Positions 1 to 64,000 of a stretch of 64,000 bases of DNA are shown here, one piece after another. The notes under the pieces are model-generated. The model worked only from the letters and a program-made list of their open reading frames with translations, did no database searches and was not told where the DNA came from. This stretch comes from Fibrobacter succinogenes (GTDB lineage Bacteria > Fibrobacterota > Fibrobacteria > Fibrobacterales > Fibrobacteraceae). Numbering within the stretch: position 1 is the first letter of the stretch; each line of letters opens with the position of its first letter. Where the stretch lies: the NCBI GenBank assembly GCA_902799745.1, contig CADCBQ010000003.1, positions 1 to 64,000 on the forward strand, given 5' to 3'. The translations under genes were made by a program, and so were the position numbers.

Positions 1-219
1 TTCCATCTTGTCGATCACTTCGTTACCACCGTAGTAGCGCTTGCCAACGTAGCCTTCGCTGTACTTGTTGGTCAGCACGGAACCCATGGCTTCCATGACT
101 GCCTTGGAGGTGTAGTTTTCAGAAGCGATAAGTTCGATGCCATATTCCTGGCGTTCGGCTTCTTCCTGAATGATGTTGTAGATTTCCGGATCGGTCTGTT
201 GCAGTGTAGATTTGAGCAT
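1..219 (-). CDS. glyA: Serine hydroxymethyltransferase, N-terminal 73 residues (gene runs off the window)
   Basis: GlyA is the cytoplasmic PLP enzyme that interconverts serine and glycine and charges tetrahydrofolate with a one-carbon unit. The visible N-terminus contains [22 protein letters not shown] and KRYYGGNE, the highly conserved start of the family. ATG at 219 is preceded by AAGGAG seven bases upstream. A -10 reading TATATTTG lies on the minus strand at 257-250. Only the first 73 codons are present because the rest lies beyond base 1; the visible part shows no defect. Confidence 0.95.
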
Positions 220-617
220 TTAGCTACTCCTTGGTATTTTGTACGCGGGCAAATATAGCAATTTTTCCCGACCAAAGGGGTAGGTATCCCCCTGGTTCGC
301 ACTTCGTTGCTCTCCACCCCCTCTAACGGGCGCTCAATCGCCGCGCCCGTAACGCCCTGGCTGCATGCCCCTCCCAAGTCATGCTGAACTTGGTTCAGCA
401 TCGGCTTTTCAGACCCGAGAAATCAGATAAATGGGCCACACTGATTCGATTTTGCTAACGCAAAATCTGTTTTTAAATCTAGACGATATTCCTTATTGCG
501 AAGAGCGCTTCGTCTCTGCCTGCACCGCACGCGGACAAATTACGGCCTTCGGCCTTTACTGTCCGCTTTACGGTCAGGCACTCGCCTCCGCTTTCCCTCT
601 CGAACAAAAGGAACTAA
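220..617. other. Intergenic region with glyA promoter and a hairpin repeat
   Basis: About 400 bases between glyA and the FISUMP gene. It holds the glyA -10 (250-257, minus), a GC-rich stretch at 270-375 resembling the region at 40940-41165, and a perfect hairpin at 381-401 (ATGCTGAAC, loop TTG, GTTCAGCAT) of the kind found scattered between genes in many bacteria. A 96-codon open frame at 431-721 overlaps the FISUMP gene on the other strand and has no recognisable protein features, so it is not called. Confidence 0.6.
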
Positions 618-1754
618 CTAGTTTTTGGCCAAAGGATTATCTTCGTCCATTACACAACGGACAGAACGAAATGTTCTTCGTGTTATTTCTTTACCTGACA
701 AATCAGCATTATTTGAAGTAGAGTAAAAATACACTGCTTTTGCGACATTACTTTCCAAAGCAGAAGGCATCCAAAGCGCAGTATAAACATCTGTTTGCAA
801 TCGAGCTGTCGGAATAATAGCCAAGCCATCAGAATTACGTCCAGCGTTCTCTTCCCACAGAATTTTTGAACGAATATCACCATTGGCGTATTTCCACTCC
901 CTCTGGTTCATAATATGCCAGCCATCGGGGCAAATACCCTGCCAAATGGCATTCAAATATCCTTCACCAGGAATAGAACTCCGCTCTTTTGTTATTGCCT
1001 TGCACGCGTCATTACTATCCACAGCAACAGAATCGCAAACCTTGGGCAGGTTCATCGCTTCAGCCCAAGTGTAAAGTCCCCCAAAATGGTTATCGCAGAA
1101 CCATTCATCGTCTACATAGCATAATTTTTCAGTAACATTGTCATCAAACTTAGTCGTACTACTAGGCACCATTTTTCCATAATTCAAGTTTTCAGCCATT
1201 ACATAAAATGTCTCAAAAGCATCAAAATCTTCCGAATGCCCTTCGAACTTAATATACTTGTACTTGCGGCCATCACGAGGATCTTCAAACTCTAAATACT
1301 CCCCATTGTACCCCGCAAACAGACTGTCCATGTTCGGATGTTCCTTATTTTTCTCTATCGCAGCGAGGGAATCAAGGGAATCAAGTCGAGCAGACGAATC
1401 CGTTTCCCAGCGCCCATTTCTACAAGTACGGTACCGACGCAGTCCATAGCCATCTTTAATAGATGTGTCACCTTCGACGCAGATAGGATCAATTTCTATA
1501 CTACTACTCGACTCCACCGCCGACGAGCTACTATTCTTACCGCTTACGGAACTAGAAGAATTCTTTTCTGATACCGATGAACTGGATTTTTTAGAATCTT
1601 TCTGTGAAGACGAAGATGCAGAACCGTTGTCGTCATTGCGACTCGACGAGATTTCACCGATTGGATCGAGAGCGGAGCTACTAGATTCATCGCCACATGC
1701 TGCAAGCAGGGCTAGGAGAATGGACAGGGCGACGGCGCTTTTTAAAATTTTCAC
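618..1754 (-). CDS. FISUMP-domain lipoprotein (copy A)
   Basis: 378-residue surface lipoprotein. Residues 1-20 form a lipoprotein signal (ALLAAC, Cys20), followed by a Ser-rich linker with SSSS blocks to about residue 90, then a Cys-containing segment and a C-terminal FISUMP domain (TIGR02145/PF09603; LCYVDDEWFCDNHFGGLYTW, GICPDGWHIMNQREW, FRSVRCVMD). The family is hugely expanded in Fibrobacter; function is not established, though cell-surface binding is commonly suspected. Start is GTG with GGAGG upstream, the same arrangement as copy B at 41196-42371. The two copies are nearly identical except for residues about 315-363. A -10-like TAAATTTTG lies at 1792-1784 on the minus strand. Confidence 0.88.
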   Translation of the reverse strand: MKILKSAVALSILLALLAACGDESSSSALDPIGEISSSRNDDNGSASSSSQKDSKKSSSSVSEKNSSSSVSGKNSSSSAVESSSSIEIDPICVEGDTSIKDGYGLRRYRTCRNGRWETDSSARLDSLDSLAAIEKNKEHPNMDSLFAGYNGEYLEFEDPRDGRKYKYIKFEGHSEDFDAFETFYVMAENLNYGKMVPSSTTKFDDNVTEKLCYVDDEWFCDNHFGGLYTWAEAMNLPKVCDSVAVDSNDACKAITKERSSIPGEGYLNAIWQGICPDGWHIMNQREWKYANGDIRSKILWEENAGRNSDGLAIIPTARLQTDVYTALWMPSALESNVAKAVYFYSTSNNADLSGKEITRRTFRSVRCVMDEDNPLAKN

Positions 1755-1814
1755 AAAACCTCCGGTAACCTCAAACGTTTTTGCAAAATTTAGTTAAATG
1801 TCGCAGGAATTGAA

Positions 1815-1839
1815 AAAGCCGACCCCAAGGATCGGCTTT
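1815..1839 (-). terminator. Intrinsic terminator of the Rpn-type gene
   Basis: On the minus strand an 8-bp stem (AAAGCCGA / TCGGCTTT) ends in a run of T. It lies 26 bases beyond the stop of the nuclease gene and just upstream of the FISUMP promoter region. Confidence 0.8.
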
Positions 1840-1864
1840 AGATTTTTTAACCTAGCATAAAAAG

Positions 1865-2827
1865 CTATTTCAAGGCTAGCATTGCCGCAATCACGCTGTC
1901 CGGCACGTTCTGCGAACGCAAGTAGTCGGCCCGTTTGGTGTCGCGAGCTGCATTGTCAGCATCATTCTTTTCGCGTTCCTGTTGGACGCCCTTTTCCATG
2001 CCCCTCGCTTGGCCCTTGAGGTAGGCTTCGGCTTCGAGAACCTCGTATTCATGATGGTCGAACATGTTTGCCTCCAGTGCTTTCAAAAGTTCAGGGTTCA
2101 CGCGACTTACGCGCAAGCGGTCAAGTGCATTTGCAAAGATCGGGTCTTCCGTCTCGGGAACCTGGAGAGGTCCTCTCGAAATGAGTCGGAGCCAGAAATC
2201 TTCGCGGGTCTTCACGCCTTTGCGTAACTGCAAAAAGTTGGGCAGATCGACAATAATATACCTATTTTTCCGCAAGATGGGAAGGGCGTTCCCCGACTTG
2301 ACTTCGTATTCACTGTATGTTGACCACACGTCCTTATAGATTTCCTTCGACCGGAGTACCGAATTGTTGCAAAGCCAAATGGATACCGTTTCAGGAAGTT
2401 CATAGTAACGGTACTTGCGTTCCTCTTCCGGCAAGCCCATGAAATAGTCCGAACGGTTGAACTCGTACTTGCCGCGCAGCGTAAGGTACGAATTGTAGAG
2501 CTGCATACGGTCGAAAAAGTAAGCATGAACCTTGTTTTGCATCTCGATGTTGAGATACCGATTGTCTCTGGTATGCACCCAAACGTCGAGGCGTGCGGGG
2601 TCATTTTCGGGCATAAAGATGTCGATGGGCTTCTCAAATTCGTATTCGAGGTCAACAATTTCATGGTCATAGTCCAGCTGGAGCAAACTGTTGAGCACAT
2701 CGCGAATTGTGTCCTTGTCGTCCATCAGGATGCGGAAAGTCGCCGCGTATTTGGGCAGCAGGAATTCCTCGCCTTGTTCATTCGTGACGATGTACTTCTT
2801 GGTCGGTTGATTGGTATTAGCAGACAT
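1865..2827 (-). CDS. Rpn/TIGR01784-type PD-(D/E)XK nuclease (copy A)
   Basis: 320-residue protein of the Rpn-like group annotated as PD-(D/E)XK nuclease family transposase. The core is seen as PARLDVWVHT (Asp81), then LNIEMQ (Glu95-x-Gln97) followed by YFFDRMQLYNSYL. Gln replaces the usual Lys of ExK, which is common in this subfamily. The C-terminal part (about 265-320) is charged and likely coiled. E. coli Rpn proteins are DNA endonucleases that promote recombination; this relative may act likewise or be a regulator. ATG at 2827 is preceded by AAAGG. It sits upstream of FISUMP copy A on the same strand, separated by a terminator. An inverted repeat lies in its leader (2840-2877). Confidence 0.8.
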   Translation of the reverse strand: MSANTNQPTKKYIVTNEQGEEFLLPKYAATFRILMDDKDTIRDVLNSLLQLDYDHEIVDLEYEFEKPIDIFMPENDPARLDVWVHTRDNRYLNIEMQNKVHAYFFDRMQLYNSYLTLRGKYEFNRSDYFMGLPEEERKYRYYELPETVSIWLCNNSVLRSKEIYKDVWSTYSEYEVKSGNALPILRKNRYIIVDLPNFLQLRKGVKTREDFWLRLISRGPLQVPETEDPIFANALDRLRVSRVNPELLKALEANMFDHHEYEVLEAEAYLKGQARGMEKGVQQEREKNDADNAARDTKRADYLRSQNVPDSVIAAMLALK

Positions 2828-2839
2828 GTTTTTTCCTTT

Positions 2840-2877
2840 CGTGTTAAGTTAAGGCACACTCCCTATTACTTAACACG
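2840..2877. promoter_or_regulatory. Inverted repeat in front of the Rpn-type gene
   Basis: Two perfect 9-base arms, CGTGTTAAG and CTTAACACG, are separated by 20 bases and end 13 bases upstream of the ATG. They could be an operator or a leader hairpin. No protein is known to bind them; the assignment as regulatory is inference. Confidence 0.45.
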
Positions 2878-2994
2878 CTTTTTTCAGCCGATTGAATACC
2901 AATTTTCTGGGAATTTATTTCTTTTTACATTTCAAGCAGGTTCCAACCTGCACAAACAGAGGGCAATAGCACTTTTTTCTATATTATCCACGCA

Positions 2995-4752
2995 ATGCCT
3001 GTTATCTTGTTTATTCTCTTTTTTGTACCTCTTGCAGCTTTTGCGCAAGATACTCCCGGTGCATTCAAGATCGATTCTATCCAGTACAATATCGGCGACG
3101 CTTTTGACGATTCCAAGTACCACACGCAGTACGACAAGTGGGCATACGACCTGTTAAACTGGATTCATATCGAAACCCGCGAATCAACGGTCCGCAAGTT
3201 GCTCCTTTTTAGCGAAGGCGACGTAGTGACCGACCTCCAGATTCAAGAAGCCGAGCGCTTCCTGCGCACGCAGCGCTACCTTTCGGACGCAAGCATCAAG
3301 ATTTCAAACGAAGACGGCAAGAATATCGCCACCGTCAAGACCAGCGATAACTGGACTCTTTCCATTCCGACCACATTCGGTTTTGCCGGAAAAGAATACA
3401 CCTATGACAACCTGAACTGGGGCATCGGCGTTCAAGAAAGCAACTTCCTGGGCCTCGGACAAAAGCTCGGTTTCTACTTCGGGCACGACGAGTTCCGCGA
3501 CATGTGGCAGGTGGAATACGGTGACCCGCACTTTTTGTTCCGCTACAACCATTTAGACTTCCTCTATAGCTACAATACTGACGGCTATCTCGCCTACGGA
3601 AAGATGTACATTCCCTTCCTCAGCAGAAGCCAGAACCAGTGGGCCTACACCATCGAAGGCTTAAAGAACAAGCGCGACGCATTCTTTTATGGTAGCGGAA
3701 AACTCCCGCCAGGCGCCTCCGTTTACGACGCCCAACAGAGATACGGCGACAGCCCCATCTACAATCACAAGAAAGCTTTGCTTGATTCGTTCCCGCTGTA
3801 CAACGGCAACGAAGTCGTTAAACTCATGGCTGTCAAGGACTTTATCGACGACTCGCTCAGCGTCAGATTCAGCCGTTCCTTCGGCGGAACCTACCGCAAA
3901 CTCTACGTGGGCGCCACCTACGACTACCGCCGCACCACCGCAACCGAAGGCAAGCTTTACCGCTACTCCTTTACCGACGGCGACACCACCTACGCCATCG
4001 ATTCCGCCACGGCCGTCAACGAATGGCTCCCCGAACAGAAAGATTCCCGCCTCGGCATGTACCTGACGTTCTCGAACATCCGCTACGAAAAGATCAAGAA
4101 CTTCCACAACGCCAAGTGGACCGAAGACATCGAAAAGGGCTACTCGCTCAAGGCGCAGATTTCCAAGAACTACGAACAGCTGGGCGCCGCCGACAACGAC
4201 ATTCGCCTTGACTTTTGGGCAGACTTGATGGTCGGATATTCCATGCACCACCTCACGCTCAAATCCGAAATGAACTTCTACCTGGATCACGGCGAACAGC
4301 ACGACTATTACGGCAAACTTTCGGGCGAATACATTTTCCACCCGAACGATAAATTTTCGACAGCACTCACAGGCCTTGTAGACTTTTATGAAGACGCCCG
4401 CTACGGCAAACAACTGACCTTAGGCGGTGGAAACGGATTCGCCGGATTCCCCACCGGGTTCTACGCCGGACAGGCCCGCGTATTCGCGAACTTGGAACAG
4501 CGCTACTTCACCGACTTTGAAATCGCAACGCTCATGCCCGTGTTCGCCATCTTTGAAAGCATCGGCGAAACGGCCTGGGACCTTTGGGATATCAACCGCA
4601 AGGATCTAGTTTACCTCGTCGGTTTTGGCGTACGTTTTGCACAGACCAAGTCAATCAGCCGACTTGTCAACAAGGTAGACGTCAGCATTCCGCTGAACGG
4701 GGTGCGTAAGGCAGAGCCGCACTACTCGATTATCACGACTTACAACCTGTAA
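2995..4752 (+). CDS. Omp85-like outer-membrane protein: POTRA domain plus beta-barrel
   Basis: 585 residues. A signal peptide (MPVILFILFFVPLAAFAQ) is followed by one POTRA-like domain at about 50-115 (TVRKLLLFSEGDVVTDLQIQ, AERFLRTQRYLSDASI), as in BamA/TamA relatives, and then a long region of alternating aromatic strands ending in a barrel-like segment. The single POTRA and the length suggest a small Omp85 relative rather than BamA itself. Role in outer-membrane protein insertion or secretion is inferred from the fold. There is no ribosome binding site; a TATATT box (2980-2985) ends ten bases before the ATG, so the message is probably near leaderless. It is divergent from the Rpn-type gene. 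Confidence 0.7.
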   Translation: MPVILFILFFVPLAAFAQDTPGAFKIDSIQYNIGDAFDDSKYHTQYDKWAYDLLNWIHIETRESTVRKLLLFSEGDVVTDLQIQEAERFLRTQRYLSDASIKISNEDGKNIATVKTSDNWTLSIPTTFGFAGKEYTYDNLNWGIGVQESNFLGLGQKLGFYFGHDEFRDMWQVEYGDPHFLFRYNHLDFLYSYNTDGYLAYGKMYIPFLSRSQNQWAYTIEGLKNKRDAFFYGSGKLPPGASVYDAQQRYGDSPIYNHKKALLDSFPLYNGNEVVKLMAVKDFIDDSLSVRFSRSFGGTYRKLYVGATYDYRRTTATEGKLYRYSFTDGDTTYAIDSATAVNEWLPEQKDSRLGMYLTFSNIRYEKIKNFHNAKWTEDIEKGYSLKAQISKNYEQLGAADNDIRLDFWADLMVGYSMHHLTLKSEMNFYLDHGEQHDYYGKLSGEYIFHPNDKFSTALTGLVDFYEDARYGKQLTLGGGNGFAGFPTGFYAGQARVFANLEQRYFTDFEIATLMPVFAIFESIGETAWDLWDINRKDLVYLVGFGVRFAQTKSISRLVNKVDVSIPLNGVRKAEPHYSIITTYNL

Positions 4753-4855
4753 TCAATCCTGTCAGAAATATTCAAAAGTGTGATTTTTCGCAAAAAATCG
4801 CATTTTTTTTGAATAAACCTGTCTTTTGGGCCTAATTTTTCGTATTTTAAGGGTT

Positions 4856-5401
4856 ATGAATTTCGTTTCTAAAATTTTGGGTATTGCAGCCATTGCAGCA
4901 GTTACGCCATTTGCGCAGCTTGCTCCGGAACCCCAGATGGCCGATGTGAAGTTGATGCAGGATACCACCACTAACCAGCCCATGAAGATGGACTTTTCCA
5001 AGCCGCTTTCGGGTATTAGCGATCCTGGAATCCTGTTCAGCCAGTTTGCAAACAGACCTCTTTTGATTTATTACTTCAGCCCCAAGTGCCCGCATTGCCA
5101 GCGCCACATTTCCGAAATCCAGGATCTGGTCAAGGAATATGAGCCCAAGGGCCTCACCGGTATCGCCATCGGTCTCGGCGGCGGCATCAAGAAAAATGAC
5201 ATTCGCCTGTTTATCGACCAGTTCCACGTAGCGATTCCCGTATTCCAGGATAGCGACTACAAGTTCGGCCCCGCTTACGGCACAGGCTACATTCCGGTTG
5301 TGTACGTGGTGCAGAAAGACGGAACCTTCTACCGTTACGAAACTTTGAACGAAGCCAACATGAACCACATGCGCGCCACGCTCAATAAGATGTTTAAATA
5401 G
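4856..5401 (+). CDS. Exported thioredoxin-like (TlpA/AhpC-type) protein
   Basis: 181 residues. A signal peptide (MNFVSKILGIAAIAAVTPFAQ) precedes a thioredoxin fold with the redox motif CPHC (in YYFSPKCPHCQRH), a cis-Pro region GYIPVVYVV and a final helix. TlpA-like proteins act in the periplasm as thiol:disulfide reductases, for example in cytochrome or cofactor maturation; the substrate here is unknown. An upstream in-frame ATG at 4826 is rejected because TATTTTAAG (4843-4851) looks like the -10 of the gene and lies between the two starts, leaving ATG 4856 eight bases beyond it. A strong terminator follows. Confidence 0.85.
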   Translation: MNFVSKILGIAAIAAVTPFAQLAPEPQMADVKLMQDTTTNQPMKMDFSKPLSGISDPGILFSQFANRPLLIYYFSPKCPHCQRHISEIQDLVKEYEPKGLTGIAIGLGGGIKKNDIRLFIDQFHVAIPVFQDSDYKFGPAYGTGYIPVVYVVQKDGTFYRYETLNEANMNHMRATLNKMFK

Positions 5402-5441
5402 CAAGTGAGCTCGCCACTACGTGGCTTTGAGTAATGAGCAC

Positions 5442-5467
5442 GTGCCCCTAACCGGGGCACTTTTTAG
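5442..5467 (+). terminator. Intrinsic terminator of the thioredoxin-like gene
   Basis: Stem GTGCCCC / GGGGCAC with loop TAACC, followed by TTTTT. The sequence just upstream, CTTTGAGTAATGA, recurs before the terminator of def. Confidence 0.88.
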
Positions 5468-5492
5468 TTTACTCACAAAACCTTATAAAGCA

Positions 5493-5513
5493 AGGCTCCC
5501 TCAAAGGGAGCCT
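5493..5513 (-). terminator. Hairpin downstream of the PBP gene
   Basis: Perfect 8-bp inverted repeat AGGCTCCC / GGGAGCCT with a 5-base loop, 45 bases beyond the PBP stop. The T-run after it on the minus strand is weak, so termination is plausible but not certain. Confidence 0.5.
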
Positions 5514-5557
5514 CAGCGACCGACCTCATAGCCCCAAGCGTCCATAGGACGCGACCT

Positions 5558-7864
5558 CTAGAACATCTTGCGAGTGTTCTTCTTGGCGGGGCCGCTGCTG
5601 CTCGGCTTGGGAGCTGCACTTGCGCCCTTGTTGCTGAAGAGCGTAGCGTCGTCGGCAGACTTGGTCTTGACTTCGAAATGGTTACCGTCGCAGACTTCAG
5701 TCGGAGCGTAGCCTGCCGTATAGAGGCAGTAAGTTTTTTCAGAGCAGAATTCACCGGCAATCTTACCCGTATGGTTGCAAATGCCCTTGCTTACGACACC
5801 GCTCGGAACCGGGAACGGCTTACGCGGCAAGTCCTTGTGCAATTGCTTCATGGTCGCAATCCATACCGGCAAGGCATCTTCGGTACCTGTGTGGCCAGCA
5901 CCTAAAGTACCCGGGCTGTCGGAGCCGACCCACACGCCCATGGTGTATTGCTTGGTAAAGCCAATGTACCAGCAGTCCGTATAATCATTAGTCGTACCGG
6001 TCTTACCACCACTCGGGTGAGTAAAGCCGCTCGCCCACACGCGGGCTGCCGTACCGCGAATGTTCACATCCTTCAGCATGTCGACCATCAAGTAGGCCGA
6101 AGCCGGGCGCAACACTTCGTGTTCGACCTTAGAATTCTTTTCAATGACTTCGCCGTTGCGGTCCACAATGGATTCAATCATGTACGGTTCAATACGGTTA
6201 CCGCCGTTCGGGAACACCGTATAGGCCGACGTCATTTCCATAAGCGTTGCACCCACGGAACCCAGAGCCAAGCTAGGCACGGCCATGAGCGGGGCACGCA
6301 CGATACCGAACTTGCGGGCGTAGTTCACCACGTTGTTCAGGCCGTATTTCATACCTGTCAAAATAGCCGGCAAGTTCTTGGACTTGTAAAGGGCGCGGCG
6401 GAGCGTCATCATGCCTTCGAAGTCATGTTCGAAGTTCGCCGGGCGCCAGACCTTGTTCTTGTCCTTGTCGTCCGGGTCGGGAATGCTCACCGGCTGGTCG
6501 TTCACAGAGTCGCAGGGGCTTGCGCCGTTATCCATAGCCGTCGAATACACAATCGGCTTGAACGAGGAACCCGGCTGACGCAGAGACTGCACCGCACGGT
6601 TCCAGCGGGACTGGTTAAAGTCGGAACCGCCCACCATGGCGCGTATTGCACCCGATTCATTCTCAATCAAGATTGCCGCAATTTCAGGATGGTGGTAAAG
6701 GATAGAGTCCGGGAAACGGCGCTTGTCGGCAGGACGCTTCAAGTCGTCGGCCAGGTATTCCTTCTTAAAGAGCGTGTAGACGCTATCGAAGTGAGCGACA
6801 ACGCTATCTTCGGGCATGTTATACTTTTTAGTCAGGTACAGACGGCGGGTAGCGCGGTACTTGACGCGGCGGCGGACCTTTTCGACCTGCACGCGGGCAA
6901 CGCTATCGGCGAAGGCCTGAATATCCGGGTCAATCGTCGAGTTGATCGAGACACCATCGGCATACAGAGAGTTTTCGCCGTACTTCTTTTCCATGTACTT
7001 GCGGATTTCTTCGTAGAAATACAAGCCAGATTCGTTCGAAGTTTCCTTTTCGGCAAGCGTAATCGGAGTCTTGATATATTCGTGGTATTCGTCGTCGTTA
7101 ATGTAGCCGGCATCGCGCATGGCATAAAGCACCGTATTGCGGCGTTCGAATGCGGCCTCGGGGTGACGGTCGGGGCGGTAAGCTTCAGGGCGCTGCAGCA
7201 TACCGGCCAAAACGGCAAGTTCCGGAATCGTAAGGCTATCGAGCGGACGGCCGAAGTAGAACTTACCAGCCGCCTGGAAACCGTAGTTACCACCGGCAAG
7301 GTAGACTTCGTTCATGTAGAATTCAAGGATTTCTTCTTTCGTGTAAGTCTGTTCGATGCGGATAGCCGTCATCATTTCCTTGATCTTACGCGAAATCGTA
7401 CGTTCCGGCGTGAGGAACAGGAGCTTGGTCAGCTGCTGGGTCAAGGTAGAGGCACCGCGGAGCTTTTTGCCCGACATGGCGCTTTCCATAACGGCCGAGG
7501 GAATCGCCCACACGTTCATGCCCCAGTGGCTATAGAAGGCGCGGTCTTCGGTGGCCATCACGGCGTGAATCGCATTTTCGGGAATCGAGTCGAAGCTCGT
7601 CCATTCGCGGCGTTCCACAAAATATTCGTGGGCAATCTTTCCGTTCATGTCGTAAATGTTCGTGACAAGTCTCGGATTGATCTGCTCGAGCTGCGAAAGC
7701 GAAGGCAGTTCCGGAGAGAAATGATTGTAGACGGCGATTACAGCAATAAAAGCCGCGAGCACCGGCACAGCGAAAATGATTAGCCACTTGACCACCTTGC
7801 GGTCAGTAAACCAACCCTTCAAAACATTCAGAACCGAAAGTAATACGGGTTTGACTTTATCCAT
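5558..7864 (-). CDS. Class A penicillin-binding protein (transglycosylase/transpeptidase)
   Basis: 768 residues. It polymerises lipid II and cross-links peptidoglycan at the cytoplasmic membrane. A short cytoplasmic tail is followed by a membrane segment (VVKWLIIFAVPVLAAFIAVI), a GT51 glycosyltransferase domain (ATEDRAFYSHWGMN, KKLRGASTLTQQLTKLL, KEEILEFYMNEVYLA) and a transpeptidase domain with the SxxK motif in QPGSSFKPIVY and the KTGT motif in GGKTGTTNDYTDCWYIG. This order and length are typical of PBP1A. The C-terminus is Ser/Lys-rich. ATG at 7864 is used; no strong ribosome binding site is visible. Confidence 0.95.
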   Translation of the reverse strand: MDKVKPVLLSVLNVLKGWFTDRKVVKWLIIFAVPVLAAFIAVIAVYNHFSPELPSLSQLEQINPRLVTNIYDMNGKIAHEYFVERREWTSFDSIPENAIHAVMATEDRAFYSHWGMNVWAIPSAVMESAMSGKKLRGASTLTQQLTKLLFLTPERTISRKIKEMMTAIRIEQTYTKEEILEFYMNEVYLAGGNYGFQAAGKFYFGRPLDSLTIPELAVLAGMLQRPEAYRPDRHPEAAFERRNTVLYAMRDAGYINDDEYHEYIKTPITLAEKETSNESGLYFYEEIRKYMEKKYGENSLYADGVSINSTIDPDIQAFADSVARVQVEKVRRRVKYRATRRLYLTKKYNMPEDSVVAHFDSVYTLFKKEYLADDLKRPADKRRFPDSILYHHPEIAAILIENESGAIRAMVGGSDFNQSRWNRAVQSLRQPGSSFKPIVYSTAMDNGASPCDSVNDQPVSIPDPDDKDKNKVWRPANFEHDFEGMMTLRRALYKSKNLPAILTGMKYGLNNVVNYARKFGIVRAPLMAVPSLALGSVGATLMEMTSAYTVFPNGGNRIEPYMIESIVDRNGEVIEKNSKVEHEVLRPASAYLMVDMLKDVNIRGTAARVWASGFTHPSGGKTGTTNDYTDCWYIGFTKQYTMGVWVGSDSPGTLGAGHTGTEDALPVWIATMKQLHKDLPRKPFPVPSGVVSKGICNHTGKIAGEFCSEKTYCLYTAGYAPTEVCDGNHFEVKTKSADDATLFSNKGASAAPKPSSSGPAKKNTRKMF

Positions 7865-8005
7865 GGTCCAATACCGTTAAAAAATTTGGCCAAAAAGATA
7901 GTTATTGTATGGCAATCCGATTACACGCCACGCTTTAAAATCCCGCAAAAGCAGGGTAATCTGCCAACAATTCAAAAATTCTTAAAAAATTTTCAACAAA
8001 AACCC

Positions 8006-8037
8006 TTGACAACATCCGCACTTTAAACTATCTTTGG
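8006..8037 (+). promoter_or_regulatory. Promoter of tRNA-Arg
   Basis: TTGACA (8006-8011), 17 bases, then TATCTTTGG (8029-8037). The tRNA begins 16 bases after the -10 hexamer. It is the clearest example of the promoter pattern shared by rlmN, rpsP and tRNA-Thr in this window. Confidence 0.88.
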
Positions 8038-8049
8038 GCCATCAATCAA

Positions 8050-8123
<74 letters not shown>

Positions 8124-8129
8124 GAAAGG

Positions 8130-8165
8130 AAGACGTTTCACAATAAGTGAGACGTCTTTCTTTTT
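8130..8165 (+). terminator. Intrinsic terminator after tRNA-Arg
   Basis: An 11-bp stem AAGACGTTTCA / TGAGACGTCTT (one G-T pair) with a 7-base loop is followed by TCTTTTTT. Confidence 0.88.
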
Positions 8166-8249
8166 TATGCATGCAATAGACTTTTTTTGATACCAATTAT
8201 CCCGATTTTCACAATCCGTAAAACACAGTTTAAATTATTTTGCAAAGCC

Positions 8250-8267
8250 TGCAAACCGCGGTTTGCA
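8250..8267. promoter_or_regulatory. Perfect 18-bp palindrome upstream of the XRE regulator
   Basis: TGCAAACCGCGGTTTGCA is a perfect dyad about 75 bases upstream of the regulator start. A possible -10 TAAAATTGG lies at about 8289. The position suits an autoregulatory operator for the HTH protein encoded immediately downstream; this is inference. Confidence 0.55.
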
Positions 8268-8341
8268 CTCTACAACCCCTCCTTATTCTAAAATTGGCTC
8301 ACAGAGAGTGATTGGCGATCCACATTTTAAGAGGTTGTTTA

Positions 8342-8731
8342 GTGGAATATAAAGATCACATTCTCACCGAGGCCATCCGGCTCGTATTCATCGAATATCG
8401 CCGCAAATGCGGCCTTACTCAAAATAGATTATCGATTTTAACCAATCTTACCCGGCAATTCATATCACAAGTTGAACAGGGCAAAAAGACCCCATCCGTC
8501 AACTCTTTAAGCGCCATAGCAAGCGCCTACAACAAATCGCTTTCCGAGTTATTTTTTGAAATAGACCGGTTTTACCCCCTCATCGAAAATAACGGGCCTC
8601 TTTTCCAAATTCCGCCAAATATCGCAGCCGAGACCCGTGAAAAAATGAACGAATACATCAATAACGCCAAAAAACACAAGGATTCCAGCTCGAGCAAGGC
8701 TCCGCCCACACAGGGCAACCCGAGGCAATAA
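8342..8731 (+). CDS. XRE-family HTH transcriptional regulator
   Basis: 129 residues. Residues about 8-65 form a Cro/CI-type helix-turn-helix (KCGLTQNRLSILTNLTRQFI, SQVEQGKKTPSVNSLSAIA), and the rest is a short tail ending in a Ser/Lys/Pro-rich segment with no sensor domain. GTG at 8342 is preferred over the upstream TTG at 8312 because AAGAGG lies seven bases before it. It stands alone between tRNA-Arg and rlmN. The palindrome at 8250-8267 is a candidate target. The regulon is unknown. Confidence 0.85.
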   Translation: MEYKDHILTEAIRLVFIEYRRKCGLTQNRLSILTNLTRQFISQVEQGKKTPSVNSLSAIASAYNKSLSELFFEIDRFYPLIENNGPLFQIPPNIAAETREKMNEYINNAKKHKDSSSSKAPPTQGNPRQ

Positions 8732-8746
8732 CCGCTATTTTTACCC

Positions 8747-8778
8747 TTAACAAAAATGTATTTTTTTGCTATCTTTAG
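8747..8778 (+). promoter_or_regulatory. Promoter of rlmN
   Basis: TTAACA (8747-8752), 17 bases ending in TTGC, then TATCTTTAG from 8770. The ATG at 8785 starts ten bases after the end of the -10 hexamer, so the message should have almost no leader. Confidence 0.8.
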
Positions 8779-8784
8779 CCCCCG

Positions 8785-9852
8785 ATGGAATGGCCAAAGA
8801 ACATAAAAACACTGACCGAGGACGAGCTCAAGGCTTGGCTCCGCGACCAGGATGAAAAACCGTTCCGTGCTAGCCAAATTCAAAAATGGCTATTCTGCCA
8901 GCAGGTCAAAAGCTACGACGAAATGGGGAACATCTCCCCCGCCCTCCGCGAAAAACTGGCCAATCAGTTCAGCCTTCGTGCCCTGACCGAAGAACAGCGC
9001 ATGGAGTCGGTCGACGGCACCGTCAAGTGGCTTTTCAAGACCCACGACGGCCACCACATTGAAACCGTGATGATTCCCGCAAACGGGCGTTTTTCCGTGT
9101 GCGTTTCGACCCAGGTGGGTTGCGCCATGAACTGCGCCTTCTGCCGCACCGCCAAAATGGGCTTTACCAGGAATCTGGAAGCCGGCGAAATCCTGGAAGA
9201 AATCATCAACGTGAACTGGTACCTGAAAGAAGCCGGTTTCTTGAACGAAGAAGGCAAAACGGCCCAGGTCACCAACATCATCTTCATGGGCATGGGCGAA
9301 CCCCTGAACAACCTGGAAAACGTGCACCGCGTCTGCTGTACCCTGCATAACCAGAGTCTGTTCAACATGGGTTCCAAGCGCATGACCGTAAGCACGAGCG
9401 GTGTGGTTCCCAAGATCAAGGAACTGGTTGACCGCAATACCCCCTGTTGCCTTGCCGTTAGCCTGAACAGCACCAATAACGAATACCGTTCGTCCGTGAT
9501 GCCGGTAAACAAGACCTGGCCCATCGAAAAACTTTTGGAAGCGGTTGACGAATACATTCGTAGAACCGACAATTATGTAACGTTTGAATTTGTCCTGATT
9601 CAGGACATCACCTGCACCCCGAAGGCGGCCAAGGAGCTTATTCGCATTTGCGCCCCCCGCCGCGTGAAGGTAAACGCCATCGTCCTAAACGACGGCGACG
9701 ACCCCACACTGCACGCCCCCACGCCGGAACAGGTAGAAGACTTTTTGGCTATGGTTAGGGCAGCCGAAATTCAAATCACGATCCGCAACCCGCGCGGCCG
9801 CGACATTCTCGCCGCCTGCGGGCAGCTTGCGTACAAAAAGGAAGGTAAATAA
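8785..9852 (+). CDS. rlmN: 23S rRNA (adenine2503-C2)-methyltransferase / tRNA A37 methyltransferase
   Basis: 355 residues, the usual RlmN length. This radical-SAM enzyme methylates C2 of A2503 in 23S rRNA and of A37 in some tRNAs, which affects decoding accuracy. The cluster-binding CxxxCxxC is seen in GCAMNCAFCRTAKMGF, followed by NIIFMGMGEPL (SAM binding), the STSGVVP region and a C-terminal Cys in LAACGQ that matches the methyl-carrying cysteine. An N-terminal accessory domain occupies residues 1-90. The stop TAA shares one base with the next ATG. There is no ribosome binding site; the gene appears near leaderless. Confidence 0.96.
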   Translation: MEWPKNIKTLTEDELKAWLRDQDEKPFRASQIQKWLFCQQVKSYDEMGNISPALREKLANQFSLRALTEEQRMESVDGTVKWLFKTHDGHHIETVMIPANGRFSVCVSTQVGCAMNCAFCRTAKMGFTRNLEAGEILEEIINVNWYLKEAGFLNEEGKTAQVTNIIFMGMGEPLNNLENVHRVCCTLHNQSLFNMGSKRMTVSTSGVVPKIKELVDRNTPCCLAVSLNSTNNEYRSSVMPVNKTWPIEKLLEAVDEYIRRTDNYVTFEFVLIQDITCTPKAAKELIRICAPRRVKVNAIVLNDGDDPTLHAPTPEQVEDFLAMVRAAEIQITIRNPRGRDILAACGQLAYKKEGK

Positions 9853-10472
9853 TGTTAACGCAGAACCTCCCGGATTTCTGGGATAATCTTTATGCCGAAG
9901 GCAAGGACTACTGGAATCTCAAGAAGGTGACGCCCGCTCTGACGGAATTTTTCAAGCACCCCTCTTGTCCCGCTACGGGCTCCGTACTGGTTCCCGGCGC
10001 AGGCTTTGGCTACGACGCCGAAGCATGGGCTTTGCGCGGTCACGACGTGCTGGCAGTCGACTTTGCCCCCTCTGCCGTCGATGAACTTGACCACCTGAGC
10101 CGCAAGCACAAGAACCTGCGTTCTTTGGATCTTGACCTGTTCTCGCTTTCTCCCAAGGACGACAAGCGTGGCGGCCAGCTTTTTGATATCGTTTACGATT
10201 ACTGCTGCTTTACGGCTATCCACCCGGGTCGCCGCGACGAATTCTTCGAAGTCTGCTACAAGATGATGAAGGACGACGGCCTGTTGATTCTGTTCTTGTA
10301 CCCGCTCATGAACGGCAAGACTCTGCAGGGTCCGCCGCATGCTACCAGCGAAGGCGAACTTATGGCTCGTCTCGGCGGCGTGTTCGATGTTGTCGAACGC
10401 ATCAAGCCCACAAACAGCATCGCCGGCCGCGAAGGCAAAGAAGAAATCTGGCTCCTCAAGAAGTGCCTGTAA
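9852..10472 (+). CDS. SAM-dependent methyltransferase, TPMT family
   Basis: 206 residues of the thiopurine S-methyltransferase-like family. The N-terminal signature is PDFWDNLYAEGKDYWNL, and the SAM site is VLVPGAGFGYDAEAWALRGHDVLAVDF. YDYCCFTAIHPGRRDEF matches the post-motif region of the family, whose bacterial members methylate tellurium, selenium or thiol compounds or are uncharacterised. It overlaps the rlmN stop by one base, so it is cotranscribed and probably translationally coupled. The substrate cannot be deduced. Confidence 0.85.
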   Translation: MLTQNLPDFWDNLYAEGKDYWNLKKVTPALTEFFKHPSCPATGSVLVPGAGFGYDAEAWALRGHDVLAVDFAPSAVDELDHLSRKHKNLRSLDLDLFSLSPKDDKRGGQLFDIVYDYCCFTAIHPGRRDEFFEVCYKMMKDDGLLILFLYPLMNGKTLQGPPHATSEGELMARLGGVFDVVERIKPTNSIAGREGKEEIWLLKKCL

Positions 10473-10501
10473 TCCTCTTCGCAAATCGCACAAATTTAAT
10501 C

Positions 10502-10531
10502 GCGAGCGGTATTCAACCGCTCGCTTTTTTT
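10502..10531 (+). terminator. Intrinsic terminator of the rlmN operon
   Basis: Perfect 9-bp stem GCGAGCGGT / ACCGCTCGC with loop ATTCA, followed by seven T. Confidence 0.93.
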
Positions 10532-10595
10532 CTAATTTTTTCATCAAATTTTAACGGCGGCCAAGCCGCTTCAACGAAGACACAAGGATTAAGTT

Positions 10596-11093
10596 ATGGC
10601 AAAAGATTTATGCCCCTGCGGTTCCGGTAAGGAATACTGCGAATGTTGCGAACCGATTATCAAGCAGAAGACCCTCGCTGCAAGCCCTGAAGCTTTGATG
10701 CGTTCCCGCTACACTGCCTACGTGAAGCAGGAAATCGGCTGGCTCAAGGAATCTCTCGAAGCCACCCAGCGTAGCGACTTTGACGAACCGAGCGTGACCG
10801 CCTGGAGCAAGGAATCCGAATGGCTCGGCATCGAAATCAAGCAGACCAAGACCGAAGAAGAAAAGAACATCGGCTGGGTCGAATTCGTTGCCCGTTTCAA
10901 GCAGGGTAACATCACCCGTAACCACCATGAACTCGGCGAATTCCACAAGGTGGGCGGCGCATGGTTCTTCTACGATGGTCGTGCCGTGAAGCAGGAAACT
11001 GTCCGTCACGAAGGTCCGGTCGTTGGCCGTAACGATCCGTGCCCGTGCGGTTCCGGCAAGAAGTACAAGAAGTGCTGCGGCGCTAATAAGTAG
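10596..11093 (+). CDS. YchJ-like protein with two SEC-C zinc motifs
   Basis: 165 residues. SEC-C-type Cys clusters stand at both ends: [14 protein letters not shown] at residues 4-17 and [16 protein letters not shown] at the C-terminus. Between them lies the YchJ/UPF0225 NTF2-like domain ([32 protein letters not shown]). SEC-C motifs bind zinc and occur in SecA and many small proteins of unknown role. The double-motif arrangement equals E. coli YchJ. AAGGATT lies eight bases before the ATG. No function beyond a probable zinc-binding protein-interaction role can be assigned. Confidence 0.88.
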
Positions 11094-11227
11094 CAACGAG
11101 GACGGGGCTTACGCCCCTTGAGGTTTGAGCACGGTCGCCTACGGCTCCCTTTGAGTAAAGCCGACCCCATACCCCAAAGCACACATCGTGTGCGACCTCA
11201 AAACCTTTTTTCCGAAGGAAAAAATAA

Positions 11228-12190
11228 ATGTTCAAAGTTTTCGTAGATGGTGAAGCAGGTACCACTGGCCTGCAGATTTATGAGAGACTCGCAAAGCGTA
11301 ACGACATCGAAGTGTTGCGCATTTCTCCCGAACTTCGCAAAGACATTAACGAACGCAAGCGACTCATCAACGAGTCCGACGTAACGTTCCTGTGCCTGCC
11401 CGATGCTGCGGCTGTCGAAAGTGCAGCCCTCTGCGAAAATCCGAACACCCGCGTAATTGATGCATCAACCGCACACCGCGTAAACCCCGACTGGACCTAC
11501 GGGATGCCGGAACTTTCGGCCGCCCAGCGCGAAGCCATTGCCAAGAGCAAGCGCATCGCCAACCCCGGTTGCCATGCTTCGGGCTTTATTCTCGGCGTAC
11601 ACCCGCTGGTTGCTGCAGGCATTTTGCCGAAGAGCGCAAACCTCGCCGCCTACAGCATTACCGGTTATTCCGGCGGCGGCAAGAAGCTGATTGCCGAATA
11701 CGAAGAAGCCACAGCTATGGAACACAAGGCCGGCGAATCGAAGGCTATCATGGCGCCCGCCCCGTACGCGCTTGCGCTCGCTCACAAGCACCTCCCCGAA
11801 ATGAAGAAGTACTGCGAACTTGAAAACACGCCGTTCTTCAACCCGGTGCTTGGCCCTTATTACAAGGGCATGGCGGTCACCGTCGCCATCTTTGCAAATG
11901 AACTCACCAAGAAGGTCGGCCCCGAAGGCCTCACCGAAATCTTGGCAAAGCATTACGAAGGATCTCGCTTTGTGAAGGTCATGCCCTACGAAGCAGCCCC
12001 CGTGCTGTTCAACGGCCGCCTTGACGCTACTGTCTGCAACGATACAAACAACGCCCGCATCCAGGTGTTCGGCAACGAAACCGTGATGCAGGTGACGACT
12101 ATTATCGACAACCTCGGCAAGGGCGCAAGTGGTGCAGCCATTCAGAACATGAATATCGCGCTCGGCCTCGACGAAGGAATTAGCCTTTAA
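11228..12190 (+). CDS. argC: N-acetyl-gamma-glutamyl-phosphate reductase (short, type 2)
   Basis: 320 residues. ArgC reduces N-acetylglutamyl phosphate to the semialdehyde with NADPH in arginine biosynthesis. Visible are the dinucleotide start FVDGEAGTTGLQIYERL, FLCLPDAAAVE, RVIDASTAHRV and the catalytic Cys in RIANPGCHASGFI, followed by SGGGKK. The length of about 310-320 and the start MFKVFVDGEAGTTG place it in the shorter type-2 subfamily (TIGR01851). GAAGGA precedes the ATG. The stop overlaps the obg start by one base. No other arg genes are in the window. Confidence 0.94.
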   Translation: MFKVFVDGEAGTTGLQIYERLAKRNDIEVLRISPELRKDINERKRLINESDVTFLCLPDAAAVESAALCENPNTRVIDASTAHRVNPDWTYGMPELSAAQREAIAKSKRIANPGCHASGFILGVHPLVAAGILPKSANLAAYSITGYSGGGKKLIAEYEEATAMEHKAGESKAIMAPAPYALALAHKHLPEMKKYCELENTPFFNPVLGPYYKGMAVTVAIFANELTKKVGPEGLTEILAKHYEGSRFVKVMPYEAAPVLFNGRLDATVCNDTNNARIQVFGNETVMQVTTIIDNLGKGASGAAIQNMNIALGLDEGISL

Positions 12191-13317
12191 TGTTCCTAGA
12201 CGAAAAATCAATTGAAGTTCGCTCCGGTAAGGGCGGCGATGGCATTTGCAGTTTCCACCGCGAAAAGTTCGTACCCCTCGGAGGCCCCGATGGCGGTGAC
12301 GGCGGTCGCGGCGGTCACGTGATCCTGCAGGTGAACGAACAGTTCTCTACCCTACTCGACATGGGTAACGCTCGTCTGTACAAGGCTCAAAGCGGACAGC
12401 CCGGTGGCGCCAAGCGCTGCACCGGTCGTAGCGCCGAAGACCTCATCGTGGACGTTCCTCGCGGCACCATCGTGAAGGACGCCGAAGGTCGCATCTTGGC
12501 AGACCTTACCGAACCCGGCCAAAAGTGGATCGCTGCTCGCGGCGGCAAGGGCGGCATGGGCAACCAGCATTTTGCAACGCCTGCCAACCAGGCTCCGCGC
12601 AAATGCACGCCCGGTGAAAAAGGCGAAAAGCGCGAACTCTTCTTGGAACTGAAGCTCATGGCAGACGTGGGCCTCGTCGGATTCCCGAACGCAGGCAAGT
12701 CGAGTCTCGTGAACAAGATTTCAAGCGGTCGCCCGAAAGTCGGCGACTACCCGTTTACCACTCTCGAACCAGTGCTCGGCATTGTGCAGCTGAATGGCCA
12801 CAGTTTTGTGGTCGCAGATATTCCGGGTTTGCTCGAAGGCGCCAGCGAAGGCAAGGGCCTCGGCCACCAGTTCCTGAAGCATATCGAACGCACGCACACG
12901 CTATTGTTCGTAATCGACGGTTTTGCTGAAAACGCCTACGAACAATTCAGCGTTCTTAAGGACGAACTCAAGGCATTCCATCCGAAGCTCGCGAAGAAGC
13001 CTTACGTGATCGCATTGAACAAGAGCGACCTCGGTATCGACGAAGCGATCAAGCAGTTCAAGGCACACAAGGAAAGCGTCATTGTGACCTCTGCCGTGAC
13101 TGGCGACGGTTGCAAGGAACTCACCTTGGCTCTGGACGAAGCGGTGCCCCACGTGCAAAAGAAGAAAGTCGGCTGGGAAAGCAAGAGCTTTGTCGCCGCC
13201 AAGACAAGCGACAGCAAGAGCTCTGCAAAGAAAAGCGGCACCAAAACTGCAGCCAAAAAGACGACAGCATCCAAAAGCACCGGAACAAAATCTGGCTGGA
13301 GCAAGAAGAAGGCTTAA
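12190..13317 (+). CDS. obg: GTPase Obg (CgtA)
   Basis: 375 residues. Obg is an essential GTPase involved in 50S ribosome assembly and stress control. The glycine-rich Obg fold is at residues 1-158 (GKGGDGICSFHREKF, GGPDGGDGGRGG), followed by the G domain with GFPNAGKSS (G1), DIPGLLEGA (G3) and NKSD (G4). The tail after about residue 325 is not the OCT domain but a Lys/Ser/Thr/Ala-rich histone-H1-like segment (KKTTASKSTGTKSGW). It overlaps argC by one base and is followed three bases later by smpB. Confidence 0.96.
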   Translation: MFLDEKSIEVRSGKGGDGICSFHREKFVPLGGPDGGDGGRGGHVILQVNEQFSTLLDMGNARLYKAQSGQPGGAKRCTGRSAEDLIVDVPRGTIVKDAEGRILADLTEPGQKWIAARGGKGGMGNQHFATPANQAPRKCTPGEKGEKRELFLELKLMADVGLVGFPNAGKSSLVNKISSGRPKVGDYPFTTLEPVLGIVQLNGHSFVVADIPGLLEGASEGKGLGHQFLKHIERTHTLLFVIDGFAENAYEQFSVLKDELKAFHPKLAKKPYVIALNKSDLGIDEAIKQFKAHKESVIVTSAVTGDGCKELTLALDEAVPHVQKKKVGWESKSFVAAKTSDSKSSAKKSGTKTAAKKTTASKSTGTKSGWSKKKA

Positions 13318-13320
13318 CGA

Positions 13321-13791
13321 ATGGCGAAAAAAGAACAGAGTACGCCGGTCATCGTAAACCGCAAGGCAAACCACCTCTACTTCGTAGACGAAACCTTCGA
13401 AGTAGGTATCATGCTGATCGGTTCGGAAGTGAAATCAATCCGCGATGGCAAGTGCACTTTGGGCGAAGCGTGGATTGACATCGACGAGTCCAAGAATGAA
13501 ATCTGGCTCGTGGGTGCTCATATCGACGAATACCTTTTCGCGAACCGCTTCAACCATTTTCCGGCAAGGCGCCGCAAGCTACTCGCCCATGTGCACGAAA
13601 TTGCCAAGATGCGCAAGGCCAAGGAGCAAAAGGGCTGCACGCTCATTCCCCTGAAGCTCTACTTCAAGAATCGCCGCGCCAAGCTCGAAATGGGAATCTG
13701 CCGCGGTAAGGATCAGCGCGACAAGCGCCAGGATATCATCAACCGCGACGCAAAACTTGAAATGGCCCGTGCGGCAAAGGCGCACAAATAA
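13321..13791 (+). CDS. smpB: SsrA-binding protein SmpB
   Basis: 156 residues. SmpB binds tmRNA and delivers it to stalled ribosomes for trans-translation. Family features are NRKANHLYFVDETFEVGIML, GSEVKSIRDGKCTLGEAW, the LIPLKLYFKNRRAKLEMGICRGKD region and the basic C-terminal tail (KDQRDKRQDI). It lies directly behind obg and overlaps the amidase start by one base. The ssrA gene is not in this window. Confidence 0.96.
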   Translation: MAKKEQSTPVIVNRKANHLYFVDETFEVGIMLIGSEVKSIRDGKCTLGEAWIDIDESKNEIWLVGAHIDEYLFANRFNHFPARRRKLLAHVHEIAKMRKAKEQKGCTLIPLKLYFKNRRAKLEMGICRGKDQRDKRQDIINRDAKLEMARAAKAHK

Positions 13792-14945
13792 TGAGAAACC
13801 TTGTTTGGCACATTCTCTTTTGCGTCGCTCTCGCAGCTTCTGCCTGGGCAAGCAACAAGGTTGACGCCGAACAAGTCGCCAAGCAGCACAAGGCCAGCTT
13901 CCACTGGTTCCCCGTTCAAAAGACATTCATTCTCGCTGGCGAAACCGACACACTCAAATTCGCCATCGGACTCCCCTATGTGAATTCTCACGGCAAATCG
14001 GTTGAGCTCAAGCAAGCACCCGAAATTGCAGACGGACACATTCTACTCGATTCCGCCGATGTCGCAAACTTGTACAACGCAGGCAACGCGCAAGCCGCCG
14101 CGGTCGCTCCTGCAAGCAGCAGCGCCCTCGCGAAAGCCTCTTCGTCTTCCGTAAAAGTCGCCGCGCCCGCCCCCGCAAAGGCAACAGCATCCGTCGCTAC
14201 ACCGAAGAACGAAACCGCCGGCACCCGCGAAGTCAAGACCATCGTGATCGACCCCGGCCACGGCGGCAAGGATACCGGCGCCCAGGGCAAGAATTCCAAC
14301 GAAAAAGACATTGTGCTCGCCGTCGGCAAGCTTCTGAAAAAAGAACTCGAAAAAGAAGGTTTCAAGGTCAAAATGACCCGCGACAAGGACGTGTTCATTG
14401 AACTCGGCGAACGCGCCAACCTCGCAAACCAATGGGACGGCGACCTATTCATCAGCCTGCACTGTAACGCCATTGACGCAAGCCCCGAACGCAAGAAGCA
14501 AATCAAGGGCTACCACGTATACGTGCTCCGCGCCCCCGAAAGCGAAGAAGACAAAGCCATTGCTCGCCGCGAAAACAAGGTGGCCACGCTCTACGGAGAA
14601 AAGAACGCCAAAGAAGAACTTTCTCCGCTTGAATGGTTCAAGCTCGAAGCCCGTCTTGAAAAGTACAAGCAGAACAGTTACATGTTCACCGAACAGATGC
14701 TCAAGGCCTTTGACGACGGCAAAATCAAGCGTCAAGGTGGCGGCGTCGGCGGTGCGGGCTTCATGGTGCTCGTAGGCGCGTTAATGCCCGCAGTCCTCTT
14801 TGAAATCGGCTTTATCAGTAACCCTGAAGAAGAAGCCTACATGATCACCAACAAGGCTCAAGCAGACATCGCCGCCCGCATTTCGAAGGCTGTCAGCAGC
14901 TACAAGGATGCTGTCCACAACTACCGCGAAACGCTGGGCAGATAA
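13791..14945 (+). CDS. N-acetylmuramoyl-L-alanine amidase (Amidase_3, AmiC-like), exported
   Basis: 384 residues. Signal peptide MRNLVWHILFCVALAASAWA; residues about 20-95 may be an AMIN-like or linker region; an Ala/Ser-rich linker (VAPASSSALAKASSSS) follows. The Zn-dependent catalytic domain starts at about 145 (TIVIDPGHGGKDTGA with the Zn His), continues with NEKDIVLAV, MTRDKDVFIELGERANLAN and FISLHCNA (second His), and ends in FEIGFISNPEE with the catalytic Glu. It cleaves peptide stems from muramic acid, typically at the septum. It is last in the argC-obg-smpB cluster and meets the next gene tail-to-tail with no gap. Confidence 0.93.
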   Translation: MRNLVWHILFCVALAASAWASNKVDAEQVAKQHKASFHWFPVQKTFILAGETDTLKFAIGLPYVNSHGKSVELKQAPEIADGHILLDSADVANLYNAGNAQAAAVAPASSSALAKASSSSVKVAAPAPAKATASVATPKNETAGTREVKTIVIDPGHGGKDTGAQGKNSNEKDIVLAVGKLLKKELEKEGFKVKMTRDKDVFIELGERANLANQWDGDLFISLHCNAIDASPERKKQIKGYHVYVLRAPESEEDKAIARRENKVATLYGEKNAKEELSPLEWFKLEARLEKYKQNSYMFTEQMLKAFDDGKIKRQGGGVGGAGFMVLVGALMPAVLFEIGFISNPEEEAYMITNKAQADIAARISKAVSSYKDAVHNYRETLGR

Positions 14946-16103
14946 TTAGCCTTCCCAATTAGGGTCAACTTCGTACATAATCACATTGACCCAGTACACC
15001 TCATCTTTGAACTTGACGTATCTGGCTGCCGTATTTTCCGGTTCAAGCAGGAACTCGATTTTGTCAAAGTTGCAAATGCACTTGGTCACCGCACTCTGAT
15101 CGTAGTAATCGAGCATCAACGTGTCGCCAACCATCTTTTGAGAAACCTTCGCCTCTATTCCGCAATAGTCCATCACGTTTTCCAACGTCAAGATGGTTTG
15201 GCCATTCATGTAAGTAATCTGCGTTGCTTCGGGGAGCTCGGAGGCCGCGCTTTTTGCAACAGGCTTTGCAGCAAGGTCATTGTCCATGCACTTGCCTCGT
15301 GCATAACCATTCAATTCCAATTCCGTCTGATTCGATTCGGGAACGCTATCCTGCGCGGCAGGGATTGTATCCCCTACAACCGTAGAATCGTCCTTAACGA
15401 TAGGAATCTCGTTAATAGTATTATCGTCAAAGACTACATTCAAGGTCGTAGCACTTACGAAATTAGATTTTGCCTCGATTTTGAAAATAAGTCGTGAACT
15501 GCAGAGGCAATCTGTTTGCACGCGAGATTCATCCATTTTTGGAACCACATTAAGATTAGAATAGTTCGTTCCTACAGAAACTTGTTTTATAGGGGGTCGC
15601 CTAATCATGCCAGTCGTTCCACTAATAGCCTCACATGCTATAGATACATTTTCAATAACGATCGCCACCGAATCGGTCCCCTCTTCTGGAATCATGTAGG
15701 CCACAGGCGGCAAGGCAGCATCAACCATGGGGTCCACATTTTTATCGAGGCACGTTCCGAAAACATCATCTGTTCTCTGAACAAGATCTTGACAACAAGT
15801 CATGCTCGACATGTGAATATCAAAGCTCGATGACGACAACACAGAAGATGAACTCGGTTCTTCGCTAGATGAAGACCCCTGTTCCTCGCTAGACGAAGAA
15901 CTAGTCACCTTGCAACAAGTCGTATCGGGAGAAAGCTCGCTAGAGCTAGAAGATGGATTCTCCACAGCGGAACTGTTGCCTTCAGTAATAGGCTCAGGTG
16001 CCGTGCTCGAAGACGAGTCGTCGCCACAGGCGAGCAGCGCGAACGAGAGCGCGGCAGTAATCGGCGCGGCTACAATACCTGTCAAAATTTTCGCGTTTTT
16101 CAT
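14946..16103 (-). CDS. Lipoprotein with Ser-rich linker and two copies of an unrecognised C...CxC domain
   Basis: 385 residues. Lipobox ALLAC (Cys26) is followed by a Ser-rich linker to about residue 100 that contains two CC pairs (63-64, 103-104). Two similar domains follow: the first has Cys157 in IENVSIAC and CLC at 199-201 before RLIFKI; the second has Cys314 in LENVMDYC and CIC at 342-344 before KIEFLL. The upstream gene product has one more copy. I do not recognise the domain. Start ATG is preceded by AGGAGG and overlaps the upstream stop as ATGA. Probably surface- or periplasm-facing; function unknown. Confidence 0.8.
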   Translation of the reverse strand: MKNAKILTGIVAAPITAALSFALLACGDDSSSSTAPEPITEGNSSAVENPSSSSSELSPDTTCCKVTSSSSSEEQGSSSSEEPSSSSVLSSSSFDIHMSSMTCCQDLVQRTDDVFGTCLDKNVDPMVDAALPPVAYMIPEEGTDSVAIVIENVSIACEAISGTTGMIRRPPIKQVSVGTNYSNLNVVPKMDESRVQTDCLCSSRLIFKIEAKSNFVSATTLNVVFDDNTINEIPIVKDDSTVVGDTIPAAQDSVPESNQTELELNGYARGKCMDNDLAAKPVAKSAASELPEATQITYMNGQTILTLENVMDYCGIEAKVSQKMVGDTLMLDYYDQSAVTKCICNFDKIEFLLEPENTAARYVKFKDEVYWVNVIMYEVDPNWEG

Positions 16104-16900
16104 ATGAATCCTCCTTCTTGTTTATTCTGTTTTGGGGGTTCCGAAACAGGAGTCAAATCTTCCACCGGAAAAGCATCCCTTCGATTAAATACCGTATAGT
16201 CAAAGCCCGAATACCTCTTATCCAGTGAAAATTCAATTCTGGCCGCACAAACACAACCGTATGTAGATTTCTTATTGCGCTTTTCATCGCTCCGCGAATC
16301 AGCAACATACAGTGTATCGCTTTCAAGTTTCACCTGAATCTGGCTCCCGTTCCCCAGCATTTTCAAGAACAATTCCCGACTAGAAGCCGCACACGGAACT
16401 TCGAGTGCAACATCAATCAAAGTTACCTTGACCCAATCATTCTCCACATATTTTTGGGCGGAAGGCGTGAATCCAAAATCCTTTTTTTGATCAGAGGAAT
16501 CCAACTCGTATACTTCGCCCAAGCAATAGACTAAAGGACTGTTCGGATTTATGGTATCAGACGATTCCGACGAAGATGACACCGGTATCGGATCCGGCAC
16601 AAGACCCTTATCTTCAATCGAACTGCTGCTGACTTCCTTTGAATCCACGATCGACGAGCTAGATTCTTCCACGATTATCTTTGCAGACGAGCTGGATTCG
16701 GTAACGATATCCGCACTGTTACTGGACGAACTCGATTCTCCCACATCCGGGGCAACCGCCGAAGAACTGATTTCGGACGAGCTGCTAGCCTCGGCAATGG
16801 AATTCGGGTCAATCGTCCCACCGGCCACATTGTCGCTGGAGCAGGCCACCATGAAAAAGGAAAATATAGAACTGACGGCTAGTGCAAACTTCTTAAGCAT
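16100..16900 (-). CDS. Lipoprotein with Ser-rich linker and one C...CxC domain
   Basis: 266 residues. Lipobox MVAC (Cys20), then a low-complexity linker to about 120 with repeated SSSS blocks. The C-terminal domain has Cys170 (LIDVALEVPC) and CVC at 216-218 followed by RIEFSL, the same pattern seen twice in the next gene. The extra Cys126 may pair elsewhere. It overlaps the TIGR02147 gene by eight bases and the next gene by four, so all three should be one operon. Function unknown. Confidence 0.8.
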   Translation of the reverse strand: MLKKFALAVSSIFSFFMVACSSDNVAGGTIDPNSIAEASSSSEISSSAVAPDVGESSSSSNSADIVTESSSSAKIIVEESSSSIVDSKEVSSSSIEDKGLVPDPIPVSSSSESSDTINPNSPLVYCLGEVYELDSSDQKKDFGFTPSAQKYVENDWVKVTLIDVALEVPCAASSRELFLKMLGNGSQIQVKLESDTLYVADSRSDEKRNKKSTYGCVCAARIEFSLDKRYSGFDYTVFNRRDAFPVEDLTPVSEPPKQNKQEGGFI

Positions 16901-17726
16901 GGTGCACCTCTTTAATTTTGTCCGTTACCGGGAAAAACTGGAAATTGATTCTACAAACCTGATCTTGGTCGTTGTATTCGTTCGCAATCGCAAGCACTTT
17001 TCTGCAACAGGCATCGAGCTCTTTTGCAATCCTTTCACGAGCCTCTTGATTCACGCTGAGCGTGACACCCGTAAAATGGCGCTCGTTTACGGAATAACGG
17101 TCTACAGCGCGGGCAGCCATGTTCGCCATCTCCTTATGCATGGCACGAATGGCAATGGACAATGCCTCCTGGGAGCCGATCACGGTCTGTTCCGTCTGCG
17201 AATAAACCTTTTCGCCGTCCTTTTTCAGGAACCCGGCCTTCACCAAGAAATTCAATACATCGCGCACTTCTTCGGCAGACACATGTTCCTTGCATTCGTC
17301 GGCAATGTCGCGAGGAGTCGCCCCCGGCATCATCGGAATCAGTTCCCTCAGAACCGGATACTTCCAGGATTCGTAATACTGGAATGCATCGCCATCGACC
17401 ACGCGCACCTTATGTTCCAGCGCAATCCTCTGCATTTCAAGGAGCGCCGCCTTCTTGATTTCGTCTTTATCCGCATTGCAGAATAGGACCATTTCGCGGA
17501 AATAATCCGCCTCGTAGCCAACGAGCCCCATGGCCTTTGCCACATCGTCTATTTTGACCTTGCTGAGCTTACTTTGGCCCATACACACAAGCTTCAAGAA
17601 ATTCGGCGAGGTAAAACCGGCACTCTTGCAGAACTCGCGCCACGAAAACGCACCGAGACGCTTGCGTTCGTCGTAGTAGTCCTGCATAAAGAGGTGATAG
17701 TCTTTATATTCAAGTACCGATTTCAT
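16893..17726 (-). CDS. TIGR02147-family (DUF4423) regulator-like protein
   Basis: 277 residues. It matches the second large Fibrobacter paralogous family TIGR02147: start VLEYKDYHLFMQDYYDERK, GAFSWREFCKSAGFTSPNFL (helix-turn-helix-like), YFREMVLFCNA, and the C-terminal FTGVTLSVNQEARERI and CRINFQFFPVT. Family members look like winged-helix DNA-binding proteins and usually stand next to lipoprotein or surface genes; their biochemistry is not established. It is first in an operon with two lipoproteins and divergent from a third. TTGACT-17-TATATT lies at 17762-17734, leaving the ATG eight bases from the -10. Confidence 0.88.
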   Translation of the reverse strand: MKSVLEYKDYHLFMQDYYDERKRLGAFSWREFCKSAGFTSPNFLKLVCMGQSKLSKVKIDDVAKAMGLVGYEADYFREMVLFCNADKDEIKKAALLEMQRIALEHKVRVVDGDAFQYYESWKYPVLRELIPMMPGATPRDIADECKEHVSAEEVRDVLNFLVKAGFLKKDGEKVYSQTEQTVIGSQEALSIAIRAMHKEMANMAARAVDRYSVNERHFTGVTLSVNQEARERIAKELDACCRKVLAIANEYNDQDQVCRINFQFFPVTDKIKEVHHA

Positions 17727-17733
17727 ACTAAGG

Positions 17734-17795
17734 AATATATCTTTTTTTCAGGTTCCAGTCAACATTTTTATTATACAAAATCAACATTTTTATTA
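17734..17795 (-). promoter_or_regulatory. Promoter of the TIGR02147 operon with a direct repeat
   Basis: Minus-strand -35 TTGACT (17762-17757), 17 bases, -10 TATATT (17739-17734). The 15-mer TCAACATTTTTATTA occurs on the plus strand at 17759-17773 and again at 17781-17795, 22 bp apart (two helical turns). The first copy overlaps the -35. This is a good candidate for autoregulation by the encoded family member; inference. Confidence 0.65.
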
Positions 17796-17931
17796 AATTT
17801 TAGGCATTTTTGAACAAAAATTAAGCATAAATTTCTCCAAATTATACGCCCTGTATAATACAAGGAGAAAAACGTATAATGAGACATTTTTACTCTAATT
17901 CACAAGGGTATCTTTAAAAAATTGAACAAAA

Positions 17932-17962
17932 TTTGTATATTGTTTGTTACAAATTAATTTTG
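17932..17962 (+). promoter_or_regulatory. Promoter of the Ser/Glu-repeat lipoprotein
   Basis: TTTGTA (17932-17937), 17 bases, TAATTTTGG (17955 onward). The leader then carries AAGGAG (17973-17978) before ATG 17985. Upstream, three GTATAAT/TTATACG half-sites occur between 17843 and 17880. Confidence 0.6.
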
Positions 17963-17984
17963 GGAATTTAAAAAGGAGAGCAGG

Positions 17985-18725
17985 ATGAAAAAAGCGTATC
18001 TCAGCGCATCCATGATATCCATTGCCATTCTGGGCGGTTGCGGTGACGATTCCGGGTCGTCCGCTTCGACAACCGTCATGCCCGACGGAGTCGTAAAGAC
18101 AATCGCCGAACTCGAAAAGTGCAACTCCTCCATCAAAGGCGTCGTTCTACAGGTTCTCGCAACCGGTAGCTACTACCGCTGCGAAGACAACGAATGGGTC
18201 GATCTCGGCTGGGAAAAAGAACTTACAGCTTCATCCAGCAGCAGCCGTTCCGAAAGCGGCAACACCTCCAGCTCGAAAGTGATCTTCAACGAAAAAGACG
18301 CTATCGAAACTCCCGCAAGCTGCTCTTCTTCGATTGAAGAAGAATCCAGTTCCAGCATTGAAGAAGAAAGCTCCTCTTCTGAAATCGAAGAGGAATCCAG
18401 CTCCAGTGAAGAACTGATCGAAAGTTCCTCCTCCGAAGCCGAAGAAGAATCCAGCTCTAGCGAAGAAGAAGAAAGTTCCTCCTCCGAAGCCGAAGAAGAA
18501 TCCAGCTCTAGCGAAGAACCGATCGAAAGCTCCTCCTCCGAAGCTGAAGAAGAATCCAGCTCTAGCGAAGAAGAAGAGGAAAGTTCATCCTCTGAAGCAG
18601 AAGAAGAATCTAGCTCCAGTGAAGAACCGATCGAAAGCTCCTCCTCCGAAGCCGAAGAAGAATCCAGCTCCAGCGTAGAAGACGAAGAAGAAAGTTCTTC
18701 TTCTTTTGAAGTTGACGACAATTAA
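17985..18725 (+). CDS. Lipoprotein with Ser/Glu tandem repeats
   Basis: 246 residues. Lipobox ILGGC (Cys19) and a small domain to about residue 75 (TIAELEKCNSSIKGVVLQVL, YYRCEDNEWVDLGW with two Cys) are followed by 165 residues of repeats built from ESSSSEAEEESSSSEEE units. The repeat part is extremely acidic and presumably extended, like a stalk. The N-terminal domain resembles the short Cys-paired segments present in the FISUMP lipoproteins (CRNGRWE). It is divergent from the TIGR02147 operon. The repeats should be recombinogenic, so length may vary between strains. Confidence 0.82.
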   Translation: MKKAYLSASMISIAILGGCGDDSGSSASTTVMPDGVVKTIAELEKCNSSIKGVVLQVLATGSYYRCEDNEWVDLGWEKELTASSSSSRSESGNTSSSKVIFNEKDAIETPASCSSSIEEESSSSIEEESSSSEIEEESSSSEELIESSSSEAEEESSSSEEEESSSSEAEEESSSSEEPIESSSSEAEEESSSSEEEEESSSSEAEEESSSSEEPIESSSSEAEEESSSSVEDEEESSSSFEVDDN

Positions 18726-18761
18726 TTTCTTTCTCTTTTTTCTACAAGTTCTTGAATACAA

Positions 18762-18786
18762 AAAAACCACCGGATTTACCGGTGGT
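18762..18786 (-). terminator. Intrinsic terminator between convergent lipoprotein genes
   Basis: ACCACCGG / CCGGTGGT stem with loop ATTTA. On the minus strand it is followed by seven T and serves the gene at 18810-20138; it may also stop the plus-strand gene. Confidence 0.88.
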
Positions 18787-18809
18787 CTTCTTGTATCTAA
18801 AGTTCTGTA

Positions 18810-20138
18810 TTACAGATCGTCTTCGTCGTAGACATCGTCTTCTTCTGGTTCATCGCCAGACTCGATGTTGTACTTGACCACCTTGGCACCTGCGATGTCG
18901 GCTTCGACGCCATCGGAGTTGACCGGGAGGACTATAAAGTAGAGCGTCGTAACCTTGGAGCCGTAGTTATCTGTATCGACTCGGTAATAGGTCGAGCTCG
19001 TGTAAGACAGGTAGGCGAAGTCGTTGTCGATGTTCGTCTTGAGATAGATGTTGTAGCGAGAGGCTTCATCGGATTCATCCCAAGAAAGACGTGCATAGTA
19101 CGAAGCACTCGGATCCTGAGCAACCATGAGGCCTTCGACATTTTCGGGCTTGCTAGCGCTAGAACTACCGCCGCCCACCACGAAGGTCGAGTTCACCGAA
19201 GTAGAAGCGCCGTCGACAGAGTAAACTGTTCCGCGCACCGCATAAGAAGCGCCATCGGTCCACTTGCCCGTATACGGGGAAATCGAAACCGTACGCTTGT
19301 CCTTGCTCAAGGAAGTAGAGATCAAGACATTGCTGCCATCCTTAGAAACGCTCCAATGGGAGGTGCTCACAGAATCGGCTTCCAGCTCTGCAGCGAAAGT
19401 GAAGGTGATGTCAGACACCATCTTGATTTCAGCCGTATTGTCGGAAACCTTCACAATCTGGCCAGAGGTCTTCACGAGGTTAATCGTAGACACGTTGACA
19501 AGGTCTCCGGCACGGAACGAAGGTCCGCCAACCAGTTCAACATCATCACCCACATAGGTCTTGGAATTGATCGTTTCCTGGCCCACGGAGATCTGCACTT
19601 CGACACCTTCAGGAAGCTTTTCGAAAGAGTATTCACCGTTTTCGTCGGTCTTCACGGAAAGTTCGCACGGAACAAATTCCTTAGGCAGGTTTGCATAAAC
19701 AGTCACGCCCGAAGCGCCGTTCGTCTTGCCCTTATCGTCGTTGTACAAGACAATACCCTTGGCCTGCACGCCAGCCTTGTACATCGGGACAGTCGCTACG
19801 ACATCACCGACACGAGGAACATCGCCCTGGCCCTGTTCAGCAAGGTTCACGAGCACCTGAACCGTGGCATAGCCATCCTTGGAAACCTGGTAGCTGTGGT
19901 CGCCCAGAGTCTGATCTTTCCACACGGAAAGGCCCAGGGAATCAGCGATAATAGCCTTGTCGTCGGTTACGGAATAGACCGTGACTCCAGAAAGGGCCGC
20001 ACCAGAATGGTTATCAACAACTTTAACGGTAATAGTGCCTTCAGCCTTTGCATCGTCGTTGATGTTGGTAACGGTGCTATCACATGCCGAAAGGAACGCT
20101 GCAGCGGCAGCAAAAGAAAATGCATATTTGAACTGCAT
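18810..20138 (-). CDS. Lipoprotein with carboxypeptidase-regulatory-like and Fn3-like domains
   Basis: 442 residues. Lipobox FLSAC (Cys19) with Asp at +2. A first CarboxypepD_reg-like beta-sandwich spans about 34-110 (TITVKVVDNHSGAALSGVTV), a second about 120-200 (AKGIVLYNDDKG...GVTVYAN, DENGEYSFEKLPEG), then an Ig-like region (SDITFTFAAELEADSVSTSH, bacterial Big_5-like) and a C-terminal Fn3-like domain (YYARLSWDESDEASRYNIYL) with an acidic tail. Such domains build extracellular scaffolds; the ligand is unknown. GAGGAGG precedes the ATG. Promoter at 20198-20170. Confidence 0.82.
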   Translation of the reverse strand: MQFKYAFSFAAAAAFLSACDSTVTNINDDAKAEGTITVKVVDNHSGAALSGVTVYSVTDDKAIIADSLGLSVWKDQTLGDHSYQVSKDGYATVQVLVNLAEQGQGDVPRVGDVVATVPMYKAGVQAKGIVLYNDDKGKTNGASGVTVYANLPKEFVPCELSVKTDENGEYSFEKLPEGVEVQISVGQETINSKTYVGDDVELVGGPSFRAGDLVNVSTINLVKTSGQIVKVSDNTAEIKMVSDITFTFAAELEADSVSTSHWSVSKDGSNVLISTSLSKDKRTVSISPYTGKWTDGASYAVRGTVYSVDGASTSVNSTFVVGGGSSSASKPENVEGLMVAQDPSASYYARLSWDESDEASRYNIYLKTNIDNDFAYLSYTSSTYYRVDTDNYGSKVTTLYFIVLPVNSDGVEADIAGAKVVKYNIESGDEPEEDDVYDEDDL

Positions 20139-20169
20139 TTGTCCTCCTCTATAAAATTAATGCAAACAA

Positions 20170-20223
20170 AATATAACAAACAAGTTATACAATGTCAAGC
20201 AAAATATACAATGTTAGGCAAAA
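20170..20223 (-). promoter_or_regulatory. Promoter of the 18810-20138 lipoprotein with tandem 19-bp repeats
   Basis: Minus-strand TTGACA (20198-20193), 17 bases, TATATTTTG (from 20175). Two near-identical copies of ATACAATGTYARGCAAAA stand head-to-tail at 20187-20204 and 20206-20223; the first contains the -35 and the second runs into the 3' end of nrdG. Confidence 0.7.
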
Positions 20224-20771
20224 GCCAAATCCGGGCGAGCCTTCATTTCGTCCAGCTGAATTTGGTGCAGCACCACATGACCTTCGACAAGGCTCTGCTG
20301 CACATCGATAATGCGCTGGTTTGTAGAGCCCCTGAACTTGATTTCAAGCGATTTTTTCGCCATAATGAAGGGGCCGTCGATCAAAATATCGGCAAAAGTC
20401 AACAATTCGAACAATTCCGGTTGCTTCGGCGATAGTTCCATGAGGCGTTCATAGGTATAACCGGTAAAAATGACCAGGTTCATACCACGTTCCTTGATTT
20501 CACGCGCTAAAGGGATCAAGGCGGCAGCCTGATCCATCGGGTCTCCACCGCTAAACGTAATACCGTCGAGCAGCGGGTTTTCCTCGATCATTTCAAGGAT
20601 TTCGTCAATATCAATAAAATGACCCCCGTTAAAGTCGTGGGTCTGCGGGTTCTGACACCCTGGACAATTATGATGACAACCTTGAGTAAAGATTGTCATG
20701 CGGATCCCGGGACCGTCCACGAACGATTCGGGTTCGATTCCGGCAATCCGCAAGCGAGGGTATTCGTCCAT
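20214..20771 (-). CDS. nrdG: Anaerobic ribonucleotide reductase activating enzyme
   Basis: 185 residues. NrdG is a radical-SAM enzyme that forms the glycyl radical on NrdD. Visible are GIEPESFVDGPGIRMTIFTQ, the cluster motif GCHHNCPGCQNPQTHDF (CxxxCxxC), GITFSGGDPMDQA (GGDP, SAM binding) and a C-terminal LIDGPFI segment. It begins one base after the stop of the small glycyl-radical gene, without its own clear ribosome binding site, so translation is probably coupled. Together with the two genes upstream it provides dNTP synthesis without oxygen. Confidence 0.95.
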   Translation of the reverse strand: MDEYPRLRIAGIEPESFVDGPGIRMTIFTQGCHHNCPGCQNPQTHDFNGGHFIDIDEILEMIEENPLLDGITFSGGDPMDQAAALIPLAREIKERGMNLVIFTGYTYERLMELSPKQPELFELLTFADILIDGPFIMAKKSLEIKFRGSTNQRIIDVQQSLVEGHVVLHQIQLDEMKARPDLAFA

Positions 20772-20772
20772 A

Positions 20773-20919
20773 TTATACGCCGTGCTTCACGCGATCGTTC
20801 ACTTCGGCACGCTTTGCGTTGTTGAAGCGATCGACTGTACCGACGAGGTAACCCGTAATGCGGCGGATACGTTCGAATCCGATTCCTTCACCATACTTGT
20901 TCAGTTCTTTTTCAGACAT
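20773..20919 (-). CDS. Stand-alone glycyl-radical C-terminal subunit of anaerobic ribonucleotide reductase
   Basis: 48 residues between nrdD and nrdG. The segment ERIRRITGYLVGTVDRFNNA followed by KRAEVNDRVKHG aligns with the last part of ordinary NrdD (E. coli RRVCGYLG...FNAGKQEEVKRRVKHL), including the Gly that carries the radical (GYL). The large NrdD encoded upstream ends after its zinc ribbon and has no such motif. The gene has its own AAGGAG seven bases before ATG 20919 and 23 bases after the nrdD stop, so it is a separate gene rather than a frameshift. Inference: the protein supplies the radical glycine in trans to NrdD, as YfiD/GrcA does for pyruvate formate-lyase. Confidence 0.85.
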   Translation of the reverse strand: MSEKELNKYGEGIGFERIRRITGYLVGTVDRFNNAKRAEVNDRVKHGV

Positions 20920-20942
20920 TTGATTCTCCTTACTAGAAATTC

Positions 20943-23273
20943 TTAGCGGATACCCTTAAAGGCAGGCATACCCGGATAAAGTTTACGCAGTTCCTTCAGC
21001 TTCTCTTCCGAGATCGCATGGCCTTCGCTACGGCCGCAACGCGGGCAGCAGTCACCGATTACACCCACGAATCCGCAAACCGGGTCACGGTCCACCGGGT
21101 GGTTGATGGAGCCATAACCGATACCGACCTTGGCCATGTGGTGCACGATCTTTTCGAAAGCGTCCAAATTCTGAGTCGGATCGCCATCGAGTTCGATATA
21201 GCTGATGTGGCCAGCGTTGGTGAGAGCGTGGTACGGGGCTTCCAGAGAAAGCTTCTTGAAAGCCGAAATCTTGTAGTACACCGGAACGTGGAAAGAGTTC
21301 GTGTAGTAATCACGGTCGGTAACGCCCGGGATAATGCCGAACTTTTTCTTGTCCATGCGGACAAAGCGGCCAGACAAGCCTTCGGCAGGGGTTGCCAAGA
21401 GGCTGAAGTTGAGGCCAAGGCGCTTGGATTCGTTGTCGCAGAATTCGCGCATGTGGCCGATAATCTTGAGGCCGAGCTTCTGGGATTCTTCGGATTCGCC
21501 GTGGTGCTTGCCCGTCAGCATCACCAAGGTTTCGGCAAGGCCGATAAAGCCAATGGAAAGCGTTCCGTGCTTGATGACCTCGCCCACAGTGTCTTCCCAG
21601 CCAAGCTTGTCGGAATCGATCCAGACACCCTGTCCCATGAGGAACGGGAAGTTCTTCACCTTGCGGCGGCTCTGAACGGCAAAGCGTTCCATGAGCTGGT
21701 CGCTTACGAGTTGCATCATGCGGTCGAGTTCCTTGAAGAACAAGTCCACAGACTTCATCTTGATAGCGATGCGCGGCAGGTTGATAGACGTAAAGCTCAA
21801 GTTGCCACGACCATACGAGATTTCACGAGTCGGGTCGTAGTTGTTACCGATCACGCGGGTACGGCAACCCATGTACGAAATTTCGGTTTCGGGATGACCC
21901 GGCTTGTAATACTGCAGGTTGTACGGAGCGTCCTGGAAGCTGAAGTTCGGGAACAGGCGCTTTGCGCTCACGCGGCAAGCAAGCTTGAACAAGTCGTAGT
22001 TCGGTTCACCTTCGTTCAGGTTGATACCGCTCTTGACGCGGAAAATCTGAATCGGGAAGATTGCCGTTTCACCACCGCCGAGGCCGTCTTCAGTCGTGAG
22101 GAGCAAGTTCTTCATGACCATACGGGCTTCGGGTTCAGTGCACATACCATAGTTGATGCTGGAGAACGGAGTCTGGGCACCAGCGCGGCTGTGCATGGAG
22201 TTCAGGTTGTGAACGAAAGCTTCCATAGCCTGGAAGGTAGCCTTGTCGGTTTCTTCATAAGCCATCTTTTCGGCAAACTTCTGGGCTTTCTTGGTCACTT
22301 CTTCGCCGTAAGTCTTGGCCAGTTCACGTGCTTCGGCTTCCTGGAACTTTTCGTTCGGAACAAGCGTTGCGACCATGTCCATTTCAGCCATTTCGGTGTG
22401 CAGTTTCTTGACCACCGGCTGGATTTCTTCTTCGGTCTTGCCCGTGAGAAGAATGAGAGCCTTGACCATATTGGAGAGGTAGCTCTTGCGGTAGGTAATA
22501 CGAACGCCGTCGGCCATGGCGTAGTCGAAGTTCGGAATGGACTGACCGCCGTGTTGGTCGTTCTGGTTAGACTGGATTGCGATAGCGGCCAATGCGGCGT
22601 AGCTACGGATATCCTTGGGTTCACGCAGATGACCGTGACCGGTATTGAAGCCATTCTTGAAGAGCTTCTTGAGGTCGATCTGGCAGCAGGTCATGGTAAG
22701 GGAATAGAAATCCAAATCGTGGATATGGATATCGCCTTCCATGTGGGCGCGGCTGTGCTCAGGCTTGAGCATCATCATCGTGTAGAAATGCTTTGCAGAT
22801 TCGGAACCATACTTGAGCATGGTACCCATGGCGGTATCGCCATCGATGTTTGCGTTTTCACGCTTGAGGTCGGATTCCTTGGCAGAGCTGAAGGTAATGT
22901 CGCGGAGCGTGTGCATGAGGCGCGTATTGACTTCGCGCACGCGGGTACGTTCGGCACGGTACAAGATGTAGCTCTTGACGGTATCAGCATAACCGGCTTC
23001 GGCAAGGGCCTTTTCTACAGCATCCTGGATTTCTTCAATTTCGGGAACGGTCTTGCCTTCGGCTTCAAGGCGACCCACAACATCGGCAGACACCTTGAGG
23101 GCCGTGCTCGTGAGCACGTCATCGCTACCTAACAAATTCAACTGACTTTGGGCGGCCTTAATCTGTTCATCGAGTTCACCCGAGGCGCGGAAAGCCTTGA
23201 CAATAGCGTCGGCAATTTTTTCAATGTTGAACGGCATCTCACGGCCGTCGCGCTTCCTTACAGAAACAATCAT
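20943..23273 (-). CDS. nrdD: Anaerobic ribonucleoside-triphosphate reductase, large chain lacking the glycyl-radical tail
   Basis: 776 residues. Residues 1-95 are an ATP-cone (VRKRDGREMPFNIEKIADAI). The barrel has the catalytic-Cys region SLTMTCCQIDLKKLF, HGGQSIPNFDYAMADG, NSMHSRAGAQTPFSSINYG and the finger-loop region. Near the C-terminus is the structural zinc site DPVCGFVGVIGDCCPRCG. In other NrdD proteins RRxxGYL follows within about 20 residues; here the chain instead ends HAISEEKLKELRKLYPGMPA... and the GYL motif is on the next gene. First gene of nrdD-small subunit-nrdG. NrdR-like boxes lie about 100 bases upstream. Confidence 0.95.
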   Translation of the reverse strand: MIVSVRKRDGREMPFNIEKIADAIVKAFRASGELDEQIKAAQSQLNLLGSDDVLTSTALKVSADVVGRLEAEGKTVPEIEEIQDAVEKALAEAGYADTVKSYILYRAERTRVREVNTRLMHTLRDITFSSAKESDLKRENANIDGDTAMGTMLKYGSESAKHFYTMMMLKPEHSRAHMEGDIHIHDLDFYSLTMTCCQIDLKKLFKNGFNTGHGHLREPKDIRSYAALAAIAIQSNQNDQHGGQSIPNFDYAMADGVRITYRKSYLSNMVKALILLTGKTEEEIQPVVKKLHTEMAEMDMVATLVPNEKFQEAEARELAKTYGEEVTKKAQKFAEKMAYEETDKATFQAMEAFVHNLNSMHSRAGAQTPFSSINYGMCTEPEARMVMKNLLLTTEDGLGGGETAIFPIQIFRVKSGINLNEGEPNYDLFKLACRVSAKRLFPNFSFQDAPYNLQYYKPGHPETEISYMGCRTRVIGNNYDPTREISYGRGNLSFTSINLPRIAIKMKSVDLFFKELDRMMQLVSDQLMERFAVQSRRKVKNFPFLMGQGVWIDSDKLGWEDTVGEVIKHGTLSIGFIGLAETLVMLTGKHHGESEESQKLGLKIIGHMREFCDNESKRLGLNFSLLATPAEGLSGRFVRMDKKKFGIIPGVTDRDYYTNSFHVPVYYKISAFKKLSLEAPYHALTNAGHISYIELDGDPTQNLDAFEKIVHHMAKVGIGYGSINHPVDRDPVCGFVGVIGDCCPRCGRSEGHAISEEKLKELRKLYPGMPAFKGIR

Positions 23274-23684
23274 CTACCAATCCTTGTCCTGCCCAACGAT
23301 CCTGCTTCCCAGCCCCCAGCGAGCAAAATCCGTGTCGAGCATACTTTTTTCTTTCAATTCCGGTATTTACTATATCTTGTGTTCGTATTTAACTCCAAAG
23401 CACAAGATATGGAAAACAATATAACAAATGAAAGTGTCATTGGAAGGTATTTTTCAAAAAAATATCGCTTTTTGGGTAAATTTTAATATACAAAACTCAA
23501 CTTATCAACAATCTAGAAAAAGGAGCAAAAACTAGATTTTTGACAAACTAAACATAAATTTCGCTAAGGCCTTTATTTATAAGCAGTTAGCATTTTATAA
23601 CCATTGCAGTCATTTATCAACAGAAAAATAAAAGTTTTTTATAAACTACGTCTTGACAAACAAAGACCTTGTGATTAGCCCACA
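23274..23684. promoter_or_regulatory. nrdD upstream region with paired NrdR-like boxes
   Basis: Box 1, TTACTATATCTTGTGT (23367-23382), matches the NrdR consensus acaCwAtATaTwGtgt closely. Box 2, around 23400-23415 (GCACAAGATATGGAAA), is a weaker match; centres are 33 bp apart, about three helical turns. ATATCTTGTG and CACAAGATAT form a perfect inverted pair (23372-23381, 23401-23410). A possible minus-strand promoter (TTGGAG, 18 bases, TATAGT) places the -10 inside box 1. The rest (23430-23684) is AT-rich with no gene I can support. Confidence 0.7.
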
Positions 23685-24458
23685 TTATTGGAGCAATTCT
23701 ACGACTAAATGGACGGATGCCGAAAGGCTCACCGAATCCGCAATCGACGAAAGCAGAGCTTCTTCGCTATAATCATTGAACTTGGCCGCGCCCAAAACAG
23801 AACGCCCGTACACAAGGCCATCGTTGCCACCGTTTTCGCTGACCGAGACAACCTTGCCGAGCTTGCCACCAACACTTTCGGCATAGCTTTCCGCCTTATC
23901 CAAGGCCTTCTTGCCCACCGAAAGAATGATTTCCTTGCGCAGGGAATCTTCTCCCTTAAGGCGTGCCGAAGTACGGTTGATTTCGACATCGAGTTCAGCC
24001 GAAAGAACTGCGACCGCTGCGGCCGCCACCGAACGCGAGGAACAGCGGATCGCAAACGACTGGCTCACCACATAGCCCGTAAGGCTGCGCGTGCCCTTGT
24101 CGTAAGACCATTCCTTACGCATATCGACACTGTTCTGTTCAATATCGGAATTCTGGACATCCAGTTTGTTCATTTGTTCAAAAATCGACTGGCGACGGGC
24201 TTCAAGCTGCTTGTAGAGCAGTTCCTTGTCGCGGCCACGCAATTCAAGCATAGCGACCGTCACGAATTCATTCGCCTCGTACTTACGCGATTCCGATGCA
24301 GACACCTTTACCGTAGAAAGCTGCGCATCGCCTGCGATTGTCGGCACCTTCAAGGATTTCGGCATCGCATTCTGCATAGCGTTTTCATTGTTGGTTGTCA
24401 AAAGCAAAAAGCCGAGCAGAACAACCAATAAGACCAAACCCAATGTAACTTTGTTCAT
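23685..24458 (-). CDS. SIMPL-domain (DUF541) protein, membrane anchored
   Basis: 257 residues. One N-terminal membrane segment (VTLGLVLLVVLLGFLLL) without a clear cleavage site is followed by a SIMPL domain: VKVSASESRKYEANEFVTVA, LTGYVVSQSFAIRC, KALDKAESYAESVGGKLGKV, VSLSASVHLVVEL. The family includes periplasmic proteins such as YggE and BP26; roles in oxidative stress have been proposed. It is the last gene of a minus-strand run lptF-lptG-GGDEF-symporter-SIMPL with short gaps (25 bases to the symporter). Confidence 0.85.
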   Translation of the reverse strand: MNKVTLGLVLLVVLLGFLLLTTNNENAMQNAMPKSLKVPTIAGDAQLSTVKVSASESRKYEANEFVTVAMLELRGRDKELLYKQLEARRQSIFEQMNKLDVQNSDIEQNSVDMRKEWSYDKGTRSLTGYVVSQSFAIRCSSRSVAAAAVAVLSAELDVEINRTSARLKGEDSLRKEIILSVGKKALDKAESYAESVGGKLGKVVSVSENGGNDGLVYGRSVLGAAKFNDYSEEALLSSIADSVSLSASVHLVVELLQ

Positions 24459-24483
24459 AACTTACCCCTAGTTATTTTGAAAA

Positions 24484-25980
24484 TTATTTTCGTCCCTTCA
24501 GCAAGTTGGCAACCGCATTTACGAGCAAGGCGACCACAATCGTCGTCGTCATGCTAATGAACGGCATCCACGGCCAGCTAAAGATTCCATCCAACACAGC
24601 CGGCACACCAAAAGCAGGAATTCCCTGAACAAGAATAAGACTTGCCATACCGCAAACCACCGCAACAACCACAACCCAGCTGCGGAGCTTATTTGCGCCC
24701 GTTCCGAACACCTTGTCGGCAAAGAAGGCTAGCAGGAACATACCGAGCAGCGGTCCCGTAAAGAGTCCCGTAAAGAAGAGCGCATTCTTGAGCAAGCTCC
24801 CCTGCTGGGTTGCCGCAAACAAGGCAAAGAATATGCCCAGAACGCCCCAGACAACCGTCCAAATCTTGGCACGCTTGAGGCCACCAATTCCCTCGTTTTC
24901 GCCCCAGCCCAAGAAGTCCCGTTCCGAGGTATTGCCGAGCGAATTGATTGCACCCGAAAGGCTACTCATGGCAGCCGCACAAATAGCAGCGACAATCAAG
25001 CCCGTCACGCCCACCGGGAGTCCATTTACAATAAAGTAAGGGAACACATCGTTTTGTCCCAGACCTTCCGGAAGCGGAGCCGCATGAGCCTTCTCATAAT
25101 ACACATAAAGGGCTGCACCCACCCAGTAGAACAGGATAGAAACCGCACAGCCAAGCACCATCGAAAGAACGCTCGAACGGTTCGCAGCCTTTACATCTTT
25201 ACAGCTCAAGTAGCGCTGCACGAACTGCTGGTCGCAACCGCGGATTGCAATTTCAAGGATAGCGTATGCAAAGCCTGCCGAAACCAGCGTGCGCGCATTC
25301 GAGATATCCATCGAGGCGTCCCACCACTTGGTCTTGCCCGCTTCGCTTGCAAGGGCTGCCATTTCACCGAAGCCGCCCACAGCATTCGAAATAAGGATCA
25401 ACACCAGAACGCCGCCACCAAAGAACACGCAGAACTGCATCACATCGGTCCAGATGACCGCCTTGATTCCGCCAAACCAGGTGTAAAAAATTGCAACGGC
25501 CGCCGAAACGATAATCGCGAGTTTCAGGTCGATATGCAAAATCTGCGCAAGCACAAGCGATGGCGCAAACAAGAGGATTCCCGTACGGAGCAACAAATGC
25601 AAGCAATAGAATATGGCGGCAAGCCTACGCACCGGGCGCGAAAAACGCACTTCAAAAAGTTCGTAGGCGCTGTTGATACCCGAATTGCGGAAACGGGGAA
25701 TAAAGACAAACCCCACGACCACGATACTGATGAGGGCGCCAATCTGGAACATGAGGAACGTCATGTTGTCGCCGTACACATCGGCAGGTGCACCCAAGAA
25801 GGTCGTTGCACTCACGGACGTTGCAATAAGGCTAATGCCCACGGCAACCCACGGAATGGAACCGCCGCCCAACATGTATTCCTTAAGGTTCTTGTTTCCG
25901 CGAGAAACAAACAAGCCTATCGCAATCGAAAGCAACAAGTAAGCGACAAGTACGAACCAATCCAATAAAGTGAACATCAA
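24484..25980 (-). CDS. Sodium:solute symporter (SSS family)
   Basis: 498 residues with about 13 membrane helices. The N-terminus MMFTLLDWFVLVAYLLLSIA, YMLGGGSIPWVAVGISLIATSVSATTFLGAP and ELFEVRFSRPVRRLAAIFYCL are diagnostic for SLC5-type Na+ symporters, with GWGENEG...LKRAKIWTVVWG further on. The substrate (sugar, sialic acid or another solute) cannot be told from sequence. It lies 31 bases downstream of the GGDEF gene and 25 bases before the SIMPL gene, consistent with one transcript. Confidence 0.9.
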   Translation of the reverse strand: MMFTLLDWFVLVAYLLLSIAIGLFVSRGNKNLKEYMLGGGSIPWVAVGISLIATSVSATTFLGAPADVYGDNMTFLMFQIGALISIVVVGFVFIPRFRNSGINSAYELFEVRFSRPVRRLAAIFYCLHLLLRTGILLFAPSLVLAQILHIDLKLAIIVSAAVAIFYTWFGGIKAVIWTDVMQFCVFFGGGVLVLILISNAVGGFGEMAALASEAGKTKWWDASMDISNARTLVSAGFAYAILEIAIRGCDQQFVQRYLSCKDVKAANRSSVLSMVLGCAVSILFYWVGAALYVYYEKAHAAPLPEGLGQNDVFPYFIVNGLPVGVTGLIVAAICAAAMSSLSGAINSLGNTSERDFLGWGENEGIGGLKRAKIWTVVWGVLGIFFALFAATQQGSLLKNALFFTGLFTGPLLGMFLLAFFADKVFGTGANKLRSWVVVVAVVCGMASLILVQGIPAFGVPAVLDGIFSWPWMPFISMTTTIVVALLVNAVANLLKGRK

Positions 25981-26011
25981 CTATCCTCGCTTCTTGTTTT
26001 CAAATTCGGAA

Positions 26012-27847
26012 TTAAACTACTGCGGGTTCAGTTTCGGCAGCCTGGAACTGCACGACCTGGTTACGACCACCTTCCTTGGCACGGTACAGAGCCTGGTCAG
26101 CGTTGTTAATCGCCTTCTGCAAGTCGCCGTTAAAGCCCTGCGTCAGGAGGAACGCACCGATACTGACCGTCACACGCAGAGGTTCTGCCTGATGGACGTC
26201 GAATACCAGCTTCTGCACCGACTTACGGATTCGTTCTGCGGTTTCGACCATGCCTTCGGCATCGGTATCGATAAGCGCAACCACGAATTCTTCTCCACCG
26301 AAACGCGCGACCACGTCAATTTCACCGCGGATTTCCTTGCTGATTGTATCGGCAATACCCTTAATGACCACATCGCCAATCGGATGGCCGTAGGTATCGT
26401 TCACATGCTTGAAGTGGTCGATATCCATCATCAAAAGGCCGATACTGTACTTGCTACGGTCGGCACGAATCTTTTCGGCGCGGAGCTTTTCGAACATTGT
26501 CTTCTTGTTAATGAGACCCGTGTGGCCATCGCGCATAGCCTGGTCGCAGCCCTGTTCAAACTTACGGGCACGATTGTAGGCAAAGCCAGCGACACCGGCA
26601 AACGCCTTGAGCAGTTCCTTTTCATGATCGTTATACGGCATGGAGCTGCTGCTTTCAAGGCATATCGCAATTTCAGCCGTTTCGGAATCATGTTCTGCAG
26701 CAATGGGCATCACCAAGATCTGACGCAAGTTCAAGTTCTTGCGTTCGGAATCGTTCAAGCGCGGCAAGTAATCCTTGAAGCCCGGCAAGAAGGAACGTTC
26801 CATGGGGCGGTTACGCAAGAGAGCGAGTACGAACACGCCCTTGTCCGAAAGCGTAAACTGCTTGTTCGCAAATTGCTCGGAATCGACACCGTCGCAGAAA
26901 ACCACATGGCCGTTCGTATCGTCGCCCTGATCCATCGCAAGAATCGTAAGGCGGTCGTATGCCATGTTCGCTTTCACATAATTGATAATCTGCTTGTAAA
27001 TGTCCTTGACCGTCATGGTCTGGAAGAACTTGCGCAGGTAGCTGTAAAGTCCGCTGTACTGCTGCAGGGCAATGTGCTTTTGAGCCGAATAGAAGCCCTT
27101 GTAGTCGAGCATCGAAACGGCACTTGCAACAAACTTGAGGGCATCTGCCGTCGTATCGTTAAACGCATTCGGGCGTACCGAATCCATCACAATTGCACCC
27201 ACGCGCTGTCCAGACGCATGGTCAAACAAAGGAACCGCGACCACGGACTTGATTGCCGGATTATCGACATAGTACATGACGCTCTTTGCACCCGGAAGAT
27301 CCCCTTCCAAAAGGCGTTTCACATTAGGACGGAAAAGCTGGCCCAGGAGTCCAGACGTTTCGGTAATGCGAGTGCGGAGATTCACAGAAATTTCTTTATC
27401 GTTTGCAAAATTGCGGATACCCCATTCCCTCTGATTTTCCATCTGCGTAAATACGATGACAGAATTGACATGCGGAACGACAATCTTAAGCGCAAGCAGC
27501 ATGTCGGTCATGGAACGGTTGATATCGGCGTTCGCACGAGCCCATACCTGATTCACCTTGAGAGCGGCTTCAGGTTCATTAGCCATTCCCCTGGGAGCGT
27601 TTGCAAACTCATGCTGCAAAGTCGGGGTAATAATCGGGGACTGAGCCGTCGGATGCTTCTTGAAAATCGTCGGAATCGGAGCTGTTGCCGGTTGCTGAGA
27701 ATTCGGCCCAGCAAGGCGCGGACGGTTCATGCAGGCAAGCACAAACGCAACGACGGCAAAGGGGATAAGAAACAGGAACATTCCCCCCTGGAATGCAAGG
27801 CCAAGCAAAAGGCCCGCGACCACGAATAAAATTTCTGCAACAGACAT
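26012..27847 (-). CDS. GAF-GGDEF diguanylate cyclase with N-terminal membrane segments
   Basis: 611 residues. Two hydrophobic segments lie at about 5-40, then GAF-like sensor regions (about 110-290 and 300-430; VVAVPLFDHASGQRVGAIVMD), then a GGDEF domain from about 455 (HTGLINKKTMFEKLRAEKI, LLMMDIDHFKHVNDTYGHPIGD) with an intact active site ARFGGEEF. No RxxD inhibitory site precedes it (GEID). It should make cyclic di-GMP in response to a bound ligand or membrane signal. It starts ten bases after lptG, an unusual position for a signalling enzyme. Confidence 0.9.
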   Translation of the reverse strand: MSVAEILFVVAGLLLGLAFQGGMFLFLIPFAVVAFVLACMNRPRLAGPNSQQPATAPIPTIFKKHPTAQSPIITPTLQHEFANAPRGMANEPEAALKVNQVWARANADINRSMTDMLLALKIVVPHVNSVIVFTQMENQREWGIRNFANDKEISVNLRTRITETSGLLGQLFRPNVKRLLEGDLPGAKSVMYYVDNPAIKSVVAVPLFDHASGQRVGAIVMDSVRPNAFNDTTADALKFVASAVSMLDYKGFYSAQKHIALQQYSGLYSYLRKFFQTMTVKDIYKQIINYVKANMAYDRLTILAMDQGDDTNGHVVFCDGVDSEQFANKQFTLSDKGVFVLALLRNRPMERSFLPGFKDYLPRLNDSERKNLNLRQILVMPIAAEHDSETAEIAICLESSSSMPYNDHEKELLKAFAGVAGFAYNRARKFEQGCDQAMRDGHTGLINKKTMFEKLRAEKIRADRSKYSIGLLMMDIDHFKHVNDTYGHPIGDVVIKGIADTISKEIRGEIDVVARFGGEEFVVALIDTDAEGMVETAERIRKSVQKLVFDVHQAEPLRVTVSIGAFLLTQGFNGDLQKAINNADQALYRAKEGGRNQVVQFQAAETEPAVV

Positions 27848-27857
27848 AATATTCCCA

Positions 27858-28997
27858 CTACAAACGGAAGGAACGGTACAACATTACCACCGAGATGCCG
27901 CCATATATAAAGTGGCTAATCCATGCTGCCCAAAAAGGCGAAAGCGCACCATTTTCTCCCATCTTTAAGCCAATTCTTTCAAGAATATAATAGCTAAAAA
28001 CAATCAAGAGGCCAACCCCGAATTTCTGAGAAAGGCCCCCAGAGCGACTATAACGGTGGCATAGCGCTGCACCGATGAGTAGTACGATCAAATTCATCCA
28101 ATGCGCAGAACGCTTAAACTGCAGAGCCGTTTCCATGGCACGGGTATCTTCGCCCGAACGGCGTAGCACATTGATTCGAGCCATAACCATCTTGGAATCC
28201 ATTTCATCAGCAGTTTGGCGTTCGTTAATCAAGTCGCCCGGGTGCGTCGTAATCTTGTCACACACCTTTTCACGCTGAATCTGGAACACGTTCACTGTGC
28301 CATCTTTATGAAATTCACGGCGGTGTCCGCGCTCAAACTGCCAGCAACCCGGCGGCGGGTCAATACTGCTGAGTCGTGCGATTGAATCCAAAGAATCCTT
28401 GGCAGGTTCTTCAATCCAGCGGACCAGTTTAGCATCGTAGCGTTCTACAAGGCGACCGTCTTCGCGAAGGAGCAAAACGACATCGCGGCCAAAGCGACCC
28501 TTGCCGGAATAATGCCTAAAGAACCAGCTCGCCCTTTCGCTGTCGATAAAGGTAAAGTCACGCTTTTCCTTGATGCGCGGGTTCTTCTTTTTCTGCGCAT
28601 TCGTTTCCATAGTTTCCAGGCGCTTATGGTTTGCATCAGGAAGCCAAAGTTCGCTCATTTCGTATGAACCGATAGACACCAGAACGCCGAACACAAAAAT
28701 CGGAATCAAGGTCTTGAACGGAGCCTGACCGGAACTTTGCATGGCACTCATCTCGAGGTGGCGCGTCATGTTACCGATCGAAGCAAGGACAGCAATGAAC
28801 AGGGCCACCGGCGAAATCAAGTAAATCATGTAAGGCAAGTAGCTTACATAGTAATCGATTGCATCCTTGGTGTCGCGGGCAAGCCAGGTCTTAATGTTAC
28901 CCACGAAGTCGATCACCGCAAACATGAGGATTGCGCCTAAGAGCACCAAGAGGAACATCTTCAAGAAGTTCCACATCATGTACCGGGAGAACTTCAT
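27858..28997 (-). CDS. lptG: LptG-like permease of the lipopolysaccharide export complex
   Basis: 379 residues of the YjgP/YjgQ family. Helices near the N-terminus (MWNFLKMFLLVLLGAILMFAVIDFV), a large periplasmic beta-jellyroll from about 105 to 270, and C-terminal helices (HWMNLIVLLIGAALCHRYSR, LLIVFSYYILERIGLKMGENG). With LptF and the ATPase LptB2 it extracts LPS from the inner membrane. It overlaps lptF by four bases (ATGA). Which of the two is F and which G is judged by order and remains tentative. Confidence 0.87.
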   Translation of the reverse strand: MKFSRYMMWNFLKMFLLVLLGAILMFAVIDFVGNIKTWLARDTKDAIDYYVSYLPYMIYLISPVALFIAVLASIGNMTRHLEMSAMQSSGQAPFKTLIPIFVFGVLVSIGSYEMSELWLPDANHKRLETMETNAQKKKNPRIKEKRDFTFIDSERASWFFRHYSGKGRFGRDVVLLLREDGRLVERYDAKLVRWIEEPAKDSLDSIARLSSIDPPPGCWQFERGHRREFHKDGTVNVFQIQREKVCDKITTHPGDLINERQTADEMDSKMVMARINVLRRSGEDTRAMETALQFKRSAHWMNLIVLLIGAALCHRYSRSGGLSQKFGVGLLIVFSYYILERIGLKMGENGALSPFWAAWISHFIYGGISVVMLYRSFRL

Positions 28998-30406
28998 CCG
29001 AGCCTCCTGGTAAAGAATCCGAATATTTTCTTGAAGAATCCACCTATAGCGCGGATTGCCCTGAAGAACTTGGAATCACCCGAGAAGCGGTCGCGCACCA
29101 TGGCAATCGTAATGAAGATACCGAATGTACCGATAATGATGTTCGACGCCCACATGGCAAGAATCGGGTCAATCAAAAGTCTATCGGCCATGTTTTCGCC
29201 ACCAATCAGGCAAATCCAGTAAATCACGAAGAACGCAAGACTGTAGAGAATACCCGTGCCAATGCCGCCCTTACGCGCCATAATGCCAAGGGGAGCTCCA
29301 ATCAAGATAAAGATAAAGCAGGCAAAACCGGTGCTGTATTTCTTGTGGATTTCCACCGTATACTGCGCCTTGCGCTTCAGTTCCGATTCCATGCGCCCGT
29401 ACAATCTTTCGGTCGTGCGGAGAGCCGCCGTTTCTTGCACGCGGAGTCGCTGCAAGGACCGCCTGCGCTGGATAGAATCAAGTTTCGTTCCGCTTTCGAG
29501 TGATTCGGGAACAATCGAGTCGCCCAAAACTTGCGCCTGCATTTCGACAAGCGTGTTCAGACGTTTTTCAAGCGCCTGTTCCCTATATTCGCCGTAGCGT
29601 TTTTCAGCATCTTCCACCACTTCGGTCATCATTTCGATAGGCATTTCGCGGTCGCTACGGTAACTGCGGCTGCGGCGTTCCAAGCGATCATCCACGTTCT
29701 TCATGGCGAGGTCTTGCGAGAAATAGCGAATGCGGAAGTAGTTTTCGGGATTGTCCGCATCGGTCATGTGCGTTTCGCCGCTGCGCAGGCGAAGCATGAG
29801 GGTTGCCCCGTTGTCTTCGTATTCCATGGTAGCGCTATCGGCGTACACAATACGCGGGGCTCCGCGTTTTTCCATCTCAAAAATCTGAATTCCGTACAAA
29901 GTACCCGTCACCGGGTCGATACGGTTCACCCACAGTTGCACATCCGGGAACTGCGTAATCAGTCTACCGGCATCAATGAACACGTGCGGTTTTTTGCGCG
30001 AGACCGCATTCATGAGTTCCACCGAACGGTGGTTTGCTTCAGGCAGCACCCAGTTGTTGAACACCACCATGAGCAGCGAAATCAGCATCGAAACCAAAAG
30101 CACCGGACGCATCAGCGAAAGCGGAGAAATACCCGCCGCCTTGCAGGCCGTAATTTCCTGGTCGCCCGAAAGTCTACCGAACGCCATTAGGCTTGCCACA
30201 AGCACGGCCATCGGGATCGATAGAGAAAGCATCCAGGCCAGGTTTAGTGCAAAGATTTCAAGAACCGTCTCTGCCGGAAGCCCTTTAGAAAGCACATTGT
30301 CGAGGATTTTAACCAAAAAGTCTACCACGAACAGGAACGTGATTCCAAAAAGAGCCGCCAAAAAGGGGCCTATGAGCTCTTTCAACACGTAGCGGACTAA
30401 AATCAT
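28994..30406 (-). CDS. lptF: LptF-like permease of the lipopolysaccharide export complex
   Basis: 470 residues. Starts MILVRYVLKELIGPFLAALFG and contains SLSIPMAVLVASLMAFGRLSGDQEITACKAAGIS, the typical YjgP/YjgQ cytoplasmic loop, with a long periplasmic jellyroll and four C-terminal helices (GFACFIFILIGAPLGIMARKGG). About 100 extra charged residues in the middle (around 240-340) make it longer than E. coli LptF (366). First gene of the five-gene minus-strand run; divergent from bamD, so outer-membrane LPS and protein assembly genes share one intergenic region (30407-30470). Confidence 0.88.
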   Translation of the reverse strand: MILVRYVLKELIGPFLAALFGITFLFVVDFLVKILDNVLSKGLPAETVLEIFALNLAWMLSLSIPMAVLVASLMAFGRLSGDQEITACKAAGISPLSLMRPVLLVSMLISLLMVVFNNWVLPEANHRSVELMNAVSRKKPHVFIDAGRLITQFPDVQLWVNRIDPVTGTLYGIQIFEMEKRGAPRIVYADSATMEYEDNGATLMLRLRSGETHMTDADNPENYFRIRYFSQDLAMKNVDDRLERRSRSYRSDREMPIEMMTEVVEDAEKRYGEYREQALEKRLNTLVEMQAQVLGDSIVPESLESGTKLDSIQRRRSLQRLRVQETAALRTTERLYGRMESELKRKAQYTVEIHKKYSTGFACFIFILIGAPLGIMARKGGIGTGILYSLAFFVIYWICLIGGENMADRLLIDPILAMWASNIIIGTFGIFITIAMVRDRFSGDSKFFRAIRAIGGFFKKIFGFFTRRLG

Positions 30407-30470
30407 TTTTCTAGACTTACAAAATTTTCTACTTTACGAGGGTAAAATTAGAATTAACCAAAGAAAAAAA

Positions 30471-31325
30471 ATGAACCTGTTCAAAAAGATTCCCTTATTC
30501 CTTTGTATTTTAGCTGAAACCGCATTTTTGGTAGGTTGTTCGTCTAGCGGTAAATCCAAGATGAAACACACCGAATGGTGCCGTATCCGCTTTGAAGGTG
30601 CAGAGGAACTTTTCAAGAAAGAAAAGTACGGTCGCGCAACTGACAGGCTCGAAGAAATTCTTTCGACTTGCGCCGGCACGGGCTATATGGAACAGGCTCA
30701 GTTCTTGATGGCCGAAAGCTACTTCAACATGGAAGACTGGATCGAAGCCCGTGGCGAATACGGTAGCTTTATCTTGAACTTCCCGGGTTCGCCGTTTATC
30801 GAAACCGCTGAATTCCGCAAGGCCGTATCTTCGTTCAATATGGAATTCCGCGTGAGCCGCGACGAGGCTAACACGACGATCGCCATGAAGGATTTCGAGC
30901 GATACCTTTCGAACTACCCGGAATCTCCGCTGCGCGACTCGGTGAACTACTACTACAACCTGCTCGTTGAACGCCTGGCCGAAAAGGAATTCCAGACCGC
31001 AAGACTTTACCTGCGCATGGACAAGTACCAGGCCGCCGTGATTTACTTCAAGGAATTCCTGGAAACCTATCCCAACAGCAAGCGCCGTACCGAAGCCCTG
31101 TTCATGATTGCCCAGGCCTACAACGAACTTGACCAGTTCGAAACGGCAAAGCTCTACTTGAACATCGCTCGCAACGAAGCCTCGCCCGACGACAAGAAAA
31201 TCCAAAAGCAAATCGAAAAGACCGAAAAGAAGATCGACAAGGCCGAACTTGCTTTTGCCAAGCGCATGAAAAAGGATTCCCAGAAGAAGCGCTTCTTTAA
31301 GGAAGACCGAGAAATGCAGAACTAG
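30471..31325 (+). CDS. bamD: Outer-membrane protein assembly factor BamD
   Basis: 284 residues. Lipobox FLVGC (Cys23) then five TPR-like repeats (AEELFKKEKYGRATDRLEEIL, AQFLMAESYFNMEDWIEARG, DFERYLSNYPESPLRDSV, KYQAAVIYFKEFLETYPNS, ALFMIAQAYNELDQFETAKL). YYYNLLVERLAEKEFQTA is the BamD signature region. BamD is the essential lipoprotein that joins BamA in inserting barrels. The C-terminus is Lys-rich. The stop shares one base with the next start, coupling it to an outer-membrane protein gene. Confidence 0.93.
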   Translation: MNLFKKIPLFLCILAETAFLVGCSSSGKSKMKHTEWCRIRFEGAEELFKKEKYGRATDRLEEILSTCAGTGYMEQAQFLMAESYFNMEDWIEARGEYGSFILNFPGSPFIETAEFRKAVSSFNMEFRVSRDEANTTIAMKDFERYLSNYPESPLRDSVNYYYNLLVERLAEKEFQTARLYLRMDKYQAAVIYFKEFLETYPNSKRRTEALFMIAQAYNELDQFETAKLYLNIARNEASPDDKKIQKQIEKTEKKIDKAELAFAKRMKKDSQKKRFFKEDREMQN

Positions 31326-32161
31326 TGAAAGATGAGAGACGAAAGACGAAAGGTTTGTTGTACATAGTTCTTGTGGCGATTCTTGCCGCATCTGCGATGG
31401 CCGCCGAAGAGACTTCGACCCGCGACCGTTCCAAGCTTTCAATCTTTTTGCAGCCTGCCGTTTCTTTTCTGGATTTTCCGGAACGCGAATACTTCCAAAA
31501 CGCCATTGACACGCTTTACTACAGTTTTAGGCAAGACGCCCTCACCGAAAGCGAATCCTTAAGTGTCGCCAAGCAAGACTTTCAAAAGGTGAATTTCTGC
31601 TTTCCGATTTCGGCAGGGCTCCAATACCAAGTTTTCAAGGACAACTTTGTTAGTGCAGGCGTAAGTTTCATTTACGACAACGAATCGGTCGTGCTTACCG
31701 ACCGCAAGAACCGCACTCATAACTACAGTTACACCATTCAGGGCATGCCGCTGTTCCTGGAATACAGGTTCGGTGTTCCTCGCAATTTCATGACTCTTTC
31801 GGGCGAAAGCCTGTTCAGCGTGGCCTTGCGTTGGTACTGGGTGTTGCCCGGCACCGAAATATATACGACCTGGGGACAGCTCGACGCAAAGACTCCTCTT
31901 CTTGGTGCAGGCTTTGGCGTAAGCGTCGGTTACCTGATCGCCAACTGGAAGAACTTCAACATTTACGGCGATATCGGTTTCAGCAGCATCAAGGTGGAAT
32001 CGAACAAAACCTTCTCGGAAATTGTTCCCGACGGTCCCGAAAAGAAGGCCAAGTGGAACATCGGTGGCCTCACCATGCAGGTGCGCATAGGCTTTGGGCT
32101 CTGGAACGAACCTGAGCCCGTTGAAGAAGATGACGACGATGACAAATCCGCGGAGGAATAA
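31325..32161 (+). CDS. Exported probable outer-membrane beta-barrel protein
   Basis: 278 residues, GTG start overlapping the bamD stop by one base. After a basic N-terminus, GLLYIVLVAILAASAMA is a signal peptide. The rest alternates aromatic and polar residues in strand-like segments (GVSFIYDNESVVLTDRKN, YSYTIQGMPLFLEYRFGV, ALRWYWVLPG, GVSVGYLIANWKNFNIYGDI, TMQVRIGFGLW) and ends in an acidic tail. The composition and Gly-rich strands suggest a small barrel of the OmpA/porin-like type. No family recognised. Linked to bamD and a PHP gene. Confidence 0.7.
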   Translation: MKDERRKTKGLLYIVLVAILAASAMAAEETSTRDRSKLSIFLQPAVSFLDFPEREYFQNAIDTLYYSFRQDALTESESLSVAKQDFQKVNFCFPISAGLQYQVFKDNFVSAGVSFIYDNESVVLTDRKNRTHNYSYTIQGMPLFLEYRFGVPRNFMTLSGESLFSVALRWYWVLPGTEIYTTWGQLDAKTPLLGAGFGVSVGYLIANWKNFNIYGDIGFSSIKVESNKTFSEIVPDGPEKKAKWNIGGLTMQVRIGFGLWNEPEPVEEDDDDDKSAEE

Positions 32162-33789
32162 TGAGCATTATTCCGGGCGAAAAGTTGCGTTACGCCGAAA
32201 CACATTTTAAATTCAAGCTACCGTGGTCGCTCCTATACAAGCCGTGGCCCGAAATCTTGGTAGATGCGCCATTTCAATTTGTTCCCAACGCCAGGCCCAT
32301 GCTTTGGATTGTCGTTCGAGACGCACACCGGTTCCCGGTTTTTATCGAAAAGATCGATATTGTAATTCACAGAATCGATTCCGATATCAAGACAACATCC
32401 GAAAGCACCCTCGACTTGCAAATTCGCGCCACCGAGCAGTTTGAATTTCACCCCCTCCACTTGGGAACGCTCCCTGCCGGCAAATACGAAATTCACTGCA
32501 AAATTTTCGCGCAGCGCCTTGAACCCAGCAGCGACAAAACTTTCGGCAAGGCAAAAGTATTCAGCCGCTGGAACTATCCAGGATTGAAACCTGCACCCCT
32601 CAAAATTCAGGTCCTCGCAGAAGAACCTCCCAAAGCGCCGGGATTTGTCGCAGGAGAAATGCATTGCCACACGCACTATTCGGCAGACCATGTCGAACAT
32701 GGCGCATCCCCTAAAGTATTGCAACAGGCGGCAAAAGCTATCGGGCTGGACTTTGTCAGTTGCACCGATCACGCCTACGACTTCGCCTACACCACCGAAG
32801 ACTACACCAAAGAAGCCGACACTCCACTCACCCGCTTTGATGCCCTCCGCGAAGAAATTCGCGAGTTGAATCAAGCCGCAGACATGCCGCTCATGATTGC
32901 AGGCGAAGAAGTTTCGGCAGGCAATTCCAAAGGCGAAAACGTGCACATGACCGCCCTCGGCCCCGAAGGCTACTTGCCCGGACTCGGCGACTGCGGACGC
33001 AACTGGCTCGACAACAAGCCGACCTTCAAAATACCCAAGCTCCTGGAAATGACAAAGGCGCATTGTTTTGCCGCACACCCGATGCAGCCCATGGGTTACC
33101 TCGAGAAGTTCATTTTCCGCCGCGGCTACTGGAGTCACAAGGATTTAAATCTGGACGCGAACCACAAGATTCGCGGAATCCAATTCTGGAATGGCATTCG
33201 CGACGAAGGTTTCAAACTCGGTCGTGAATGGTGGATCGAAGAACTCGGCAAAGGCAATTACCTGCTTCCGATTGGCGGAAACGACGCCCACGGCGATTTA
33301 AACGACACGACTGCCGTCAGCATTCCGCTAGTATCGCTGAAACATAGCCGCGCACACATGTTCGGGAAAGTCCGCACAGTCGTGAAATTGACCCCAAGTG
33401 TCATCCTGAGTGAAGACCGTCAGGTCGGAATCGAAGGATCTAAAAAGAATCTCTCCTTTAAATCGCTCAACGAAGCTTTCGCGGGCGACAACTGCTACAT
33501 CACCGACGGACCGGCCCTCTGGTGGGAACGCGAAGGCAAAAAAATCACCTTCCACGCCCGCAACACGCAAGACTTTGGCGGAGCCTTCCGCTACATTCGC
33601 ATTTTCGGGCGACGTCGTAGCAACAATGGCAAGCTAGCCCCTCACGAAACCGTGTGCATGGAAAGCCTCGTCTTGCCCCCCGCAAAGACAGACCTCACCG
33701 TCAACGCAGACGACTTCGCCTACCTACGCGCCGAATGCGAAACCGCCACAGGCAAATTCGCGATGACCTCGGCGGCAGTACTCCCCTAG
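32161..33789 (+). CDS. PHP-domain metal-dependent phosphoesterase-like protein
   Basis: 542 residues. Residues 1-155 form a beta-rich domain of unknown type. A PHP domain then starts with GEMHCHTHYSADHVEHGASP (HxH metal motif) and continues with AIGLDFVSCTDHAYDFAYT (second His), IAGEEVSAGN, CFAAHPMQPMG and GGNDAHGDLND. PHP domains hydrolyse phosphoesters of small molecules or nucleic acids with two or three metals. The C-terminal 130 residues look beta-rich. It overlaps the preceding stop by one base. Substrate unknown. Confidence 0.85.
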   Translation: MSIIPGEKLRYAETHFKFKLPWSLLYKPWPEILVDAPFQFVPNARPMLWIVVRDAHRFPVFIEKIDIVIHRIDSDIKTTSESTLDLQIRATEQFEFHPLHLGTLPAGKYEIHCKIFAQRLEPSSDKTFGKAKVFSRWNYPGLKPAPLKIQVLAEEPPKAPGFVAGEMHCHTHYSADHVEHGASPKVLQQAAKAIGLDFVSCTDHAYDFAYTTEDYTKEADTPLTRFDALREEIRELNQAADMPLMIAGEEVSAGNSKGENVHMTALGPEGYLPGLGDCGRNWLDNKPTFKIPKLLEMTKAHCFAAHPMQPMGYLEKFIFRRGYWSHKDLNLDANHKIRGIQFWNGIRDEGFKLGREWWIEELGKGNYLLPIGGNDAHGDLNDTTAVSIPLVSLKHSRAHMFGKVRTVVKLTPSVILSEDRQVGIEGSKKNLSFKSLNEAFAGDNCYITDGPALWWEREGKKITFHARNTQDFGGAFRYIRIFGRRRSNNGKLAPHETVCMESLVLPPAKTDLTVNADDFAYLRAECETATGKFAMTSAAVLP

Positions 33790-33836
33790 CTTCGAAATTT
33801 TATATCTTGTTTCTATAACATTTCGAGGAGGTTCAC

Positions 33837-34847
33837 ATGCCACGCTTTATGTCGCCTTTACGGCCGCGCTACATGCGTTCCCCTTCGGACATTCCTCAAG
33901 AAGGCTTGAAGGTTCAATCCATTACCGAAAAGCCTGAGCCCGCCACTAGCGCCGGCGACGAATCACCCGAAAACCAGGAACCGGAATACCCGGAAATCGT
34001 TTGCGTTTCCGAAGGTACATTCCGCCAGATTCGCGACGACAGCCTGGTGCTTTTGTCGCAGGGAATTTCACATCGACTTTTGCGCAGCATCGAAGGACCT
34101 TTTTTGATCTTCGTTCTGCCCGAGCACGAAGAATTCGCCCGCCTGCAACTTGCACTTTACCGCAAGGAAAATCCGCCTAAAGAGGAAAACCCGCCGATTC
34201 CCTTGAGCTTTAGCCTGCAGCCACTTTGGGTGTTGCTCGCTCCGACCATTATCACGCTTATTGATTTTACAAACAAAGTAAATTTACATTCTCCGGGAAT
34301 TTCAGACGCAAGCAAAGTGCTTAAGGGCGAATGGTGGCGAGCCCTTACCGCACAGACCTTACATGGCGATGTTCGCCACCTGGCATCGAACCTGATTTGC
34401 GGATACATCGTGATGAACATGATTACCTTCCGCATCCCGCTTTTGCGGCTCGCGCCGTTTATCGCGATTGCGTCTGCAATCGCGAACCTGTGCGTTTCCT
34501 TGACGGTGCAAACGAGTTTCCGTTCGCTCGGATTTTCCACCTTCGTGTTTGCCGCCATCGGCTGCCTTTCGGTCATCGAGTTTCGACTCATGCCCAAGGA
34601 AACGCACGGCCTGCTCCGCAGGTTCGCGCCGCTCTGCGGCGCGACGTCGCTCGCCGTGTTCCTTGGACTCGGCGAGAACGCCGATATCCTCGGCCACGCC
34701 TACGGATTCATCGCGGGGCTTTTCTGCGGATTCATTCCAAGCAAAAAGGCGCTCCGCTGGGGGACGCCGCTTTCCACAGTCGATGGAATCGGATTGCTAA
34801 TCTACTACGCGCTCTACATCATCGCATGGAAAATCGCGATGGGCTAA
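33837..34847 (+). CDS. Rhomboid-family intramembrane protease
   Basis: 336 residues. A soluble N-terminal part of about 130 residues precedes six or so helices. Rhomboid features are WWRALTAQTLHGDVRHLASNLICG (HxxxHxxxN-like), SLGFSTFVFAAIG with the presumed catalytic Ser, and ADILGHAYGFIAGLFCGF with the catalytic His. The Ser motif is GFST rather than the usual GxSG/A, so activity needs testing. GAGGAGG lies eight bases before the ATG. A terminator follows. Confidence 0.85.
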   Translation: MPRFMSPLRPRYMRSPSDIPQEGLKVQSITEKPEPATSAGDESPENQEPEYPEIVCVSEGTFRQIRDDSLVLLSQGISHRLLRSIEGPFLIFVLPEHEEFARLQLALYRKENPPKEENPPIPLSFSLQPLWVLLAPTIITLIDFTNKVNLHSPGISDASKVLKGEWWRALTAQTLHGDVRHLASNLICGYIVMNMITFRIPLLRLAPFIAIASAIANLCVSLTVQTSFRSLGFSTFVFAAIGCLSVIEFRLMPKETHGLLRRFAPLCGATSLAVFLGLGENADILGHAYGFIAGLFCGFIPSKKALRWGTPLSTVDGIGLLIYYALYIIAWKIAMG

Positions 34848-34852
34848 AAATA

Positions 34853-34880
34853 AAAGAGGCGACTCATTCGAGCCGCCTTT
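34853..34880. terminator. Bidirectional terminator
   Basis: AGGCG-A-CTC, loop ATTC, GAG-C-CGCCT with one mismatched pair; T-rich on both strands. It separates the convergent rhomboid and TPR genes. Confidence 0.8.
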
Positions 34881-34900
34881 CTTAAACATCTAAAGGGCGA

Positions 34901-35584
34901 TTACTGAGCCAAGAACTTCTTGGCCTTGTCAGCGTATGCCTGGTTGTCGCCGTAGACTTCGAGGAGGCGTTCTGCAGTCTTCTTAGCCTTGTCAGCGGCG
35001 CCGAGCTGATCGTAAACGAGAGTGAGCTTCCACATGGCATCAGCAACCATCGGGACTTCGTCTACCGGTTCGTCCTTCTGGTAACGGTCTTCCTTATCGC
35101 CGGTGCGCTTGGCAAATTCAGCGATGTACTTTTCGAGGAGACCGGCAGCGGCAGAGTAGTCAGCCTTTTCAATCTTGACCGAGGCAAGACCGTGCATAGC
35201 AGCCGAGCGGACCAAGGCAACGGAACCAGCATTATCGATGCTCTTCTGGAAGAACACGGCAGCAGCGTCAAAGTCGCCAGCCTGGTACTTGATGTTACCT
35301 GCATAGAGAGCGGCCTTAGCCAAAGCCACACCGGAGAGCTTACCGGAATTAATCTTGGATTCGAATTCCACGAAGGCAGAGTCCTTCTGATCTGCATAAA
35401 GGAGCGTCATGCCCGGACCGAGGAGTTCAGCCTGTTCGGCAGCAGCAGCCTTGCGATAGTCACGGAACTGCACCACGCCCACCACGATGACCATCACCAC
35501 CACGAGGGCAGCAACAACCTTGGAGCCATGTGCGACAAAAAATTCCTTGATTTCAGAATTATTGGTATTCGATTCGTTTGCCAT
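34901..35584 (-). CDS. TPR-containing inner-membrane protein (YfgM/ancillary Sec-like)
   Basis: 227 residues from ATG 35584. A cytoplasmic stretch (MANESNTNNSEIKEFFVAHG) is followed by a single membrane helix (VVAALVVVMVIVVGVVQF) and a soluble TPR-like domain (AKAALYAGNIKYQAGDFDAA, AVFFQKSIDNAGSVALVRSA, MWKLTLVYDQLGAADKAKKT). This layout matches the YfgM/TPR_21 family, which contacts SecYEG and periplasmic chaperones. An upstream ATG at 35620 is rejected because it lies in the -10 element (TATGATTGG) of the promoter. Confidence 0.82.
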   Translation of the reverse strand: MANESNTNNSEIKEFFVAHGSKVVAALVVVMVIVVGVVQFRDYRKAAAAEQAELLGPGMTLLYADQKDSAFVEFESKINSGKLSGVALAKAALYAGNIKYQAGDFDAAAVFFQKSIDNAGSVALVRSAAMHGLASVKIEKADYSAAAGLLEKYIAEFAKRTGDKEDRYQKDEPVDEVPMVADAMWKLTLVYDQLGAADKAKKTAERLLEVYGDNQAYADKAKKFLAQ

Positions 35585-35615
35585 ATTAAACGTCCATGTT
35601 AAATTTCGTGCTCCA

Positions 35616-35644
35616 ATCATAGAAAAATTTTAATGTGTTGTCAG
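35616..35644 (-). promoter_or_regulatory. Promoter of the TPR gene
   Basis: CTGACA (35644-35639), 17 bases, TATGATTGG (from 35621) on the minus strand. It lies back-to-back with the tRNA-Thr promoter, whose -35 begins seven bases further. Confidence 0.78.
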
Positions 35645-35650
35645 CACACC

Positions 35651-35682
35651 TTGACAAAAGAAGCCCCTTTTGCTAATTTTGG
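35651..35682 (+). promoter_or_regulatory. Promoter of tRNA-Thr
   Basis: TTGACA (35651-35656), 17 bases ending in TTGC, TAATTTTGG (35674-35682); the tRNA begins 12 bases after the -10 hexamer. Confidence 0.88.
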
Positions 35683-35690
35683 CCTACCAT

Positions 35691-35763
35691 GCCACTCTAG
35701 CTCAGCTGGTAGAGCAGCTGATTCGTAATCAGCAGGTCGGCAGTTCAAATCTGCTGGGTGGCT
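35691..35763 (+). tRNA. tRNA-Thr, anticodon CGT
   Basis: 73-base cloverleaf with acceptor GCCACTC / GGGTGGC, D arm AGCTCAGCTGGTAGAGC, anticodon arm CTGAT-TCGTAAT-CAG and T loop TTCAAAT. Reads ACG. CCA is not encoded. Confidence 0.95.
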
Positions 35764-35765
35764 CG

Positions 35766-35797
35766 AAAAAATCCCGCTCGATTGAGCGGGATTTTTC
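35766..35797. terminator. Bidirectional terminator between tRNA-Thr and the helicase
   Basis: AAAAAATCCCGCTC / GAGCGGGATTTTTC with loop GATT: a nine-bp GC core flanked by A and T runs, suited to both strands. Confidence 0.93.
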
Positions 35798-35803
35798 TTT
35801 TAT

Positions 35804-37582
35804 TTATTTTCTAGCAGCCAGTTCTTCGGGAGTTCGAGCAAGAATATCCCAGTCTCCTCTTTTGATAATCTTGTACGCGTACCCCTGTTCCGTCAAGAAC
35901 AGCTGGCGGTTCATGGCAAATTCCTGTTCCTTGGAATCCTGCGTCACAATGCTGTAGAAGTGGGCCGCGCCACCGTCGCTCTTGGGGCGGAGCACACGAC
36001 CGAGACGCTGGGCTTCTTCCTGTCGGCTACCGAAGGTACCCGAAATCTGAATCAGCACGTTAGCATCCGGCAAGTCAATCGCGAAGTTACCCACCTTAGA
36101 GACCATCAAGTTCTTCTGCGTTCCGTTACGGAAGGCGGCATAAAGTTTTTCGCGGTCCTTGTTCGGCGTCTTACCCGTAATCAGCGGAATCTGCAAATCT
36201 TCGGAAAGCGCTTCGAGCTGGTCAATGTACTGACCAATGATCAGCACGCGGTCATCGGGCTTATCGAAGTACTTGAGCAGGCGTTCCACGATGTCCGTCT
36301 TTTCGGGGTTCGTAGAAGCGAGCGTAATCTTTTCGCGGACAGGCGCAAGCGCATACTTCATCTTGAGTTCCGGTTCCATCGGAATGCGGATTTCGTTACA
36401 GTCGGCGGTTGCAATCCAGCCCTGGGCTTCCAGAATACGCCACGGAATGTCGTACTTCTTGGGGCCAATCAAGCTGAACACTTCGGTTTCCTTGTGGTCT
36501 TCGCGCACGAGCGTCGCGGTAAGGCCCAGGCGGCGAGTGGCCTGCATTTCGGTACTCAGGCGGAACACCGGAGCCGGCAGCAAGTGCACTTCGTCGTAAA
36601 TCATCAGGCCCCACTTCTCCTGGCTGAACAGCGGGAAGTTCGCGAGTTCCTTCTTGACTTCTTCTTCGGTCAAATCGTCCAAGTCCGAATCGGTCTTTTC
36701 GTTTTCGGACTTCTTCGCACGCTTGCGCTGCGTCAAAATCTGATAGGTCGCCACCGTCACGGGGCCAATTTCCTTGACTTCGCCAGAGTATTCCTTCACC
36801 TGGTCGATCGTCAGATCCGTCTTGTCGCAAATTTCGCGAATCCACTGACGGCTAGCCGAAATGTTCGGCGTCAAAATCAAAGTCTTCGTTTGCACCAAGG
36901 CCATCGTGGCAAGACCGATCACCGTCTTACCCGAACCGCAAGGCAGCACGATCACGCCCGAACCGCCCTTCTCGGAACCGCTCGCGTAGAACACCTGGGC
37001 AGCTTCCTTCTGGTAGTCGCGGAGAGCAAAGGGCTTTCCGCCCACCGTCGTTTCGCGCAGGTGAATGGGCAGCGGGTCGCCCACGGTGTAACCGGCCAAG
37101 TCTTCCACCGGGAATCCGGCGTTGGTAAGAGCCATCTTCAAGTGGCCGCGGCGTTCCGGATCCACTTCGGCATGCAAGTCGTCGATAAAGTGGAGCACGT
37201 ACGGCTGCACTTCCTTAAGGTTGCAGATTTCGGTGAACATGTACTTGTCATCGGATTCCACAATCAGGCGGTCGCCGTCCTTCTTGAGGCGAAGGAGGCC
37301 GTAACGCGCCATGTAATCTTCAATTTCGGTCACCACCGTTTCCGGGATCGGAAAGCGGCTCTGGCTTTCGAGGCGTTCCAGCACCTCCGGCGCACGAAGT
37401 CCCGTCGATGCGGCATTCCACAAACTTAAAGGGCTGATTTTGTAAGTGTGCAAGTGCTCGGGACTCTTGACCAGTTCAGTGAACGGGGCGATCGCGTCGC
37501 GGGCTGCTTCGTAGGTGGGAGCGTCAACTTCCACCATGATTTCCATATTACTCTGAACAATAATGGCGCCATTCGGATTCAT
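35804..37582 (-). CDS. XPB/Ssl2-type DNA helicase (bacterial XPB)
   Basis: 592 residues. An N-terminal XPB-specific domain (about 15-170; HTYKISPLSLWNAASTGL) precedes SF2 helicase motifs: Walker A in LPCGSGKTVIGL, motif II DEVH in LMIYDEVHLLPAP, motif III LGLTATLVRED, and in the second lobe VLIIGQYIDQL and QEEAQRLGRVLRPK (motif VI). Bacterial XPB homologues are 3'-5' helicases thought to act in DNA repair. No Bax1-type nuclease gene is adjacent. ATG 37582 is preferred to 37621 because the latter lies in the loop of the yebC terminator, and the -10 TAAATTTGG lies between them. Confidence 0.92.
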   Translation of the reverse strand: MNPNGAIIVQSNMEIMVEVDAPTYEAARDAIAPFTELVKSPEHLHTYKISPLSLWNAASTGLRAPEVLERLESQSRFPIPETVVTEIEDYMARYGLLRLKKDGDRLIVESDDKYMFTEICNLKEVQPYVLHFIDDLHAEVDPERRGHLKMALTNAGFPVEDLAGYTVGDPLPIHLRETTVGGKPFALRDYQKEAAQVFYASGSEKGGSGVIVLPCGSGKTVIGLATMALVQTKTLILTPNISASRQWIREICDKTDLTIDQVKEYSGEVKEIGPVTVATYQILTQRKRAKKSENEKTDSDLDDLTEEEVKKELANFPLFSQEKWGLMIYDEVHLLPAPVFRLSTEMQATRRLGLTATLVREDHKETEVFSLIGPKKYDIPWRILEAQGWIATADCNEIRIPMEPELKMKYALAPVREKITLASTNPEKTDIVERLLKYFDKPDDRVLIIGQYIDQLEALSEDLQIPLITGKTPNKDREKLYAAFRNGTQKNLMVSKVGNFAIDLPDANVLIQISGTFGSRQEEAQRLGRVLRPKSDGGAAHFYSIVTQDSKEQEFAMNRQLFLTEQGYAYKIIKRGDWDILARTPEELAARK

Positions 37583-37587
37583 AGGCG

Positions 37588-37634
37588 CCAAATTTAGTAA
37601 AAAAATGTCCCCCGCGTTCATACGGGAGACATTT
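37588..37634 (-). terminator. yebC terminator fused to the helicase promoter
   Basis: Minus strand: AAATGTC-T-CCCG / CGGG-G-GACATTT stem (37634-37603) and T-run, immediately followed by ACTAAATTTGG (-10 at 37596-37591). The helicase ATG is nine bases beyond the -10. The terminator stem occupies the position of the promoter spacer and -35. Confidence 0.8.
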
Positions 37635-37665
37635 CAAACTTAATAATAATCAAAAAAACGGATTA

Positions 37666-38409
37666 TTATTCAGCGTCCAGATCAGCTTCGTCGATTTCGG
37701 CGTTGTGGTAAACGTCCTGGACGTCGTCGTGGTCTTCGAACTTGTCGATGAGCTTGAGGAGCTTCTGGGCATCTTCGTGACCGAGCTTCACCGGGTCGTT
37801 AGCGACGTAGGTGATTTCTGCGCTCATCATTTCGATACCGGCAGCTTCCAAAGCCTTGGAAACAGCGTCGAATGCTTCGGGGCTGGTGGAGATTTCATGC
37901 ACGCCGTCTTCGGTGGACATGTCTTCGGCACCGGCTTCGAGAACTAGGTCCATGACCTTGTCTTCCGGATACTTTTCAGCATCAACGATGATCACACCCT
38001 TGTAGGTGAAAGCCCAAGAAACGGAACCGGATTCGCCCATGGCGCCGTTGTTCTTGTTAAAGATGTTGCGGATTTCGGCAACGGTACGAACCTTGTTGTC
38101 GGTCAGGCACTGCACCATGATGGCAATGCCACCCGGGCCGCGTCCTTCGTACAACGGTTCCGTCATTTCGGTACCGGAGTTGGCACCCGTACCCTTGGCA
38201 ATGGCGCTTTCGATGTTCTTAGTCGGCAAGCTCTGGCTCTTGGACTTAAGAATAGCGGCACGCAGACGCGGGTTTGCGTCGGGGTTTCCGCCGCCGAGCT
38301 TAGCAGCAATGGAGATTTCCTTAATCAGCTTGTTCCAAGCCTTGGCGCGAGCAACGTCAGTCTTGGCTTTCTTGCGTTTGGTGGTGGCCCATTTGGAGTG
38401 ACCGGACAT
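37666..38409 (-). CDS. YebC/PmpR-family protein (translation factor or transcriptional regulator)
   Basis: 247 residues. Start MSGHSKWATTKRKKAKTDVA, ISIAAKLGGGNPDANPRLRAAI, GTGANSGTEMTEPLYEGRGPGG and the later GSVSWAF are the full family signature. Members bind DNA in some bacteria, and recent work links the family to relieving ribosome stalling at proline runs. Length is normal. A ribosome binding site (GAGGT) lies seven bases before the ATG. Its terminator is embedded with the next gene's promoter. Confidence 0.95.
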   Translation of the reverse strand: MSGHSKWATTKRKKAKTDVARAKAWNKLIKEISIAAKLGGGNPDANPRLRAAILKSKSQSLPTKNIESAIAKGTGANSGTEMTEPLYEGRGPGGIAIMVQCLTDNKVRTVAEIRNIFNKNNGAMGESGSVSWAFTYKGVIIVDAEKYPEDKVMDLVLEAGAEDMSTEDGVHEISTSPEAFDAVSKALEAAGIEMMSAEITYVANDPVKLGHEDAQKLLKLIDKFEDHDDVQDVYHNAEIDEADLDAE

Positions 38410-38440
38410 AGATTACCTCTAATTGGTTTTAGTTAAAAAA

Positions 38441-39253
38441 TTACTTGTTCTTGAGCTGGCAGCGACGCTTTTCCTTGATGGAGAGACCAGGATCATCGCA
38501 AGGATCGCCAGAAACCTTTTTCTTCTTTTTCTTCTTGGTCGGAGCAGGCTGTTCGTCTTCATCGACTCGGCGCTTGCGCTTGTTCAGCGTTGCTTCTTCT
38601 TCGGCTTCGACTTTTTTTTTCTTTTTCTTCTTCGGAGCTACTTCTTCATCGTCGCTCGCCTCTACACGGCGCTTGCGAGTCGTAATGGTAGCTTCTTCTT
38701 CAGGCTTCTTTTCGCCCTTCTTCTGCAGGGCGCGGAGTTTCGCCTTGTCGAGCGGGTCGGCAGAAGCCTTGGTAATGGCCTTGTCGTACTTACCGCCCCA
38801 CACGTTACCGAGCAAGGAACCAGATTCCAGAGCATCCTTCAGAATGCCCATGGCCCATTCGTCATTTGCCGGCGGCAAAAGCTTAAAGCGCAGGTTACGG
38901 ATTCGGGTCGGTTCATCTTCAAAGAAGAGCATCATGTCGAACAAGCCCACCTGATACTCCTTACCGTCGGAACCAGGAGATGCCGAAGGCACATAGGCAA
39001 GCACGGCATAGACGTCACCGTCAAAAAGGCCCGTGATCAAAGCATCGCCGTCACCACCCGGAGCCTGCACTTCACCGTCAGCCTGGAAAGCCCACGGAGC
39101 GACATCCACCGTCAAGCGGAACTTGTGATAGCCCTTATCGGCCTTTTTCAGCTTGAGCAGCGCGCCGGAGAAAGCCTGGAATTCAGGCTTCAGCGACTGC
39201 GCCGAGCAAACCGCCACAAAAACCAAACAAATAAACACTATAAGTTTTTTCAT
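38441..39253 (-). CDS. Exported protein with a C-terminal poly-lysine repeat tail
   Basis: 270 residues, family not recognised. Signal peptide MKKLIVFICLVFVAVCSAQ, then a globular domain of about 150 residues (FRLTVDVAPWAFQADGEVQA, AVLAYVPSASPGSDGKEYQV, LRFKLLPPANDEWAMGIL). Residues 188-247 contain two copies of a 28-residue unit (TRKRRVEASDDEEVAPKKK... and NKRKRRVDEDEQPAPTKKK...), each ending in seven or so Lys. The tail (CDDPGLSIKEKRRCQ) has two Cys. A strongly basic repeat on an exported protein might bind anionic polymers or nucleic acid. It lies between yebC and a phosphohexomutase gene on the same strand. Confidence 0.78.
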   Translation of the reverse strand: MKKLIVFICLVFVAVCSAQSLKPEFQAFSGALLKLKKADKGYHKFRLTVDVAPWAFQADGEVQAPGGDGDALITGLFDGDVYAVLAYVPSASPGSDGKEYQVGLFDMMLFFEDEPTRIRNLRFKLLPPANDEWAMGILKDALESGSLLGNVWGGKYDKAITKASADPLDKAKLRALQKKGEKKPEEEATITTRKRRVEASDDEEVAPKKKKKKKVEAEEEATLNKRKRRVDEDEQPAPTKKKKKKKVSGDPCDDPGLSIKEKRRCQLKNK

Positions 39254-39277
39254 AGGAACCTCCCTTTGAAAAGCTTA

Positions 39278-40891
39278 TTAATTCTTGAAGAACAGCGCCT
39301 TGGCAGCCTCGAACATCGGGTCCTTTTCATCCGGGTTGCGACATTCCGTATAAATACGAACCTTCGGTTCCGTACCGGACGGACGCACGAGCATCCAGGA
39401 GTCATCGTCGAAGATCACCTTCACGCCGTCGAGCGTCAGGAGCTGCTTCACGGTCTTTTCGTTGTTGCCAACCATGACCTTAGCACCCGGCTTGGCGATA
39501 TCGGCGATAGCGTTCACCTTAGCCTTCAGCGGTTCGCCCACGAGGGACTTGTCCACTTCGAAACCGGAGCGAGTCGGGTAGAAGCGGCCGTATTCTTCGT
39601 ACAAGGCATCCAAGTATTCACCCAGGTTCTTGCCCGTCTTGGCCATAATTTCGAGAGCGATAAGGAGACCGAACTGGGCATCCTTTTCGAGCGTGTTGTT
39701 CAAGCCAGAGATACCGTCGGATTCTTCGAAAGCGACGAGAGCCTTCTGCTTGGCATTACGAGAGAGCCACGGGCGGAAGTTCTTGAAGCCCACCGGAGTT
39801 TCCATCACGGGCACGCCGAGCTTTTCAGCAATGATGTTCACAAAGTTGGAGGTAGCGACGGACTTAGCCACGCAGCCCTGTTCCTTGCGCCAGGTAGCCA
39901 TGTAGTGGAAAGCGATAGCACCGAACTGGTTCATATCGATTTCGCGGGTACCGTCGTAGAAACGGATACGGTCGCCATCCGGGTCAAAGATTGCACCCAG
40001 GCGGAACCAGGACTTGCTTTCGTCGAGGACCTTGCGAACCTTTTCGAGGTTCTTGCTGGACGGTTCCGGAGCGATACCGCCGAACAGGGAATCGTCTTCG
40101 TTACGGAGCGTAATCAGGCATTCCGGATTGTCGAGGAGAGCAGCCGGACGGCGGCGAGTAGAACCGTGCACGTGGTCGCAAACGAGAGTCAGACGACCCT
40201 TCTTGATAAAGTCCTTGATCAGGTCGAACTTGATCGTGCCCTGCTTTTCGAGGAATTCCTTGTAAATCTTGAGGGAGTCGATAATTTCCCAGTCAACCTT
40301 GCCCACCGGTTCAAACTTCCAAGTGGCCATCATTTCGTTGCTGAGCTTGGTGATCACGTTCGTGATTTCCGGACCGGCAGGACCGCCGTCAGCCGGGTTG
40401 AACTTGATACCGTTGTAGTGGCTCGGGTTGTGACTCGGAGTCATGTTGATCGAGCAGGCTGCACCGAGCATTTCGATAGCGGCGCTAAATTCCGGAGTCG
40501 GCATTTCGCCACCGTAGTAGACCTTCACGCCGGCCTTGGCAAACTGGTCAGCCACAGCTTCGCAGAATTCGTGACCGAGCAAACGGTTGTCGTGACCCAC
40601 GACCACGCCGCGCTTCTGGAGTTCTGCAAAGTCCTTCACGCCAAGAGCTTCGAACAATTCAGGAGTAGCTTCCTTATAGAGGCGCACAATGGCAGCACCC
40701 ACCACCTGCAAGTTGCGGAGCGTAAATTCAGAACCGATTTCGCCGCGCCAGCCAGACGTACCAAAGCTCACCTTGGCGGGTTCCTGGGAGGTCAGGGCGA
40801 CCTGCTTGACAGTTTCAACCAGGTTCATATCGGTAGCCGGGTTGAATTCGGGGGACTGAATCTTTTTCCAAATCTGGGTAATGTTTTCCAT
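39278..40891 (-). CDS. Phosphoglucomutase/phosphomannomutase family enzyme
   Basis: 537 residues from ATG 40891 (AAAGGATC upstream). Alpha-D-phosphohexomutase domains: FGTSGWRGEIGSEFTLRNLQ (domain I start), VVGHDNRLLGHEF, active-site Ser in INMTPSHNPSHYNGIKF, metal loop DPDGDRIRFYDG (DGDR), FEESDGISG (sugar binding) and the C-terminal phosphate-binding LVRPSGTEPKVRIYTE. It interconverts hexose 1- and 6-phosphates, feeding glycogen, LPS sugars or glycolysis; substrate preference is not certain. The longer frame back to 41086 covers the GC-rich repeat region and is rejected. Confidence 0.92.
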   Translation of the reverse strand: MENITQIWKKIQSPEFNPATDMNLVETVKQVALTSQEPAKVSFGTSGWRGEIGSEFTLRNLQVVGAAIVRLYKEATPELFEALGVKDFAELQKRGVVVGHDNRLLGHEFCEAVADQFAKAGVKVYYGGEMPTPEFSAAIEMLGAACSINMTPSHNPSHYNGIKFNPADGGPAGPEITNVITKLSNEMMATWKFEPVGKVDWEIIDSLKIYKEFLEKQGTIKFDLIKDFIKKGRLTLVCDHVHGSTRRRPAALLDNPECLITLRNEDDSLFGGIAPEPSSKNLEKVRKVLDESKSWFRLGAIFDPDGDRIRFYDGTREIDMNQFGAIAFHYMATWRKEQGCVAKSVATSNFVNIIAEKLGVPVMETPVGFKNFRPWLSRNAKQKALVAFEESDGISGLNNTLEKDAQFGLLIALEIMAKTGKNLGEYLDALYEEYGRFYPTRSGFEVDKSLVGEPLKAKVNAIADIAKPGAKVMVGNNEKTVKQLLTLDGVKVIFDDDSWMLVRPSGTEPKVRIYTECRNPDEKDPMFEAAKALFFKN

Positions 40892-41195
40892 AAGGGATCC
40901 TTTTGTGTTTTTTCGCGAGAAATTTAGTAAAATCCCAACAACAAAAGGGGGAGGCCTCCCCCTGTTTGCAGCCCCAACAGGGGCTTCCAACACCCCCTCT
41001 CCTAAGGGGCTCCGCCCCCTAAAACCCCCGGGCTTTAATCTGCCTACCGCTGCCCACGGCTCCAGAGCTAAGCTCGCCTCGCTCACATGGCCTCGGCCTT
41101 CGGCCGACGAATGTTCGCTCGACGACTTATCTTCTTCCGCCTTAGGGCATGCCCCTCACGCCCTAATTTTATTGTTAAAATTTTTGGTTAATTGA
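40892..41195. repeat. GC-rich palindromic intergenic region
   Basis: No gene. It contains GGGGGAGGCCTCCCCC (40947-40962), several short CCCC/GGGG inverted repeats, GGCCTCGGCCTTCGGCC around 41089, and GGGCATGCCCCTC near 41145. Parts match the order of motifs at 270-375, which also lies downstream of a FISUMP gene. TAAATTTC upstream of the phosphohexomutase start is its likely -10. Confidence 0.55.
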
Positions 41196-42371
41196 CTAGT
41201 TTTTGGCCAAAGGATTGTCGTCGTCCATTACACAGCGGACAGAAGAAAAAGACCTTTTTTGAGAGGCTGATCCATTCAGTCTCGTCTTATTTGAACCAGA
41301 TGTAAAAGAAATAATATATGCATCTGTATCATTTATTTCAGCCGAAACCCATACGGAGCCATACTCTTTAACACCTTTAAACACGTCATTAGGATAGTAA
41401 AAACCCGCCGGAATAATAGCCAAGCCATCAGAATTACGCCCAGCGTTCTCTTCCCACAGAATTTTCGAACGAATATCGCCATTGGCATATTTCCACTCCC
41501 TCTGGTTCATAATATGCCAGCCATCGGGGCAAATACCCTGCCAAATGATATTCAAATACTCTTCACCTGGGTAGCTTCCACGTTTTTCCGTTATGGCCTT
41601 GCACGCGTCATTACTATCCACAGCAACAGAATCGCAGACCTTGGGCAGATTCATAGCCTCGGCCCAAGTGTAAAGTCCACCAAAATGGTTATCGCAGAAC
41701 CATTCGTCGTCTACGTAGCATAGTTTTTCGGTTACACTATCGTCAAATTTTGTCATGCCGCTAGGAATCATCTTGCCATAATTCAAATTTTCGGCCATTA
41801 CATAAAAAGTCGTAAACGCATCAAAATCTTCTGAACGGCCTTCAAATTTTAAATACTTATACTTGCGACCATCACGCGGGTCTTCGAATTCAAAATATTT
41901 TCCATTGTAACCCGCAAACAAGCTATCCATATTCGGGTGTTCTTTATTTTTTTCGATAGCAGCAAGAGAGTCCAAAGAATCAAGACGAGCAGACGAATCC
42001 GTTTCCCAGCGTCCATTTCTACATGTACGATATCGACGCTGTCCATAACCATCTTTAATAGACGTATCACCATCGACGCAGATAGGATCAATTTCTATAC
42101 TACTACTCGACTCAACCACCGACGAACTGCTATTCTTACCGCTTACAGAACTAGAAGAATTCTTTTCTGCAGCCGAGGAACTAGATTTTTTAGAATCTTT
42201 CTGTGAAGACGAAGATGCGTCTTTATCTTTACCCGAAGAACCGTTGTCGTCATTGCTACTCGACGAGATTTCACCGATTGGATCGGGAGCGGAGCTACTA
42301 GATTCATCGCCACATGCTGCGAGCAGGGCTAGGAGAATGGACAGGGCCAAAGCGTTTGCAAAAATCTTCAC
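41196..42371 (-). CDS. FISUMP-domain lipoprotein (copy B)
   Basis: 391 residues from GTG 42371 (GGAGG six bases upstream; same start context as copy A). Signal and lipobox LLALLAAC, a Ser-rich linker with an extra GKDKDASS insertion relative to copy A, then the FISUMP domain. The region around residues 95-320 is almost identical to copy A, residues about 321-376 are different (AGFYYPNDVFKGVKEYGSVW versus TARLQTDVYTALWMPSALES), and the end FSSVRCVMDDDNPLAKN matches again. The pattern suggests a swapped or rapidly changing segment. It lies downstream of an Rpn-type gene, as copy A does. Confidence 0.88.
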   Translation of the reverse strand: MKIFANALALSILLALLAACGDESSSSAPDPIGEISSSSNDDNGSSGKDKDASSSSQKDSKKSSSSAAEKNSSSSVSGKNSSSSVVESSSSIEIDPICVDGDTSIKDGYGQRRYRTCRNGRWETDSSARLDSLDSLAAIEKNKEHPNMDSLFAGYNGKYFEFEDPRDGRKYKYLKFEGRSEDFDAFTTFYVMAENLNYGKMIPSGMTKFDDSVTEKLCYVDDEWFCDNHFGGLYTWAEAMNLPKVCDSVAVDSNDACKAITEKRGSYPGEEYLNIIWQGICPDGWHIMNQREWKYANGDIRSKILWEENAGRNSDGLAIIPAGFYYPNDVFKGVKEYGSVWVSAEINDTDAYIISFTSGSNKTRLNGSASQKRSFSSVRCVMDDDNPLAKN

Positions 42372-42412
42372 AGAAGACCTCCGGTTATAAAAATCCCACT
42401 GATTTTTTGCAA

Positions 42413-42451
42413 AATATAGCAACTAAAAAGCCAGCCTTACAAGCTGGCTTT
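42413..42451 (-). terminator. Rpn-type gene terminator overlapping the FISUMP B promoter
   Basis: AAAGCCAGC / GCTGGCTTT (42451-42443, 42435-42427), followed by TTT on the minus strand. A -10 TATATTTTG begins at 42418 and a possible -35 TTGTAA (42442-42437) falls in the hairpin loop, spacing 18. Confidence 0.78.
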
Positions 42452-42474
42452 CGTTCTAGAAAAAAACAACTAAA

Positions 42475-43419
42475 CTATTTTGCAAGACGACTTTGCTGAA
42501 GTGCTTCGAGCTTTGATTGAATTTTCGCAATCATTTCGTCGGAAAGCCCTTCTTCACGAAGAACGGCCTCGGTGTCAGCTTTATTTTGCGCAAGTTTGTC
42601 TTTAGCTTCTTGAGTTTCAGCACGCGCATCCGCAAGGCGCTTGCGGAACACGTCACCGGCGCTCACAAAGCCGTATTTCTGTCCTACACTCTTGAAAGCC
42701 ATTTCCAACTCCTTCAGATAGTCCTCGTCGACGTACTCTCTCAAATATACATTAATTTTGCTCAAAAGGGTCAATCCTACATCCGTAGGCAATTTCTGGA
42801 ACGATTCCTTAAACTGCAACAACTTCGAACGAAGATTGTCCTTGTCAAAAGCATACTTCATTGCGGTAATTCCCATGCCCGTCGCAACGTCTTCACAAGC
42901 GAGACAATCACTGTCGGGGATGTCGGCCATGTTCACAAACGAGCATGCAAACGGAAGCACGCGACCGTGGAAAAATTCCGGGTACCCGTCTTCAAGGTTT
43001 TTCAGCGGATTCCAATTTTCGCGACCGTTGTAAAAGATGATGGCCATCGTCGGGAGTCCGTCAAACACACGGTTTTCCTGATGAATCTTCATTACGGAAC
43101 GCACATAGCGGGCAATCTGGTTGATAGTGTCGGGGTCACGTCCCGACTTGTGCTCTACCATGATGCCAACCAGCACAGGTGCGCCCGTCAACACGTTGAC
43201 GCGGAAGGCTAGATCCGCATCACCGGTTTCGTCGACCTCGGAATACGAATCAGGAATACGTTCTAATGTGCCGAGATTCACGGAAGACAGGAATTCGCCC
43301 ACTTCGCGATCCACCTTGCCTGCAAACCCAAGCAACAGTCTAAGGCGCTTGACATCGGCAAAAAGCCACCGGAAAAAGGGATCATGTGCACGGCGTGCAT
43401 TATTTTTCTTTTCAGTCAT
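42475..43419 (-). CDS. Rpn-family (YhgA-like, PF04754-type) PD-(D/E)XK nuclease (copy B)
   Basis: 314 residues. HDPFFRWLFADVKRLRLLLGF is the classical start of the YhgA/Rpn group; DADLAFRV (Asp69) and VGIMVEHKSGRDP (Glu89-x-Lys91) supply the nuclease core. The C-terminal 60 residues are charged and coiled (ADARAETQEAKDKLAQNKAD). E. coli RpnA-E cut DNA and raise recombination; activity here is inferred. It is a different subfamily from the protein at 1865-2827, yet both are followed by nearly identical FISUMP genes. An 18-base sequence from the FISUMP start recurs upstream of this gene. Confidence 0.83.
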   Translation of the reverse strand: MTEKKNNARRAHDPFFRWLFADVKRLRLLLGFAGKVDREVGEFLSSVNLGTLERIPDSYSEVDETGDADLAFRVNVLTGAPVLVGIMVEHKSGRDPDTINQIARYVRSVMKIHQENRVFDGLPTMAIIFYNGRENWNPLKNLEDGYPEFFHGRVLPFACSFVNMADIPDSDCLACEDVATGMGITAMKYAFDKDNLRSKLLQFKESFQKLPTDVGLTLLSKINVYLREYVDEDYLKELEMAFKSVGQKYGFVSAGDVFRKRLADARAETQEAKDKLAQNKADTEAVLREEGLSDEMIAKIQSKLEALQQSRLAK

Positions 43420-43607
43420 AATTTTCCTTTCTTTAGCGTTATTTTTTTTCGGAACCCATTTTTTTCGGAAGGCTCCTTTATTCTATACGCCACTTTTGAA
43501 GAAGCAGTCTGATTTTGCACCTGCTTTTCACGTAAAATTATATTAGCGGCATTTAGGGCTACTTTTGCTAAAAGGCTCAATCTTGACGACAACTTGTCGC
43601 CCTTCAT
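43416..43607 (-). CDS. Possible small protein overlapping the Rpn-type gene start
   Basis: 63 codons from ATG 43607 ending as an ATGA overlap with the Rpn-type start. The sequence (LSSRLSLLAKVALNAANIIL, REKQVQNQTASSKVAYRI) could form a helix, and the overlap hints at translational coupling, but no family is recognised, there is no clear ribosome binding site and the composition is AT-biased. It may be only the leader of the nuclease gene. Confidence 0.3.
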   Translation of the reverse strand: MKGDKLSSRLSLLAKVALNAANIILREKQVQNQTASSKVAYRIKEPSEKNGFRKKITLKKGKL

Positions 43608-43683
43608 TTTGCAATCAACCGTTTGCAAAAATCTTCATTTTTTACAAAAAGCAACTTTAGGTTGCTATTAATCAAGCCGTCAC

Positions 43684-43743
43684 GATGTTTTTGCCCGCTC
43701 GCCATCCGGGAATTTCCGGAACCGCTCGCTTACCAAAAACATC
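43684..43743. repeat. 60-bp nested repeat element
   Basis: Outer inverted repeat GATGTTTTTG / CAAAAACATC (10 of 10), a direct repeat CCGCTCGC at 43695-43702 and 43722-43729, and a central TCCGG/CCGGA dyad. It stands between the NERD gene 3' end and the Rpn-type gene, and differs in base composition from the AT-rich surroundings. It could be a terminator, a small mobile hairpin or a recombination site. Confidence 0.6.
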
Positions 43744-43774
43744 TCATGCCGACTTATCGCACATAGTGCAGAAT

Positions 43775-44383
43775 TCAACTTCTCTTACCCCTAATTTTCT
43801 GCCTATGCAACTTTTTGTATTCAGCTCTTTTAGATTCAAGAGTTTGAATTTGATTTGCAAAATTCGAGATTTGTTGCTGAGACAACAAATTAGGCAACCC
43901 ATTATAGAACCTTTGGAAATCTGCATCTCGAATCGTATTCGCAGGAATTCTGTCTCCAAGTTTAGCGTTATTGCCAAATATAACGACATCAACGCACAAA
44001 TTCTTCATCGCCGGGAAATTTTCAAGCAATGCTTGAATGTGACCAAAATTCTGGTGATGCGGATTCTTCATAGAATATTTCCGCCGCCCCTGTGCGGCAA
44101 AGATTCTCCATTGTTTATCGTATTCCGATCCAACAATTAAACCGATATAAGTCTTCTTCTCAACAACTAGAATTCCTTTTTCAGTAACCGCGATAATATC
44201 AATTTGCTGGACGCCGTGATTACCATTCACATATACATCCCTAAAGACACAACCTCTAGATATAGCTTTTATAATACCCGCAGTATGCTTTTCTCCGATA
44301 TGTCCAACAATTTGATTCTGAAAGATTTTCATCCATAGGACGAAAATCAACATAATAAAAACAAACCCCCAAAGAATAAGCAT
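43775..44383 (-). CDS. Membrane-anchored NERD-domain (nuclease-related) protein
   Basis: 202 residues from ATG 44383 (GAAGGAG upstream). An N-terminal helix (LILWGFVFIMLIFVLWM) is followed by a NERD domain with the restriction-fold residues Glu31 (IGEKHTAG), Asp62 (QQIDIIAV) and Glu75-x-Lys77 (VVEKKTY), then SEYDKQWRIFAAQGRRKYSM and the conserved NP.HQN segment. NERD proteins are suspected nucleic-acid processing enzymes. The C-terminus is basic. It begins one base after the GLUG lipoprotein stop, last in a four-gene AT-rich operon. Confidence 0.85.
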   Translation of the reverse strand: MLILWGFVFIMLIFVLWMKIFQNQIVGHIGEKHTAGIIKAISRGCVFRDVYVNGNHGVQQIDIIAVTEKGILVVEKKTYIGLIVGSEYDKQWRIFAAQGRRKYSMKNPHHQNFGHIQALLENFPAMKNLCVDVVIFGNNAKLGDRIPANTIRDADFQRFYNGLPNLLSQQQISNFANQIQTLESKRAEYKKLHRQKIRGKRS

Positions 44384-44384
44384 A

Positions 44385-45944
44385 TTACTCCTTCTCCCAT
44401 TTGAGCACAGGATATCCGTCATTCAAACCAGAATCATAAACGAATTCATCACCGAGAAGTTCTGCAAAATCTTCTGATTTCATTTCATCAGCAGATTTGG
44501 GTGTAGCGACTCCACCGCCGTTATTTAAGCCAAAAGGCTCTTGTTCACCTTGCTTCAGATAATAGTAGTCAGCCATAGTGGTGTTATAGTTATAGCCAAT
44601 CATCAAGCCAACGAGGGAATCACCATCTACTTTTCCTGAGGAATAGGCGGAGCTAGTGACGCCTTCTTGATTATAACCAATAATTCCTCCCACATAAGTT
44701 GCACCCGAAACATCACCCGTATTATAAAGATGGTTTGAATTTGAGCCCAACAAATTTCCGACAATGCCCGAAACATAAGATACTCCTTCAACTAAAGCGT
44801 TATTTCCTACTTCACTTACAGAAGTCCTATTCGCAACCCCAATTATACCACCAACATATTTTTTTCCAATAATTTTTCCTTCATTTTTAGCCCCCGTCAA
44901 AGTTGCAATTATATTGCCGTTAGATATTGTAGGGCTTACATAACCCGCACCTCCAAAAATACCACCGACATTATTCACTCCATTAATTTCAGCATAATTT
45001 TTAGCATTTTTACAATCCATAAAATAGCTGCTTACATAAGTATATGCAGCTCTTCCTGCAATTCCGCCAACATTTGAAGAGCCCTCCACAGGACCATAAT
45101 TTTCCACATTTTCCATGGTTGATTGATAAGCTTGTCCTGCAATTCCCCCAGTAAATTCTTTTCCATTTATTGTTCCATTATTTACACTTGACGATATAGA
45201 TGCTTTTTTAGGATAGGGACCATTAGATTGCCCAGCTATTCCACCAACACAATCTCCTGTTCCCACAACAATCCCATAATTTTGAACATTTGCAATATCG
45301 CCCCCATTTATTCCAGCAATCCCCGCTGTAAATTTCCCTCCATTTATCCATGAATTTTTCAATACAAAATTTGACACATTTCCCTGGTTGTTTCCAAACA
45401 ACCCATTATGCGAACTAGTCGTATTAACGAACATGCCACTAATGATATGTTCATCACCATCAAAATATCCATCAAAACCGACACTAGAATTACCTATCGG
45501 CGTCCACTTGTGAAGTTTCGTTGAGTCGCCTACTAGAGCACCCTTTTCATCAATGACATCACCTTTATTCAGTTTAATATCTGCACCAAGCTTAAAATAT
45601 TTACCCTTGTAATCCTTATCACTAGCATTTACAACAAACGAAAGATAAGCAAGTTGTTCCGCTGTTTGAATAATATATGGACTTAACTTAGTACCTGCAC
45701 CACACGCAAAGCTTTTCGCAGTCGTTCCATCCCAAGGAACACCTGTTTCACCAACACACTCTTCAGATTCTTCTGTACTACTAGAAGAAATCTTTTTAGA
45801 ATCTTTACTACTAGAACTTTTTCCATTTTCACTAGAACTACTTTCAGCAGCATTATCTTCATCATCAGAAGATGCAGATGCAGTCTGCGAACACGCCGCA
45901 AGCATCGCAACAATCCCCAAAATACCGATTATCCAATAGCGCAT
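44385..45944 (-). CDS. Lipoprotein with GLUG-type repeats
   Basis: 519 residues. Lipobox MLAAC (Cys18), Ser-rich linker to about 60, a short head (CVGETGVPWDGTTAKSF, EQLAYLSFVVNASDKDYKGK, YFKLGADIKLN) and then about ten beta-repeats of GLUG type (VGGIAGQSNG, TGGIAGQA, VGGIFGGAGY, VGGIIGVANRT, VGGIIGYNQEG). Such repeats form right-handed beta-helices found on bacterial surface proteins. The C-terminal NGGYPVLKW-like end (DSGLNDGYPVLKWEKE) is typical of the group. Base composition is lower in G+C than the flanking housekeeping genes. Confidence 0.87.
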   Translation of the reverse strand: MRYWIIGILGIVAMLAACSQTASASSDDEDNAAESSSSENGKSSSSKDSKKISSSSTEESEECVGETGVPWDGTTAKSFACGAGTKLSPYIIQTAEQLAYLSFVVNASDKDYKGKYFKLGADIKLNKGDVIDEKGALVGDSTKLHKWTPIGNSSVGFDGYFDGDEHIISGMFVNTTSSHNGLFGNNQGNVSNFVLKNSWINGGKFTAGIAGINGGDIANVQNYGIVVGTGDCVGGIAGQSNGPYPKKASISSSVNNGTINGKEFTGGIAGQAYQSTMENVENYGPVEGSSNVGGIAGRAAYTYVSSYFMDCKNAKNYAEINGVNNVGGIFGGAGYVSPTISNGNIIATLTGAKNEGKIIGKKYVGGIIGVANRTSVSEVGNNALVEGVSYVSGIVGNLLGSNSNHLYNTGDVSGATYVGGIIGYNQEGVTSSAYSSGKVDGDSLVGLMIGYNYNTTMADYYYLKQGEQEPFGLNNGGGVATPKSADEMKSEDFAELLGDEFVYDSGLNDGYPVLKWEKE

Positions 45945-45973
45945 AGAAACCTCATCTAATTCTATTTCAAAAT

Positions 45974-46432
45974 CTAATTTTCAAACTTTACTTCTTCAGT
46001 TCGTTTCTTCGGTCTAACAACAACTGTGCCAGCAAGCTTATCATGCCAAGCTTGTTTTCTTGAATCAAAGGCAACCCACAAGAAACCTAATCCGAAAGGA
46101 ATCGCGGATAGAACATAAGCAAAGTATCGGCCGATATATTGACCCACAGACGGTTCCTTGCCAGTCCTAGCGTCAACAATCTTTGCAGACACAGCCATTT
46201 TCCCTGGAGTAGCCTGTTTCCAATACCAAAATAAAACCGTAGCTACCACAGGGAATACATAAGTCAAAAGCACATCCATCGGCCCTTCTACACTATTTTC
46301 ACTTGTTAAATAGGCTGAACCATAAAAAGCAAATAACAACGGCAACGTGACAATCAAAAGCAAAATAGCATCAATGATTGTTGCTACAACTCTTGCCCAG
46401 AAGCCAACATATTCCAATTGGTTATTTTCCAT
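45974..46432 (-). CDS. RDD-family membrane protein
   Basis: 152 residues. The RDD motif region is YVGFWARVVATIIDAILLLI (Arg-Asp pattern), followed by helices (TLPLLFAFYGSAYL, VLLTYVFPVVATVLFWYW) and the QATPGKMAVSAKIVDARTGK and AWHDKLAGTVVV segments. RDD proteins are small membrane proteins; some act as Na+/H+ exchangers or toxin importers, most are uncharacterised. It lies between the zinc-ribbon gene (8-base gap) and the GLUG lipoprotein gene (29-base gap). Confidence 0.9.
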   Translation of the reverse strand: MENNQLEYVGFWARVVATIIDAILLLIVTLPLLFAFYGSAYLTSENSVEGPMDVLLTYVFPVVATVLFWYWKQATPGKMAVSAKIVDARTGKEPSVGQYIGRYFAYVLSAIPFGLGFLWVAFDSRKQAWHDKLAGTVVVRPKKRTEEVKFEN

Positions 46433-46440
46433 ATTTTCTC

Positions 46441-47031
46441 CTATTTTAAAATACAGTTCTCTGCAGAGACACCTAAAACATCCCCACCATCATCAATGTC
46501 ACATTCAACAACAACCTTTTGGCCCCTATTTAGCCGAGACAACCTATCCTTTGCACTATTAGGAAATAGAGCGTGAACATAATCCAAATCAAATTCACCA
46601 CCACAGCTATTAATAAAGACAGACAATATTCCCATTGCATTATCAATGCTTGCAGCACAACCAGATATTCTAACACGCTTACCGTTGTATTGATTTCCTG
46701 CACGAATTTCATTATTATTAAAGTCATTTAAGATTTGTCTTGCTGAGACAGAAATAACTGGTGCTGAAAAACTTTTTTCTTGGAACAAATTCGTCTTATT
46801 TTCCCAAGAGGAATTTGCTTGATGGACATTAGGCTTTTCAGCAAAAATGACCACAAGAAAAAGAATAACAAACGTAAACACTACGCCTAGAATTATCGGC
46901 ACCTTCGATTTAACATTATTGCCTGTTTGTTCAAGAGAAGGCTTTTTTATTTCTTTTTGAGGTGTTCCACAATAAGGACAAAAATTATGTCCTTCTCCAA
47001 TTTCTCTTGCACATCTTAAACAATACTTCAT
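46441..47031 (-). CDS. Zinc-ribbon membrane protein with C-terminal tRNA_anti-like OB domain
   Basis: 196 residues from ATG 47031 (AAGGAT upstream). The N-terminal zinc ribbon is MKYCLRCAREIGEGHNFCPYCG, followed by a membrane helix (VPIILGVVFTFVILFLVVIF) and an extracytoplasmic OB-fold domain of tRNA_anti-like type (QILNDFNNNEIRAGNQYNGK, RVRISGCAASIDN, QKVVVECDIDDGG). The combination occurs in bacterial proteins of unknown role. First gene of the operon with RDD, GLUG and NERD proteins. Confidence 0.82.
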   Translation of the reverse strand: MKYCLRCAREIGEGHNFCPYCGTPQKEIKKPSLEQTGNNVKSKVPIILGVVFTFVILFLVVIFAEKPNVHQANSSWENKTNLFQEKSFSAPVISVSARQILNDFNNNEIRAGNQYNGKRVRISGCAASIDNAMGILSVFINSCGGEFDLDYVHALFPNSAKDRLSRLNRGQKVVVECDIDDGGDVLGVSAENCILK

Positions 47032-47168
47032 ACATATATCCTTTTTCCTTGAATATATACCAAAGCGCAAAGGAATGCAAACTTTTATTCACCTTATGCG
47101 GCTTTCCTAGCCCGTTTTACTGCTTACTACCTACTGCCTACTGCCTACTTTTATATATTTACAGCACT

Positions 47169-48125
47169 ATGCAGATTACTAACGCTTCTCAACTTACTGG
47201 TGTTTTCCCCGCGTTGTTCACTCCGCTCAAGAACGACGATCCCAAGAACCTTCGCAACTCCATCGACTACAAGAAGATGGGTCAGATGATCGACGACGTG
47301 ATCGCTAACGGCGCAAGTGGCGTGCTCCCTGCCGTGACCACGGGTCAGAGTGCGACGGTTTCTCCGCAGCAGCACCTGGATATCATCAAGTTTACGCTCG
47401 ACTATGTGGACGGCCGCGTGCCCGTGATTGCCGGTGCCGGTTCCAACTGCACTCGCGAATCTATCGAAATGATTGAAAACGTTCAGAAGATTGCCCCGGT
47501 AGCAGTCCTCTGCGTAACTGGCTATTACAACAACCCGCCGCAGGAAGGCCTCCTGAAGCACTACCGTACGCTCAGCAGCGAGACGGGTGCCAAGATCGTG
47601 ATTTACAACGTTCCGGGCCGTACCTCCAGCTACGTGCACCCCGACACCTTGATTGAACTTGCCGAAGACAAGAACATCATCGGTCTGAAGCAGGCCGTCG
47701 AATTCGGCTTTGGCGAGAAGTTCCACGAAGACACGATGCGCGTAATCAAGGAAACGAAGGGTAAGGACTTCGCCGTCATGAGCGGTGAAGACGGACTCTT
47801 CGCAGACTTGCTCGAAATGGGCGGCACGGGCCTCATCAGTGCTTCGGGCAACATTCCTGAAGCAACGAAGACTTTCGTGGACCTGTACAAGGCATTCCTG
47901 GCCGGTGACAAGGACACTGCACACAACCTCCAGAAGGCTGCACGCGACTTTGTCGACATTACGTTCTGCCGCAAGAACCCGATTCCGCTGGGCACACTGT
48001 TCAACAGTCCGCTGTTCCAGCCGCTCGTGAGCGTGAAGGATACCGCAAACGGTGCAGACGCTGTCGCCCGCATCATGAAGTTGATTGAAGAAAAGGCCCC
48101 GAGCCTCAAGAAGTACCACGTTTAA
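47169..48125 (+). CDS. dapA: 4-hydroxy-tetrahydrodipicolinate synthase
   Basis: 318 residues from ATG 47169. DapA condenses pyruvate with aspartate semialdehyde, the committed step to diaminopimelate and lysine. GVFPALFTPLK, GVLPAVTTGQSATVSPQQH, VIAGAGSNCTRESIEM, YNVPGRTSSYVHP and the Schiff-base Lys in NIIGLKQAVEF are visible. The usual GTTGE is GVLPAVTTGQS here. Possible start codons further upstream would translate the non-coding leader and are rejected. TATATTTA at 47154-47161 is a plausible -10, leaving a very short leader. Confidence 0.9.
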   Translation: MQITNASQLTGVFPALFTPLKNDDPKNLRNSIDYKKMGQMIDDVIANGASGVLPAVTTGQSATVSPQQHLDIIKFTLDYVDGRVPVIAGAGSNCTRESIEMIENVQKIAPVAVLCVTGYYNNPPQEGLLKHYRTLSSETGAKIVIYNVPGRTSSYVHPDTLIELAEDKNIIGLKQAVEFGFGEKFHEDTMRVIKETKGKDFAVMSGEDGLFADLLEMGGTGLISASGNIPEATKTFVDLYKAFLAGDKDTAHNLQKAARDFVDITFCRKNPIPLGTLFNSPLFQPLVSVKDTANGADAVARIMKLIEEKAPSLKKYHV

Positions 48126-48143
48126 TTTTACCAGGAGATTCAC

Positions 48144-48839
48144 ATGGCAAAGACTCAGAAATCCATCAGTGACGAAATCTGCGACTACCTCAAGAAGCAG
48201 AAGCTCTCCCCCATTCCCGTTCAGACCTTGAACGAAGACATGGAAACCACCCGCTACTTCGGCGGTGACCTCAAGGAATTCATTGCCGCAGCCAAGACGC
48301 TCGGCGCAAAGGGTATCTTTGTTGAAACCCTGTACCTCGAAGAAGACGAATTCTACTACGACAGCGGCATGGACGATGAAGAATACATGGCCCTGTACGG
48401 CAACGAAGAATGCTGCGACGGTCAGTGCAAGTGCGGCAAGTGCGAAAGCAAGAAGAGCAAGAAGTCCAAGGACGACGATAGCGATGTCGACGCCGTCTAC
48501 TTCGAACCCGAAGACCTCGACGGTCTCGACCTGACGCTCCTCAAGCCGCAGATGGCCAAGTACCTCGACCGCGTAGGCGAAGCCTGTGGCGCACGCCTCA
48601 CCGTTCCGGGCGTTGACCACCTCGAAGTGGAAATCTTCGCTGACTGGTACGATGACTTCGCCGAACTCGTAGACGAAGCCTCCGAAGCAATCGAAATCGA
48701 CCCGACCGACGCTCTCCGCCAGGCTCAGGCAATTTTCGAAGCCGAAGAAGCTGAACTCGCCAAGGCAGAAGACAAGAGCGTGAAGAAGATTGCGGTTCAC
48801 CCCCCGAAGGGTGGCAAGAAGGCTTCTAAGAAGAAGTAA
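48144..48839 (+). CDS. Acidic protein with a Cys cluster, function unknown
   Basis: 231 residues, no family recognised. The N-terminal 60 residues look helical and globular (SISDEICDYLKKQKLSPIPV, FIAAAKTLGAKGIFVETLYL). A cluster CCDGQCKCGKC at 90-100 should bind a metal, followed by a Lys/Asp-rich linker, a second domain (LLKPQMAKYLDRVGEACGAR) and a Lys-rich end. No signal peptide. It starts 18 bases after dapA with AGGAG before the ATG, so it is cotranscribed. Convergent with the DUF1846 gene. Confidence 0.75.
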   Translation: MAKTQKSISDEICDYLKKQKLSPIPVQTLNEDMETTRYFGGDLKEFIAAAKTLGAKGIFVETLYLEEDEFYYDSGMDDEEYMALYGNEECCDGQCKCGKCESKKSKKSKDDDSDVDAVYFEPEDLDGLDLTLLKPQMAKYLDRVGEACGARLTVPGVDHLEVEIFADWYDDFAELVDEASEAIEIDPTDALRQAQAIFEAEEAELAKAEDKSVKKIAVHPPKGGKKASKKK

Positions 48840-48875
48840 TTCTTCAAAGCAAACGAAGTAATTGCATACAAGCTA

Positions 48876-48906
48876 AAAAGTCGCGACAGAGTCGCGACTT
48901 TTTTTT
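48876..48906. terminator. Intrinsic terminator between convergent genes
   Basis: AAAAGTCGCGAC / GTCGCGACTTTT with loop AGA and a following T-run; T-rich on both strands. Confidence 0.93.
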
Positions 48907-48932
48907 GCAATAGCACAAATTAGTCTGCGTTT

Positions 48933-50417
48933 TTACCCGTGGTAAAGGTTGCCGGACTGATAACTCGGTTCCGTTGTCAAATTCACGCCCAGTCTACGGA
49001 ACACGCCCACGTCAACTTGCGAGAGAATCACGCTGGCATGCACTTCGCAATGGCGAAGTTCAGGCAACTTTTCAAGCGCAATCTTTGCGTTGTAATCGGT
49101 CAGGGCGCAAACGGAGAGGGCGACCAGAGCTTCGTCCATGTGCAGGCGCGGGTTCTTGTGGCCGAGCTGCTTGGTTTTCAAGTTCTGAATCGGTTCGATT
49201 ACCATGGGCGAAAGCAGGCGAACTTCGTCGGGGATTCCGGCCAAGTGCTTGAGCGCATCCAAAAGCATGGCGGAGCAGGCGCCCAAGAGCGAAGATGTCT
49301 TTGCCGAAATAATGGCGCCGTCATTCAATTCGATTGCAATGGCGGGGCCGCCGGTCAGTTCAGCTTTTTGGTTTGCGGCAGCAATCACAGGGCGGTCGGC
49401 AGTGCTAATCTGCGCCTGCTCCATAATCAATTCCTGCTTGTATATTTGATCCTTGTCGGCGTTACCCTTGCGCACGTCGCAAAGCGTATTGTAATAGCGG
49501 CGAATGATTTCTTGCTTGGCGGCGGCACAAACGGCATCGTCATCGATAATGCAGTTACCGGCCATGTTCACGCCCATGTCCGTGGGGCTCTTGTACGGAG
49601 ATTCGCCCAGAATGCGGGTAAACAGGGCGTTCAGCACCGGGAAAATTTCCACGTCGCGGTTGTAATTGATGGTCGTCTGGCCGTAAGCTTCCAGGTGGAA
49701 CGGGTCGATCATGTTCACGTCGTTCAAGTCGGCGGTTGCTGCTTCGTACGCGAGGTTCACCGGGTGCTTGAGCGGAATGTTCCAAATCGGGAACGTTTCG
49801 AACTTGGCATAGCCGGCCTTCACGCCACGCTTGTTTTCGTGGTAAATCTGCGAAAGGCAAACAGCCATCTTTCCACTACCTGGACCCGGAGCAGTCACCA
49901 CCACGAGTTCGCGAGAAGTTTCAACAAATTCATTCTTGCCGTAACCGTCGTCGCTCACCACCAGAGGAATGTTGCTCGGATATCCCGCAATCGGATAATG
50001 GCGATAAACCTTGAGGCCCAGCCCTTCGAGCTTTTTCTGGTAGGCAACGGCACTCGGCTGTTCTTGCCAGCGGGTCAGCACCACAGAACTCACGTACAGG
50101 CCATAGCCACGGAAAGCATCGATCAGGCGGAGTACATCTTGATCGTAGGTAATGCCCAAGTCACCGCGGACTTTGTTCTTTTCGATATCGCCTGCATTAA
50201 TGGCGATAATCACTTCGGCCTTGTCCTTGAGTTTTTCGAGCATGCGGATTTTACTGTCGGGCGCAAAGCCAGGCAACACGCGGGATGCGTGATGGTCATC
50301 AAAAAGCTTTCCGCCAAATTCCAGATAAAGTTTTCCGCCAAACTTCGCAATGCGTTCGGCAATCTTTTCGGACTGCGTCCTCAGGTACGCGTCGTTATCA
50401 AACCCTACTTTAAACAT
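48933..50417 (-). CDS. DUF1846-family protein
   Basis: 494 residues from ATG 50417, the normal length for DUF1846 (PF08903). The family-wide start KVGFDNDAYLRTQSEKIAERI, KLYLEFGGKLFDDHHASRVLPGF, VVVTAPGPGSGKMAVCLSQI and NLAYEAATADLNDVNMIDPFH are all present. A solved Streptococcus member has a P-loop-like architecture; biochemical function is unknown. Candidate starts further upstream would add a non-conserved leader of 29 residues and are rejected. It stands alone. Confidence 0.92.
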   Translation of the reverse strand: MFKVGFDNDAYLRTQSEKIAERIAKFGGKLYLEFGGKLFDDHHASRVLPGFAPDSKIRMLEKLKDKAEVIIAINAGDIEKNKVRGDLGITYDQDVLRLIDAFRGYGLYVSSVVLTRWQEQPSAVAYQKKLEGLGLKVYRHYPIAGYPSNIPLVVSDDGYGKNEFVETSRELVVVTAPGPGSGKMAVCLSQIYHENKRGVKAGYAKFETFPIWNIPLKHPVNLAYEAATADLNDVNMIDPFHLEAYGQTTINYNRDVEIFPVLNALFTRILGESPYKSPTDMGVNMAGNCIIDDDAVCAAAKQEIIRRYYNTLCDVRKGNADKDQIYKQELIMEQAQISTADRPVIAAANQKAELTGGPAIAIELNDGAIISAKTSSLLGACSAMLLDALKHLAGIPDEVRLLSPMVIEPIQNLKTKQLGHKNPRLHMDEALVALSVCALTDYNAKIALEKLPELRHCEVHASVILSQVDVGVFRRLGVNLTTEPSYQSGNLYHG

Positions 50418-50529
50418 CTTTTTTGTCCATCTAAAAAACGTAAAAATTATCTGCACAAAAATAAAAAAAAGAACGCCATTGCGAGAAACGCAATGACGAT
50501 GCAATCCACCGGCGAACGCCCAACATGCT

Positions 50530-51918
50530 CTATTCGGTCACTTTAGCTCCAATTGATTGTATGATCGTACCGATAATTTCGTCGTGTTCGCTTTTCATGC
50601 GAGTTTTGTTTTTGTACATCAGGGAATCGGCTCGTTCAAAAACTGCCGAGACATTCTTATCCTGGTCTTTATCGAACACTGAAATCCCACACGCGACAAC
50701 GACTCCATGCTTGTCAACATTTTTCTTCACCGCGTCGGTAAATTCCTTTTCCAGTTTTTCCCTATTTTCAAAATCGGATCCACGCAGAATTGCAACAAAT
50801 TCATCGCCACCTATACGGAACACCGGACTATGGGCAAAAGTTTGACACACAAGCCTACTTGCTGACCGAATATATTCATCGCCGGCAATGTGTCCAAGCG
50901 TATCGTTCACCGTCTTCAAGCCGTTCACATCGCAAATGGCGATTGCAAATTTCACATTGTCGCCCGACTGGATTTGCTGGTTCAGTTTGGATTCGAATTC
51001 ACCATAAGCGGTCTTATTTCTAATGCCCGTCAAGTCATCGCGGCGCGCCTTCTCATAAGCGGCGCTCACCTCTTCCTTGATTTGCTGCTCACGGCGCACT
51101 TGGGCATCTACATTGGTCACGCTGATTACAACATGCATTTTATCGGCATACACTGCCACCATGTTTACATATAAAGGCCCATTAGGCGTATTCAGGCGAT
51201 ACGTCAGCGAAAATACACCATGGTCGTCCAATTCCTTTAAAAGAGTCCGTCGATCCAGCGCTTTCGTAATCAACGGAACATCTTCCTTGTAAACCACATT
51301 TAAGGCATCCTTCTTTAGCTGGTTAAAGAAGTCGTCGCCTTCAAGGGCAATACTCAGTTCGCAGAACACACGTTCGCTCTTGTATTGCACATAATGGTTT
51401 GTTTCCAGATCCACCATGTAAAGGGCGTCGTAGCGTTCAGCAAGCGCCATCACGATCTGGCCGTACAGTTCACTTTTAGAAGCTTTCTGCTTAAGAGCCA
51501 GACTTTCTCGTTCCTGTTTGTCGATGTTTGTAACACCGATAATCAAATAATCGCGCTGTTTACCCTGCCCACGAACAACCTTCATGGAATACCAAACCGG
51601 GGTTCCATTCGCAACAATGCGATACTTTCCTCTAAAGGTATTTCCGTTCTGTACAGAAGTGACAAGCTTTTCTTTAGTAGCAATATTTTCAGCAAACCAG
51701 GCCTTGTCTTCTTCATAGACAACCGTTTCCAAGTTTACGCGGGTATCGGCCCAGAAATTACTCGTTTCGTTCAATTCAAGGTTTTTATGGTTCCCGCTGA
51801 ACGCAAACATGGCGTAGTTATCGCTTTCTATATCGACAAAAAACACGCACTCGTAATCGAGCGAAAGAGCAAGCGACACATCATCAATGGACAAAAGCGA
51901 ATTCATAAACAGGTCCAA
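50530..51918 (-). CDS. PAS-PAS-GGDEF diguanylate cyclase
   Basis: 462 residues, no membrane segments. Two PAS-like sensor domains (about 15-140: GKYRIVANGTPVWYSMKVVR; about 155-280: FSLTYRLNTPNGPLYVNMVA) are joined by a helix (VSAAYEKARRDDLTGIRNKT) to a GGDEF domain with FAIAICDVNGLKTVNDTLGH and the intact site RIGGDEFVAIL. No RxxD inhibitory site is visible. It should synthesise cyclic di-GMP in the cytoplasm. Confidence 0.92.
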   Translation of the reverse strand: MDLFMNSLLSIDDVSLALSLDYECVFFVDIESDNYAMFAFSGNHKNLELNETSNFWADTRVNLETVVYEEDKAWFAENIATKEKLVTSVQNGNTFRGKYRIVANGTPVWYSMKVVRGQGKQRDYLIIGVTNIDKQERESLALKQKASKSELYGQIVMALAERYDALYMVDLETNHYVQYKSERVFCELSIALEGDDFFNQLKKDALNVVYKEDVPLITKALDRRTLLKELDDHGVFSLTYRLNTPNGPLYVNMVAVYADKMHVVISVTNVDAQVRREQQIKEEVSAAYEKARRDDLTGIRNKTAYGEFESKLNQQIQSGDNVKFAIAICDVNGLKTVNDTLGHIAGDEYIRSASRLVCQTFAHSPVFRIGGDEFVAILRGSDFENREKLEKEFTDAVKKNVDKHGVVVACGISVFDKDQDKNVSAVFERADSLMYKNKTRMKSEHDEIIGTIIQSIGAKVTE

Positions 51919-52188
51919 AGCAAAATCAAGATACCTTTAAAATAACATTATTTTAACAAGAAGGCATTGCAAATAGAATTTTCCTACAAAAAAAATCTAG
52001 ATAAGGCCGCCTTCCGACAAGAGAATGCACATGCGTTCACTTCGAATTGCGCTTTAAGCGCCCTAAACCCCATTTATATCTTGATTGTAATTTTCTTGGA
52101 AAGCAATAATAAGGAATTTTATTCCAACATATCTCGCAAAATTTCTACTTTTTAAGCCAAATTTTCCCCAATCACTCAAGGAGTATTT
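51919..52188. promoter_or_regulatory. purF upstream region
   Basis: AT-rich, no gene. A promoter-like TTAAGC, 17 bases, TATCTTGAT lies near 52050-52082, and GCGCTTTAAGCGC at about 52048-52060 is a short dyad overlapping the -35. CAAGGAG precedes ATG 52189. I see no purine riboswitch. Confidence 0.4.
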
Positions 52189-53655
52189 ATGGGCGGCTTT
52201 TGCGGAGTTGTTTCTAAAGAAGATTGCGTAAGCGATCTCTTCTTCGGAACCGACTACCATTCACACCTGGGAACCCACCGTGGCGGTTTGGCTGTTCTCA
52301 AGGCTAACGGACACTTCCATCGTTCAATCCACAATATCCAGAACACCCCGTTCCGCAGCAAGTTCGAACACGACCTGCCTTCGTTCGCAGGCAATGTCGG
52401 TATCGGTGTTATCTCGGATACGGACCCGCAGCCGCTCGTCATGACCTCCAAGCTCGGCACGTTCGCTATCGTGACCGTCGGCTTGATTACGAATATCGAA
52501 GAAATCAAGAACGAGCTGTTCAAGAACAACTGCATGCAGCTCCAGTACTCCACGACCAGCGGAATGGTCGGACCGACCGAAGTGGTGTCCGCCCTGATCG
52601 CCACACAAGACTCCATTGTCGACGGTCTCAAGTACGTCCAAGAAAAAATCAAGGGTAGCTGCTCCGTTCTTCTGATGGACGAAAACGGCAAGTTCTACGC
52701 CAGCCGCGACAAGTGGGGCCGTACGGCAATCGTGCTCGGCAAGAAGGAAGGCGCCATGATCGCCCTGCAAGAAAGCTGCGCCCTCCACAACCTCGGATTT
52801 GAATACGTCCGCGACATGGGTCCGGGCGAAATCGCCGAACTCACACCGGATGGCGACAAGACGCTCGTCGCTCCGGGCAAGAAGATGGCCATCTGCTCCT
52901 TCCTCTGGGTTTACTACGGCTACCCGGCATCCACTTACGAAGGCCGCAATGTGGAAATGACCCGCTACCGCTGCGGTTCCGCACTTGCAAAGCGCACCCC
53001 CACCGAAGCAGACGCCGCCTGCGGTATTCCTGACTCCGGTACGTCTCACGCCCTCGGCTACGCTCACGAAGCAGGCATCAAGTTCGCCCGCCCGTTCGTG
53101 AAGTACACACCGACTTGGGCCCGTTCCTTTATGCCGCAGGACCAGAAGCAGCGCGAACGCGTGGCTTCCATGAAGCTGATCCCGATTCCGGGACTCATCA
53201 AGGACCGCCGCCTGGTGTTCTGCGACGACTCCATCGTGCGCGGCACGCAGCTCGGTAAGCAGGCTCAGAAGCTCTACTCCCTGGGCTGTAAAGAAACCCA
53301 CATGCGTATCGCTTGCCCGCCGCTGGTTTTCCCCTGCAAGTTCATCAATTTCTCCCGTTCCAAGAACGAATACGACCTGATTACCCGTCGCTACATCCGC
53401 GACCAGGAAGGCGAAAATCCCGATTTGGACAAGTACACCGATCCGGATGGCGAAGCCTACAAGGGCATGGTGGAATACATCCGCCAGAAGCTGAACCTGA
53501 CGACTCTTGCGTTCCAGCGCATCGACGACCTGATTCACGCTATCGGTCTCCCCGCCGAACAGCTCTGCACTTACTGCTGGAGCGGTAAGGACTACGCCGA
53601 AACGGGTGACTGCTATCATTGCCCCTGCCACAGTGAAGACAAGGATAAAGAGTAG
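52189..53655 (+). CDS. purF: Amidophosphoribosyltransferase
   Basis: 488 residues. PurF makes phosphoribosylamine from PRPP and glutamine, the first step of purine synthesis. The N-terminal Ntn-glutaminase starts MGGFCGVVS, so Cys5 is the likely nucleophile after removal of a four-residue leader; GTHRGGLAVL follows. The PRTase domain has the PRPP loop LVFCDDSIVRGTQL. The Cys-rich end (LCTYCWSGKDYAETGDCYHC) could bind a metal or cluster, as in Fe-S type PurF. AAGGAG lies before the ATG. Confidence 0.92.
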   Translation: MGGFCGVVSKEDCVSDLFFGTDYHSHLGTHRGGLAVLKANGHFHRSIHNIQNTPFRSKFEHDLPSFAGNVGIGVISDTDPQPLVMTSKLGTFAIVTVGLITNIEEIKNELFKNNCMQLQYSTTSGMVGPTEVVSALIATQDSIVDGLKYVQEKIKGSCSVLLMDENGKFYASRDKWGRTAIVLGKKEGAMIALQESCALHNLGFEYVRDMGPGEIAELTPDGDKTLVAPGKKMAICSFLWVYYGYPASTYEGRNVEMTRYRCGSALAKRTPTEADAACGIPDSGTSHALGYAHEAGIKFARPFVKYTPTWARSFMPQDQKQRERVASMKLIPIPGLIKDRRLVFCDDSIVRGTQLGKQAQKLYSLGCKETHMRIACPPLVFPCKFINFSRSKNEYDLITRRYIRDQEGENPDLDKYTDPDGEAYKGMVEYIRQKLNLTTLAFQRIDDLIHAIGLPAEQLCTYCWSGKDYAETGDCYHCPCHSEDKDKE

Positions 53656-53680
53656 TTCAGCCCTAGATTAGGACTTTCAA

Positions 53681-53714
53681 GCGCCCCCGGGTACCCCCTG
53701 GGGGCGTTTGCTTT
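53681..53714 (+). terminator. Intrinsic terminator of purF
   Basis: GCGCCCCC ... GGGGGCGT stem with an 11-base loop, then TTGCTTTT. Confidence 0.75.
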
Positions 53715-53825
53715 TACGGCCTAAAATTGGCGAAATTTACCGAAAAACTGCATTTTTGCGAATTTACGTCCTCAAAATCTAATTAATTTATTCGTAAAGA
53801 ACGGAAAAAATTTTACATTCCGTCC

Positions 53826-53904
53826 TTTACACACAAGATTTTTTTTGCTATCTTTGGCCCAAAACAATAAAACAAACCCCATTTTCCCTGAAAAACGGGA
53901 AAAT
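53826..53904 (+). promoter_or_regulatory. rpsP promoter and leader hairpin
   Basis: TTTACA (53826-53831), 17 bases ending TTGC, TATCTTTGG (53849-53857). In the roughly 60-base leader, ATTTTCCC (53881-53888) and GGGAAAAT (53897-53904) form a perfect 8-bp hairpin 19 bases before the start codon, a possible site for autogenous control. Confidence 0.8.
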
Positions 53905-53923
53905 AAACAAATAAGAGGTTAAA

Positions 53924-54367
53924 ATGGCAACCGTTATCCGTCTCGCTCGTTTCGGCAAGCGTCACAACCCCATCTACCGCGCCGTGGTGATTGATTCCCG
54001 CAAGGCTCGCGACGATAGCTTTATCGAACAGGTGGGTTTCTACAACCCGAATTCCAAGACTCCGGAAATCAAGTTCGAACAGGAAAAGGTCCTCAAGTGG
54101 CTCCAGACCGGTGCACAGCCGTCTGACACCGTTCGCAGCCTCCTCAAGAAGGTCGGCATCATGGACTTGTTCCACGAAATCCGCGCTGGCCGTTCTATCG
54201 AAGGCAAGACCGCTACTCCGCGTGCTGAAAAGGCCAAGAAGGCCAAGCTCGGTCCTAAGGCTCTCGCCAAGATCGAAGCTGAAAAGGCTGCCAAGGAAGC
54301 CGCTGCTGCTGAAGCTGCTGCCGCTGCCGAAGCACCGGCCGCTGAAGCTCCTGCTGCCGAAGCATAA
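53924..54367 (+). CDS. rpsP: 30S ribosomal protein S16
   Basis: 147 residues. The S16 core is MATVIRLARFGKRHNPIYRA, VVIDSRKARDDSFIEQVGFY and VLKWLQTGAQPSDTVRSLLK. An Ala/Glu/Lys-rich extension of about 60 residues follows, ending in repeated EAPAAEA, which makes the protein nearly twice the E. coli length. GAGG precedes the ATG. First gene of the conserved rpsP-rimM-trmD-rplS group. Confidence 0.96.
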   Translation: MATVIRLARFGKRHNPIYRAVVIDSRKARDDSFIEQVGFYNPNSKTPEIKFEQEKVLKWLQTGAQPSDTVRSLLKKVGIMDLFHEIRAGRSIEGKTATPRAEKAKKAKLGPKALAKIEAEKAAKEAAAAEAAAAAEAPAAEAPAAEA

Positions 54368-54385
54368 TTTTCGCTTGAAAAGAAA

Positions 54386-54416
54386 CCTCGTGCCTAAAAG
54401 CACGGGGCTTTTTTGT
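54386..54416 (+). terminator. Terminator/attenuator between rpsP and rimM
   Basis: CCTCGTGC / GCACGGGG stem (one T-G pair), loop CTAAAA, then CTTTTTTG. It lies inside an otherwise continuous operon, so it probably lowers expression of rimM-trmD relative to rpsP. Confidence 0.85.
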
Positions 54417-54481
54417 CTAGCAAAAGCCGCTTGAACCAAGGTAACCACCTTCCGCTGATTCAAAACCCCACTAAGTCTTTC

Positions 54482-55039
54482 ATGTCTGAGTCCGAAGAAT
54501 ACATCACCGTATGCCAGCTCATGCGCACGCATGGCGTCAAGGGATACATCAAGGCGATGCCGCTCACTCACGACCTTACGCGTCATGAGAAGCTCAAGGA
54601 CGTGATGCTAAAGAAGACCAATGGTGAACAGGTCCAATTGACTCTGGAAGATTCCAGGCTTGCAAACAATCTGTGGTTATTAAAGTTCAAGGGGTACGAC
54701 ACGCCGGAATCCCTGACTCACTTCGTGAATGCAGACGTAATGATTCCCGAATCGGAGAGGCTCCCCGCCCCCGAAGGCGAATATTACCTGGACGATCTGA
54801 TTGGGTTCCGCGTAAAACTGGAAGACGGTCGCGATGTAGGCGAAGTACTCGAAGTCGAAGAGCTCCCTACCGTGAACGCGTTTCACGTCAAGTTCGACGC
54901 ACCCTTCCAACGCGAATTTTCCGCAAAGACAATCCTCGCCCCCTGGATAGACGACTGCGTCTTGGACGTGGACGAAGATGGCAAGAGCATCATTTTTAGC
55001 GCAGACTACCTCAAGAGTCTGTGCCCGGAGGAAAGGTGA
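54482..55039 (+). CDS. rimM: Ribosome maturation factor RimM
   Basis: 185 residues. RimM assists 30S head assembly (16S 3' domain, S19). RimM domain: EEYITVCQLMRTHGVKGYIK, with the PRC-barrel at about 100-185 (GEYYLDDLIGFRVKLEDGRD, VGEVLEVEELPTVNAFHVKF, VLDVDEDGKSIIF). ATG 54482 is chosen because upstream in-frame codons overlap the terminator. The TGA stop overlaps the trmD GTG as GTGA. Confidence 0.94.
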   Translation: MSESEEYITVCQLMRTHGVKGYIKAMPLTHDLTRHEKLKDVMLKKTNGEQVQLTLEDSRLANNLWLLKFKGYDTPESLTHFVNADVMIPESERLPAPEGEYYLDDLIGFRVKLEDGRDVGEVLEVEELPTVNAFHVKFDAPFQREFSAKTILAPWIDDCVLDVDEDGKSIIFSADYLKSLCPEER

Positions 55040-55740
55040 AGATCGACTGCATCACCATTTTCCCCGAGATGTTTGCACCCATGAAGCAATCGATCATGGG
55101 TCGTGCACAGAGCAAGGGACTGATGGAATTCAATACCGTCTACCTGCGCGACTTTGCCATTAACGACTATGGCCAGGTGGACGACGTGCCCTATGGCGGC
55201 GAACCGGGTATGGTCCTTAGGCCTGAACCGCTCGCAAAAGCCATTCGCAGCACGGGAGTCAAGGAAGATGGCGGCAAAGTCATCTACCTGACGGCAGACG
55301 GCGTTCCCTTTACCCACAAACTGGCCAAGGAACTTTCCAAGGAAAGCCACCTGGTGCTTGTCTGCGGGCACTACAAGGGAATCGACGACCGCATCCGCCA
55401 GTCCGAGGTCGACCTGGAAATTTCTATCGGCGATTTTGTCGTGAGCGGGGGCGAACTGCCCGCCATGCTCGTGACGGATGCCGTAGTGAGACTCCTGGAC
55501 GGGGCTCTCGGCAACAAGGAATCCGGCGAAACCGATTCCTTTGCGCAGGGGGTACTGGGATGGCCGGTCTATACCCGACCCGAAGTTTTTGAAGGAAAAA
55601 AGGTCCCCGAAGTGCTCCTTTCGGGCCATCACGCGAACATTAAAGCCTGGAGGCGCCAAGAATCGTTAAAAAGAACGCAAGAAAGACGCCCAGACATCTT
55701 TAAAAATCTTGAAGAAGATACTAAATTTGGCATCAAATAA
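55036..55740 (+). CDS. trmD: tRNA (guanine37-N1)-methyltransferase
   Basis: 234 residues. TrmD methylates G37 next to the anticodon and prevents frameshifting. The trefoil-knot SPOUT family signature is seen: KIDCITIFPEMF, YGGEPGMVLRPEPL, LVCGHYKGIDDRI, EISIGDFVVSGGELPAMLV. GTG 55036 has GGAGG five bases upstream, is coupled to rimM by a GTGA overlap, and removes five non-conserved residues of the longer frame. Confidence 0.96.
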   Translation: MKIDCITIFPEMFAPMKQSIMGRAQSKGLMEFNTVYLRDFAINDYGQVDDVPYGGEPGMVLRPEPLAKAIRSTGVKEDGGKVIYLTADGVPFTHKLAKELSKESHLVLVCGHYKGIDDRIRQSEVDLEISIGDFVVSGGELPAMLVTDAVVRLLDGALGNKESGETDSFAQGVLGWPVYTRPEVFEGKKVPEVLLSGHHANIKAWRRQESLKRTQERRPDIFKNLEEDTKFGIK

Positions 55741-55755
55741 AAACGAGGTACACAA

Positions 55756-56103
55756 ATGTCCCTGAACATTGAAGCAATCCACAACGAAAACTTGAAGACC
55801 GACCTTCCTGAACTCCGCGCTGGCGACACCGTCACCGTGAACGTGAAGGTGATCGAAGGCACCAAGGAACGTATCCAGCCGTTCAAGGGTGTTGTGATCC
55901 AGAAGAAGAACTCCGGTATTTCCGCAACTCTCACCGTCCGCAAGATGAGCGGCAGCGTGGCCGTGGAACGTATTTTCCCGCTCCACTCCCCCCGCATCGA
56001 TTCCATCGTGCTCGACCGCGCCGGTAAGGTTCGCCAGTCTCGCATCTACTACATGCGCGACCTCCGCGGTAAGGCTGCACGTATCGACGAACGTCAGGCT
56101 TAA
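55756..56103 (+). CDS. rplS: 50S ribosomal protein L19
   Basis: 115 residues, standard length. LPELRAGDTVTVNVKVIEGT, RIQPFKGVVIQKKNSGISAT, VERIFPLHSPRIDSIVLDRA and GKVRQSRIYYMRDLRGKAAR cover the whole family profile. GAGGT precedes the ATG. Ends the ribosomal part of the operon. The probable terminator lies inside the next open frame. Confidence 0.97.
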   Translation: MSLNIEAIHNENLKTDLPELRAGDTVTVNVKVIEGTKERIQPFKGVVIQKKNSGISATLTVRKMSGSVAVERIFPLHSPRIDSIVLDRAGKVRQSRIYYMRDLRGKAARIDERQA

Positions 56104-56133
56104 TCAAGCTTACTTCGAGGCTTTGGCGTTCCT

Positions 56134-57066
56134 ATGAATATGGGGAAACAAACCTCGCGTCAACAATTAATCCCGCCCACGCACCAAAGCGTGAAGGCGG
56201 GTTTTGTTGTTTATTCTCCGGGGAGCGAATACCGGAGCATCGTGATTCTCGAAGAAGGAGAACTCGTTGCTCGCGAAGTCACTCCCCCGCATTCCGTCGT
56301 CTTTACCATGCGACCGGGAGACCTGGTCGGGGTGGCAGCCCTACTTGAACGAGAACCGTTCAAGTACGAACTTTCGGCAAGCAAGGATTCCAAGATTACG
56401 CTCGTAACCGAAGAGTGCATGGAATCGGAACTCAAGAGGCTTCCGCTGTGGCTGTTGGCGCTAATCCGCAGCCTTTCGGCAAAGACGCATCAGCTCAAGC
56501 GCGCCGCGGTCGAAACCCGCGTACAGAACACGCTCAAGAGCCTTGCCGAATATCTGAGCCACAAGCCCAAGGACACCGAATTCAACCTGGCCGAACTCAT
56601 TCGCGAATTCAGTTTCCTGACCAAGATTTCGACAGCCATTGTGCAAGAAGATTTGAAGTCGCTCTTGCGCAGGCACCTGATCAAGCTTTCCCAAAAGAAC
56701 GGTCGCATATTCTGCAAGATTGTAGATCCGGAACTCCTGCACATCTTTACGGATTACCTGCGCGCCCAAGAGAGCGACACGGGCTATACTCCGTACAAAT
56801 TAAGCATCGTACAGAAAAAGATTCTGGTATTTCTATCTGCAAACGAGGCTATCGAGCCCAAGACTGGTCCAGAATGGATTTCTTTCATTCACGAAAAGTT
56901 TAGCGACGCCGATGTTTCACAGTGGATTAACTTGTTAAAAATGGAATGGTTTATCAAGGCCGACCAGAACAATCCGGACTGCGATAACTTTACGGTCAAC
57001 AAGGCCAAGGTCTATTACTTCTTGAAGGCCTTGCGTTACGAAACCAACATTCGGGGGGTACTATGA
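56134..57066 (+). CDS. Cyclic-nucleotide-binding-domain protein 1 with C-terminal winged-helix-like region
   Basis: 310 residues. The cNMP fold starts at about residue 19 (SVKAGFVVYSPGSEYRSIVI, LEEGELVAREV, MRPGDLVGVAALLEREPFKY), but the canonical RxA phosphate motif is not evident. After a long helix (LIRSLSAKTHQLKRAAVETR) come two winged-helix-like segments (EYLSHKPKDTEFNLAELIRE, LKSLLRRHLIKLSQKNGRIF) and a further C-terminal domain. Longer than CRP (210). It overlaps the second paralogue by four bases. A terminator-like hairpin lies in its first 25 codons. Ligand and targets unknown. Confidence 0.82.
   Translation: MNMGKQTSRQQLIPPTHQSVKAGFVVYSPGSEYRSIVILEEGELVAREVTPPHSVVFTMRPGDLVGVAALLEREPFKYELSASKDSKITLVTEECMESELKRLPLWLLALIRSLSAKTHQLKRAAVETRVQNTLKSLAEYLSHKPKDTEFNLAELIREFSFLTKISTAIVQEDLKSLLRRHLIKLSQKNGRIFCKIVDPELLHIFTDYLRAQESDTGYTPYKLSIVQKKILVFLSANEAIEPKTGPEWISFIHEKFSDADVSQWINLLKMEWFIKADQNNPDCDNFTVNKAKVYYFLKALRYETNIRGVL
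56172..56212 (+). terminator. Terminator hairpin inside the start of the cNMP-binding gene
   Basis: CCCGCC-CACGC, loop ACCAAA, GCGTG-AA-GGCGGG, followed by TTTTGTTGTTT. An 11-bp stem with a T-rich tail 70 bases beyond the rplS stop. It encodes residues 13-25 of the cNMP protein at the same time. Confidence 0.75.
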
Positions 57067-58004
57067 TTCTTGAAGAAGGGCAAGTACTCTTCCGCGAAGG
57101 CGCCCCGAGCGAAAAGCTTTACGTGATTCGCGACGGCGAACTGCAAGGGACCAACTCCCGCAACAGCGTGGTAAACACTTACGGTCCGGGCGTTCTGATT
57201 GGCGAACTTTCGCTCCTGAAAAAGGAACCCTGCACCGAAACAGTTACGGCAACCGAAGATTCCGAGCTGATCGAAATCACGCCCGACAACTTAGATGAAA
57301 CGCTGGAACAAGAACCCGCTTGGTTCAAGTCCATCATCACGTTCTTGACAGGGCGTTTGCAGATTGCAGGTGACAACAAACGCAAGAGCGACAAAATCAA
57401 GGCGTTGCCGAGCCTGCTCTACATTTTGGATTCGCTTTCAGCCCGCAACAAGACCAACACGGAATCCTACATCTCGCTTTCCGAAGTCATGGACGGAGTC
57501 GAGAACCTTTTCAACCTTTCCAGGGACAACATCAAAGACCTGCTGAAGATACTGGAAGACCTGGAAATACTCAAGGTACAGAGCCCACAGATTCAGGTGA
57601 AGAATGCCAACGTAGTTCACCTGCTTTACGAATCAATTCGTTACCGTGCCCGCAACAGGAAGATGCCACCGCAGATTCTTTCGATGACCGAACAGATGGT
57701 GCTGAACGCCGTCATCAAAACCGTGCAGCAAAGCAAGGAACCGCTCAAGAACGGCACCTTTACCGTATCGACAGAATCGCTCCTGAAAGTCGGCAAGCGC
57801 GCCATGTTTGGCGCCACGTTGACCACGCGCACCATGCTCCCGCTCCTGGAACGCAAGCTCCTGAACGCATCTACCGACATTGTCAACACAAGCGCACTCC
57901 CCGAAATCACCGAGATTCCGTCCTTTTTCGGGGACTTTGACACCATCCTCGACTTGATGGAACTTAACCGCATATACCCGCTGCTGGACAAGAAGCTCGT
58001 CTAA
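57063..58004 (+). CDS. Cyclic-nucleotide-binding-domain protein 2
   Basis: 313 residues. cNMP fold at 1-105 (ILEEGQVLFREGAPSEKLYV, IRDGELQGTNS, YGPGVLIGELSLLKKEPCTE, TVTATEDSELIEIT), again without a clear RxA ligand motif, then a helical linker and two winged-helix-like regions (LSEVMDGVENLFNLSRDNIK, DLLKILEDLEILKVQ). It shares the overall plan with the preceding gene but little identity, suggesting an old duplication. ATGA overlap with the first gene implies coordinated synthesis, perhaps as a heteromer. Confidence 0.82.
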   Translation: MILEEGQVLFREGAPSEKLYVIRDGELQGTNSRNSVVNTYGPGVLIGELSLLKKEPCTETVTATEDSELIEITPDNLDETLEQEPAWFKSIITFLTGRLQIAGDNKRKSDKIKALPSLLYILDSLSARNKTNTESYISLSEVMDGVENLFNLSRDNIKDLLKILEDLEILKVQSPQIQVKNANVVHLLYESIRYRARNRKMPPQILSMTEQMVLNAVIKTVQQSKEPLKNGTFTVSTESLLKVGKRAMFGATLTTRTMLPLLERKLLNASTDIVNTSALPEITEIPSFFGDFDTILDLMELNRIYPLLDKKLV

Positions 58005-58011
58005 ATTTTTC

Positions 58012-58019
58012 TATCTTTA
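58012..58019 (+). promoter_or_regulatory. -10 element of yajC
   Basis: TATCTTTA in the context CTATCTTTAACCC, 38 bases before the yajC ATG. The -35 position is not well matched, so confidence is moderate. Confidence 0.5.
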
Positions 58020-58057
58020 ACCCTGTAACAAACCATCAACCCTTTTCAAGGTTAATT

Positions 58058-58438
58058 ATGAAACTTTCTGCACTTCTCGTGACCCTTTCCTCCATTGCCG
58101 CCTTCGCCCAGGAAGCAGCTGAAGCTGAACAGCAGCCGAGCGCCATTGGCAGCTTCTTGCCGCTCATTCTCCTCTTCGTGGTGATGTGGCTTTTCTTCAT
58201 CCGTCCGAAGAACAAGGAAATGAAGAAGATGGAAGAAATGCGCAAGGCTCTCAAGAAGGGAGACAAGGTGATCACCACCGCCGGCATTATCGGCACGGTG
58301 ACCAACATCGACGAAACCGGCACCACGATTTCTGTGCGTACGGGTTCTACCACCATCATCGATTTTGAAAAGTCCGCTATTCTCCGCGTTCTGAACGCCG
58401 AAACCGCTCCGGCCGCCAAGACCGAAGAAAAGAAGTAA
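58058..58438 (+). CDS. yajC: Sec translocon accessory protein YajC
   Basis: 126 residues. A cleavable-looking N-terminal segment (MKLSALLVTLSSIAAFAQEA) precedes the YajC membrane helix (FLPLILLFVVMWLFFIRPKN) and the conserved KKGDKVITTAGIIGTVTNID. YajC associates with SecDF and SecYEG. The extra signal-like segment before the usual single helix is a little unusual. Three bases separate it from def. Confidence 0.92.
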   Translation: MKLSALLVTLSSIAAFAQEAAEAEQQPSAIGSFLPLILLFVVMWLFFIRPKNKEMKKMEEMRKALKKGDKVITTAGIIGTVTNIDETGTTISVRTGSTTIIDFEKSAILRVLNAETAPAAKTEEKK

Positions 58439-58441
58439 TCC

Positions 58442-58981
58442 ATGGCTCTTCTCGAAATTAGAACTTACGGCGATCCGGTGCTTCGCAAAAAATGCGAACC
58501 CATCACCGAGATTACGCCTGAACTGCGCCAGCTCGCCAAGGACATGCTCGAAACCATGTACGAGGCTCCAGGTTGCGGCCTTGCCGCCCCGCAAATTGGC
58601 AAGAATATTCGCTTGGTCGTCATCGACACCGCTATTCCCGGTGAAGAAGAACCGCGCCCCTACATTATGTTCAACCCCGAGTGGGAAGCCGAACCCGATG
58701 CAAAGGTGGTGCCGTACGATGAAGGTTGCCTTTCTGTGCCGGATGTTTTCTGCAACGTGATGCGCCCCGACAAGGTGTGCGTGCGTTTCTTTGACATCAA
58801 TGGCGAACCGCAAGAACTGCATGACTGCGACGGACTCTTTGGCCGCTGCATTCAGCACGAAACGGACCACCTGAACGGCGATTTGTTCGTGGACAAGATT
58901 TCAACTGCCGACCGCACCATGAACCAGTCCAAGCTGCGTAAAATGGCAAAGGATACTCAGGCGAAACTGAAGAAGCACTAA
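58442..58981 (+). CDS. def: Peptide deformylase
   Basis: 179 residues. Def removes the formyl group from nascent proteins. The three motifs are GCGLAAPQIG, EGCLSVPDV (Cys metal ligand) and QHETDHLNG (HExxH). It lies three bases after yajC and is followed by a terminator. Confidence 0.96.
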   Translation: MALLEIRTYGDPVLRKKCEPITEITPELRQLAKDMLETMYEAPGCGLAAPQIGKNIRLVVIDTAIPGEEEPRPYIMFNPEWEAEPDAKVVPYDEGCLSVPDVFCNVMRPDKVCVRFFDINGEPQELHDCDGLFGRCIQHETDHLNGDLFVDKISTADRTMNQSKLRKMAKDTQAKLKKH

Positions 58982-59011
58982 GGCAGGTTCAAAAAGCCTT
59001 TGAGCAATGAC

Positions 59012-59044
59012 ATGCCCGCCACCGAGCGGGCATCTCCTTTTTTG
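59012..59044 (+). terminator. Intrinsic terminator of def
   Basis: ATGCCCGC / GCGGGCAT with loop CACCGA, then CTCCTTTTTT. Preceded by CTTTGAGCAATGA (58998-59010), a motif also found before the terminator at 5442. Confidence 0.88.
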
Positions 59045-59075
59045 TCAAAGAATTATTTGTATAATTACACAAGCA

Positions 59076-60635
59076 ATGTCCTTTAAACTTCCACTGTTCT
59101 TTGCTCTTACTTTCGGGATTTCGTTTGCTTTTGCAGACGATGACTTTGACTTGCCCGACGACGTGCAAAGTGCGGAAGTGCCTGCTACCGCCGAAGACAT
59201 TCCTGAAGGACCTGTCAATTTCGCTCCTATAGAAGAAACAACTACCGGAACAGAAAACACAGCGGATTCCGCATCTTCAAAAAAAGCCAGCGTCAAGACA
59301 GAAAACCCGAAAGCAAAAGAACCTGTTCAGCAGGCAAAGCAGAATAAACCGCTACCCGTAAAGAACAAGTCTGCCAAGGATATCGCAAATAGTTACCTGC
59401 CGCCCATGCCCGAAGCGCCTGCTGTCCCGGCAAAGCCTGCTACTCCAGCAAAACCCGCCGCAAAGGCCGTAACAAGTACCTCTTCAGCAACAAACGAAAC
59501 TGTCAAATTTGAAGACATGCAGATTCCCGAAGAATTGAATCGACCGCTTCGTGTAGGCATTTTCACGGGAGTCAAGGAACTCTACATCAATTACCAAGGC
59601 GAAACGGTACGCGTCACTCCTCGCGGCAACATGGTCCGCTTTGAAGCCGATGGCAATTCCACCGAAGACATCGCGCATGAATTCAACAGCGAAGACGGCG
59701 GATGCCTCGCAGTCGCTCCCGATAAAAAGAGTCTCGGCAAGGCATGCTACCCCGGCAGCGTCATGTTCCGAACCACAAACGGCAAGCTCGACGCCATTAA
59801 TTCGGTCGATGTCGAAGACTACTTGCGCGGGGTAATCCCCTACGAAATCGGCAAACTCGACTCCAGCCGAATCGAAGCATTAAAGGCTCAAGCCGTTGCT
59901 GCCCGCACCTACGCTTACAAACATTTTAACAGCCGCGAATCCATGGGCTTCGATGTTTTCGCCGACACCAAGGACCAAGTCTACAAGGGACTGGAATCGG
60001 CAACTCCGTTGACCGATGCTGCCGTCAAGGCTACCGCAGGCGTTGTGATGACTTACGGCGGCGAATTCATTATTGCTTACTACCATTCCACTTGTGGCGG
60101 CGTCACCGAAACGCTTGCCACCTGGAACCGCGCCGATCTTCCGTACTTAAAGTCTGTCCCGGACAAGCGCCCGAATGGCAAGCCCTGGTGCGACGAATCT
60201 AGCTATACTAAGTGGGAACGCCGCTTTGCCGACAAAGAAATCGCCAAGTTGTTCAAGGCAAACGCCACCGAAGCGAAAGCCGTTTTCAGCAACGCAAACG
60301 GAAAAGATTTCAAGAAAGTCAAATCGATCAAGATCAAGGACAACCTCAAGAGCGGACGTATCTTGACACTCCGCGTCGAAACGGACAAGGGTTATTTCGA
60401 CGTTCAAACTGATCGCACCCGCTGGCTATTCAAGAAGGCTGGAACCATACTCCCCTCCTCTTTCTTTACCGTTAAAAAAGAAGGCAAGGAATGGGTGCTT
60501 ACAGGCACTGGATTTGGGCACGGCGTGGGCATGTGCCAAATGGGAGTGCGGGCTCGTGCGCAGGCCGGGCAAAGCTATCAAGAAATCTTGAGTCATTACT
60601 ACCAGGGAATTACTCTGGAAAAATTTGAGCGGTAG
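59076..60635 (+). CDS. Exported SpoIID/LytB-domain protein
   Basis: 519 residues from ATG 59076. Signal peptide MSFKLPLFFALTFGISFAFA, a low-complexity Pro/Ala/Lys linker (PEAPAVPAKPATPAKPAAKA), then a SpoIID domain: LRVGIFTGVKELYINYQGET, DVEDYLRGVIPYEIGKLDSS, EALKAQAVAARTYAYKHF, YHSTCGGVTET, GTGFGHGVGMCQMGVRARAQ. SpoIID is a lytic transglycosylase on denuded glycan; LytB enhances amidases. In a non-sporulating Gram-negative it likely remodels septal peptidoglycan. An upstream in-frame start overlaps the def terminator; TATAAT at 59060-59065 supports ATG 59076. Confidence 0.9.
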   Translation: MSFKLPLFFALTFGISFAFADDDFDLPDDVQSAEVPATAEDIPEGPVNFAPIEETTTGTENTADSASSKKASVKTENPKAKEPVQQAKQNKPLPVKNKSAKDIANSYLPPMPEAPAVPAKPATPAKPAAKAVTSTSSATNETVKFEDMQIPEELNRPLRVGIFTGVKELYINYQGETVRVTPRGNMVRFEADGNSTEDIAHEFNSEDGGCLAVAPDKKSLGKACYPGSVMFRTTNGKLDAINSVDVEDYLRGVIPYEIGKLDSSRIEALKAQAVAARTYAYKHFNSRESMGFDVFADTKDQVYKGLESATPLTDAAVKATAGVVMTYGGEFIIAYYHSTCGGVTETLATWNRADLPYLKSVPDKRPNGKPWCDESSYTKWERRFADKEIAKLFKANATEAKAVFSNANGKDFKKVKSIKIKDNLKSGRILTLRVETDKGYFDVQTDRTRWLFKKAGTILPSSFFTVKKEGKEWVLTGTGFGHGVGMCQMGVRARAQAGQSYQEILSHYYQGITLEKFER

Positions 60636-60639
60636 TCGC

Positions 60640-61884
60640 GTGGACTGTTCCAACGAAAAGCCGCTACTCGCCGTGATTAGCCAAGGTTGCGCAGCCAACT
60701 TTGGCGATGGCGAAAAGATTGCAAGATCATTTGCAAGCGAATACCGCGTAACCTTCGGGATGCCCGAATCGCAAAAACCCGATGCATTCGTGCTGAATGT
60801 TTGCACCGTGAAAGGAAACGCAGGCGCACTCAAGCTGCTGCGAGAAGCCTTAAGCACGGCCCCCGAAGCAAAACTCTTTATCACGGGCTGTGCGCCGAAA
60901 GATTTCCGCGAAGAAGTCGCAAAGATAACGGACAAGGTTGTATATACGAGTTTGAGGGAGCTCGGACGGGGAATGCTGACCCTGCCCCTGCGAGAATCGC
61001 CGCTGGTAGGCATCGTCAATATCGAAGAAGGGTGCCTCGACGCCTGCGCCTATTGCTCTACAAGGCTCGTGAAAGGCCGTTTGCACAGCTACCCTGCCGC
61101 AGACATCGTGCAACAAGTAAAAAGCCTCGTAAGCGACGGATGCGTTGAAATTCAGCTGACTGGGCAAGACTGCGGCTGCTACGGATTCGATACCGGCACC
61201 AACCTCGCCGAACTCGTGCAACAGATTTTGGCAGAAGTCCCGGGCAATTACAAGATGCGCCTTGGCATGGGAAACCCACGCCACATGATGCAGTATCTAG
61301 ACGATCTCTTAAAATGTTTTGAAGACGATCGCGTCTACAAATTCATTCACCTGCCCGTGCAAAGCGGTAGCGAAAACATTCTCAAGGCCATGAACCGCAA
61401 GCATTCCGCAGACGACTACGTGATGCTTGCCGAGGCGTTCAACAAGTTTCCGCTATTCACGCTCAGCACCGACTTGATAGTCGGATTCCCCGGCGAAACC
61501 GAGCAGGATTTTCAAGACACGCTCGACATTCTCGAAAAGACGCGCCCGACGGTCTGCAACATCACCCGCTTCGTGGCACGCCCGAATACGCCCGCCTACA
61601 AGATGGCTGGCGCCGTTCCCGACGAAGTCAAGCACATTCGTTCTGCCACCCTTGCCGAAGCCTTCCAGCGCATCGCAACCGAGAATAACGCCCGCTGGGT
61701 AGGCCAAATCGAAACCGTGGTCATCGAAAAGCCAGGCTACCGCAAGGGCACCTACATCGCCCGGAACGCCGCCTACCGCCCCGTCGCCATCACTAGCGAA
61801 AAGCCGCTACAGCCGGGCGAAAGATTCACCGTCAGCATCGCTGCCGCCGAACCCTTCGCCCTTATCGGGAACATTACCGATTAA
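60640..61884 (+). CDS. Archaeal/eukaryal-type tRNA t6A37 methylthiotransferase (e-MtaB-like)
   Basis: 414 residues from GTG 60640; a TTG at 60625 overlapping the previous stop is possible. MTTase domain Cys residues occur in VISQGCAANFGDGE, LNVCTVKGNAG and FITGCAPK; the radical-SAM motif is EEGCLDACAYCSTRLVKGRL, followed by QLTGQDCGCYGFDTGTNLAE and MRLGMGNPRHMM; a TRAM-like domain ends the chain. NVCTVKG and GMGNP..M resemble archaeal and eukaryal e-MtaB/CDKAL1 (TIGR01578) rather than bacterial MtaB. The enzyme would convert t6A37 to ms2t6A37. Adjacent to the SpoIID gene. Confidence 0.85.
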   Translation: MDCSNEKPLLAVISQGCAANFGDGEKIARSFASEYRVTFGMPESQKPDAFVLNVCTVKGNAGALKLLREALSTAPEAKLFITGCAPKDFREEVAKITDKVVYTSLRELGRGMLTLPLRESPLVGIVNIEEGCLDACAYCSTRLVKGRLHSYPAADIVQQVKSLVSDGCVEIQLTGQDCGCYGFDTGTNLAELVQQILAEVPGNYKMRLGMGNPRHMMQYLDDLLKCFEDDRVYKFIHLPVQSGSENILKAMNRKHSADDYVMLAEAFNKFPLFTLSTDLIVGFPGETEQDFQDTLDILEKTRPTVCNITRFVARPNTPAYKMAGAVPDEVKHIRSATLAEAFQRIATENNARWVGQIETVVIEKPGYRKGTYIARNAAYRPVAITSEKPLQPGERFTVSIAAAEPFALIGNITD

Positions 61885-61924
61885 TCCAATCGAGCCTTAA
61901 TAAAAGCCCCTTTTCGAAATCCGC

Positions 61925-61955
61925 AAAAAAAATCCCGCCGGCTTCGCCAGCGGGA
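61925..61955 (-). terminator. Terminator of the fibro-slime gene
   Basis: Minus strand TCCCGC-T-GGC, loop GAA, GCC-G-GCGGGA (one mismatched pair), followed by eight T. It lies between convergent genes. Confidence 0.85.
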
Positions 61956-61978
61956 AAATTCTTTAAGCGGTTTTCGAA

Positions 61979-64000
61979 TTACTTGTTCTTGGCGCGCTTG
62001 TAACCACGTCTATAAGTTTCAAACGTACGAGAGTAGTAAACCGTTTGAGCGTAGGTACCGTTACCCGACTTGATGCAAGGACGATAAGATTCCTGAATGA
62101 AGGTCACCTGGTAAATGTAGGGACCAGTTGCAACAGCTCTACCATTCTGGGAAACCGGATACATCTTCACCGTGATAAAGCCGGCACCCGTTTCACCGTA
62201 GTACATAGAGCCGTCACCGCAAGAACCCTGAGCAGCACCCAAAGCAGCATGGAATTCATCTTCGTTCATGCTCTTCTGGTACTGGCTCACGAAATGACCC
62301 AGGTGGTCAAACACACGGACATTGATGCGGAACGGGCCCATGACCGGGTAAGACACGCTGAAGCAGCTTTCGGTTCCATTCGAATAACACATCGACATTG
62401 CAGATTGCTGACCACCCACATATGCTTTCGTCACGCCATTCATAGAACCGTCAGGACTTGTCTGAGAGAAGATTTTCTTTTCATCATTTGTGAGTGCAAG
62501 CGGGTTGTTATCCTTACCCACGCCAGTCGGCACAGAAGTGAACAAAAGGTCTGCGGTATAGTCTAGCGGCAATTCGCCATCGTGGCTTTCCGCAATATTG
62601 GTAAGAATGCTTGCCTGAGCGGTAAAGTCCGGACGAACAATCGCGGAGTCCAACACGAACGGAGAAATAATGGTCGGAGCTCTAAATTCAGCTTCAGGCC
62701 AATCTTCCGGCTTATCCGGGTAACCCACCACAGACTTACCCGAAGCAGAGGTAATGCTAAACGTCATCTTCTCATTCCAAGCCATCAAGGCATTCCAAGT
62801 CGCCTCGTCAATGCCCTGAGAAGCATAGTCGGCCTTTTGGACCTTATATTCGTCACTATTCAAGAATTCCTGATCCTTGGGCGAGTTGAACGCAATCTTA
62901 TCACCACTGATAACAATCGGGTTTTCAGCTATCTTGCCGTTTTCATCCATCAAGACGCCTTCAAAGGTGTACTGGACACCTGCAGAGCCCATGTTTTCGC
63001 CTTCATTGACGCTTGTAACATAGTAGCCATAAGTCTTGACAGTCTTAACGCCCGTTGCCGGGTCAGTTTCCGTACGCATCACGATAATCGTGGGCACGGT
63101 ACTTCCGTATAATTTAATGTTCTGAAGAGTCGTGGCATCCAACGTCGTATTCAAGAACATGGTCACCGTCTGGTTGCCACTCGAGTCAAGTTTTGCAGAC
63201 ACGCTACCAATAGCGGGCTGACCATAGCGAGACGGGGCAAGTTCAGAAAGGGAGCTGCGGATACGCAGGTTAGAACCATCGGACTGGCGGTCTGCATAGA
63301 AGAAGTGCAGATAATGCCAGGAGTCGTTGAGCCAAGTTCCATCGACATCAAGCTTGGCAGCGCAAGAATCAAGCAAAGGATCTCCCGGACGGCAACCATG
63401 CATATTGGTAGACAGGTAATCCATATCGGCAGTACCGGCAGCGGCAAGGTGAGTACCACCCAAGTCAACCACCAACACACCGTCCACGAAAATCCACATG
63501 TCATCGTCACCGGTGAATTTAAAGACTTCTTTCTGGCCCTTCTTGTACTTGAACTTGGCAACACCCATCATGGTGAAACCATAGTTGCGCAAATGGCGGA
63601 GACCAATGTTATTGGGCTTGCCGACCGCACTGAGAGCGGCATTAATAGCGGCATCCGGGTTCCTAGGACCACCCGCACCAATCCATGCGTTGCACAGATT
63701 CGCGGTAGTATCACCCATGAAGTCCGTCTGGGTTTCAGCCCACTGGTACGAATAAGGCGGGCAGAAAATGGAAAGGCTCTGAGGACCATATTGGTTCGGG
63801 AACAATGGCTTTTGAGAAACCCACTGGAACTGACCATCTTCGGTAATACTATCAAGCGGGAAATAACCACCATTGTTCCAGTTCTTGTCGATTTCGAAAT
63901 ATCTACCATCGCTAGCATCCTGATCCAGGATCAAAGTCGTATTCGTACGCTTGTTGATACCATCGACATCGGCATACCACTGTTCAAAATACTGGTTGTC
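61979..64000 (-). CDS. Fibro-slime domain protein, C-terminal 673 residues (start outside the window)
   Basis: The frame is open to base 64000, so the N-terminus is missing. The fibro-slime (TIGR02148, PA14-like) signature is EVFKFTGDDDMWIFVDGVLV followed by VDLGGTHLAAAG, preceded by YFEQWYADVDGINKRTN; Asp residues in GDDD probably bind calcium. After it come WHYLHFFYADRQSDGSNLRI, a middle region of Ig-like strands and a C-terminal domain with a basic end (YRRGYKRAKNK). Fibro-slime proteins of F. succinogenes are outer-membrane proteins associated with adhesion to cellulose. No cellulase module is visible in the part shown. Confidence 0.92.
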   Translation of the reverse strand, partial: DNQYFEQWYADVDGINKRTNTTLILDQDASDGRYFEIDKNWNNGGYFPLDSITEDGQFQWVSQKPLFPNQYGPQSLSIFCPPYSYQWAETQTDFMGDTTANLCNAWIGAGGPRNPDAAINAALSAVGKPNNIGLRHLRNYGFTMMGVAKFKYKKGQKEVFKFTGDDDMWIFVDGVLVVDLGGTHLAAAGTADMDYLSTNMHGCRPGDPLLDSCAAKLDVDGTWLNDSWHYLHFFYADRQSDGSNLRIRSSLSELAPSRYGQPAIGSVSAKLDSSGNQTVTMFLNTTLDATTLQNIKLYGSTVPTIIVMRTETDPATGVKTVKTYGYYVTSVNEGENMGSAGVQYTFEGVLMDENGKIAENPIVISGDKIAFNSPKDQEFLNSDEYKVQKADYASQGIDEATWNALMAWNEKMTFSITSASGKSVVGYPDKPEDWPEAEFRAPTIISPFVLDSAIVRPDFTAQASILTNIAESHDGELPLDYTADLLFTSVPTGVGKDNNPLALTNDEKKIFSQTSPDGSMNGVTKAYVGGQQSAMSMCYSNGTESCFSVSYPVMGPFRINVRVFDHLGHFVSQYQKSMNEDEFHAALGAAQGSCGDGSMYYGETGAGFITVKMYPVSQNGRAVATGPYIYQVTFIQESYRPCIKSGNGTYAQTVYYSRTFETYRRGYKRAKNK

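Follow-up and report, generated by a model that had tools for sequence, protein, structure and literature searches.

Two adjacent predicted lipoproteins of Fibrobacter succinogenes share a four-cysteine unit and follow a TIGR02147 family regulator

PMC4704652 describes TIGR02145 (the Fibrobacter major domain as named in NCBIfam; Fib_succ_major, PF09603) as a putative cellulose-binding protein of approximately 175–200 residues and a possible analogue of cohesin, and reports that no cellulosome parts were found in the phylum of Fibrobacter. In F. succinogenes S85, 40 of the 49 quantified putative lipoproteins were down on cellulose, according to PMC6851124. The unit with four conserved Cys that we describe here is, like Fib_succ_major, a lineage-typical and presumably extracytoplasmic domain, and it is found in two predicted lipoproteins, A and B, the latter encoded directly behind a TIGR02147 gene, as are five Fib_succ_major proteins of the same genome. 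Yet, searches of NCBIfam and Pfam left both A and B without a match at E up to 1, and the unit comprises about 100–130 residues with four Cys. Lipoproteins with the CarboxypepD_reg domain (PF13620) share with B the place behind a regulator and a similar signature after the lipobox, but have a different body, no such match being obtained for A or B. The four-Cys domain is not mentioned in the available parts of PMC4704652, PMC6851124, PMC3079729 and PMC4619616, nor is such a domain named in the titles among the matches listed in our literature search. Fibrobacter is an important rumen fibre digester, and the domain may bear on the question of how it grips its substrate.

The operon is located on contig C3 of a 2.99 Mb genome (52 contigs, 86% complete), within the 64,000-nucleotide stretch of DNA that was analysed as a whole and is referred to as the window. 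Its features are as follows:

16893..17726, minus strand: first gene of the operon, predicted regulator of the TIGR02147 (Fsuc_second) family with a C-terminal DUF4423 (NCBIfam, Pfam)
16100..16900, minus strand: protein B, predicted lipoprotein of 266 aa with one four-Cys unit, B1 (ORF)
16841..16843, minus strand: lipobox Cys20 of protein B, FMVAC (motif in sequence)
16790..16828, minus strand: post-lipobox signature VAGGTIDPNSIAE, B residues 25–37 (sequence comparison)
16136..16540, minus strand: unit B1, B residues 121–255, Cys 126/170/216/218 (sequence, profile, AlphaFold2 model)
14946..16103, minus strand: protein A, predicted lipoprotein of 385 aa with two four-Cys units, A1 and A2 (ORF)
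15396..15770, minus strand: unit A1, A residues 112–236, Cys 118/157/199/201 (sequence, profile)
14949..15311, minus strand: unit A2, A residues 265–385, Cys 272/314/342/344 (sequence, profile, AlphaFold2 model)

The first-pass annotation had described overlapping genes led by a TIGR02147 regulator, and this holds: the A and B genes overlap by 4 bp, the B and regulator genes by 8 bp, and the regulator scores 277.2 bits against the TIGR02147 cut-off of 50, with 90.9 bits for PF14394 (DUF4423). Both A and B have a hydrophobic N-terminus followed by a lipobox-like motif, namely ALLAC ending at Cys26 in A (LLAC26) and MVAC20 in B. A PADLOC search at E up to 0.1 had no match to A, B or the regulator. 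Divergently to the operon, positions 17985–18725 of the window carry a gene encoding a Ser/Glu-repeat lipoprotein, and ORFs with a similar N-terminus are found near the operon in L083, L153 and L158.

The Cys reported earlier for the three units (157/199/201 and 314/342/344 in A, 170/216/218 in B) are indeed at these positions, with 42 (A1), 28 (A2) and 46 (B1) residues from the first of them to the CxC, in agreement with the range of 28–46 given for them. The count of three conserved Cys per unit has to be corrected to four, as another one is positioned 39–44 residues upstream (A118, A272, B126), so that the pattern reads C-x(~40)-C-x(28–46)-CxC, with Cys denoted below C1 to C4. Relatives were collected separately for each unit (39 rows for A1, 31 for A2 and 36 for B1, with no units in common), and hhalign joined these disjoint sets with probabilities of 97.9% for A1–A2 (E 4.5e-13), 96.9% for A1–B1 (E 1.3e-10) and 95.6% for A2–B1 (E 1.3e-8). 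Since sets without overlap are still joined, the likeness exceeds what chance would give, and A1, A2 and B1 almost certainly represent one homologous domain. The proposal of an unrecognised domain present three times in two adjacent lipoproteins is thereby upheld, also in that the units found no match in Pfam and NCBIfam. C1, C2, C3 and C4 are occupied by Cys in 39, 34, 34 and 39 of the 39 A1 rows, in 30 (one gap), 31, 31 and 31 of the 31 A2 rows, and in 31 (five gaps), 36, 36 and 36 of the 36 B1 rows. These three sets and a set of 186 units are free of preselection, the profile of the latter being derived from a 60-unit alignment; the 60-unit and 37-unit alignments were preselected for C-C-CxC and their Cys are invariant by construction. 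Besides the Cys, the consensus includes P-x-AY, NV ahead of C2, GDTL ahead of CxC and F after it, and in the 37-unit alignment A, T and F are the only other columns conserved to at least 90%.

Judged by these profiles, the unit is a domain of about 100–130 residues which the searched libraries do not describe and which hardly occurs outside Fibrobacter. A lack of other homologues with the Cys pattern would have spoken against the original proposal, but the 37-unit profile found them in 76 of 167 Fibrobacterota genomes. The carriers comprise 72 of the 80 genomes of the genus and four others, all belonging to the same family, and the searched Fibrobacterota outside this family gave no match. The same profile had no match in a sequence search of the PDB, and tblastn of unit A2 against plasmids returned three matches only, all at E 2 or worse. 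Among complete ORFs of the fetched loci, 105 carriers possess one (49), two (33), three (22) or four (1) units, often preceded by Ser-rich linkers, and 103 of the 105 begin with a lipobox-like stretch, as defined by a loose pattern. The third carrier of the source genome (L078:1973–2965, contig C7) contains two four-Cys units and lies on a contig without a TIGR02147 match. In L083, a relative of A carries a third unit at its N-terminus; in a comparison by eye, L082 and L083 have almost the same A2 unit and differ more in A1, the additional unit being found in L083. The pattern across L081–L083 looks like unit-wise recombination.

So far, sequence comparison shows the homology of the units, their four conserved Cys, the lipobox-like N-termini and the order behind TIGR02147 genes at many loci. 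From these data we infer fold, Cys pairing and function, and lean narrowly towards reading the unit as a disulfide-pinned β-domain, carried on lipid-anchored stalks, that serves as a binding module under its own regulator. Proteins A and B would be exported, lipid-anchored and held off the membrane by the linker, and their units would bind a polysaccharide, another surface protein or some other molecule outside the cell, while the adjacent TIGR02147 protein would switch the operon on or off. The binding or adhesion role is the least certain step; it is suggested by the domains of other TIGR02147 partners and by the stalk-and-repeat layout, and we put it forward tentatively, at slightly less than even confidence.

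That the TIGR02147 protein is a private regulator of the operon seems reasonably likely from the gene order. The best 30 loci retrieved with B include 27 in which the regulator adjoins a unit-bearing gene, which is a one-unit gene of the B1 class in 25 cases, a one-unit gene of the A1 class in L054 and a two-unit gene in L055; the remaining three are matches to multi-unit proteins. In the 30 loci brought in by A, where flanks of 1.5 kb were often too short (e.g., ending inside B in L013–L015), the regulator is present in 13, located in front in 12 and behind in L016. Larger operons contain up to four unit-bearing lipoprotein genes, with 1+3+3+2 units in L144 and 1+2+3+1 in L151. In L144, L147, L150–L152, L160 and L163, an ORF of 244 aa (MKYTDEAKQNF start) is positioned directly downstream of the lipoprotein genes. 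L162 (G070) has two TIGR02147 genes in its cluster; one leads the unit-bearing lipoproteins, and the second follows these and has its own lipoprotein ORF downstream.

The same arrangement extends beyond the four-Cys unit. In the source genome, 21 of the 22 TIGR02147 genes (L061–L077 and L079) have a same-strand lipoprotein gene immediately behind them, the exception (C28:32568–33383) having no lipoprotein ORF behind it and, by eye, two pectate-lyase-like ORFs on the other strand. For 20 other genomes, represented by one TIGR02147 gene each (high-scoring, hand-picked and thus non-random), 19 of the 20 downstream products passed the lipobox motif test, and in the twentieth, L178, a lipobox is present behind a miscalled start. 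As a control, the same question was put to window genes at large, and a lipoprotein gene stood directly behind 9 of 55 calls. Some of these 55 are doubtful ORFs, and the regulator of the window itself is missing from them, its place being taken by an antisense call; gene calls were the longest ORFs, and the lipobox was a loose pattern. TIGR02147 was detected in 156 of 167 Fibrobacterota genomes versus 2 of the 127 other genomes sampled. It was not found in the literature searched, where we met no description of the regulator-lipoprotein rule either. In the 20 partner lipoproteins other than B, each of which can carry several domains, we identified Fib_succ_major in five (four over the cut-off), CarboxypepD_reg in seven at E up to 0.01 (two over the cut-off), Laminin_G_3 in two, and CBM_4_9 and Pectate_lyase_4 in one each; three had no Pfam match at E up to 0.01, the remaining ones had weak matches only, and most other matches were not carbohydrate-binding. 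The repeated, lineage-confined domain together with the 21-of-22 rule points to specific genes to knock out or express.

These counts bear on the possibility that the regulator is an incidental neighbor and the lipoproteins are envelope proteins of a structural or housekeeping kind. The domain does often occur with no regulator in view, as in L078, in L082 (where neither the regulator nor B accompanies protein A, as judged by eye across 13 kb) and in 17 of the 30 A loci, although with short flanks in the last case. Against it, the proportions of 21 of 22 in the source genome and 19 of 20 in the others stand against the 9 of 55 in the control, and we regard the incidental association as unlikely.

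As for the Cys, our reading envisages a small all-β domain pinned by two nested disulfides, C1–C4 and C2–C3. Of 186 units taken from complete ORFs, 160 have both C2 and C3 and 26 have neither; a loss of one without the other does not occur among them. In 9 of the 26 reduced units C1 and C4 are kept in the alignment; in the other 17 C1 was left unplaced by the alignment, and the parent protein has a Cys 59–71 residues before C4, the C1–C4 spacing of complete units being 64–99. A quick tree of 184 distinct rows, built on few columns, requires at least three changes of the C2/C3 state. Four reduced units have a CxxC elsewhere instead. Six of the 26 carry an extra Cys near C1, which gives an odd Cys number and counts against simple pairing. 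Among carriers, 40 of 47 have an even number of Cys in the mature protein (one more, in which no lipobox was called, was left out), as do 15 of the 19 Cys-bearing partner lipoproteins of the source genome, B included, and 26 of 43 other lipobox ORFs; an even number also fits four-Cys metal sites. As C2 and C3 are lost together while C1 and C4 stay, nested disulfides are favored over a site with four metal ligands, and the pairing C1–C4 and C2–C3 is, on this sequence pattern, probable. The alternative left by the first-pass annotation, a disulfide or a metal site, is in this way narrowed in favor of two disulfides, with the metal site disfavored.

According to the latter explanation, the four Cys would bind zinc, iron or copper and the lipoproteins would scavenge or sense metal or the redox state. 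It draws on the presence of four conserved Cys including a CxC, on one Asp that is likewise invariant in the 12-row alignments, and on the distribution of oxidation systems: neither of the two usual disulfide oxidases, DsbB and VKOR, was detected in the 80 genomes of the genus (control genomes, 6 of 14 and 3 of 14, respectively), so that exported cysteines might stay reduced. However, a four-Cys metal site should be conserved jointly, and the domain persists in the 26 units with C1 and C4 alone, C2 and C3 having been lost only together and with at least three changes on the tree; moreover, the A, T and F columns of the 37-unit alignment provide no further conserved ligand. We therefore consider metal binding improbable. 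Under the preferred disulfide reading, the route of disulfide formation is left unexplained, since no DsbB or VKOR was found in these 80 genomes. Literature matches on Fibrobacter disulfides or DsbA, judged by titles and the beginnings of abstracts, did not concern Fibrobacter disulfides. Fibrobacter has an anaerobic life-style. Paired Cys in exported proteins of a genus without detected DsbB or VKOR pose a testable question on disulfide formation in an anaerobe.

AlphaFold2 models were obtained for units B1 and A2 from alignments of 12 units each. The B1 model has a pLDDT of 77.1 and a pTM of 0.74, and the A2 model is of low confidence (pLDDT 58.8, pTM 0.53). Both are all-β with identical strand order, the B1 model having an extra helix between C2 and C3. 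Unrelated folds, which would have counted against the original proposal, were thus not seen in the predictions for B1 and A2, with the reservation of the low A2 score. With Foldseek, neither model had a PDB match at E < 0.1 (best values 0.66 and 0.16). In a second look, the best structure match was 9gce for B1 (Z 3.3, rmsd 5.3, 94 aligned) and the NigD-like 4pqx for A2 (Z 3.2, rmsd 4.4, 82 aligned), and top Z values of this size are in the range of common arrangements.

The A2 matches raised the notion of a distant kinship between the units and the C-terminal domain of NigD-like lipoproteins (NigD_C, PF17415), which is also all-β and overlaps weakly in structure (Z up to 3.2). For A2 three entries were listed, all from Bacteroides, comprising two NigD-like proteins and one protein of unknown function. 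Besides 4pqx they are 3qwn (Z 3.1, rmsd 4.2, 83 aligned) and 3k6o (Z 2.6, rmsd 4.5, 83 aligned), and 4pqx recurs at rank 23 among the B1 matches (Z 2.5, rmsd 3.8, 81 aligned). This kinship is very improbable: Z values of 2.5–3.2 are frequent by chance, and sequence profiles do not support membership in NigD_C. A Pfam search of 37 units did not list NigD_C even at E up to 10. Family searches retrieved NigD_C loci, and against NigD_C sets the unit profiles reach an HH probability of only 0.2–5.9%, whereas a control of six NigD_C domains versus four distant ones reached 96.1%. None of the six shows the four-Cys pattern, and the two Cys of the four distant ones stand at other places. A PDB sequence search with one NigD_C-like stretch of L134 had no match.

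A broader reading, which we consider doubtful, is that a TIGR02147 gene and the lipoprotein gene behind it form phylum-wide surface cassettes of one regulator and one lipoprotein. Their bodies would be exchangeable (four-Cys units, Fib_succ_major, lectin-like, CBM, pectate lyase), the four-Cys units being one body class whose disulfides would form without DsbB or VKOR, and a short peptide behind the lipid Cys (in B AGGTIDPNSIA, elsewhere AGTVTDTGNTIA and the like) would mark the partner gene and might be a tag used in sorting, in export to the surface or in feedback on the regulator. Immediately behind the lipid Cys, the partner lipoproteins do share a peptide of the form AG..(D/E)..N.IA. We formulated a loose pattern with the sequences already in view; it fits 16 of the 21 partners of the source genome, 10 of the 12 B-type proteins and, among other lipobox ORFs of the operon loci, 10 of 82. 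The narrower [AG]GGT[IVT]DP is present in all 12 B-type proteins compared. In L161 (the same locus as L055), the gene behind the regulator combines the signature peptide with an A1+A2 body, which implies that the peptide is tied to the position beside the regulator and not to the body.

The signature was also considered as a DNA operator, and this was rejected because the codons vary and the peptide rather than the DNA is conserved. Its mean identity in 13 sequences is 78%, versus 26% in the next 20 residues. Codons for the same residue differ in 459 of 760 pairs (60%) in the signature, versus 59 of 141 (42%) in a control block, and the former proportion points to selection on the signature peptide.
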